Assembly (NCBI GenBank): GCA_902806095.1
Contig: CADCVF010000047.1
Location: 1-32,042, forward strand
Length of the DNA: 32,042 nt
Direction of reading: 5' to 3'
Origin: an uncultured Rubrobacteraceae bacterium
GTDB taxonomy: Bacteria > Actinomycetota > Rubrobacteria > Rubrobacterales > Rubrobacteraceae
Below the pieces are notes generated by a model. It had not been told where the DNA came from, did no database searches, and saw only the letters and a list, made by a program, of their open reading frames with translations. Position numbers and translations under genes: made by a program. Positions within the stretch are counted from its first letter, which is position 1. Each line of letters starts with the position of its first letter. Positions 1-32,042 of this stretch are shown here, piece by piece.

Positions 1-716
1 AAGACGGCCACAAAGATCTCGAATCCATAGAACACCACGGACAGTGGTACTGAGATTATCGCAACGAAGGTACCGAAGTACAGGATGAGCCCGAGGAAGA
101 CGTAGATGATCAGGTGCCCAGCCAGGATGTTGGCGTAGAGCCGCATCCCGAGCGTGAGTGGCTTGGTGAACTCGCCGAGAACTTCGATCCCCCACATGAA
201 AGGCACCATGACCGGCTTTAGCGGCAACCCTGGAGGCGCGAAGCTCTTGAGATAGGTCCCTGCGCCGTTGCGCCTGAAGCCTTCGTACTGGGTTAGGATG
301 AACGTGAGCAGCGCCAGCATCAGCGTAAACGAGATGTTCGCTGTAACCGGGTAGGTATTGGGGATGAGTCCGATCAGGTTGAGCACGAGGATGAATACGA
401 AGAGGGAGAGGGTGTAAGGGAACCACTTCCTCCCCTCCTCACCGACCTGCCCGCCGAGGTTGCGCCCGAAACCGTAGACTTCCTCGACGATCACCTGGTA
501 GGCGCCCGGCCTGTCCTTGAGCAACCGGCTGCCCACGAACAGTATAAGGAACGTCACGGCCGCCCCGAACCACAAAAACCAGATGCTCTTGTTGATCGAG
601 ATGTCTACCGGCCCTATGTGCAGCGGTATCTCCCAGGCGTGCTTGGCGGCCTCGAAGGTGTGCAGAATCTTCGTTCGTAGCGCGTCCTGACTTACCTGCG
701 CCAGAGTAGGGGTCAA
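1..716 (-). CDS. atpB: ATP synthase F0 subunit a (AtpB), C-terminus cut by window edge
   Basis: This is the membrane subunit a of F-type ATP synthase, which forms the proton half-channels against the c-ring. About 238 residues are visible and the C-terminus lies beyond base 1. The translation shows several hydrophobic helices and the signature LGMRLYANILAGH, holding the essential arginine of the fourth helix. I placed the start at TTG 716-714, which overlaps the TGA of the upstream gene (TTGA). A GGAGG lies 8 nt before this TTG, with a second copy almost touching it, and no ATG or GTG lies nearby in frame. It is the third gene of the operon atpZ-atpI-atpB, and the c, b, delta, alpha subunits would be expected beyond the window. 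The family call is secure; the TTG start is an inference. Confidence 0.95.
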   Translation of the reverse strand, partial: MTPTLAQVSQDALRTKILHTFEAAKHAWEIPLHIGPVDISINKSIWFLWFGAAVTFLILFVGSRLLKDRPGAYQVIVEEVYGFGRNLGGQVGEEGRKWFPYTLSLFVFILVLNLIGLIPNTYPVTANISFTLMLALLTFILTQYEGFRRNGAGTYLKSFAPPGLPLKPVMVPFMWGIEVLGEFTKPLTLGMRLYANILAGHLIIYVFLGLILYFGTFVAIISVPLSVVFYGFEIFVAV

Positions 717-1141
717 GCCTCCGTCCTCCGTTCTACTGTTTCGTGTGTCGCCTCACGCCTTATGCTCGCGTGGCTGATCTTCAACGCCCCTGGCATGAGC
801 ACGATGTTCTCGGCCAGATAGACTCCGGCGAAGCCCCCAAGCATCGGCAGCACGGGCCAAAGTCCGAGATAGGCGGGAACGCCAAGCGCGCCGGCCGCGA
901 GAAGGCACCGTCCTGCGAAGGAGAAGGCACCTACCATCATACCGACCGTCATGCTCGGTCCCCACAACAACGAGACCGTAAGCGCCGTAGAGATCAGGCT
1001 AACGAGTCCTATTCCTACCCCGTAAGCGAAGGCTTCGGCATGGGCGACGCTGTAGAGATACAAGAGCAGCACCGCAACGGGGACCATCAAAGCGGAGATC
1101 CAGGCCGCACATCGGAAAGCCAGCCGCCAGTGGTCGCCCAT
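713..1141 (-). CDS. atpI: AtpI-like small membrane protein of the ATP synthase operon
   Basis: The product is a 142-residue, strongly hydrophobic protein with four likely membrane segments (about residues 10-30, 38-58, 68-88 and 93-113) and a polar, basic C-terminal tail. Its position between atpZ and atpB matches AtpI-type accessory proteins, which help c-ring assembly or ion handling. The sequence itself shows no diagnostic motif, so the name rests on context and topology. The reading frame is open further upstream, but ATG 1141 gives a TGATG overlap with the end of atpZ and the expected size; the longer version would run through all of atpZ. The end overlaps the TTG start of atpB, so the three genes are probably translationally coupled. 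Confidence 0.75.
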   Translation of the reverse strand: MGDHWRLAFRCAAWISALMVPVAVLLLYLYSVAHAEAFAYGVGIGLVSLISTALTVSLLWGPSMTVGMMVGAFSFAGRCLLAAGALGVPAYLGLWPVLPMLGGFAGVYLAENIVLMPGALKISHASIRREATHETVERRTEA

Positions 1142-1368
1142 CAGTTGCCCAACTTCTGGAGCGCCCTGTACACGTAGTACATACCCCCGACGAAACCTGC
1201 CGCGAGCCCGATCAGGAGGAACAAAGGAAGCGTGCCCGCTATCTTGTCCAAGAAGAAACCTACGACGGTAGGCACGGCGAAAATCAAGATGAGCGTAACT
1301 CCAAGACCTACGAAACGCGCATAGTTGCCGTCCGCGTCGTTCCGTTGAGATCTGGTGTCGGGCATCAT
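1141..1368 (-). CDS. atpZ: AtpZ/AtpI-family protein (F0F1 ATPase accessory subunit)
   Basis: This 75-residue protein has a short polar N-terminus followed by two hydrophobic hairpin helices (about residues 18-40 and 45-67), with glycine-rich positions in the second helix (LIGLAAGFVGGMYYVYR). That is the usual architecture of the AtpZ family (putative F0F1-ATPase subunit, Ca2+/Mg2+ transport), which heads ATP synthase operons in many Gram-positive bacteria. Two consecutive ATG codons, at 1368 and 1365, can serve as start. A promoter lies immediately before them and there is no Shine-Dalgarno sequence, so the message may be leaderless. The stop overlaps the start of the following AtpI-like gene. 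Confidence 0.8.
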   Translation of the reverse strand: MMPDTRSQRNDADGNYARFVGLGVTLILIFAVPTVVGFFLDKIAGTLPLFLLIGLAAGFVGGMYYVYRALQKLGN

Positions 1369-1372
1369 CCGA

Positions 1373-1401
1373 ACTATACCTTATGCGCCAGATTGTTGCA
1401 A
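1373..1401 (-). promoter_or_regulatory. Proximal promoter of the ATP synthase operon (leaderless)
   Basis: On the minus strand TTGCAA (1401-1396) and TATAGT (1378-1373) are separated by exactly 17 bp. Only 4-7 nt separate the -10 box from the two ATG codons of atpZ, so transcription would begin at or next to the start codon. This fits leaderless initiation, common in Actinobacteria. Seen by eye; not mapped. Confidence 0.6.
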
Positions 1402-1536
1402 TCAGTTTCAATCTCCGGAATACGCCTCTTCCCAAGAACCGCCACGGACCGTCCAAGGCGGGTTCGCGTCGCTGAAGCCGAACCTCCCTCGTCTCACTGC
1501 CGTCCACGGATCTCTCCTCTCGGGACTCCTGCTAAG

Positions 1537-1565
1537 ATAATAGCCTGTTATTGACATTACGTCAA
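1537..1565 (-). promoter_or_regulatory. Distal promoter toward the ATP synthase operon
   Basis: On the minus strand TTGACG (1565-1560) and TATTAT (1542-1537) are spaced by 17 bp, close to the housekeeping consensus. The -35 box lies inside the palindromic operator of 1547-1584, so a bound repressor should block it. The transcript would carry a leader of about 160 nt before atpZ. Confidence 0.55.
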
Positions 1566-1584
1566 TAGACACGATGTCAATAAC
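1547..1584. promoter_or_regulatory. Nested palindromic operator, probably for the adjacent TetR-type regulator
   Basis: GTTATTGACAT (1547-1557) and ATGTCAATAAC (1574-1584) form a perfect 11-bp inverted repeat. Inside it TATTGAC (1549-1555) pairs perfectly with GTCAATA (1561-1567), giving three half-sites in 38 bp. The block is AT-rich against a GC-rich background. It covers the -35 box of the distal atp promoter and a TTGACA (1551-1556) oriented toward the TetR gene, a typical position for an autoregulatory TetR operator. Confidence 0.65.
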
Positions 1585-1592
1585 GCGGTACA

Positions 1593-2273
1593 TTGTCTCT
1601 CATTAAAGGAGAAAGTGGGCTAAAGAGTGGTGATGAGGTGAGCGGGGATCGGGGGCCGCGGCGGCGGCGCAGGCCGGAGGAGGCCGAGCGGGCGATACTG
1701 GCTGCGGCGCGGGCGTTTCTGGAGGAGCGCCCTTTCAGGGAGATGACCGTGGAGGGGGTTATGGTCCGTACCGGGTTATCCAGGCCGGCCTTCTACGCGT
1801 ATTTCCGGGACCGTTACGACCTCATCACGCGATTGCTCGAGGGTATTGGCGGTCTGCTGTTCGCGCTGGACTGGCGCTGGCTATCTGGTGGGGCTGACGG
1901 GGGCGAAGCCAGGGAGGTTCTGGTCGACGCGTTGCGAGCGGGTTCCCAGACCTTCGTTGATTACGGGCCTGTGTTGCGGGCGATAGCCGACGCGGCGGGC
2001 TACGATGCCAGAGTCGAAGAGGTCTACAGGTACGGTCTGATCGAACGCCTCGTCGTCGCCGTTGGGAGCCGCATCTCGCGCGATGTCGAGGCCGGCATCT
2101 CGCCGGGCGAGCTCGACCCCGAGCAGACGGCACGGGCGCTGGTGCTCATGACCGAGCGTTACCTGCTAGATGCCTTCGGGCGTCCCGAGCGCCGGCCTTC
2201 GCGCCGGGAGCGCGCGGTGGTCTTCGGTACGCTGGAGGAGATCTGGGTCAGGACGTTGTATGGTCGGGCGTGA
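1593..2273 (+). CDS. TetR/AcrR-family transcriptional regulator
   Basis: The protein has an N-terminal TetR helix-turn-helix (about residues 28-75 of the long version: AERAILAAARAFLEE, then MVRTGLSRPAFYAYFRDR), followed by an alpha-helical ligand-binding region of about 140 residues without recognisable ligand signature. The longest frame starts at TTG 1593. GTG 1638, in frame and just before the basic arm PRRRRRPEE, is an equally good start; neither has a well-spaced Shine-Dalgarno, although AAAGGAG sits at 1605-1611. The gene runs divergently from the ATP synthase operon and faces a nested palindrome, so autoregulation and control of the opposite promoter are plausible. Its 3' end overlaps the convergent dCMP deaminase gene by 26 bp. 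Confidence 0.85.
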   Translation: MSLIKGESGLKSGDEVSGDRGPRRRRRPEEAERAILAAARAFLEERPFREMTVEGVMVRTGLSRPAFYAYFRDRYDLITRLLEGIGGLLFALDWRWLSGGADGGEAREVLVDALRAGSQTFVDYGPVLRAIADAAGYDARVEEVYRYGLIERLVVAVGSRISRDVEAGISPGELDPEQTARALVLMTERYLLDAFGRPERRPSRRERAVVFGTLEEIWVRTLYGRA

Positions 2274-2754
2274 ACCGGATCATGGCGAGCCCGCCCTCGG
2301 TGGCGAGTTCCATCGCCAGGGGGTCGGGGTAGCCGCCTGCGTAGTGCACTTCGTCGATACCGGCGTTCATGATCATCTTCACGCACATCAGGCACGGCTG
2401 GTGGGTGCAGTAGATCGAAGCGCCTGTTACGGAGACCCCGTGGTAGGCGGCCTGGATGATGGCGTTCTGCTCAGCGTGGAGCGTACGCTGGCAGCTCTCG
2501 CGGCCGTCAACGATCCGGATCAGGCATCCGACGTCTTCGCAGTGCGGCATCCCGGACGGGCTGCCGTTGTAGCCCGTGGTCAGGATACGTTTGTCGCGCA
2601 CGATCAAGGCGCCGACGGCGAGCCGCGGGCATGTCGAGCGGGTCGCGACCTCGTGCGCTATGCGCATAAAGTACTCGTCCCAGGAAGGACGGACCTTCTT
2701 CAGCGTCTCGTGAGAGTTCGAGGTGTCAGCCGTTGGGTCTCTAAAGCGTTCCAT
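2248..2754 (-). CDS. dCMP deaminase family protein (ComEB-like)
   Basis: A 168-residue zinc cytidine/deoxycytidylate deaminase. The catalytic motif HAE is at residues 93-95 and the zinc ligands in PCLMC at 120-124. An extra HC pair near 71-72 (GMPHCEDVGC) resembles the second, structural zinc site of dCMP deaminases. The enzyme would convert dCMP to dUMP for thymidylate synthesis; related ComEB proteins sit in competence operons but nothing here suggests competence. The ATG start at 2754 lies 14 nt inside the end of upp. The gene closes the operon glyA-upp-dCMP deaminase, which couples one-carbon supply (needed by thymidylate synthase) with pyrimidine salvage. Confidence 0.9.
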   Translation of the reverse strand: MERFRDPTADTSNSHETLKKVRPSWDEYFMRIAHEVATRSTCPRLAVGALIVRDKRILTTGYNGSPSGMPHCEDVGCLIRIVDGRESCQRTLHAEQNAIIQAAYHGVSVTGASIYCTHQPCLMCVKMIMNAGIDEVHYAGGYPDPLAMELATEGGLAMIRFTPDHTTS

Positions 2755-3388
2755 AGAGCCTGTCTCCGGCGTCGCCGAGGCCTGGGACGATGAACGAGTT
2801 GTCGTCCAGCTCGGGGTCGACGGCGGCTGCGTAGAAAGTTACGTCGGGGTGCTCGCTGGTGACGCGTTCGACGCCAGGCACTGCTGCGACCGCGTGGAGG
2901 CAGGAGATCCAGGTCGCCCCCTCCTCCTTGAGCTTGTCTATAGTGGCCGAGAGGCTCCCCCCCGTCGCGAGCATCGGGTCGAGGACGAGGACCAGGTACT
3001 CGTCCAGGTTGCGCGGGAGATTGACGTAGTACTCGATAGGCTGGGCCGTCTCCTCGTCGCGCTGGAGGCCCATAAAGCCGACCGTCGCCGTCGGCAGGAG
3101 GGCGAGTGCCCCGTCGAGCATACCGAGCCCGGCGCGCAGGACCGGGACGAGGCAGACTGGACCGGAGATCTCCTCGACCTCTGTCTCGGTCAAGGGCGTA
3201 CGGATCTGGACCGGACGGGTCGGCATGTTCCCTGTGGCCTCGGCGACCATGATCAGGGCGAGCTCTTTCATGGCCTGCCTGAAGTCGGCGGTACGGGTAC
3301 GCTCGTCGCGGAGTACCGCGAGCTTGTTGCGGCTCAGGGGGTCGTCTACGACGTGGAGGTTCTTTATGTCTGGACTCGTCTCACTCAT
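2741..3388 (-). CDS. upp: Uracil phosphoribosyltransferase
   Basis: A 215-residue cytosolic enzyme that makes UMP from uracil and PRPP. The PRPP-binding loop [13 protein letters not shown] spans about residues 133-145, and the uracil-binding C-terminal signature [14 protein letters not shown] spans 201-214. The [10 protein letters not shown] block at 81-90 is also typical of Upp. Length matches the family (208-215). The ATG start overlaps the end of glyA by 8 nt and the stop overlaps the dCMP deaminase start by 14 nt, so all three genes should be cotranscribed and coupled. Confidence 0.97.
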
Positions 3389-4604
3389 ACAGCGGGTAAG
3401 CCTCCGTAAGGGACTTTACCCTGTCGCGCAAGCCATCCGTCTCGCCGCGGGTGGTTGCGACGACGATCTCGGCGATCTCCTGCATCTCGTCCTCACCCAT
3501 GCCCCTGGTCGTCATCGCCGCTGTGCCTAGCCTGATACCGCTTGTTACGGTCGGCGGCTCCGGATCGTTAGGGACCATGTTCTTGTTGCAGGTGACGCCG
3601 ACGGCCTCGAGCGAATCTTCCAGTTCCTTGCCAGTGACGTCGGTACCTTTGAGGTCGACCAGGATCAGGTGGTTGTCCGTCCCTCCGGAGACGAGATCCA
3701 GGCCCCCTTCCAACAGCCCCCCGGCCAGGGCCTTACAGTTCTCGACGATCTGGCGGGCGTACTCTTCGAACTCGGGTTGCAGCGCTTCACCCAAGGCGAC
3801 GGCCTTGCCGGCGATAGCGTGCATCAGCGGGCCGCCCTGCATACCTGGGAAGACGCGGCTGTTGACCTTTTTGGCGAACTCTTCGCGGCAGAGGATCATA
3901 CCCCCGCGGGCTCCGCGCAGTGTCTTGTGGGTCGTTGTTGTTACGATCTCGGAGTAGGGTATCGGGGAGGGGTGGACGCCTGCGGCGATAAGGCCTGCGA
4001 TGTGGGCCATGTCCGTCAAGAAGAAAGCCCTGACCTCGTCGGAGATCTCACGGAACCTCTCGAAGTCGAAGATGCGCGGGTATGCGCTGGCCCCGGCCAG
4101 GATCATGCGCGGCCTCTCGCGGAGGGCGATGTCGCGGACCTGATCGTAGTCGATATACCCGTCCTCGCCGACGCCATAATGGACGAAGTCATATGTTCGG
4201 CCTGAGAAGTTGATCTTCATCCCGTGCGTAAGGTGTCCGCCGTGGGCTAGGTCCATGGATAGGACCTTGTCGCCGGGTTCGACGAGCGCCGCGTAGGCGG
4301 CCTCGTTGGCCTGGCTCCCCGAGTGGGGCTGCACGTTGACGTGCTCGGCCCCGAAGAGCTGTTTCGCCCGTTCGATGGCGATGTTCTCGACCTTGTCTAC
4401 CTGCTCGCAGCCGCCGTAGTAGCGCTTGCCTGGATAGCCCTCGGCGTACTTGTTCGTAAGGACCGAGCCTTGGGCCGCGAGGACCGCGGGCGAGGTGAAG
4501 TTCTCGCTCGCGATGAGCTCGATAGTCGTGCGCTGGCGTTCCAGTTCGCCGTCGAGCGCGTCCTGAACCTCAGAATCAATGACCTCGGTGTACGGTCCGA
4601 TCAA
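3381..4604 (-). CDS. glyA: Serine hydroxymethyltransferase
   Basis: A 407-residue PLP enzyme converting serine and tetrahydrofolate to glycine and 5,10-methylene-tetrahydrofolate. The PLP lysine is K227 in [11 protein letters not shown]. Other family blocks are [11 protein letters not shown] (31-41), [15 protein letters not shown] (53-67), and SGSQAN (95-100). The start is TTG 4604, with GGAGG 6 nt upstream; starting MIGPY agrees with the family N-terminus. It leads the operon with upp and dCMP deaminase, a sensible grouping because methylene-tetrahydrofolate is the cofactor of thymidylate synthesis. A sigma70-type promoter and a 110-nt leader precede it. Confidence 0.97.
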
Positions 4605-4718
4605 GATCTACCTCCGCTCCGGGTTAGAGAAGTGTCCGGCGATGCGCCGGGAAAGATGGTGGTTGAGCGATCCTGTGGGGCTTCGATCCCCCGCGTCCTC
4701 CCTACCAGCCCTGCAACT
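4605..4718 (-). promoter_or_regulatory. Structured 5' leader of glyA, possible cis-regulatory RNA
   Basis: From the predicted transcription start near 4718 to the start codon there are about 114 nt. They contain a hairpin with GGGG/CCCC arms around GATCGAAG, and a perfect 6-bp hairpin CCGGCG-CAT-CGCCGG shortly before the GGAGG. No run of T follows, so it is not an obvious terminator. I compared it by memory with ZTP, THF, glycine, SAM and SAH riboswitch consensus sequences and saw no match. Function unknown. Confidence 0.35.
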
Positions 4719-4724
4719 TGACTG

Positions 4725-4753
4725 AGTATAGACCTTCGCCGCGAGGTGCTCAA
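4725..4753 (-). promoter_or_regulatory. Promoter of the glyA-upp operon
   Basis: On the minus strand TTGAGC (4753-4748) and TATACT (4730-4725) are separated by exactly 17 bp. Transcription should start near 4718. Confidence 0.6.
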
Positions 4754-5008
4754 ATTGAGGTTTCAGGCTGAAGCCAACAGATTGCAGCGCTTCAGAGCTG
4801 CGCGGACGCAACTTCCAGGCTCTCGCTCCCAGCATGAGACCGCCAGTCATGCCCTTTACGGGCACAACCCGAGCCTGACCAGATTCTATTCCCACTAGTT
4901 TTTCTGGCCGCTATCTCGGTTTATGTCCAATACATGATGAATGCACTGGATATGGCGTTGTGACATACCGCCAGCGCGCGGCACGCGGATAGGAGATAAT
5001 CGGCGAGT
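4754..5008. other. Non-coding stretch between glyA promoter and the next gene
   Basis: No convincing gene was seen here. It contains small inverted repeats, for example TGCCC/GGGCA around 4849-4863. An open frame on the minus strand (4608-4895) lacks a ribosome binding site and runs through the glyA promoter and leader, so I do not call it a gene. Confidence 0.4.
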
Positions 5009-5626
5009 ATGGAACACTGGCACGGTTTCGAGACGGCCCGCAGCATCGTGCAGACACACGAGACGACGATCGCGGACATCGGGTCTGACCTCTCCGCCCA
5101 CTTCATCACGGTCCCGGCGCGTTCGCTCGGAGGTAGCTCTTACCTTTTTCAGGGCTCGGAGGGACCCATCGAAACTTTGGGCCTGCTACCCATCGCGGAT
5201 GTGCCATTCGGTGGCGTAGCTCGCAGCCTGGCCGCGTGCCTGGTCTCCGATGACGTCGAGACGTTCGTGCGAAAGTTTCACCAGGGCTTCGAAGAAGAGA
5301 CCAGCCACTCCAGCGTGCAACTACCCGAGCCCTTCGTGTTCGCCGAGTACCTCACGTTCGCCAGGGTAGTTCCATTCGAGCAGCCTTCGCTCTCGGCCGA
5401 TTCCCTGGGCAATATCCTGACCGCACAGGGCCAAGGCGAAGCGGGCTATATGTACCACGAAGAGACACGAACCCCGGTCTTGGCCGTCTCGATCCCGGCC
5501 GGCATAGTGATCTGCGGTTCGGCGCCGGGGATGATCAGAGCCCTCGATTCGGGCCTCAGACAAAGGCTCCTGGAGCTTGTGAAAAGCCGCTCCGGCGAGC
5601 GCCAGGAAGGAGAGGGGACCCTCTAG
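5009..5626 (+). CDS. Hypothetical protein, no family recognised
   Basis: A 205-residue, soluble, acidic protein. It has no signal peptide, membrane segment or motif that I recognise. The composition (even mix of hydrophobic, acidic and small residues, high GC at third positions) supports real coding. AGGAG at 4991-4995 lies 13 nt before ATG 5009, rather far for a Shine-Dalgarno. GATAAT (4995-5000), 8 nt before the ATG, could instead be a -10 box of a near-leaderless transcript. The gene stands alone between the divergent glyA operon and the VOC gene, so context gives no clue to function. Confidence 0.6.
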   Translation: MEHWHGFETARSIVQTHETTIADIGSDLSAHFITVPARSLGGSSYLFQGSEGPIETLGLLPIADVPFGGVARSLAACLVSDDVETFVRKFHQGFEEETSHSSVQLPEPFVFAEYLTFARVVPFEQPSLSADSLGNILTAQGQGEAGYMYHEETRTPVLAVSIPAGIVICGSAPGMIRALDSGLRQRLLELVKSRSGERQEGEGTL

Positions 5627-5650
5627 AATCGGCCCGCGCTGCTCGGGACG

Positions 5651-5740
5651 TTAGGCGAATGCCGACATCCCTTGGGTCAGCAGAAAGTAGGTAACGTACA
5701 GCGTCGGGAGGAGGTAGGACAAGGCGACGAAGACCATCAC
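5651..5740 (-). CDS. Possible single-span membrane microprotein or gene remnant
   Basis: A short minus-strand frame beginning GTG-ATG (5740/5737) encodes about 28 residues, VFVALSYLLPTLYVTYF followed by a short tail and TAA at 5653-5651. It forms one clear hydrophobic helix. The frame stays open 14 codons further upstream without a start codon. There is no Shine-Dalgarno. It may be a small membrane protein or the C-terminal remnant of a lost transporter gene. Confidence 0.25.
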   Translation of the reverse strand: MMVFVALSYLLPTLYVTYFLLTQGMSAFA

Positions 5741-5839
5741 CGGTGATCGCCAGTCATACAGGACACGCCCGGCTTGTGGACCGGAAGTCTCAAATCAGTA
5801 GTATAAGATCTGTCGCAGCAGTCACGAAGGGAGGTAAAG

Positions 5840-6397
5840 GTGGATGAGCCAACCACAGCGTCTGGTGAGGACTCTGCACTGCCGGGACTGCGCGGTGTTG
5901 ATCACATCGGCATCACCGTACCCGACATGGAGCAGGCAACCGCCTTCTTCGTCGATGTGCTCGGCTGCGAGCTGCTCTACGAGCGTGAACCTCCGGGGGA
6001 TGATGCCCCACGCCATAGGCTCGGCGTGCCAGCGGGCAGCCGCATCCAAGGCGTTCGCTTCTTGCGCTGTGCCAACGGCGCGAACATCGAGCTCTTCGAA
6101 TTCTACTCACCTGACCAGCGCGAGGAGTTCCCGATGCCGAGCGACGTCGGGATACAGCACCTGGCAGTCTATGTCGACGACCTGGACGCCGCGGTGGAAC
6201 ATCTGCGCCGCCACGGAGTGAGACTCATGTCCGGCCCTAATCCGCTACCAGGACCCGAGGCCGGAGAGGGGAATCGGTTCATCTACGCGCGGACGCCATG
6301 GGGCTTGACCCTCGAACTCATCAGCTACCCGGCGTCGATGAACTATGAGCAGCAAAGCGACACCCGCCGTTGGAGGCCCATGCCAACCGACCGATAG
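5840..6397 (+). CDS. VOC-family metalloprotein (glyoxalase/dioxygenase superfamily)
   Basis: A 185-residue protein built of two beta-alpha-beta-beta-beta modules. The four expected metal ligands are all visible: H22 (GVDHIGITV), E84 (NIELFEF), H107 (IQHLAVYVDD) and E159 (GLTLELISY). This pattern fits methylmalonyl-CoA epimerase, lactoylglutathione lyase and related lyases; the substrate cannot be read from sequence. A long loop around 131-147 (SGPNPLPGPEAGEGNRF) is typical of VOC lyases acting on bulky substrates. Start is GTG 5840, with GGGAGGT 5 nt upstream. The gene is monocistronic and ends before a strong hairpin. Confidence 0.85.
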   Translation: MDEPTTASGEDSALPGLRGVDHIGITVPDMEQATAFFVDVLGCELLYEREPPGDDAPRHRLGVPAGSRIQGVRFLRCANGANIELFEFYSPDQREEFPMPSDVGIQHLAVYVDDLDAAVEHLRRHGVRLMSGPNPLPGPEAGEGNRFIYARTPWGLTLELISYPASMNYEQQSDTRRWRPMPTDR

Positions 6398-6413
6398 ATG
6401 GGCACCTCTTACA

Positions 6414-6449
6414 GCGGTTTCCGGAAGGGTCAACCCTTCTTGAAACCGC
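6414..6449. terminator. Hairpin between the convergent VOC and tsaC genes
   Basis: GCGGTTTC (6414-6421) pairs with GAAACCGC (6442-6449), and AAGGG pairs with CCCTT around a TCAA loop inside. It lies 16 bp after the VOC stop. No strong T-run follows, so it could be a terminator or a transcript-stabilising stem. Confidence 0.5.
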
Positions 6450-6450
6450 G

Positions 6451-6516
6451 CTAGTCAGCACTTCAGCTCGTCAGCCAGTCAGCTTTTTGGTTGCTGAGGG
6501 CTGCTGGCTCGTCGTG
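6451..6516. repeat. Dispersed intergenic repeat, copy 1 (TCAGCACTTCAGC type)
   Basis: The block starts CTAGTCAGCACTTCAGC and continues with further CAGTCAGC words and a TTGGTTGCTGAGGGCTG segment. Related blocks occur near 17369, 20411, 22382, 25301 and 26821, always outside genes. The rest of the gap up to 6631 shows no gene. Confidence 0.6.
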
Positions 6517-6631
6517 TTTGAGGATCAAGCCTTATGCACGGCGCTGTTACTCACTTGCAGAGCAGGACAGTGAGCGTGCCTGACGAAGGAGTCAGAGTCG
6601 CTCTACCTGCTGGCGGCTTGTCAGCCTCTTG

Positions 6632-7210
6632 TTACAGCAACCCGCACTCATCCGCGAGACTCTTTAGCTTCTGTGCGGAGAGTTCGCTGTCGGCGCGCAC
6701 GAGCCGCACGTTGCTGCCCGAAAGATCGACTACCGCCGAGGCTTGGCCACTTCCCTTTTCCCCCTTTACGACGACGTCCACTGCTTCGAGGACGCACGGG
6801 TTCACTTCGTCGAGCGCCGCGGGAGCAGGCTCGCCGGCGAGGTTCGCGCTCGTGGCGTAGAGTGGGCCGCCGTAGGCTGCGAGCAGCTCCCTCACGGCTC
6901 TGCCGGCAGGCACTCTTACACCGATGGTCTCACCTGAGGGGAGATCCAAGACCAGCGTGAGTGCACCCGGCCAGTAGAGCTCTGCCAGATCCTCGGCGAG
7001 CGAGGGCACGTTCGCCGCCATTGCAAAAGCCTCCTCCGCCGAGGCACAGAGCAGGGCTATGGGTTTGTTAGCCTCTCTGCCCTTGATCTCACGCACCCTG
7101 GGTAGGCCCGACCCGGCGGCGACGAGGCCGACTACCGTCTCTGTAGGGACGAGGGCGACGTTGCCTGCCCTCAGGGCGGCTACGGCCTCGTGGGGCGAGA
7201 CGGTCTTCAT
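6632..7210 (-). CDS. tsaC: L-threonylcarbamoyladenylate synthase (TsaC/Sua5/YrdC family)
   Basis: This enzyme makes threonylcarbamoyl-AMP from threonine, bicarbonate and ATP for the t6A modification at position 37 of ANN-decoding tRNAs. Family blocks are VPTETVVGLVA near the N-terminus, KGREANKPIALL, YWPGALTLVL, GVRVP and ATSANLAGEP. At about 192 residues it is the short TsaC form without the Sua5 C-terminal domain. The start ATG 7210 gives an ATGA overlap with the stop of prmC; an in-frame GTG at 7216 is an alternative. Its place after prfA-prmC is a common actinobacterial and firmicute arrangement. Confidence 0.93.
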   Translation of the reverse strand: MKTVSPHEAVAALRAGNVALVPTETVVGLVAAGSGLPRVREIKGREANKPIALLCASAEEAFAMAANVPSLAEDLAELYWPGALTLVLDLPSGETIGVRVPAGRAVRELLAAYGGPLYATSANLAGEPAPAALDEVNPCVLEAVDVVVKGEKGSGQASAVVDLSGSNVRLVRADSELSAQKLKSLADECGLL

Positions 7211-8076
7211 TCCCACTTCAGCAGCACGGCCCGGGGAGTGCCTGCCAGGTCGTTGCGAACTCCGAGCGGTACGAATCCTGACCTGTCACCCAGATCCTGC
7301 ACCTTCTCGGCCTGCTTTTCGCCGATCTCGAGTACCACATCGGCGCCACGTTTAAGCAGCGGGGACGTCTCACTGAAGATACGCCTGAAGAACGCGAGCT
7401 CGTCAGTACCGCTGTAGAGTGCTGCGGGCGGGTCCCACTCCCTCACTTCCGGGGCGAGGCGGCGAGGGGCGCTGACCTCATCCACGTACGGCGGGTTGGA
7501 GATAAGGAGGTCGACTCTGCCCTCTAGAAACCCGAGACCAGTGGCCACATCCGCGCGGTGAAAACGCACGTCGGTCTCGTTGCGGCCTGCGTTGCTGCGG
7601 GCGACTTCGATGGCGGTCTCTGAGACATCCGTGGCGTGGACCTCACAGCGAGGGCGTTCCTGGGCGATGGAGATCGCGATGGCACCCGAGCCCGTTCCGA
7701 CGTCGAGCACGACGCACGGGTAGTCTCGGGAGTCTATGAGCCCGAGGGCAGCGTCGACGACGCTCTCGGTGTCGGGGCGTGGTATGAGGGTCTCCTCGTT
7801 AAGGTCGAGGATGAGGTTCCTGAAGTATGCGTATCCGAGGATACGCTGCACGGGCTCACGCTTTATGCGGCGGGAGATCCAGGCGTCGTACACCGAAGCC
7901 TGCTCGGCGGTCAAGGGCGCTTCCGAGGCGGCCAACTCGGCGCGCCCCATGCCGAGTAGCTCGGAGAGCAGTACTTCGGCCGATGCGACGGGCTCGGGGA
8001 CGCCGGCACGCTCCAATCTCACTGCTGCGCGACGCGCGGTTTCTCGGGCGCTGGCTTCGCCTGCGCCGGCACGCAC
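7207..8076 (-). CDS. prmC: Peptide chain release factor N5-glutamine methyltransferase
   Basis: PrmC methylates the glutamine of the GGQ motif in release factors. It has a helical N-terminal substrate domain (AAVRLERAGVPEPVASAEV), then a Rossmann methyltransferase domain with the SAM-binding loop LDVGTGSGAIAI and the hallmark NPPY, which contacts the target glutamine. I chose GTG 8076, which begins 4 nt after the prfA stop and gives 289 residues, near the family norm. The frame is open upstream to 8145, but that would add a basic, proline-rich stretch overlapping prfA by 65 bp. Its substrate RF1 is encoded immediately upstream. Confidence 0.93.
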   Translation of the reverse strand: MRAGAGEASARETARRAAVRLERAGVPEPVASAEVLLSELLGMGRAELAASEAPLTAEQASVYDAWISRRIKREPVQRILGYAYFRNLILDLNEETLIPRPDTESVVDAALGLIDSRDYPCVVLDVGTGSGAIAISIAQERPRCEVHATDVSETAIEVARSNAGRNETDVRFHRADVATGLGFLEGRVDLLISNPPYVDEVSAPRRLAPEVREWDPPAALYSGTDELAFFRRIFSETSPLLKRGADVVLEIGEKQAEKVQDLGDRSGFVPLGVRNDLAGTPRAVLLKWE

Positions 8077-8080
8077 CGTT

Positions 8081-9175
8081 CTAGCCCGGGGTTCCCGCCG
8101 CTTCGGCGGCGAGCTTCTCTGCCCTCTCTTTGGCGGCGAGGGCATGTGTGAACTCCTCGAGTTCGCCGCCGAGGGTGGCCTCGAGGTTGTGGGAGGTGAC
8201 GCCGACGCGATGGTCGGTTATTCGTCCCTGCGGGAAATTGTAGGTACGGACCTTCGCCGAGCGGTCGCCGGTCCCGACCTGCGCCTGGCGGAGGGCGCCT
8301 TCCTGCTCGGCCCTTTCGCGCATCTCGCGTTCAAGGAGCCTGGACTTGAGGATCCTCATGGCCTGCTCCTTGTTCTGCAGCTGGCTCTTCTCGTTCTGGC
8401 AGGTCACGACCAGGCCGGTTGGCTTGTGCGTGATCCTGACCGCAGAGTCCGTGGTGTTCACGCTCTGGCCGCCAGGACCGCTGGAGCGGTACACGTCGAC
8501 CTCGAGGTCTCCTGGACTGATCTGGACCTCCACATCCTCGGCCTCGGGCAAAACGGCCACCGTCGCGGTCGAGGTATGTATGCGGCCCTGACTCTCGGTC
8601 TTGGGCACCCGCTGGACCCTGTGCGTCCCGCCTTCGTGCTTGAAGACCGAGTAGGCGCGGTCGCCGCTTATCTCCAAGGCGACCTCTTTGTAGCCACCGA
8701 CTTCGGCCGGGCTAGAGGAGAGGGTGCGGTGCTTGAAGCCGAGCCGGTCGGCGTAGCGGGTGTACATGTCGTGGAGCTCACCTGCGAAAAGGGCTGCCTC
8801 GTCGCCGCCTGCACCACCCCGGATCTCGATGATGACGTCCTTGTCGTCGTTCGGATCGCGGTCGATGAGTTCGGCCCTGATGCGCTCGGAGAGGTCTTCG
8901 ATTCGCTCTTCGGCGTCCCTCGCTTCGGCGGCGAAGAACTCGCGCTCCTCCGCGTTCTCGGCCTGGGGGATGAGTTCCCTGGCGTCGCGCTCGGCCCCAA
9001 CGGCTGTGAGCAACTCCCTTGAGAGCTCGGCCCCGCGCCGCATTCGCGCGTGCTCTTTGGCGACCCCTGCGTAGCGCCGCTGGTCACCGAAGATATTCGG
9101 GTCCGAGAGTTCTTGCGTCAACGCGTCGTAGCGGCCGAGCGTCTCCTCGGCCAGCTTCACTACCTGACTATCCAA
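8081..9175 (-). CDS. prfA: Peptide chain release factor 1
   Basis: RF1 terminates translation at UAA and UAG. The 364-residue protein has the GGQ peptidyl-hydrolysis motif at 235-237 (SSGPGGQSVN). The tripeptide that reads the stop codon appears as PKT at 191-193 (RVPKTESQGRIHTS); RF1 proteins have P-x-T here, whereas RF2 has SPF. The N-terminal helical domain covers roughly residues 1-100. Start TTG 9175 lies one base after the stop of the upstream gene and has no clear Shine-Dalgarno, so coupling is likely. It forms an operon with prmC, which modifies Q237. Confidence 0.95.
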   Translation of the reverse strand: MDSQVVKLAEETLGRYDALTQELSDPNIFGDQRRYAGVAKEHARMRRGAELSRELLTAVGAERDARELIPQAENAEEREFFAAEARDAEERIEDLSERIRAELIDRDPNDDKDVIIEIRGGAGGDEAALFAGELHDMYTRYADRLGFKHRTLSSSPAEVGGYKEVALEISGDRAYSVFKHEGGTHRVQRVPKTESQGRIHTSTATVAVLPEAEDVEVQISPGDLEVDVYRSSGPGGQSVNTTDSAVRITHKPTGLVVTCQNEKSQLQNKEQAMRILKSRLLEREMRERAEQEGALRQAQVGTGDRSAKVRTYNFPQGRITDHRVGVTSHNLEATLGGELEEFTHALAAKERAEKLAAEAAGTPG

Positions 9176-9176
9176 T

Positions 9177-10091
9177 CTAAATCACCAGTTTGCTCGTAGC
9201 CTCGTTCGGCTCGATCTCGGATTCTTTCTCCATAGAGAGGACCTTCTTGAGGGAGGCCATCGCGACCTCGACCATGTCGTCTGTAGGCTCTCGTGTGGTC
9301 AGCTTCTGCATCTGCAGGCCGGGCCACACGAGGGCCCGCACCAGCGCGCTGTCCTGGTGTCGCGCGCTCCACATAATGAACTCGAACGCTATGCCCGCCA
9401 CGAGCGGGATGACGACCACCCGGCTCGCCAGCATGTACAACCATCCCTCGACCCCCAGCAAAGAGAAGACCAGGATGGAGAGCACGAGCACGTAGAGCAC
9501 GAAGCTCGTCCCGCAGCGGACGTGGCTCGTGTCGAGCTTGCGCGCGTTCTCAGGCACCAGCTCCTCGCCCCGTTCGAAGACCTTTATCGCCTTGTGCTCC
9601 GCGCCGTGGTAGCCGAAAAAGCGCTTGATGTCCTTGCTCAGGAGTGTGATCACAAGCAGATAAGCAATGAAGATCACGATTCTTATGAACCCCTCGACCA
9701 GGTTGAAGAGCACGGGGTTCTCGATGCTAGCACCTAGCAATGAGCCGAGACCCTTGGTCCCTAGTACGGGGGCGACGAGGAAGAGCCCGAAACCGAGCAC
9801 CAGCGCGAAGGCAAGGGTGCCTGCTATCTCCTTTTTGGAGAGCTCCTGCTCCTCGCCGAGCGCGATGTTAGTGGACAGGGTCAGCGCCTTCATACCGAGC
9901 CAGAGGGTCTCTCCCAGGGAGAGGGCGCCCCTGATAATGGGGAGGCGGAAAAGCTTGCTGCGACGGGTGATAGAACGGAACCGCTCGGCCCGCAGGTCCG
10001 TATCCCCCGAGGGCGCGCGGACGGCCATCGCCCAGAAGTTGGGAGAGCGCATCAAGACGCCCTCCATTATGGCCTGTCCGCCGACCCTCAC
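9177..10091 (-). CDS. DUF1385 membrane protein (YqhQ-like)
   Basis: A 304-residue integral membrane protein. The DUF1385 signatures are all present: VGGQAIMEGVLMR at the N-terminus, FGYHGAEHKAI in the middle, and SHVRCGTSF before the last helices. Five or so hydrophobic segments are visible (about residues 88-108, 132-150, 196-222 and 226-244). The biochemical function of the family is unknown; conserved His, Glu and Cys residues hint at metal binding. Genes of this family often sit beside rpmE and prfA, as here. The start is GTG 10091, 12 bp after rpmE. Confidence 0.88.
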   Translation of the reverse strand: MRVGGQAIMEGVLMRSPNFWAMAVRAPSGDTDLRAERFRSITRRSKLFRLPIIRGALSLGETLWLGMKALTLSTNIALGEEQELSKKEIAGTLAFALVLGFGLFLVAPVLGTKGLGSLLGASIENPVLFNLVEGFIRIVIFIAYLLVITLLSKDIKRFFGYHGAEHKAIKVFERGEELVPENARKLDTSHVRCGTSFVLYVLVLSILVFSLLGVEGWLYMLASRVVVIPLVAGIAFEFIMWSARHQDSALVRALVWPGLQMQKLTTREPTDDMVEVAMASLKKVLSMEKESEIEPNEATSKLVI

Positions 10092-10102
10092 TGCGTCTGG
10101 TC

Positions 10103-10318
10103 TTACTGCCTGTTCTGGCGAGCCTGGCGGCGGTTCTGGAAGCGCTGCACCCTACCGCCGGTGTCCACTATGCGCTGCTTGCCGGTGTAGAACGGATGGC
10201 ACTCGGAGCAGAGGTCCACCGTAATGGTGTCCCCAGCCGTCGATCGCGTCTCGAACTCGTTGCCGCACATACAGCGCACGAGCGTCTTCGTGTACTCTGG
10301 ATGTATACCAGTCTTCAT
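10103..10318 (-). CDS. rpmE: 50S ribosomal protein L31 (zinc-binding form)
   Basis: A 71-residue ribosomal protein. Cysteines 16, 18, 37 and 40 (CMC and CSEC) mark the zinc-ribbon C+ form, which many bacteria replace by a zinc-free paralogue when zinc is scarce. The block [18 protein letters not shown] is diagnostic. ATG 10318 has GGAGG 6 nt upstream. It is the first gene of the cluster with the DUF1385 gene, prfA, prmC and tsaC. Confidence 0.97.
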
Positions 10319-10424
10319 CGTAAACCTCCGTCTCTCAAATACCGTCTCTCATAGTGTATTACCTCTGTAAAGGATGCGGGGGCGGGTGCTGTGTTTCGTG
10401 TTCGCACCCGTCCTAATCTATTCG

Positions 10425-11945
10425 CTAACCGCGGACGCGCTGGAGCTCGCGCAGGAACTCGGGGTTCGTGCGTGTCTCCTTGAGCTTCTGGATCAGGAGC
10501 TCTATCTTCTGCGCGCTGTCAAGGGCGTTGAGGATGCTGCGGACCTGCCAGACCCGCTGGGCCTCGGCCGGCTCCATGAGCAGCTCCTCCTTGCGCGTCG
10601 ATGAGTCCTCGATGTTGATGGCAGGGTAGATCCTGCGGTTCGCCAGCTTCCTATCGAGCCTGAGCTCCATGTTACCTGTGCCCTTGAACTCCTCGAAGAT
10701 GACCTCGTCCATCCTGCTGCCCGTCTCGACGAGCGCGGTAGCCAGGATAGTCAGAGAGCCGCCGTTCTCGATGTTGCGCGCCGCCCCGAAGAATTTCTTG
10801 GGCGGGTAGAGCGCCGCCGAATCGACACCACCGGAGAGGATCCTTCCCGAAGCGGGAGCGGCGAGGTTGTAGGCCCGCGAGAGCCTGGTTATGCCGTCGA
10901 GCAGGACGACGACGTCCTCTCCCTCCTCGACCAGGCGCTTGACGCGCTCGAGGACGAGTTCGGCGACGGCGATGTGGTTATCGGCGGGCTGGTCGAAGGT
11001 CGAGGCGACGACCTCGGCCTCCTCTACGCTGCGCTGCCAGTCTGTGACCTCCTCGGGGCGCTCATCGGCGAGCACCACGAACAGTTTGGTCTCGGGGTAA
11101 TTGGCCGCGATGGACTGGGCTATCTGCTTGAGGATCGTCGTCTTACCGGCCTTCGGTGGAGAGACGACCATGCCGCGCTGGCCTTTACCTATAGGTGCGA
11201 CAAGGTCTATGACGCGCGGGGCGATGTCGTTCGGCTTCCACTCCAGGCGCAGCCGCTCCATCGGATACAGCGGCGTCAGGTCGTCGAAGTTTGGGCGCCA
11301 GCGGCCCTTCTGGGGCTCCTGGCCGTTCACCGTCTCTATACGCACCATAGCAGGGTACTTCTCGCCCTCGCGGGCTGGACGGATCTGACCGACTATCTGG
11401 TCGCCACGCCTCAGGCTGAAGCGTTTGATCTGGCTGGTCGAGACGTAGACGTCGCCCTTGCTCTGGCTGTAGCCTCCGGTCCTCAGGAAGCCGAAACCGT
11501 CGGGCAAAACGTCGAGGATTCCGCTCTGCACGTTCTCCTCGCCGCCCTTGCCGTCCCTGTCGCCCCGCTGCTCCTGGCGGCGGTTCTGACGGCCGTTCTT
11601 GCGGTCTGTGCGGCTCCGGTCCTGACGCTGGTGTTCGACCTGTTCTGTGGTGGCGAGGTTCGAGTCAGCCTCGCCGAAGCCGTCGACGGGCGCGGCGACT
11701 GGCGTCTCCGTCGCGCCATTGGGCTCTTCCGTCGTTACTGGGACTTCCTGGGTTGCGGTCGTCGTGGCGTCTCCGTTGGTCGTGCTGTCGTTCTGCTGGC
11801 TCGCGGCCTGCTCGGTTGCGACCTTGTAGATCATCTCTGCCAGCTCCGGCTTGCGGTACTTACGGTACTGCTTTATACCTAGCTGCGAGGCGATCTGGTG
11901 CAGGTCGCTCAGGCGCTTGCGCTCCAGGGTAGATCTTTCGGTCAT
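10425..11945 (-). CDS. rho: Transcription termination factor Rho
   Basis: The 506-residue hexameric RNA helicase has a Rho N-terminal SAP-like fold (1-45), an inserted low-complexity linker rich in T, N, Q, R and G (about 46-138), a cold-shock RNA-binding domain (139-210, [10 protein letters not shown]) and the RecA-type motor. Walker A is PPKAGKT at about 263-269; [13 protein letters not shown] and [20 protein letters not shown] follow. Such polar N-terminal insertions are known from actinobacterial Rho proteins and add RNA affinity. Start ATG 11945 has a strong AGGAGAGGTGGAG upstream. The 106-bp gap to rpmE contains a GGGTGC/GCACCC stem with a large loop and no T-run. Confidence 0.97.
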
Positions 11946-12011
11946 GTTGATACTCCACCTCTCCTGTTTACGATGCGGAAATGTCTTTCATCGGGTTTCT
12001 GCACGGGTTTG

Positions 12012-13040
12012 TCAAAGTTGGAAGCCCCGCCGCCCTGCTTCGGGCTCTAGGGCATGGATGGTGTCCATGAATCTTACCACACGGGGCTCCGTCGACATGA
12101 CGACCGTATGCGTCCTTGCGCCGCCCCGGAAATACCTGACGCCGCTCAGCGTCTCGCCGGGAGTGATCCCCGTCGCTGCGAAGAGTACGTCGGTGCCCCG
12201 GATCAGGTCGTCCAGCGTAAGCTTCCGCTCGGAGTCTGTGAAGCCGTACTCTTCGAGCTTCTCGACTTGCGAGCGTTGTGTCGGCCACATTCTGGCCTGC
12301 ATCTCCCCTCCGAGGCACTTCATGACCGCGGCTGCGAGGATACCCTCGGGGGCCCCTCCTATACCGATGATCGCGTGCAGGTCGGCCCCATGCATCCCCA
12401 CGGCGATGGCCGGGGTGAGGTCGCCCTCCGGCCTTATCTGGATGCGCGCACCCGTCTTTCGGATCTCCTCTATGAGGCTCTCGTGCCTGTCGCGGTCGAG
12501 TACGGCTACGGTGATCTCCTGAGGCCTGCGGCCGAGCGCACCTGCAATGGCCTCTATATTCTCCGATACGGGGGCGTCTATGTCTATGTACCCCTTCGCT
12601 CCCGGGCCGACGATCAGCTTGCTCATGTACATATCCGGGGTCCTTAGCATGCTCCCCCTGGGGGCAGCCGCGACCGCCGAGATCGAACCCTCCTGCCCCT
12701 TTACGAGCAACTGCAAGCCCTCGATGGGCTCGACCGCGAGGTCGGCTTCCGGGCCTGTTTTCCCTAGCGAGTCGTCCACGCTGACTATCCCCGGATGGCT
12801 CTTTGGCGCCCTGACCCGACCTTTCTCGTCGAGGCGCTGCTCGCGCAGCACGGTTACCCTTCCGGAGACTGGGACTCTCTGCAACTCCTCGCGGAAAGCT
12901 TCCGTGGCCAGCGTGTAGGCGCGCTCCGAGTCTCCCGAACCTTCGAGACGCGCCACCTCGAGCGCGACCCGCTCGGTCACGGCGGCATATTCTACCGCGG
13001 CTGAAGCTATGGACCCCGAGTGGGAATCAGTAACGTTAAT
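12012..13040 (-). CDS. glpX: GlpX-like class II fructose-1,6-bisphosphatase, divergent
   Basis: The protein aligns along its length with GlpX: VTERVALEVARLEGSGD, then VEPIEG, DMYMSKLIVGPGAKG and GIGGAPEG. It would hydrolyse fructose-1,6-bisphosphate in gluconeogenesis. By my alignment with E. coli GlpX, metal ligands E57, E88 and E213 are kept, but D33 is replaced by Tyr and D85 by Glu, so activity is uncertain. The first conventional start, GTG 12980, would remove the beginning of the conserved first helix (SAAVEYAAVTER). In frame upstream there is ATT 13040, preceded by GGTGAG at 5 nt, giving 342 residues; I list that as the likely, unusual start. Rho follows after 66 bp. Confidence 0.75.
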   Translation of the reverse strand: MNVTDSHSGSIASAAVEYAAVTERVALEVARLEGSGDSERAYTLATEAFREELQRVPVSGRVTVLREQRLDEKGRVRAPKSHPGIVSVDDSLGKTGPEADLAVEPIEGLQLLVKGQEGSISAVAAAPRGSMLRTPDMYMSKLIVGPGAKGYIDIDAPVSENIEAIAGALGRRPQEITVAVLDRDRHESLIEEIRKTGARIQIRPEGDLTPAIAVGMHGADLHAIIGIGGAPEGILAAAVMKCLGGEMQARMWPTQRSQVEKLEEYGFTDSERKLTLDDLIRGTDVLFAATGITPGETLSGVRYFRGGARTHTVVMSTEPRVVRFMDTIHALEPEAGRRGFQL

Positions 13041-13163
13041 GGGCTCTCACCGAACCTCCTATGACCCACCAAGATAGACCGCACGCCACAAAGATCTCTC
13101 GAGGCTGGGTCTGCGTCGAAACGGTGCGGGTGGTTCCAGGGAACCAGCGTACCTGACACCTTG

Positions 13164-13197
13164 ATTATACACCAGCGCCGGTAAGTCGACTACCGGC
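13164..13197 (-). promoter_or_regulatory. Promoter of glpX with an overlapping inverted repeat
   Basis: The minus strand carries TATAAT (13169-13164). Upstream, GCCGGTA (13177-13183) and TACCGGC (13191-13197) form a perfect 7-bp inverted repeat with a 7-bp centre. It starts directly after the stop codon of the upstream gene and covers the region where a -35 box would lie, so it may be an operator, a short terminator stem, or both. The leader to glpX would be about 117 nt. Confidence 0.45.
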
Positions 13198-14514
13198 TCA
13201 CGGCGTCTTGTTTGCCACCGCCTCCTGTGCGAGCCCGAGAAGCGCCTGCTCGAGGTTCTCGCCCACAGGGTCGTTGTCGCAGTAGAGGACGGGTTTACCT
13301 TCCTCAGAACCCTGGCGCGTAACTACGTCAACCGCCGCCGCCTTTATCTCGGTGAGGTAAGCCTCGACCCCTGACATCCTTGCGAGGTCCACGGCAAGAC
13401 GCTTTCTGTCGGAGAGGTTCCCCGAGGAGGCCACGACTTCGCAACCGTAGTGTTCTTCGAGGTGCCTGGCGAGCGTATCAAGGACGGCGGGTGGCGCCGT
13501 GGAGACGTAGCCTATCCGCATTCCCTCGACCTTACCGACCGGACGAGGCCTGAAGACCGTCGGGATCACGACCAGATCACGACGTATCTTGTGGACCGAC
13601 CGTACGAGACCGCCGACCTTCTCGGGGCTTGCCAGCGGCTCCTCGCTCATGGTGAGGAGGAGCAGGTCCGAGAGTAGCAGGCGGTAGGTGCCCAGAAATC
13701 CGACAATGTACTCGGGGTCCTGGTTGGCCCCTGCGACGAGGACGCGCCTCTCGACCGTGACCGGGGGCATGGCCGCCCCCGAGCCGTCGAAGACCGTAAC
13801 GCGGGTGGCGAGGCCGTTGGCAATCTCGGCCCCCTCCAGGACGTTCGAGACGAACGGTTCCCCAGCGAGACCGCCGCCGCACCTGCGGCATCCGACGGTC
13901 GTCACCCTGCTCAGGGCCGCTGTCTCGTAGTAGTCGCTTGCGGCGTGCGCCCCGCGCCCGAGGGCCTCGAGCAGGTATTCGCTCCCGACCTCCATCCTGT
14001 GTCCCTCGATGACCTCAGGGTGCTCGGGTCCTCCGCGGCCCATCGAGACCACCCCAGGGTCGAAGCCCTCACGGGCGAGCAGACGCGCCAGGTAGCCCGA
14101 GATCGCCGTCTTCCCGACCCTCTTTCCCGTCCCGATCACGGCGAGCGAAGGCTTGGTCGAGACGGGGCGAAGTTCCGGCGGCTTCAGCTCGAAGTCGCTG
14201 CCGAGGTAGCGCGCCCCGGCGTAGAGGGCGAGCGAGGCTATCCTCATCCGCTCTCTATAGCCGATTACGGGCTCGTCTGAGAGGTCGACGACGACGTCGA
14301 CCTCGTACTCGGCGAGCGCCTTCCCTACCGCGGAGACTGGGTCCGTGTCCTCGACCAGCGGCACGCCGTAGTCGGTGCCGTCCTTGATCTTCTCCGTGCC
14401 GCCAAGGAAGGCCGCTGCTACGCCTTCGGCTTGCAGGGACTGCTGCACGCTTTGCATCGCGTCGATGACGACCGGAGGATAGTGCTCGCCGTCGATCAGG
14501 AACAGCGCACGCAC
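13198..14514 (-). CDS. cpgS: Cyclic 2,3-diphosphoglycerate synthetase
   Basis: The 438-residue protein matches the archaeal enzyme that closes 2,3-diphosphoglycerate into cyclic 2,3-diphosphoglycerate with ATP. That compound is a thermoprotectant and phosphate store in thermophilic methanogens. An N-terminal domain (1-115) precedes a P-loop domain with AVIGTGKRVGKTAISG (125-140). A CRRCGG pair and the GANQDPEYIVGF block are further landmarks. Length is close to the methanogen enzyme, about 460 residues as I recall it. Start GTG 14514 lies 6 bp after the metallophosphoesterase gene, so the two are surely cotranscribed. The call rests on remembered family features; a related but different nucleotide-dependent ligase cannot be excluded. 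Confidence 0.75.
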   Translation of the reverse strand: MRALFLIDGEHYPPVVIDAMQSVQQSLQAEGVAAAFLGGTEKIKDGTDYGVPLVEDTDPVSAVGKALAEYEVDVVVDLSDEPVIGYRERMRIASLALYAGARYLGSDFELKPPELRPVSTKPSLAVIGTGKRVGKTAISGYLARLLAREGFDPGVVSMGRGGPEHPEVIEGHRMEVGSEYLLEALGRGAHAASDYYETAALSRVTTVGCRRCGGGLAGEPFVSNVLEGAEIANGLATRVTVFDGSGAAMPPVTVERRVLVAGANQDPEYIVGFLGTYRLLLSDLLLLTMSEEPLASPEKVGGLVRSVHKIRRDLVVIPTVFRPRPVGKVEGMRIGYVSTAPPAVLDTLARHLEEHYGCEVVASSGNLSDRKRLAVDLARMSGVEAYLTEIKAAAVDVVTRQGSEEGKPVLYCDNDPVGENLEQALLGLAQEAVANKTP

Positions 14515-14520
14515 GCGACT

Positions 14521-15345
14521 TTAGCTCAGCGTTCGCCGCTGGCGGCGGTCTCCCGGCCTGCCGTCGCCCGTGACCTCTTCGTAATGCAGATACTGGTGGG
14601 TCGCTGAGTCGAAGTCCACTATCAGCTCGCGGTCTTTGAACGGGTACTTGCGGAAGACCTTCACCCGCCCGTCCTCGATCTCTATGATGTTGTAGCAGGG
14701 GCGCGTGTTACCCCTGAGGCGGGTAGTCGAGGCCGTACCTGCGTTGACGATAAACATGTTCTCGAGCTTCCAGGAGTAGGGCACATGCTTGTGCCCGGAG
14801 AGGACGAGGTCGACCTCCGTATCGGCGAGTAGCTCGAGCACGTCCCCAGCATCGTAGATGATGTTGCGCTCCCTTCCCGTTCCAGGGATGGGGATCAGGT
14901 GGTGGTGGATAACGAAGATCTTGAGCTTGTCTTCGGCCATGGCGAAGGTCTCGTGGATAAACTCGTAGTGCTCGCGACCAACCCGTCCGTCGTCGAGGTC
15001 GGGTTCGGATGAGTCCACGGCGACCATGACGGCTTCTTCGAAATCGAGGGTCGAGTACCGCTCCCCGAAGAGCCGCTCGAAGTGAATATAACCGACGTTG
15101 CGGGAATCGTGGTTGCCCGGTATCAGCATGACCCGCTCGCACTGGATGCGCTGGATGTACTCGGCCGCCTCCTCGAACTCCTGGCGGTAACCCGCGTTCG
15201 TCAGGTCACCCGACACAACGACAGCGGTAGGATCGAGGTCGTTTATCTCGAGGATCGAACGCTCCAGCAAGTCGGGTATGAAGTAAGGACTGCCGCAGTG
15301 GATATCGCTGATCTGACAGATAACCATCCTGCCGTGCGTGCCCAT
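14521..15345 (-). CDS. Calcineurin-like metallophosphoesterase
   Basis: A 274-residue cytosolic phosphoesterase with the full two-metal motif set: D14-I-H16 (SDIHCG), GD at 46-47 (VSGDLTNAG), GNHD at 77-80, HHH at 147-149, and GHKH at 184-187. This architecture resembles cyclic-nucleotide phosphodiesterase (CpdA-like) and related enzymes. The natural substrate is unknown; the operon partner makes a cyclic phosphoester, so action on that compound or its precursor is an attractive guess. Start ATG 15345 has GGGGAG 3-4 nt upstream. ATG 15327 is a possible alternative. It is the first gene of the two-gene operon. Confidence 0.85.
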   Translation of the reverse strand: MGTHGRMVICQISDIHCGSPYFIPDLLERSILEINDLDPTAVVVSGDLTNAGYRQEFEEAAEYIQRIQCERVMLIPGNHDSRNVGYIHFERLFGERYSTLDFEEAVMVAVDSSEPDLDDGRVGREHYEFIHETFAMAEDKLKIFVIHHHLIPIPGTGRERNIIYDAGDVLELLADTEVDLVLSGHKHVPYSWKLENMFIVNAGTASTTRLRGNTRPCYNIIEIEDGRVKVFRKYPFKDRELIVDFDSATHQYLHYEEVTGDGRPGDRRQRRTLS

Positions 15346-15379
15346 GCACTCCCCGATTCTATTCGATAGAGACGCCGGA

Positions 15380-15388
15380 AGTATAGCA
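15380..15388 (-). promoter_or_regulatory. Extended -10 promoter for the phosphoesterase-cDPG synthetase operon
   Basis: The minus strand reads TGCTATACT (15388-15380), a perfect TGn extended -10 with TATACT. No convincing -35 is present. The leader would be about 30 nt. Confidence 0.45.
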
Positions 15389-15480
15389 GAGCGTGTTTTG
15401 AGGCATCAGGTTTCAGGTAGCTGTAGCAGCCGCTCATTGAGCACGCGACGTTGTACACCGGCAAGGCTCCTTCGGGCACC

Positions 15481-17118
15481 TTACATCTTCTCTGGCGCGT
15501 TCACCCCGAGCAGGTCGAGGCCGCTTGCGAGCACGACCTTAGTGGCGGCGCAAAGTGCGAGGCGGCGGGCGCGAACGTCTGCATCTTCGACCAGGATGCG
15601 ATGAACGGTATAGAACTGGTGGAAGCGTGTGGCGAGGGTTTCGAGGTAGGTCGGGATCGGATGTACCTCGCGCTTTTGGGCTGCGTTCTGTATGACGCGG
15701 GGGAAGTCGAGCAGCTCCAGCACAAGCAGACGCTCCTCTGGCGCGAGATCTCCAGCCGGGATCTCACCTAGTTCCTCCGGGCTAGTTTCGGCCCGCCCGA
15801 AGATGCTGGATATGCGGGCGTGGGCGTACTGCACGTAGAAGACGGGGTTCTCGTCTGAGTGCTTTATGGCGAGATCCAGGTCGAAGTTCATCTCGGTTTT
15901 GTGGGAGGAGCGCACGTAGAAGTAGCGGGCTACGTCCTCCCCCACCTCGTCGAGCAGTTCGTCGAGCGTTACGATGTTGCCTGCCCGCTTACTGAACTTC
16001 ACCTGCTCGCCTTCCTGCACGAGCTTCACTAGTCTTACCAGTTCCACGTCGAGGAACTCATGAGGCAATCCGAGTGCGACGAGGCCCGCCCTGATACGCG
16101 GCGGGTAGCCGGCGTGATCCGCGCCAAGCACGTCGGTCGCAGTCCGGAAACCGCGGTCCCACTTGTCGCGGTGGTAGGCGAGATCGGGTCCCATGTACGT
16201 GTATGACCCGTCGCTCTTGACCAGCACCCTGTCCTTGTCGTCCCCGAATCTCGAGGTCGCCAGCCACAGGGCGCCTTCACTCTCGTATACGTTATCCCCC
16301 TCCGCAAGCTCCCGGACGACCACATCTACTGCGCCGGACTCGTAGAGGCCCTTTTCGTTAAAGAAGCTATCGAAACGAACCCTTATGCGTGCCAGGGTGC
16401 GCTTGATATCGCCCATGCACCAGCTGGTCGCAAAAGCGGTGATCTCATGCAAGGCTACTTCGGGGTCCATCTCCAACAAGCGGCTGTCATGCTCCCTGGC
16501 GATGTCCTCCGCTATCTCAACGGTGTAATCTCCCTTGTAAGCCGTTTCCGACCCGGAGACGGGCCACGTCTCCCCGTAGAGCCCGCCGTAACGCACGGCG
16601 ACAGACTCGCCGAAGAGTCGGATCTGATTCCCTCCGTCATTGAAGTAGTACTCTCGTTGGACGTTCCTACCGGCGGCACCCATGATCCTGGCCAGAGAGT
16701 CTCCGTAGGCTGCCTGACGTCCGTGCCCGACATGCATTGGCCCGGTCGGGTTGACACTCACGAACTCAAGCAAGACAGGGTCTCCGGAAGGCTCGCGCCG
16801 CCCGTACCCCTCACCCTCGCCGAGCAAATAGCCAAGCTCTTCCCAAAGCGCCTCGGGAGAGAGCCTGAAGTTGACGAAGCCGGGTCCTGCGACCTCGGCC
16901 TCCCTCACAAACGGGGCGTCCAGTGCGCCCACGAGGTTCTCAGCGACCTCTCTCGGGTTCCGCCGCAATACCTTTGCATTGGCCAGGGCTACGTTGGTCG
17001 CGAAGTCGCCGTGAGTGGGGTCGTTGGGCCGCTCGACGTGGATGCCGTCAAGCTCGACCCCGTAACTCCTCTGAACGGCCTTCCGAACAGCGCCCGCAAG
17101 CCTCTCCTCGAAACTCAT
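15481..17118 (-). CDS. argS: Arginyl-tRNA synthetase
   Basis: A class I aminoacyl-tRNA synthetase of 545 residues charging tRNA-Arg. An Add-1 tRNA-binding domain (1-90, with FVNFRLS) comes first. The HIGH signature is HVGHGR at 129-134 and the KMSKS-equivalent reads KFSKRAGN, a known ArgRS variant. The C-terminal DALR anticodon-binding domain begins near residue 425 (VFYVQYAHARISSIF). Start ATG 17118 overlaps the TGA of the small DUF3006 gene (ATGA), so the two are coupled. Confidence 0.97.
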   Translation of the reverse strand: MSFEERLAGAVRKAVQRSYGVELDGIHVERPNDPTHGDFATNVALANAKVLRRNPREVAENLVGALDAPFVREAEVAGPGFVNFRLSPEALWEELGYLLGEGEGYGRREPSGDPVLLEFVSVNPTGPMHVGHGRQAAYGDSLARIMGAAGRNVQREYYFNDGGNQIRLFGESVAVRYGGLYGETWPVSGSETAYKGDYTVEIAEDIAREHDSRLLEMDPEVALHEITAFATSWCMGDIKRTLARIRVRFDSFFNEKGLYESGAVDVVVRELAEGDNVYESEGALWLATSRFGDDKDRVLVKSDGSYTYMGPDLAYHRDKWDRGFRTATDVLGADHAGYPPRIRAGLVALGLPHEFLDVELVRLVKLVQEGEQVKFSKRAGNIVTLDELLDEVGEDVARYFYVRSSHKTEMNFDLDLAIKHSDENPVFYVQYAHARISSIFGRAETSPEELGEIPAGDLAPEERLLVLELLDFPRVIQNAAQKREVHPIPTYLETLATRFHQFYTVHRILVEDADVRARRLALCAATKVVLASGLDLLGVNAPEKM

Positions 17119-17336
17119 TCTCCACCCCCGAGAAGCTCGTCCAAGAGCCGCCGGTTCTCCTCGGCGATTCGCAGGGTCTCATCCCTGTCGTACTCGAAGC
17201 GGACGTCGAAGACGTCCCCAGCGGAGACCCCTTCAGGCAATAACTCCCGCGGCATGTCGAAGCTACTACGTCCGTCAGGGTAGGGCAGGAGTACGGCCCA
17301 CCCATTGTCCTCGAACCTTTCTATCTGCACGCGCAT
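17115..17336 (-). CDS. DUF3006-family small protein
   Basis: A 73-residue protein beginning MRVQIERFEDNGWAVLLP, containing PRELLPEGVSAGDVFDV. This matches the DUF3006 pattern (a small beta-barrel-like domain of unknown role, found mostly in Firmicutes and Actinobacteria). I start it at ATG 17336; a version from 17354 adds six residues without support. There is no Shine-Dalgarno, and an extended -10 box lies just upstream, consistent with a near-leaderless message. It overlaps argS by 4 nt. Confidence 0.75.
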   Translation of the reverse strand: MRVQIERFEDNGWAVLLPYPDGRSSFDMPRELLPEGVSAGDVFDVRFEYDRDETLRIAEENRRLLDELLGGGE

Positions 17337-17344
17337 ATATGTGT

Positions 17345-17353
17345 ATGTTAGCA
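17345..17353 (-). promoter_or_regulatory. Extended -10 promoter of the DUF3006-argS operon
   Basis: The minus strand reads TGCTAACAT (17353-17345). Only 8 nt separate the -10 box from ATG 17336, which would make the transcript leaderless or nearly so. It abuts the large repeat block. Confidence 0.45.
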
Positions 17354-17355
17354 CG

Positions 17356-17525
17356 CCGCCTTTGGCGGCTAGTCAGCATTTCAGCACGGCGGCAGTGCCG
17401 CCTTGTCAGCACGCTCCGCCCTTCGGGCTTCGCTTGTCAGCCTGCGTCCTCTCAGCCAGGGCTTGTGCGGGCGAAAGCTGAAATGCTGACTAGCTGACAA
17501 GCGGAGGCGAAGCCTTCGCGTGCTG
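17356..17525. repeat. Composite palindromic repeat block, copy 2 of the dispersed family
   Basis: The block has a perfect 17-bp inverted repeat CTAGTCAGCATTTCAGC (17369-17385) and its complement (17477-17493), separated by 91 bp. CGCTTGTCAGC and GCTGACAAGCG form another inverted pair. Several short hairpins are nested inside: GCCGCC-TTT-GGCGGC (17356-17370) and GGCGGC-AGT-GCCGCC (17388-17402). It lies between rlmH and DUF3006. Confidence 0.65.
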
Positions 17526-17548
17526 ACATGCTGCGACGTGAAGTGTCG

Positions 17549-18022
17549 CTACCAATGATACTTTTCGTTGCGGTGTATTTTTGCTGCGCGGTAGAGCTGT
17601 TCGAGGAGGAGGACCCTGGCCAGGGCGTGCGGGAGGGTGATGCTGCCGAAGGACCAGTGTTCGTCGGATCTCTGCAATACCTCGGGAGAGAGGCCCAGTG
17701 GTCCTCCGATCACGAAGGCCACCTGACTCCGGCCCGAGAGGCCGAGGGCTTCGAGCTTGAGGGCGAGTTCTTCCGACGGGTATTGCTTACCCTTCTCCCT
17801 GTCGAGGGAGATCACGTACGCCTCTTTCGGAAGGCGCTTTAGGATGCGCTTTCCTTCCGCGGAGAGCACCTCGTAGTGGGAGCGGCGGTTCATGTCTTCC
17901 TCGGCGACCTCGACGATGTCAACCGCGAAAAAGCGGCGCAGTCGTTTTGCGTAGTCTTCCGAGCCTGTGGCGGCCCAGCCTTTCAGTTTTCCGACGGAGA
18001 CGAGGGTGCAGCGTCGTATCAC
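17549..18022 (-). CDS. rlmH: 23S rRNA pseudouridine-1915 N3-methyltransferase
   Basis: RlmH is a small SPOUT methyltransferase acting on assembled 70S ribosomes at position 1915 of 23S rRNA. The 157-residue protein shows VIGGPLGLSPEV (SAM-binding trefoil knot), SITLPHALARVLLLEQLYRA and the terminal KYHW. The frame is open upstream to 18196, but GTG 18022 overlaps the TGA of the previous gene (GTGA) and gives the normal family length. Confidence 0.95.
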   Translation of the reverse strand: MIRRCTLVSVGKLKGWAATGSEDYAKRLRRFFAVDIVEVAEEDMNRRSHYEVLSAEGKRILKRLPKEAYVISLDREKGKQYPSEELALKLEALGLSGRSQVAFVIGGPLGLSPEVLQRSDEHWSFGSITLPHALARVLLLEQLYRAAKIHRNEKYHW

Positions 18023-18843
18023 TCGATACCAAAGAGTTGGCCTGCGGTGTCCTTCTCGTCGTAATGGTAGACGTGATCGGTGACTCGCAGGGGCGTTCCT
18101 ACCTCGATCCATGGTGTCGGATGGCCGGCGATCGCCGCTCGAACCCTGACGCCGCCGTGGCCTGCTTCCCTTAGCGCCCCGCTCACGGTGCCACAAGCCC
18201 TGGTCGGAGAGTTGTTGGTCTTGGAGAGGTGGGCGAGGATGAGGTCTTTGAGCCCGAGCGGGGCAAGCGCCACGGCGGCATCGGCCGCCTGCCGGTTCGA
18301 GAGGTGGCCGCGCCTCGAGGAGATCCGACGCTTCAAGTTCGCCGAGTATGGGCCCCGCCTGAGCCAGTCGGGATCGTGGTTCGCTTCGAGGACTACCGCC
18401 TCGGCACCGCGCATGCTCCGCAGTACCTCGACACTGGCCTCTCCGAGGTCCGTCGCCATCGCCACGGCGCTACCCCCGTCAGATACCCGAACCCCGTAGG
18501 TCATGGAGTCGTGCGGGACTTCGAAGAAGGTCACTGTAAGGCCGCCGACGGCGCAGGACTCTCCGGGGGCTACCGTGTTGGCGCCGAGGGACTTGCCGAC
18601 GCCGGGCGCGGCGAAGACCTCGATATCGATCTCACGCACCAAGGAGGGGACGCCGCAAGTGTGGTCGGAGTGCCCGTGGGTCAGCAGGACGGCTTTTACG
18701 TCGGAAAGGTGCTTGCCGATACCGGCGAGGAGGGCACCTATGCGCCGGGGCGGGAGGCCGGCGTCGACCAGGAGGCCGCCTGAGTCCGTCTCCATATACG
18801 TTGCATTGCCCGAGCTTCCGCTCGAAAGAACACTCAGCCGCAA
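18019..18843 (-). CDS. WalJ/YycJ-like metallo-beta-lactamase-fold hydrolase
   Basis: A 274-residue metallo-beta-lactamase-fold protein. Metal ligands are in THGHSDHTCGV, the later motifs are FFEVPHDSM, ATDLG and LEANHD, and the C-terminal part has GHLSN and LAHLSKTNN, which is characteristic of YycJ/WalJ proteins. These are reported exonuclease-like enzymes linked to DNA repair or cell-wall signalling; the substrate is not evident here. Start is TTG 18843 with AGAGG 6 nt upstream, giving MRLSVLSSGSSGNA, the usual family N-terminus. The stop overlaps rlmH. Confidence 0.85.
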   Translation of the reverse strand: MRLSVLSSGSSGNATYMETDSGGLLVDAGLPPRRIGALLAGIGKHLSDVKAVLLTHGHSDHTCGVPSLVREIDIEVFAAPGVGKSLGANTVAPGESCAVGGLTVTFFEVPHDSMTYGVRVSDGGSAVAMATDLGEASVEVLRSMRGAEAVVLEANHDPDWLRRGPYSANLKRRISSRRGHLSNRQAADAAVALAPLGLKDLILAHLSKTNNSPTRACGTVSGALREAGHGGVRVRAAIAGHPTPWIEVGTPLRVTDHVYHYDEKDTAGQLFGIE

Positions 18844-18896
18844 ACCAGTCCTCTATCAGGTTGGGCGTTTGATCGGCGGGAACGAAACCCTCCCAG

Positions 18897-18905
18897 ATCT
18901 TAGCA
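18897..18905 (-). promoter_or_regulatory. Extended -10 promoter for the WalJ-like/rlmH operon
   Basis: The minus strand reads TGCTAAGAT (18905-18897), an extended -10 with no clear -35. Leader length to TTG 18843 would be about 45-50 nt. Confidence 0.4.
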
Positions 18906-18991
18906 CGCCCGATTCAGGTGCTCTTGTCGATTGATTCTACTTGGGTTGTGAGGAATGGGCTTTGGGCTGATCCGGGGCGACGCCGTTGTCG

Positions 18992-18997
18992 TAGAAT
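18992..18997 (+). promoter_or_regulatory. -10 box of the ECF sigma operon, leaderless
   Basis: TAGAAT lies 6 nt before ATG 19004, so the A of the start codon would be the transcription start. No Shine-Dalgarno is present before the gene, which agrees with leaderless initiation. No -35 was found. Confidence 0.4.
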
Positions 18998-19003
18998 CAG
19001 GGT

Positions 19004-19591
19004 ATGGCTGACAGGGGACGACAGTATCTTATACTTGCTGACGAGGATTTGATCTCCCTTGTCGAGGCGGCCGACGCCGATGCTTTCGCCACGCTCTATG
19101 ACCGCCACAGCCGCGCCGCCTTCTCCCTGGCATACAGGATGATGGGGGAGCGTCAGGCCTCCGAGGATCTGGCGCAGGACGCGTTCTTGAAGGTCTGGCG
19201 TGGTGCTAGCAGCTATCGCGCGGAGAGAGGCAGCGTGCGGACCTGGATCCTCTCTATTGTCCACAACCGCGGAATAGACCAGCTCCGCTCCCATGCGAGC
19301 CGACGCAGGACACAAGACAGGATCGAAGCTTCGGCCCCACGCTCCCAACCGAGCGAGGCCTTTGCGGAGACCTGGCGGAACTCGCAGCGCGACCAGGTCA
19401 GGGAGGCACTCAATACCCTCCCGTCCGAGCAGCTCAAGATACTCGAGCTGGCGTACTTTTCGGGGTACACACACGTCGAGATATCCGAGCTTCTGGGCCT
19501 GCCCCTCGGGACGGTCAAGGGCCGGATGCGTTTGGGACTGAAAAAGATCAGAGACTACTTCGGATCGAGAGACGCGACGGTGCCCAGATGA
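19004..19591 (+). CDS. ECF-type RNA polymerase sigma factor (SigK/SigL-like)
   Basis: A 195-residue sigma factor with region 2 (about residues 22-95: FATLYDRHSRAAFSLAYRMM, ASEDLAQDAFLKVWRG, GSVRTWILSIVHNRGIDQLR) and region 4 (about 130-180: ALNTLPSEQLKILELAYFSG, EISELLGLPLGTVKGRMRLG). Region 1.1 and region 3 are absent, as in ECF factors. It directs polymerase to a small stress regulon when released by its anti-sigma factor. The stop overlaps the start of the anti-sigma gene (ATGA), ensuring equal production. No obvious copy of an ECF target promoter was recognised in the window. Confidence 0.93.
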   Translation: MADRGRQYLILADEDLISLVEAADADAFATLYDRHSRAAFSLAYRMMGERQASEDLAQDAFLKVWRGASSYRAERGSVRTWILSIVHNRGIDQLRSHASRRRTQDRIEASAPRSQPSEAFAETWRNSQRDQVREALNTLPSEQLKILELAYFSGYTHVEISELLGLPLGTVKGRMRLGLKKIRDYFGSRDATVPR

Positions 19592-20367
19592 GTGAGATGA
19601 ACAACGAACGCTTCGAAGATCTCAGAGATGCCTATGTCCTCGGCGCCCTTCCCGAGGAAGAAAGGCGGAGCTTCGAGGATCACCTCGCTGCCCACCCGGA
19701 GCGGCAGGCCGAGATAGACGATCTCAGCGCCGTCGCCGGCCTGCTCGCGTTCTCCCCGCACGAACAGGAACCATCTCCCGAGCTTCGCAACAGGGTCATG
19801 GAGATGGTCGAGGCGGAGGCTGAGCCCCGCCACGTCAGTCGCCGGTCCGTGTTCGCACGAATCGGAGACTATCTCGATGTGAGGAGCCTCGCGCTCGGCG
19901 CTGCGACCCTGCTCGTGATCGGCCTGCTGTCGTGGAACGTGCTGTTGCAAGGCCAGGTGCAGGACCTGCAAGGCCAGGTCCAGGAGGCACAGGACCAGCG
20001 CCAGAACCTACAAGCCCAGATCGAGGAAGCGCAGGACCAGCGGCAGGTCCAGCAAAGCCAGACGATCGAGCTGGAGGGATCATGGGCGGATCAGGGCGCC
20101 AATGCCGAAGTGGCTTCCATCCACGAGAACAAGATCATCCTCGTGGCCAAGAACATGCCTTCGGTGCCCGAGGACCGGACGTGCCAGATCTGGGTCATAA
20201 ACGACGACGTGCCCAAACCCAGCGGTCTCTTCCAACCCGACGGGAACATGACCGCAGCGCCGGTCACGAACTCCATAACGAAAGCCGACGTGATAGCGGT
20301 GACCGTCGAGCCGGCCGGGGGCTCGGAGAAGCCGACGAGCGACCCGGTATTGTCGGCAGAACTCTGA
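19588..20367 (+). CDS. Membrane anti-sigma factor (RskA-like)
   Basis: The 259-residue protein has an N-terminal anti-sigma domain (about 8-75, AYVLGALPEEERRSFEDHLA) without the H-C-C zinc motif. One membrane helix lies at about 93-113 (LALGAATLLVIGLLSWNVLL). A periodic Q-rich coiled coil follows (113-155), and then an extracytoplasmic anti-sigma-K domain (CQIWVINDDVPKPSGLFQPD). The architecture is that of RskA, which sequesters SigK at the membrane and is destroyed by proteolysis on a signal. The coiled coil is an unusual spacer and may mediate dimerisation. A strong hairpin follows the stop. Confidence 0.88.
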   Translation: MSEMNNERFEDLRDAYVLGALPEEERRSFEDHLAAHPERQAEIDDLSAVAGLLAFSPHEQEPSPELRNRVMEMVEAEAEPRHVSRRSVFARIGDYLDVRSLALGAATLLVIGLLSWNVLLQGQVQDLQGQVQEAQDQRQNLQAQIEEAQDQRQVQQSQTIELEGSWADQGANAEVASIHENKIILVAKNMPSVPEDRTCQIWVINDDVPKPSGLFQPDGNMTAAPVTNSITKADVIAVTVEPAGGSEKPTSDPVLSAEL

Positions 20368-20369
20368 AT

Positions 20370-20407
20370 GCGGGATGCAGGAGGGGCTAGCCCTTCCTGC
20401 ATCCCGC
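20370..20407 (+). terminator. Long perfect hairpin after the anti-sigma gene
   Basis: GCGGGATGCAGGA (20370-20382) pairs perfectly with TCCTGCATCCCGC (20395-20407), and GGGC pairs with GCCC inside, leaving a 2-nt TA loop. It lies 3 bp after the stop. There is no T-run, so termination may be weak or Rho-assisted. Confidence 0.65.
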
Positions 20408-20410
20408 GCT

Positions 20411-20456
20411 GGTCAGCACTTCAGCCAGTCAGCTCTTGGTTGCTGAGGGATGCGAG
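20411..20456. repeat. Dispersed intergenic repeat, copy 3
   Basis: GGTCAGCACTTCAGCCAGTCAGC is followed by TTGGTTGCTGAGGGATG, the same two-part order as copy 1 at 6451. It directly follows the terminator hairpin. The remaining bases to 20565 show no gene. Confidence 0.6.
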
Positions 20457-20565
20457 GCTACGCCTAGTCGGGCGTAACGCTTGAGCCCTACACCCGGTTC
20501 TCTAAGCCGATCTTGCGCACATCTGTGGGGCTTGTTCCTCGGCCTTGGTGCCTCAGTTGCGAAGG

Positions 20566-20590
20566 GTTTATTTTCCGCGGGCGCGGGTAG
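20566..20590 (+). promoter_or_regulatory. SigB-type stress promoter of dodecin 1
   Basis: GTTTAT (20566-20571) and GGGTAG (20585-20590) are spaced by 13 bp, matching the SigB/SigF pattern GTTT...GGGTA. Transcription would start about 40 nt before ATG 20637. Confidence 0.5.
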
Positions 20591-20636
20591 TAAATGCCCA
20601 GGGAAGCAGACAGCAAACTAGGGCGAAGGAGAGCTT

Positions 20637-20843
20637 ATGTCCGTAGCCAGAGTAACCGAACTGAGCGCCACATCCGAGACGGGTTTCGAGGACGCCATCA
20701 GGCAAGGCGTCAACCGTGCTACCTCAACGCTACGCGGCGTCGAGGGGGCCTGGATCAAGGACATGAACGTCCTGATCGAGGACGGCAACGTTACGGGCTA
20801 TAAGGTGAACCTGGAGGTCACCTTCGTCCTGGAAGACTCGTAG
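20637..20843 (+). CDS. Dodecin-family protein, copy 1
   Basis: A 68-residue protein of the dodecin family, which forms dodecameric hollow spheres that bind flavins or flavin precursors. Blocks are ARVTELSATSETGFEDAI, RATSTLRGVEGAWIKDMNV and VNLEVTFVLED. In classical bacterial flavin dodecins the stacking tryptophan follows TLR-x-x-D directly (TLRNLDW); here Gly occupies that place and Trp comes two residues later (GVEGAW), as in another dodecin subfamily, so flavin binding should not be assumed. GGAG lies 5 nt before ATG 20637. A SigB-like promoter precedes it and a strong terminator follows. A paralogue lies at 27023. Confidence 0.93.
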   Translation: MSVARVTELSATSETGFEDAIRQGVNRATSTLRGVEGAWIKDMNVLIEDGNVTGYKVNLEVTFVLEDS

Positions 20844-20868
20844 GAACGGAGATTAACTGCAGGGTTTT

Positions 20869-20898
20869 GCCCCGGCTCTCGAGCCGGGGCTTCTTTCT
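20869..20898 (+). terminator. Rho-independent terminator of dodecin 1
   Basis: GCCCCGGCTC (20869-20878) and GAGCCGGGGC (20881-20890) form a perfect 10-bp stem followed by TTCTTTCT. Confidence 0.85.
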
Positions 20899-20901
20899 GG
20901 C

Positions 20902-20941
20902 GTAGGGGTGGTTTCGGGGGCGGTTCGCAAACTACCCCTAC
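20902..20941. repeat. GTAGGGG...CCCCTAC palindromic element, copy 1
   Basis: GTAGGGGTGGTTT (20902-20914) pairs with AAACTACCCCTAC (20929-20941) with one G-T wobble. The loop contains GGCGGTTCGC, which is also the core of the palindrome at 22909. Confidence 0.5.
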
Positions 20942-21053
20942 AAGCAAACCGCGGGGTCAGGAGCTTGTTACTGGGCTGCATGATCTGGGCGCCGATGTTG
21001 TCGGTGGGAAGGCGAACACATCGGCTTCTTCACCAGCGTTGTATACCGGGGCC

Positions 21054-21926
21054 GTGATACGTCTCGGCTATCCGACCCAGAACCTAACGATCCCGGCCAG
21101 CACGAACCGCACGCTGCGGCTCGCGAGCCTGGCAGATGTGGCGAGAGTCAGGGAGCTCGTCAGGGACAACGTCGCCGATCTGAAGATTATCTTGCGGTGG
21201 AACGCGGAGCATGGGGTCGGGCTCTTCAGGATGGGACAGAACCTGATCCCCTTCGCCTCCCACCCGGCCTTTGCTTACGATTGGGAGGCGGAGCACGGTG
21301 AGGATCTGCGCGAGGCCGGAGAACTGGCCCGAAATCTTGGCATCCGACTCTCGATGCATCCTGGCCAGTACATCAACCCTGGAAGCCTGAATCCCGAGGT
21401 GGTCGAGCGTAGTTTGACGGAGTTGCGTTACGTCGCCAGGGTGTTCGACTTCCTTGGCAACCCTGACGGGGTGGCCGTGTTGCATATGGGCGGGGCCTAT
21501 GAGGACAGACAAGCGAGCGCAGCGCGCTTTATCGAAGTGATGCGCTCTGAGGCGGGGACCCTCCGCTACCTCGCCCTAGAGAACGACGAGCGCGTGTGGA
21601 CCGTGGCTGAGGTTGTCCGGACGGCCGTCGCCCTTGGCATCCCGGCGATCACGGACGCCTTTCACCACGATCTCAATCCCGGCAGTCTGACGCTGAATGA
21701 GGCGTTGGACCTCTCACTGCCTACGTGGGAACATCGGGGTGTGCGTCCCAAGCTACACCTCTCCAGCCAGGACCCCACCAAGCAGGCCGGTGCGCACGCA
21801 TACTCCGTGGAAGGTAGGGACTGGCAAGCGCTGCTCGGAGCCCTTGGCAGCAGGGAGGCTGACGTGATGGTCGAGGCAAAGGGCAAAGAGTACGCCCTTG
21901 CCCCGATGGGTGTTGAGATCGGGTAA
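21054..21926 (+). CDS. uvsE: UV damage endonuclease (UvsE/UVDE)
   Basis: A TIM-barrel, metal-dependent nuclease that nicks 5' of UV photoproducts and other lesions, an excision route alternative to UvrABC. Diagnostic blocks are IRLGYPTQN at the N-terminus, [57 protein letters not shown] and the metal-binding EAKGKE near the end. I start at GTG 21054 (VIRLGY, 290 residues); TTG 21039 would add five residues. The gene suits an organism exposed to radiation or desiccation. The same frame stays open for some 30 codons upstream without a start codon. Confidence 0.92.
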
Positions 21927-21960
21927 CATCGTGGCCTGATGTCCCCGAGGAGAGAGCGAC

Positions 21961-22383
21961 ATGCACGCAAATCCTGAAACGCGAGAGATAAGAGACCTGC
22001 TGCACCGGGCGCGGACAGTGGCGGTCGTCGGGCTGTCGGACAGGCCCTACCGTACCAGCCACGCAATCGCTAGCGCACTACAAGGCTTCGGTTTCGAGAT
22101 CTTCCCCGTCAACCCAAACCTCCATGGTCCGGTCCTTGGCGAAGAGCCTTACGAATCGGTAGAAGACATCCCCGCGCCTGTGGACATAGTGGACGTGTTC
22201 CGGCGCAGCGAGAAAGTCATGCCGGTGGCCGAGGATGCAGTAGCTGCCGGCGCGAAGGTACTGTGGATGCAATCCGGTGTGATCAACGAGGAGGCGGCCG
22301 CCTACGCCGAAGAGCACGGCCTCACCGTCATCATGGACCGCTGTATAAAGGTCGATTACGCGACGCTTGTAGGTGTCAGATAG
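21961..22383 (+). CDS. CoA-binding protein (YccU-like Rossmann domain)
   Basis: A 140-residue stand-alone CoA-binding domain. The N-terminal glycine loop TVAVVGLSDRPYRTSHAIA and FEIFPVNPNLHGPVLGEEPY match the CoA_binding_2 family, homologous to the N-terminal domain of succinyl-CoA synthetase alpha. VLWMQSGVINEEAAAYAEE and DRCIKVDY complete the pattern. Physiological role is not established. AGGAGA lies 7 nt before ATG 21961, 34 bp after uvsE, so the two may be cotranscribed. Confidence 0.85.
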   Translation: MHANPETREIRDLLHRARTVAVVGLSDRPYRTSHAIASALQGFGFEIFPVNPNLHGPVLGEEPYESVEDIPAPVDIVDVFRRSEKVMPVAEDAVAAGAKVLWMQSGVINEEAAAYAEEHGLTVIMDRCIKVDYATLVGVR

Positions 22384-22429
22384 TCAGCATTTCAGCACTT
22401 CAGCACGCCGCCCTGCGGGCGGAGCGTGC
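22382..22429. repeat. Dispersed intergenic repeat, copy 4, with hairpin
   Basis: AGTCAGCATTTCAGCACTTCAGC begins at the stop codon of the CoA-binding gene. It is followed by the stem GCACGC-CGCCC-TGC-GGGCG-GAGCGTGC (22403-22429), which could end transcription. Confidence 0.6.
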
Positions 22430-22458
22430 TTATTTTGGGTGATGGGTTGCCGCTGCTG

Positions 22459-22911
22459 ATGTTTTTCTACGGTACTCTGAAGCGTGGCGAGCGTAACCAC
22501 GAGCGTTATTGCAGTGGTTTCCTACGCGTCGAGGAGGCGGTGGTGCGTGGCAATGTGTACGATCTTCCGTTTGGCTATCCTGCGCTGGTCGTCCCTGAAG
22601 AGTCCATTTATGCTTTCGGGACCGGCGACCCTACGAAGGATGCGCAGGAGCAGTGGCGGCTGGGCCGTGAGCCGGTACCATCGCCTGAGGGTCCGCGCGT
22701 CTTCGGTGAGATCTTCGCTTTCGACGATCCGGAGTCGCGCCTACCGGCCCTCGACCGCCTGGAAGGCTTTGATCCCGCCGATGCGTCGAGCCACTACAGG
22801 CGCGCGCTTCTGCCTATCGAGACGAACGAGGGCTCGGGCCTTCTGGCGTGGGCCTACGTGGTCGAGGAATCCTCGGGAACGTACCTGCCTGGAGGCAGGT
22901 GGCCGCCCTAG
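22459..22911 (+). CDS. Gamma-glutamylcyclotransferase-like (AIG2/GGCT fold) protein
   Basis: A protein of about 150 residues with the GGCT signature FFYGTLKRGERNH at the start, GEIFAFDDPESRLPALDRLE in the middle (the Glu of GEIF is the usual catalytic position) and a C-terminal WAYVVEE strand. Members release 5-oxoproline from gamma-glutamyl amines or peptides; the substrate is unknown here. I start at ATG 22459; the frame is open to GTG 22426, but that start lies inside the repeat hairpin. The ribosome binding site is weak. Confidence 0.8.
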   Translation: MFFYGTLKRGERNHERYCSGFLRVEEAVVRGNVYDLPFGYPALVVPEESIYAFGTGDPTKDAQEQWRLGREPVPSPEGPRVFGEIFAFDDPESRLPALDRLEGFDPADASSHYRRALLPIETNEGSGLLAWAYVVEESSGTYLPGGRWPP

Positions 22912-22934
22912 GAGCGGTTCGCGAACCGCCCCTA
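22909..22934. repeat. GCGGTTCGCGAACCGC palindrome between convergent genes
   Basis: A perfect 16-bp palindrome (22914-22929) extends to TAGG/CCTA with one mismatch. It lies between the convergent GGCT-like and PRC-barrel genes and may terminate both. The core is shared with the element at 20902-20941. Confidence 0.55.
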
Positions 22935-22947
22935 CAGGCATACCTCT

Positions 22948-23676
22948 CTAGCTTCGTGTGTCCGGGGCGTCTTCTTCGATGATCTCCTCGCGTACCACGC
23001 GGCGGCGGATCTTCGTGCGTCCACCTTCCTGGAAGGTCTCGGTCTCCTCGGTGTGGCGCGTGGTCGGTACCTCCCTGGTAGCCTCGTCAGAGGAGGACCG
23101 CGTTTCACTGGTGAATGGACCATTCTCAGGGGACTCTTTCGTACCCCCGTACTCAGGTACGTCTCTGGAGCTCTCGCCTTCAGCGGTCGACCCCGCGCGT
23201 TCCCCGTACTCGGGTTCTGCGGAAGAACGGGCATCGTCTGTGGAATCGTGTTCTGTCTCGTAGTCCTGTGCCTCGCGCTGCCTGTCTGAGTACCCCCCGC
23301 CTTCGCTCGAGCCTGAGTATGGACCGTAGCCACCCTGGGAAGTCTTCAGTGATTCGAGACCGAAGTGGCTGCGGATACGGTCCTCGTAGTCGGGGGTGAT
23401 GTCCTCGTCGTCGTCGAAGCTCGGGGCGTTCCTTACGTGATCCCTCGACTCCGAGACCTCTATGCTCCTCTCGCCCTCGTTCACGCGAGCGATATCCATG
23501 GGGATCAGGGTGGACTTGAGGCCGAGGAACCCCATCTTGACGCCGATGTATTCTTCGCGGTCTGTCTCGTCTACGAAGAGGTCATCGACTTTCCCGATCT
23601 TCTCTCCCTGGTTGTCGTAGACTTTGTAGTCCTCGTACTTCTCCTCGAGTTCCCTCAACCTGTCTTCGCTCGCCAC
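22948..23676 (-). CDS. PRC-barrel protein with disordered acidic middle and basic tail
   Basis: The 242-residue protein has an N-terminal PRC-barrel (about 14-78: YKVYDNQGEKIGKVDDLFVD, YIGVKMGFLGLKSTLIPMD). A long low-complexity stretch rich in E, S, G, D and Y follows (about 105-205). The C-terminal segment GGRTKIRRRVVREEIIEED resembles the YsnF/DUF2382 stress-protein motif. PRC barrels mediate protein or RNA contacts, and such combinations are typical of general-stress proteins. Start is GTG 23676 after AGGAGG. A SigB-type promoter lies 40 bp upstream. Confidence 0.8.
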   Translation of the reverse strand: MASEDRLRELEEKYEDYKVYDNQGEKIGKVDDLFVDETDREEYIGVKMGFLGLKSTLIPMDIARVNEGERSIEVSESRDHVRNAPSFDDDEDITPDYEDRIRSHFGLESLKTSQGGYGPYSGSSEGGGYSDRQREAQDYETEHDSTDDARSSAEPEYGERAGSTAEGESSRDVPEYGGTKESPENGPFTSETRSSSDEATREVPTTRHTEETETFQEGGRTKIRRRVVREEIIEEDAPDTRS

Positions 23677-23716
23677 GTTCTCCTCCTAGATATGCCTGCG
23701 GCTGTTAGTGATCTCG

Positions 23717-23743
23717 GTACCCGAGTCAGGGCCGCTGGTAAAC
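23717..23743 (-). promoter_or_regulatory. SigB-type promoter of the PRC-barrel gene
   Basis: On the minus strand GTTTAC (23743-23738) and GGGTAC (23722-23717) are separated by 15 bp, again matching GTTT...GGGTA. Transcription would start near 23710, about 35 nt before the GTG. Confidence 0.5.
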
Positions 23744-23824
23744 ATGGGACGCTCCGACAGAATAGTATGGGGCAGCGGCTTGCTAAACTACGGTGACGGG
23801 TAATCTGCCAGGGAGGAGGGAGCC

Positions 23825-25294
23825 ATGGAATCTCAGGGCGGGAGGATTCTCTCCATAGACGTTGGCTCCTCGTCGGTGAGGGCCGAGCTCTACGACGGCT
23901 CTGGTGACGGCATAGAGGGTACCGAGGTCAAGCTCGACTACGAGTTCGAGTACACCCCGGACGGCGGCGCGGAGAAAGACGCCGACGAACTACTCGACCT
24001 CGTGGTACGCGCCGTAGACAGCACGCTATCCGAGGCCGGTGGAGCGGAGATCTCCGGCGTCGCCATGAGCACCTTCTGGCACTCGGTCCTCGGCCTGGAC
24101 CGGGATGGTCGTCCTACGACCCCGATCCTGACCTGGGCCGACCGCCGTGCGGCAGAGTCCGTCCCAGACCTGCTCGAACGACTGGAAGAGAGGGCTTACC
24201 ATCGGCGCACGGGTTGCGTGCCCCACTCAAGCTACTGGCCCGCCAAGCTGCTGTGGTCGAGCCACGCTATGCCCGAGGCCTTCGAGAAGACGGAGATCTG
24301 GGTCTCCCCGGCCGACTACTTCTACACCCGTTTCTTCGGAGAGCCTTATCAGGTGGGGACCTCGCTGGCCTCTGGGACCGGCCTCTTCGATCAGAATCGG
24401 CGGCGGTGGGACCGCGAGACACTGGAGGCGCTATCCGCCGAAGAGGCGCAACTCTCTGCCATCTCGGATGAGCCTCGAAAGGGATTGACCGGGGAGTGGG
24501 CGAAGCGGTGGCCGGCCCTACGGGAGACGCCCTGGCTCCCCGCGGTGGGCGACGGCGCCTGCTCTAACGTCGGGAGCGGATGCACGGGTAGTGGCCGGCT
24601 CGCGATCATGGTCGGCACGAGCGGTGCGATGCGGGTACTGTGGAAGGCGGAGTCCGTCGAGATACCCGACGGTCCCTGGTGCTACAGGGCCGACGCGGAG
24701 CGCTTTGTCATGGGCGGTGCGCTCTCCGACGGTGGAAACCTGATCGAATGGCTGCGCAATACGCTGCGTCTCCCCGACCCGGAGGAGACCGAGAGACTGC
24801 TGTCCGATATGGAGCCTGACTCCCACGGCCTCACGTTTTTGCCGCTGCTTGCCGGGGAGCGTGGACCAGGATGGGCCGACCGGGCCAACGGGACCGTGTC
24901 AGGCCTCTCGATGAGCAGCAAGCCCGCGGAGATCCTGCGCGCCGCGATGGAGGCCGTGGCCTTCAGGTTCGCCATTATCGCGGAGATGCTCGAAACCGCT
25001 TCCCCTGGTGAAAAGGAAGTCGTCGCCAGCGGCGGCGGCCTCCTCCACTCGCCGACGTGGACTAGGATCATGGCCGACACCCTGGGCAGACCGGTAACGC
25101 TCTCGGGCGTAAAGGAAGCTTCCAGCAGGGGCGCGGCCCTGATCGCCCTCGAAGCGCTCGGAGGGCCCGAGATCGAGGCCGCAAGAGCGCCACTCGGCGA
25201 GACCTTCGAGCCTGATCCCGCCCGCCACGAAATCTACCGAAAGGCCCTCGAACGCCAGCGCCGGTTCTACGACGCCGTACTTGGCGGCTCGTAG
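23825..25294 (+). CDS. FGGY-family carbohydrate kinase, gluconokinase-like
   Basis: A 489-residue sugar kinase. The N-terminal actin-fold domain starts with SIDVGSSSVRA (phosphate loop, 10-20) and contains ILTWADRRAAE (101-111), as in gluconokinase and xylulokinase. The second domain begins at AVGDGACSNVGSG with catalytic Asp 243, and VVASGGGLLHSP is the adenine-binding loop. The MSTFWHSVLGLDRDG block most resembles gluconate kinases, so phosphogluconate production is the best guess, but substrate is not fixed by sequence. GGGAGGAGGGAG precedes ATG 23825. It stands alone, convergent with citrate synthase. Confidence 0.85.
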   Translation: MESQGGRILSIDVGSSSVRAELYDGSGDGIEGTEVKLDYEFEYTPDGGAEKDADELLDLVVRAVDSTLSEAGGAEISGVAMSTFWHSVLGLDRDGRPTTPILTWADRRAAESVPDLLERLEERAYHRRTGCVPHSSYWPAKLLWSSHAMPEAFEKTEIWVSPADYFYTRFFGEPYQVGTSLASGTGLFDQNRRRWDRETLEALSAEEAQLSAISDEPRKGLTGEWAKRWPALRETPWLPAVGDGACSNVGSGCTGSGRLAIMVGTSGAMRVLWKAESVEIPDGPWCYRADAERFVMGGALSDGGNLIEWLRNTLRLPDPEETERLLSDMEPDSHGLTFLPLLAGERGPGWADRANGTVSGLSMSSKPAEILRAAMEAVAFRFAIIAEMLETASPGEKEVVASGGGLLHSPTWTRIMADTLGRPVTLSGVKEASSRGAALIALEALGGPEIEAARAPLGETFEPDPARHEIYRKALERQRRFYDAVLGGS

Positions 25295-25301
25295 AGCCGC
25301 C
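25283..25301. terminator. Hairpin overlapping the sugar kinase stop codon
   Basis: GGCGGCTC (25283-25290) and GAGCCGCC (25294-25301) form a perfect 8-bp stem with a 3-nt loop. The TAG stop (25292-25294) is inside it. It sits between convergent genes and leads directly into a repeat copy. Confidence 0.55.
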
Positions 25302-25319
25302 AGCACTTCAGCACGTCAG
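25301..25319. repeat. Dispersed intergenic repeat, copy 5
   Basis: CAGCACTTCAGCACGTCAGC occupies almost the entire gap between the sugar kinase stop and the citrate synthase stop. Confidence 0.55.
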
Positions 25320-26653
25320 CGCTCGTCTATAGGCATGTAGTCTGCGTCGCGGGGGCCGGTGTAGATCTGGCGCGGACGGGCGATCTTGAGCTCGGGATCG
25401 TCCATCATCTCCATCCACTGGGCCATCCAGCCCGAGGTTCGGGGTATGGCGAACATGACGGTGAAGGCGTCCGTCGGGATTCCTAAGGCTTCGTAGATGA
25501 GGCCGGAGTAGAAGTCGACGTTGGGGTAGAGCTTGCGACTCGTGAAGTAGTCGTCGTCGAGCGCCCGCTTCTCGAGCTCGATCGCGATGTCGAGCAGCGG
25601 GCTCTCCTTGTTCGTTGCCTCGAGCACCTCGTCGACGTGGCTGCGGATGATCCTGGCCCGCGGGTCGTAGTTCTTGTACACCCTGTGGCCGAAGCCCATG
25701 AGACGCTCGTCGCCCTGCTTGACGCCTTCGAGGAAGTCGGGGACGTTGTCGATGGTACCTACACGCTGGAGCATCCTGAGCACCGCGACGTTGGCCCCGC
25801 CATGCAACGGGCCGTAGAGTCCGGCGCAGCCGGCTGTTATGGCGGAGAAGGGGTCGACCCTCGAAGACCCGACTACCCTCACGGCCGCGGCAGAACAGTT
25901 CTGCTCGTGGTCGGCGTGCAATATAAAGAGGACGTCGAGCGCCTTCTCGAGGCGCGGGTCGGGCTCGTACTTGGGCTCGGCCATCTTGAAGAGCATGGAC
26001 AGGAAGTTGCCCGCGTAGGAGAGGTCGTTGTCCGGGTAGACGTAGGGCAACCCGAGGCTGTGACGGTACGCGAACGCAGCGAGGGTCGGCATCTTGGCGA
26101 TCAGCCGCACCGCCGCAACGTGGCGCTGGTACTCATCGTCGATGTCCTGGGCCTCAGGGTAGAACGTGGAGAGGGCTCCGACGGAGGCCTGCAGCATCCC
26201 CATCGGGTTGGCGTCGTGCCTGAAGCCGTTCATGAAGTTCTTGATGTTCTCGTGGACGTAGGTGTGATGGGTTATCTCGTAGGTCCAACGGTTCAGCTCG
26301 TCCTCGGTAGGGAGCCTGCCGTAGTTGAGCAGGTAGGCCACCTCGAGGTAGGAAGAATGCTCGCAAAGCTTCTCGATGGGGATGCCACGATGCTCCAGGA
26401 TCCCCTTCTCCCCATCTATATAGGTAATGGCGCTCCTGCAACTCGCCGTGTTGGAGTAACCGGGGTCGTAGGTCATAAGGCCGAAGTCATCCTCGTCGAC
26501 CTTGATCTGCCTGAAATCCATCGCGCGGACCGTGCCGTCTTCTATCTCGACTTCGTAACTCTGGCCCGTCCGATTGTCCGTGACCGATAGACTCTCGGCC
26601 CCCGCGGCTGTCATACCCCGCCCGTTACCCGTGCTCTGCGACTCTTCGGTCAA
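25316..26653 (-). CDS. gltA: Citrate synthase
   Basis: The enzyme condenses acetyl-CoA and oxaloacetate at the entry of the TCA cycle. The three catalytic regions are visible: GPLHGGANVAVLRML, GFGHRVYKNYDPRA, and the catalytic Asp in LYPNVDFYSGLIYEAL. FILHADHEQNCSAAAVRVVG is also diagnostic. An N-terminal beta-rich extension (about 50 residues, GQSYEVEIEDGTVRAMDFRQ) marks the longer hexameric type II class. Starts are ambiguous: TTG 26653 (445 residues, AAGGGG 6 nt upstream), ATG 26614 (432) or the open frame to 26749. I chose TTG 26653 because the promoter lies just before it. Confidence 0.95.
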   Translation of the reverse strand: MTEESQSTGNGRGMTAAGAESLSVTDNRTGQSYEVEIEDGTVRAMDFRQIKVDEDDFGLMTYDPGYSNTASCRSAITYIDGEKGILEHRGIPIEKLCEHSSYLEVAYLLNYGRLPTEDELNRWTYEITHHTYVHENIKNFMNGFRHDANPMGMLQASVGALSTFYPEAQDIDDEYQRHVAAVRLIAKMPTLAAFAYRHSLGLPYVYPDNDLSYAGNFLSMLFKMAEPKYEPDPRLEKALDVLFILHADHEQNCSAAAVRVVGSSRVDPFSAITAGCAGLYGPLHGGANVAVLRMLQRVGTIDNVPDFLEGVKQGDERLMGFGHRVYKNYDPRARIIRSHVDEVLEATNKESPLLDIAIELEKRALDDDYFTSRKLYPNVDFYSGLIYEALGIPTDAFTVMFAIPRTSGWMAQWMEMMDDPELKIARPRQIYTGPRDADYMPIDER

Positions 26654-26683
26654 CCTGCGCCCCTTTCTCTTGCACGTGCGTTG

Positions 26684-26712
26684 ATTATATATGCTCGCGC
26701 CACATATGTGTC
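26684..26712 (-). promoter_or_regulatory. Promoter of gltA with overlapping CACATATGTG palindrome
   Basis: On the minus strand GACACA (26712-26707), 17 bp and TATAAT (26689-26684). The perfect 10-bp palindrome CACATATGTG (26701-26710) overlaps the -35 box and is a candidate operator. The leader would be about 24 nt. Confidence 0.55.
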
Positions 26713-26796
26713 CGCGCCGAAACGCAGTGTGAAGTACTGCTATTATCACGCACTAGAGAGGAAACGAAAAGTGATGGGCGCGAACTTGCCACGTCG

Positions 26797-26893
26797 GGTT
26801 CGAGACCTTCGTCTCGAGCCATCAGCATGCCAGCACTTCAGCTTGTCACTTTTGATGGCTGAGGGCTGACAGGCTGGTGGCTCGTCGTGCTGG
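26797..26893. repeat. Hairpin plus dispersed intergenic repeat, copy 6
   Basis: GGTTCGAGAC-CTTC-GTCTCGAGCC (26797-26820) is a 10-bp stem with one wobble. It is followed by CCAGCACTTCAGCTTGTCA and then TGATGGCTGAGGGCTGACAGG, the same order of elements as copies 1 and 3. No gene was seen in 26713-26959. Confidence 0.6.
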
Positions 26894-26959
26894 GGCAAAG
26901 TGCAGGCCCGGGGCTCGATGCGATGTTGGAGTCGCCCCACACAGACAGGGGAACGAGCG

Positions 26960-26987
26960 AAAAGAGCCGGAGCCCGAAAGCCCCGGC
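26960..26987 (-). terminator. Terminator of dodecin 2
   Basis: On the minus strand GCCGGGGC-TTTCGG-GCTCCGGC forms an 8-bp stem with one wobble, followed by TCTTTT. It is 35 bp after the dodecin stop. Confidence 0.8.
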
Positions 26988-27022
26988 CCGAGCGTGAGAT
27001 CAGGTAGATATCCGCTCCGGGA

Positions 27023-27226
27023 CTAATCCTCCAGCTGGAAGGTTACCTCCAGGTTGACTCTGTAGCCCTTGATCTTCCCATCCTCTATGCTGACGTTCAT
27101 ATCCTTGACCCATGCACCCTCTACGCCCCTAAGCGTCTTGGTGGCACGGGCGACGGCTTCGTTGATGGCATCCTCAAAGCTCGTCTCGGACGTGGCGCTC
27201 AACTCGGTGACTCGGGCAATACTCAT
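27023..27226 (-). CDS. Dodecin-family protein, copy 2
   Basis: A 67-residue protein closely similar to the dodecin at 20637 along its whole length (ARVTELSATSETSFEDAI, RATKTLRGVEGAWVKDMNV, VNLEVTFQLED). It probably forms a similar dodecamer. The same displaced Trp (GVEGAW) is present. Start ATG 27226 has GGGAGG 8 nt upstream. It lies divergent from the ChaB pseudogene; the shared upstream region contains a CATATGTG-type inverted repeat but I saw no SigB pattern for this copy, so the two dodecins may respond to different signals. Confidence 0.93.
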   Translation of the reverse strand: MSIARVTELSATSETSFEDAINEAVARATKTLRGVEGAWVKDMNVSIEDGKIKGYRVNLEVTFQLED

Positions 27227-27269
27227 TGTGTTCGCCTCCCTGAACCCTAGCTTGCTGCTTTTCTATCCC

Positions 27270-27293
27270 ATATGTGACCTACTGGGCACATAT
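27270..27293. promoter_or_regulatory. Inverted repeat upstream of dodecin 2
   Basis: ATATGTG (27270-27276) and CACATAT (27287-27293) are perfect 7-bp arms. Inner CC/GG pairs extend the arms across one A-G mismatch around a TACT centre. It lies about 45-65 bp before the dodecin start and shares its half-site with the palindrome in the gltA promoter. Confidence 0.45.
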
Positions 27294-27338
27294 CAAACAT
27301 CAGAGCCAGAGGACTCCAGCCAATCTATTACGACCTGG

Positions 27339-27363
27339 GTTAGCTGAGCCCCCACAGGGGTAC
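27339..27363 (+). promoter_or_regulatory. Possible SigB-type promoter of the ChaB pseudogene
   Basis: GTTA (27339-27342), 15 bp, then GGGTAC (27358-27363). The -10 half is good and the -35 half deviates from GTTT. It is about 40 bp before the ChaB ATG. Confidence 0.3.
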
Positions 27364-27404
27364 AGAACGGGCGTAGTAGGAGGCCACCGGATGCGAGGAC
27401 TGAG

Positions 27405-27608
27405 ATGCCCTACAAGCAGATCACGCAGCTACCAGACAGTGTGAAGGACAACCTCCCCAAGCACGCGTAGGAGATCTACAAAGAGGCCTTCAAATCCGCG
27501 GAGGACCAGTACGGGGAAGAAGATCGCGCCCACCGCGTCGCCTGGAGCGCCGTCGAGCAGAAGTACGAGAAGAACGAGAACGGCAACTGGGTTTCCAAAC
27601 AGGACTAA
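27405..27608 (+). pseudogene. chaB: ChaB-family protein gene interrupted by an in-frame amber codon
   Basis: Reading from ATG 27405 gives a 21-residue start (MPYKQITQLPDSVKDNLPKHA), then TAG at 27468-27470, and then in the same frame EIYKEAFKSAEDQY, RAHRVAWSAVEQKYEKNENG and a final TAA. All of this matches the ChaB family, in which the residue after HA is normally Gln (HAQEIYKEAF), so one C-to-T change (CAG to TAG) explains the stop. No start codon follows the TAG, so no restart is likely. ChaB is a small conserved helical protein of uncertain function, often found among stress genes. The rest of the frame is intact, implying a recent mutation, a sequencing error or readthrough. GAGG lies 6 nt before the ATG. 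Confidence 0.85.
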
Positions 27609-27790
27609 TACAGGCTGAGATGCTTCCCTCGTACGCTAGCAACGGCGAGGCGGCGAGATCCGACGAGCCTTCCGAAGCCTCCGGTCTATCTTGCGCTTTG
27701 GTCCCGATCGGCATGATGTGCCATGCGTTGCACGCTTGAGATCGAGACACCTCAGACGCTATTCCTTGAGAGTATCGTGGCCCCAGTTCA

Positions 27791-28342
27791 TCAGCGTGTA
27801 CTTGTCAAACTCATGATTCCACCGTCGAGGTTGAGGTCCAGCTTCAGCGTGAGTTCCCCTTCGCCGTCGATCTCGAAGCGGGCGCCATAGCGCCTATAGG
27901 CGCGGCGTCTGTCCTCAGGACCCGCGCCGTGGGTGAGCACCTCCCACGGCATCACCGCGTCGGGGTCCTCGTACCATTCGGTGTGTACCGGAGTGTAGCT
28001 TGAGATGGGCCCCCGCGCCGCCTCGATCCGGCGCGCAGCCGTGGCCTCGTCCTCCACGGCCGCCAGCTCGTCCTCCCCAACCTGGGCGTCGGTCTTCCTG
28101 TTGATGAGGATAGTCGCTTCCAGCGGCACTCCCATCGTCCACATGTGGTGCCCGTCGGCGCGGTACATGGTGTAGTCCGTCCCCCACCACCTCTGCTGGT
28201 AGTCGAATTCCCTGGTGTGCAGCACGATCTTCTGGAACATGATGAGATCGGTGTGGCGCCTGAGGGTGTAGCTGTGCGGATTGTCTGGTCTCGTGACCGC
28301 AAAGCGCCACTGCACGCTGCGGCACCATTCTTCGACCTCCAA
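27791..28342 (-). CDS. Hypothetical protein, unrecognised family
   Basis: A soluble protein of up to 183 residues with many aromatic residues (VQWRFAVTRPDNPHSYTLRR, DYQQRWWGTDYTMYRADGHH, MWTMGVPLEATILINRK). The first half looks like a compact alpha-beta domain I have seen in uncharacterised actinobacterial proteins, but I cannot name it. The middle (PHSYTLRRH, ILINRK) holds conserved-looking His, Arg and Asn. Start TTG 28342 has no Shine-Dalgarno and the N-terminus is uncertain. It lies directly downstream of a truncated HNH gene on the same strand, so both could have belonged to one accessory unit. The gap 27609-27790 shows no gene. Confidence 0.6.
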   Translation of the reverse strand: MEVEEWCRSVQWRFAVTRPDNPHSYTLRRHTDLIMFQKIVLHTREFDYQQRWWGTDYTMYRADGHHMWTMGVPLEATILINRKTDAQVGEDELAAVEDEATAARRIEAARGPISSYTPVHTEWYEDPDAVMPWEVLTHGAGPEDRRRAYRRYGARFEIDGEGELTLKLDLNLDGGIMSLTSTR

Positions 28343-28377
28343 ATGATGGAGAGGCTACTCGCCCGGTCGTTCCAAGC

Positions 28378-28530
28378 TCAACTGAGTCTCCGGCAGTCGA
28401 TGGTATTGGTTCCCTTACGGCTATTGCATGGCTGGCACAACGGCTGGATGTTGCTGATCCAATTACTGCCTCCCTGTACAAGTGGGACGACATGGTCAGC
28501 CGTCAGATCTTCGGTCGAGCCACAGCTTAA
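28378..28530 (-). pseudogene. HNH endonuclease fragment truncated at an IS insertion
   Basis: The minus-strand frame holds [20 protein letters not shown], then [15 protein letters not shown] and a stop at 28378. This is the ββα-metal core of an HNH nuclease: the DH pair, a central Asn, and C-x-x-C-N. The N-terminal part is missing because the IS982-like element begins at 28531. No matching N-terminal half is found beyond the far end of the IS, where only about 50 bp separate it from the DUF1801 gene, so a deletion or an earlier loss accompanied the insertion. The longer frame to 28578 is a fusion into the IS end. Confidence 0.75.
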
Positions 28531-29576
28531 ACGCTTGGTGTGAGTTATCTGGCGAAGATTTGAGAGGAAGGTGCCCATTCGCTAGAGTCGGCTTGCTCAC
28601 CGATCCCCAAGGGAAAGGAACCGACCCATGCACGATGTGGACACCTTCCTCACCACACTTTACGTTATGGTCGACGACTTCTGCCACTCTCAGCCGCCAA
28701 AAAGAAGGCCCGGTCCCAAAGCCTCCCTCTCAAGGAGCGAGGTCATTACCCTGGCCGTCTTTGCCCGTTGGAGCCGTTTCGACGGCGAGAGGGACTTCTA
28801 TCGCTACGCCCACACCAAACTGCGCAATGCCTTTCCCACCCTCCCCGAGCGTTCGCAGTTCAACCGCTTGGTGCGCTCCCACGCCGACCTCATCGAGGCT
28901 TTCGTCTTGCATCTGGTGGCTGTGCTGCAGACCCCAAGATGTCCTTACCAAGCCCTGGACAGCTCGGCAATGCCCGTCCGGGACGCCAAGCGCCGGGGAC
29001 ATGGATGGCTCGCAGGACAAGCTGACATCGGTTGGTCCAACAGCATAGGATGGTACGAGGGCTTCTCTTTGCTCACCGCTACAGATCCTACGGGGGTGAT
29101 AACCGGCTTCTGTTTCGGCTGTGCCTCCAGCGCCGACCAACTTCTGGCCGAGACCTTCTTCAACGTCAGGGCCGATCCGAACCCCAGGCTCAAGAGCGTG
29201 GGCTTGGCCTTCTTAGGGGCTTACGTTGCTGACAAGGGCTTCGAGGGCGAAGAAAACCACCGGCGCTGGTCGGAGAGCTACGGTGCAGATGTCATCCATC
29301 CGCCCAAACGCAACTCCCGCCAGGGAAGCTGGTCCAGACGCTTGAGGCGGTGGATCGCGGGCATCCGCCAGATAGGGGAGAGCGTCTACGACAAGCTCTT
29401 CAACACCTTCGGCCTCTGGCGGGAGCGGCCCCATGAGCTTGAGGGTTTGCGTGCCCGATTGGCTGCGAGGGTGGCTCTGCACAACTTCTGCATCTGCCTC
29501 AACGATCAACTCGGTCGACCTCGTCTGGTCTTCGCCGACTTATTGGGATGGTGAGCTCACAATTCACACCAAGCGT
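28531..29576 (+). mobile_element. IS982-like insertion sequence, 1046 bp, apparently intact
   Basis: The ends carry 13-bp perfect terminal inverted repeats, ACGCTTGGTGTGA (28531-28543) and its complement (29564-29576), extending imperfectly further in. TTAA flanks both sides (28527-28530 and 29577-29580) and is the likely target duplication, although a palindromic TTAA could also belong to the repeat itself (then 17 bp). One transposase gene fills the element. The AC ends and the protein point to IS982. It is inserted in an HNH gene. Confidence 0.85.
28628..29554 (+). CDS. IS982-family-like DDE transposase
   Basis: The 308-residue transposase has an N-terminal helical region with SRSEVITLAVFARW, FYRYAHTKLRNAFPTLPERS and QFNRLVRSH, resembling the IS982 motif SRFNKR. 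The DDE residues appear as D in ALDSSAMPV, D in YVADKGFEG and E in RQIGESVYDKLFNTFG, followed by the typical GLRARLAARVALHNFCICLN end. No frameshift or internal stop is visible, so it is likely functional. Start ATG 28628 lies about 10 nt after AAAGGA. IS5 membership cannot be fully excluded without a search. Confidence 0.85.
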   Translation: MHDVDTFLTTLYVMVDDFCHSQPPKRRPGPKASLSRSEVITLAVFARWSRFDGERDFYRYAHTKLRNAFPTLPERSQFNRLVRSHADLIEAFVLHLVAVLQTPRCPYQALDSSAMPVRDAKRRGHGWLAGQADIGWSNSIGWYEGFSLLTATDPTGVITGFCFGCASSADQLLAETFFNVRADPNPRLKSVGLAFLGAYVADKGFEGEENHRRWSESYGADVIHPPKRNSRQGSWSRRLRRWIAGIRQIGESVYDKLFNTFGLWRERPHELEGLRARLAARVALHNFCICLNDQLGRPRLVFADLLGW

Positions 29577-29629
29577 TTAACCTTCCACGCACTCCGGTGA
29601 ATAAAGCCGAAGTCGAGGCAGTGCCGGCC

Positions 29630-30004
29630 CTACGACACCACCCAGCGGTTGACGACCTCCACCAGGTCCCCCTGCCTGGCCTCCGCGTCCCGCAGCGCCA
29701 CAACGGCCCTGTCTTGGGCGACCCACCGCAACAGCCCGGTGGCGTCCTCGAAGGCGAACTCCGCGGCGTCGCCCTTGACCTTGACGCCCCGGTGGAAGAC
29801 CAGCTGGGCGCGCTCGGCGGGGTGGAGCCTGAACGTCACCCGGTCTTCGCCCGCGTAGCGGAAGCTGGGCGCCTTCCACTTTATGTGCTCGGTGATGCGG
29901 TCGTTGGAGTCCAGGATGGCCTCCCTCAGCCGCCCGATCTCCTCCTTCAGGGGATGGTCCAGCCCCTCCATGAAGCGCTCGACCTCTCGTGACCTGTTCG
30001 GCAT
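29630..30004 (-). CDS. DUF1801 domain protein
   Basis: A 124-residue protein. The helix EVERFMEGLDHPLKEEIGRL, then ITEHIKWKAPSFRYAGEDRV and QLVFHRGVKV match the DUF1801 (YdhG/YjhX-like) fold, which is widespread and biochemically uncharacterised; some members relate to iron-sulfur or stress response. I start at ATG 30004 with GGGAGG 3 nt upstream; the frame extends to 30115 but without support. The insertion sequence ends 50 bp downstream. Confidence 0.85.
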   Translation of the reverse strand: MPNRSREVERFMEGLDHPLKEEIGRLREAILDSNDRITEHIKWKAPSFRYAGEDRVTFRLHPAERAQLVFHRGVKVKGDAAEFAFEDATGLLRWVAQDRAVVALRDAEARQGDLVEVVNRWVVS

Positions 30005-30142
30005 ACGCCTCCCTTCCTCGGACCGCGAAAACCCAACCCGAGCATAGCGGACCTCACCGGGGAGGACATCGCTCAAGTTCCGAGAACCCCCTCTAGGCGA
30101 AGTTCGCAGAATCATCCTTCTACGAGGTTGGGTGAATAGAGT

Positions 30143-30895
30143 TCAGATGCCCTTGATATGACACGCCTCCTTCAGGTGCTCCTTAAGCCTCTGGCCCTGC
30201 TCCTTGGCGAAGTGCTCCAGCAGAGCGCGGCCCGCCTCGGCCGTGGCCGTTCCTTCGTCCGTGGCGGGGTCGTAGCTGCCCCAGCTGCCGTCGGGGGTGA
30301 TGCTCTCCCACCCTACGTAGTCTGCGTAGGCTTGCAGCCCCTCGGGTATCCGAGCGCCGTATGCGCCCTCTGTGACCGACCCCGAGGCCAGGTAGAGTGC
30401 CAGTGCGCGGGACACCGCGCCGCCGTGTACCTCTCCTCTGCCTGCCAGGCCGCTCTTGCGCAGCGCCTCCTCCCAGATCGGACCGGCTCCCCGGTGGGCG
30501 TCTACCACCACCACGTCCCCGAACCGGCGGTTGACATGCTTGACGAACGCTCCCACCCAGAGCGAGCCACCGTGTCCGACGGTGAGAACCTGCTTGCGGA
30601 AGTCCTGGGCCCGCAGCCCCTCCACGACCTCCTCTAGTACCAGCATCAAAGTGGAAGGGCTCAGCGAAACGGTGCCTTTGAAGGAGGCATGCTCCTCTGA
30701 AGTGTTGAAGGGCAAGGTGGGCAGCACGTAGGCGTCCAGTACCTCGCCCCACGCTCGGGCGTAGTACCCGGCCACGAGGGTATCGAGGTGCAAGGGCAGA
30801 TGAGGACCGCACTGCTCGGTCGCCCCCACGCTTATGATCGCGGTGTCGATCCCCGCCTCGGAGAGCTCCTTGGTTGAGTTGTTGACCGAGAACAC
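30143..30895 (-). CDS. Creatininase-family amidohydrolase, divergent active site
   Basis: A protein of about 250 residues with the family signature SVGATEQCGPHLPLHLDT (22-39), VGHGGS (107-111) and EVHGGA (155-160). In creatininase the first motif reads E-Q-H and the later one H-G-G-x-x-E-T-S. Here the metal-binding His is Cys29 and the Glu of ETS is Ser162, while E27, D38, H108 and H157 are kept. The substrate is unknown; the family also includes mycofactocin MftE and riboflavin/coenzyme-related hydrolases. I start at GTG 30895 (GAAGGC upstream); the frame stays open to 30952, where it enters the inverted repeat of a candidate MITE. Confidence 0.8.
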   Translation of the reverse strand: MFSVNNSTKELSEAGIDTAIISVGATEQCGPHLPLHLDTLVAGYYARAWGEVLDAYVLPTLPFNTSEEHASFKGTVSLSPSTLMLVLEEVVEGLRAQDFRKQVLTVGHGGSLWVGAFVKHVNRRFGDVVVVDAHRGAGPIWEEALRKSGLAGRGEVHGGAVSRALALYLASGSVTEGAYGARIPEGLQAYADYVGWESITPDGSWGSYDPATDEGTATAEAGRALLEHFAKEQGQRLKEHLKEACHIKGI

Positions 30896-30951
30896 GCCTT
30901 CACACCTCGCCAGGGATTCTCCCATACCATTGACGAGCTTCGCAGAACGCA

Positions 30952-31093
30952 CCCTACAGCATCACTTACGCGCAAAGACCTGCCAACCGCTGCTCGGCGC
31001 GTGTACCAGGGAGTGAGAATGCCCAAAGAGCTGGGCGAAACGTACCCTAAATCAAGGCCGCTGAGTAAATCGGAGTTAAGTGATGCTGTAGGG
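30952..31093. mobile_element. Candidate 142-bp MITE bounded by 17-bp inverted repeats
   Basis: CCCTACAGCATCACTTA (30952-30968) and its perfect complement TAAGTGATGCTGTAGGG (31077-31093) face inward, 108 bp apart. CA dinucleotides flank both ends and may be a short target duplication. The interior is non-coding and less GC-rich, with a small GCCCA/TGGGC stem (31021-31036). A mobile element is inferred from structure only. Confidence 0.5.
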
Positions 31094-31128
31094 CACCTTT
31101 TACGCACTAGAATGAATAGGAAAGGGGA

Positions 31129-31722
31129 TCATCCACTGACCTTGGCCATCACCATCCATCTGCCTGCGAACAGGATTCGTCCATCGAGTTCCTCGGCGAA
31201 CGCATCGGCCGTGAAGTACCTCCTGTAGATCTCATACCGCGAGCCATCCGAAAGGCCGCGTTCTTCCCACCCTTCCACCCGGCCGCTCGGCGTCCATTCG
31301 GGCGTGGGCTCGACCAGGATCAGCTCTTGGCCCACCCTACTAGCCTCCTCTAGGAAGCGCCCTCGGTCTTCGAGCGGAAGCAGACCGTAGAAGAAGGAAG
31401 CGAAGACCGTATCGAAGGAATGATCCGCAAAAGGCATCCGAAAGGCATCCCCGCGCACGAACTCAGCCCAAGGCACGCGCCTGCGGGCAGCCTCCAGCAT
31501 CGCCTTGCTCTGGTCTAGCCCCGTCAGATTCGATCCAAGATGCTGCGTAAGGAACCCCGTCCCGCAAGCGACGTCGAGCACCCTTGCCGGTGGCAGTAGC
31601 GAGATCGCGTGGAGGAGACCGGGTAGGTCTTCGGACGGTTCTTCTCGGAAGGACTCGTTGTGTTCGTATTCGGAAGCCCTCCGGTCGTAGTATTGCTTCA
31701 TGTGCTCGTGATAGTCCATCAT
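31129..31722 (-). CDS. Class I SAM-dependent methyltransferase
   Basis: A 197-residue methyltransferase. Motif I is VLDVACGTGFLTQHL (about 48-62), and the acidic residue that binds the SAM ribose follows in TGLDQSKAMLE. Motif II region is FDTVFASFFYGLLP and motif III is QELILVEPTPEW. It belongs to the Methyltransf_11/25 group; a preceding helix YYDRRASEYEHN is typical of UbiE-like small-molecule enzymes. The acceptor is unknown. Start ATG is 31722 or 31719, with no Shine-Dalgarno; a GACAAT box 6 nt upstream may give a leaderless message. Confidence 0.85.
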   Translation of the reverse strand: MMDYHEHMKQYYDRRASEYEHNESFREEPSEDLPGLLHAISLLPPARVLDVACGTGFLTQHLGSNLTGLDQSKAMLEAARRRVPWAEFVRGDAFRMPFADHSFDTVFASFFYGLLPLEDRGRFLEEASRVGQELILVEPTPEWTPSGRVEGWEERGLSDGSRYEIYRRYFTADAFAEELDGRILFAGRWMVMAKVSG

Positions 31723-32042
31723 CAGAGCATTGTCTCACTCTTACAAGCTCTTTCGTCGATCCAACCGACATCCACTGGCACTTCGCTACCGAACTTCTAT
31801 GAGAAGGCACTGTTTGTCAAGGTCGACTTGGCGACCGCTGTGTGGTGGACGATACCGCTCTGTGCCCTTCGCGCTATGCTTCTATCCGCGCTCTCGGGGA
31901 GCTATCATTCGTTGGTAGCTCGGCGCATTATGGGATCCGTCTTTTCGGGCTCTACCGAGGCGCTGCAATCTTCTTAGCGGCCTTCCCGGAAGGGTGGACC
32001 GAGTTCGCTCGCGCAGTCGCCTTGTGTGCTAGATCCGAAGCG
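31723..32042. other. Right-edge region without a supported gene
   Basis: No complete gene was recognised. A minus-strand frame from the edge to TAG at 31954-31952 (about 29 codons) could be the C-terminus of a gene outside the window, but its codon use is less GC-biased than neighbouring genes and nothing in it is recognisable. Confidence 0.3.

Follow-up and report, generated by a model that had tools for sequence, protein, structure and literature searches.

A stretch of 32,042 nucleotides from an uncultured Rubrobacteraceae bacterium (contig CADCVF010000047.1, hereafter the window) carries a homologue of cyclic 2,3-diphosphoglycerate synthetase (cDPGS) immediately behind a calcineurin-like metallophosphoesterase, and a bacterial pathway for cyclic 2,3-diphosphoglycerate (cDPG) with a dedicated hydrolase is probably the best explanation of this arrangement. 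The phosphoesterase (14521–15345, minus strand; 274 aa, ATG start) is the module's first gene, and the synthetase gene (13198–14514, minus strand; 438 aa, GTG start) follows it after 6 bp (14515–14520), a spacing that the first-pass annotation had reported correctly. Homology, intact active sites, both biosynthetic enzymes, a conserved operon and gene co-occurrence can be read from the sequence data, and it is highly probable, judging from gene content, that the genome encodes the complete route of cDPG synthesis.

In the proposed pathway, 2-phosphoglycerate kinase (2PGK), encoded elsewhere in the genome and assigned by curated family membership, would convert 2-phosphoglycerate and ATP to 2,3-diphosphoglycerate (2,3-DPG). 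The synthetase, a P-loop ATPase, would use 2,3-DPG, ATP and Mg for the ring closure to cDPG, as its conserved residues suggest, with E41 and K42 of the other dimer subunit completing the active site according to the published mechanism (PMC10690619). The product is a cyclic pyrophosphate, its ring being closed by a phosphoanhydride (PMC10690619, PMC1224877) and not by a phosphoester, as it had been worded at first. Operon conservation suggests that the phosphoesterase would most likely return cDPG to the phosphoglycerate pool, towards 3-phosphoglycerate, either through cleavage of the phosphoanhydride or through removal of phosphate from 2,3-DPG, and the module would both make and break an anionic solute or store rich in phosphorus and carbon. 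Enzyme activity on these substrates, cDPG accumulation and the substrate of the phosphoesterase are what we infer.

Since Pfam and NCBIfam hold no curated cDPGS family model, the window synthetase, which matched no model of either collection at its cut-off, was identified through homology to PDB entries. Its residues 3–417 align with residues 7–432 of the M. fervidus cDPGS chain (8ork/8oru; E = 1.5e-122), with about 47% identity in the multiple alignment, and the homology spans both domains, including the N-terminal domain for which there is no other structural relative, in agreement with the archaeal-type synthetase initially proposed. PDB 9sxb (E = 9e-107; 44% identical), the third cDPGS of solved structure among the matches, likewise aligns over almost the entire protein and indicates that a further member of the family is under study. 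The catalytic and substrate residues to be scored were taken from the structure paper (PMC10690619), and the window protein retains the P-loop and Mg ligands K135, T136 and D194 (K149, T150 and D208 in M. fervidus), the 2,3-DPG contacts K131 and R132 together with E41 from the other subunit (K145, R146 and E45), the ATP-side residues E291, T339, E389 and K391 (E305, T353, E404 and K406), and K42 (K46). Across 52 synthetase sequences all of these positions are invariant except E305 (M. fervidus numbering), which is kept in 45; P335 of the same paper maps to a conserved F in the numbering used here, and this site was left unscored. With its full-length homology, the P-loop GTGKRxGKT, the catalytic and substrate contacts and a 2PGK in the genome, the window gene resembles M. 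fervidus cDPGS (8ork, 8oru), from which it differs in its Rubrobacteraceae host, in its position behind a phosphoesterase gene and in being known from sequence alone. By these comparisons the window protein is a true cDPGS homologue and not a chance match, and it very probably carries out the cDPGS reaction. In one Rubrobacteraceae relative (G030:C1:1879076-1880398) the cDPGS is split into three matches with TGA, which points to a decaying gene or to sequencing errors.

The search of the genome for 2PGK, put forward as a check by the first-pass annotation, yielded a gene at G000:C42:79921-80826 (plus strand), which scores 373.7 bits against the curated cut-off of 343 of the archaeal 2-phosphoglycerate kinase model (NCBIfam NF003259, PRK04220); because this cut-off is exceeded, the genome covers the two known steps of the biosynthesis. 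While resembling archaeal 2PGK in this respect, the Rubrobacteraceae kinase differs from the kinase of the actinobacterial operon in belonging to another lineage and in being unlinked to cDPGS. The joint occurrence of the two genes was examined in 197 Actinomycetota genomes, each at least 90% complete and drawn evenly over groups, so that the 111 genomes with cDPGS, and likewise the 111 with 2PGK, do not give the share of all species. Both genes are present in 110 genomes and neither in 85, which means that they occur together in 110 of the 112 genomes having either (Fisher 4e-54, uncorrected for kinship); the single-gene exceptions are one genome with cDPGS only, cut by a contig edge (G201), and one with a 2PGK-like gene only (G084). 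Outside Rubrobacteraceae 91 genomes have both, and by their coordinates cDPGS and 2PGK are neighbours in 88 of them; the exceptions are G193 and, each with its cDPGS at a contig edge, G038 and G128. A check through named loci covered 19 genomes with cDPGS, two of them Rubrobacteraceae and 17 from archaea or other phyla; 15 gave a 2PGK match, in a few cases weak, and none was detected in four Bacillota MAGs (L085, L087, L091 and L095), where another source of 2,3-DPG, another substrate or incomplete bins are possible reasons. A second and divergent copy of 2PGK lies at C9:21296 in R. taiwanensis (G018).

The scan of named genomes returned 405 cDPGS relatives, and the best 80 of these, which were retained, come from Actinomycetota, methanogens, Thorarchaeota, Altiarchaeota, Omnitrophota, Coatesbacteria, Calditrichota and Bacillota. 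Within these best 80 of 405, the phosphoesterase lies directly upstream of cDPGS in 43 of 48 non-Rubrobacteraceae Actinomycetota-type loci (median gap 9 bp) and is absent beside it in five, 2PGK lies directly downstream in all 44 such loci with room for it (median gap 11 bp), and a rho gene of the same orientation lies downstream in 42 of the 48, in all five named Rubrobacteraceae loci and in none of the remaining 27. Phosphoesterase, cDPGS and 2PGK form an operon upstream of rho in other Actinomycetota. In Rubrobacteraceae the phosphoesterase is upstream of cDPGS in 34 of 34 loci and 2PGK is downstream in 0 of 34. The link between phosphoesterase and synthetase, on which the initial suggestion of a make-and-break module was based, is not accidental, since it is kept in these 43 of 48 and 34 of 34 loci. 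No phosphoesterase was found beside cDPGS in the 25 loci from archaea and other phyla within the best 80 of 405, and some cDPGS genomes are devoid of it, which counts against the proposed role in cDPG breakdown; the eight sampled Actinomycetota lacking cDPGS and 2PGK in which it was sought (G043, G044, G046, G047, G048, G050, G057 and G058) gave no match either.

In the window, the slot held by 2PGK in other Actinomycetota, between cDPGS and the genes leading to rho, corresponds to a gap of 217 bp (12981–13197), in which a search for a kinase remnant found just short stop-broken frames, none of kinase size. The next gene downstream of cDPGS encodes a GlpX-like class II fructose-1,6-bisphosphatase (12012–12980, minus strand; 245 bits, slightly below the model cut-off of 259), in a position kept in most Rubrobacteraceae, and is followed by the gene for transcription terminator Rho (10425–11945, minus strand), the marker of the common chromosomal slot, a DUF1385 gene and prfA. 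The GlpX-like neighbour is regarded as context, possibly tied to the cDPG module via gluconeogenesis. The upstream neighbour in Rubrobacteraceae, argS for arginyl-tRNA synthetase (15481–17118, minus strand), is housekeeping context outside the module.

The phosphoesterase matches PF00149 with 67.7 bits (cut-off 21.5), and it has the full set of metal-site motifs (DxH, GD, GNHD, H and GHxH), with D14, H16, D47, N78, H79, H147, H185 and H187 invariant among 21 operon relatives, which bears out the complete active site recognized at the outset. The proposed CpdA-like character holds for the calcineurin-like fold and the two-metal motifs and fails for identity as a CpdA 3',5'-cAMP phosphodiesterase, the score with that model (NF008359) being 34.8 bits against a cut-off of 225. 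In the predicted structure (mean pLDDT 85) the nearest solved folds are GpdQ and Rv0805, whose families comprise enzymes that cleave phosphodiesters and phosphomonoesters and are not strict about their substrates. The operon phosphoesterase shares the fold and the complete motif set with these class III phosphodiesterases and with CpdA, and it differs from them all in its own signature HHHLxPxPGTGRER and in invariant basic residues, and from GpdQ and Rv0805 in being 17–20% identical in structural alignments. The operon-linked copies stand nearly apart from free paralogues in the phosphoesterase tree (2 changes versus 8.7 expected from shuffling). Most signature residues, when residues unique to the operon phosphoesterases were sought, also occurred in the free, unlinked paralogues and, therefore, are no proof of cDPG specificity. 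In the window's genome one such paralogue, about 49% identical (G000:C54:76790-77503; L141:6683-7504), directly follows the argininosuccinate lyase gene, and no common neighbourhood was found for it in more distant relatives.

It is gene context that assigns the phosphoesterase to cDPG metabolism, the sequence being silent on the bond cut. An action on either cDPG or 2,3-DPG is likely, and an action on cDPG itself is conceivable, at somewhat below even chances. Membranes of Methanothermobacter have a cDPG hydrolase activity, described as an activity with its gene unnamed in a review (PMC1224877), and the phosphoesterase would perform the same breaking step.

The history of the genes bears on the gene tree that had been suggested as a check for transfer from Archaea. 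If Rubrobacter had recently acquired the genes from a methanogen, this would agree with the high similarity to the archaeal enzymes and, for the unlinked kinase (L051:1495-2478), with Methanopyri as the nearest sequences by identity (42%). Nevertheless, in the synthetase tree Rubrobacteraceae nest within Actinomycetota and group with Thermoleophilia/Gaiellales-type sequences (support 96/93), a clade of Rubrobacteraceae and archaea is rejected (p-AU 0.006), and the slot upstream of rho is common with other Actinomycetota; tree, AU test and rho synteny rule out such a transfer for the synthetase, and as a general explanation it is very improbable; for the unlinked kinase it may still hold. These trees show neither their root nor which way genes may have passed between the domains in ancient times. 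In the kinase tree, the kinases of the operon fall into a single clade; the grouping of the Rubrobacteraceae kinase with Thermoleophilia-type kinases, expected from the synthetase tree, is rejected (p-AU 0.003). Rubrobacteraceae keep the chromosomal slot of the operon and have lost the linked 2PGK, the simplest reading being that the linked kinase disappeared from between cDPGS and glpX and that the other kinase took over. The cDPGS–2PGK pair has outlasted this replacement, which is evidence of functional dependence.

Other explanations concern the reactions and the role of the enzymes. The phosphoesterase might dephosphorylate 2,3-DPG or phosphoglycerates and so limit or reverse the pathway, with synthesis as proposed and cDPG left unopened, in agreement with the loose substrate demands in the families of its nearest solved folds, with 2,3-DPG as the intermediate common to both partner enzymes, and with the reported reversibility of M. 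fervidus cDPGS (PMC1224877), owing to which the pathway could in principle do without a cDPG hydrolase of its own; this alternative is rather unlikely, although it carries more weight than those that follow. The bacterial synthetase could also use another vicinal bisphosphate and form a different cyclic pyrophosphate, given the identity of about 47% to the assayed enzyme and a literature search that gave no assayed bacterial member. The invariance of the tested 2,3-DPG contacts and the near-perfect co-occurrence with 2PGK, the maker of 2,3-DPG, render this improbable. Finally, the 2PGK–cDPGS pair could supply 2,3-DPG as a cofactor of phosphoglycerate mutase, cDPG being a minor side pool, since the 2,3-DPG-dependent mutase (dPGM) needs this compound and most Actinobacteria use dPGM (PMC2964296). 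The window's genome, however, has the archaeal-type cofactor-independent phosphoglycerate mutase and no dPGM above the cut-off, as has been reported for R. xylanophilus (PMC2964296), and a need for a mutase cofactor therefore does not account for 2,3-DPG, which makes this explanation disfavoured and highly improbable.

With cDPG synthesis and breakdown retained as the preferred reading, the compound, which a 2023 paper confines to hyperthermophilic methanogens (PMC10690619), probably occurs in bacteria as well, because both biosynthetic genes recur across many deep-branching Actinomycetota, usually beside the phosphoesterase. A tentative extension, for which the chances are less than even, is that the phosphoesterase is the cDPG hydrolase and that cDPG is a widespread bacterial metabolite of an ancient phosphoesterase–cDPGS–2PGK operon in Rubrobacteria, Thermoleophilia, Coriobacteriia, Aquicultor and kin, non-thermophiles included. 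A literature search for bacterial cDPG or a bacterial cDPGS found no report, and published solute lists of Rubrobacter do not mention cDPG; if made, it may constitute a minor or conditional pool. The new element is the complete, co-inherited pathway and its operon, not the gene name, as automated databases may already label bacterial cDPGS.

The linkage and co-inheritance of both biosynthetic genes over much of the sampled Actinomycetota predict cDPG in cultivable bacteria, and the phosphoesterase is a concrete candidate gene for its breakdown. cDPG is sought as an industrial protectant, and the actinobacterial genes represent new enzymes from sources other than hyperthermophiles. Many of the carriers are, from their taxonomy and sources, probably not hyperthermophiles, so that it becomes testable, as an old question, whether cDPG protects against heat or stores phosphate, carbon or energy. 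Elsewhere in the window, a UvdE-type UV damage endonuclease is encoded at 21039–21926 (plus strand), which would suit a lifestyle exposed to radiation or desiccation.
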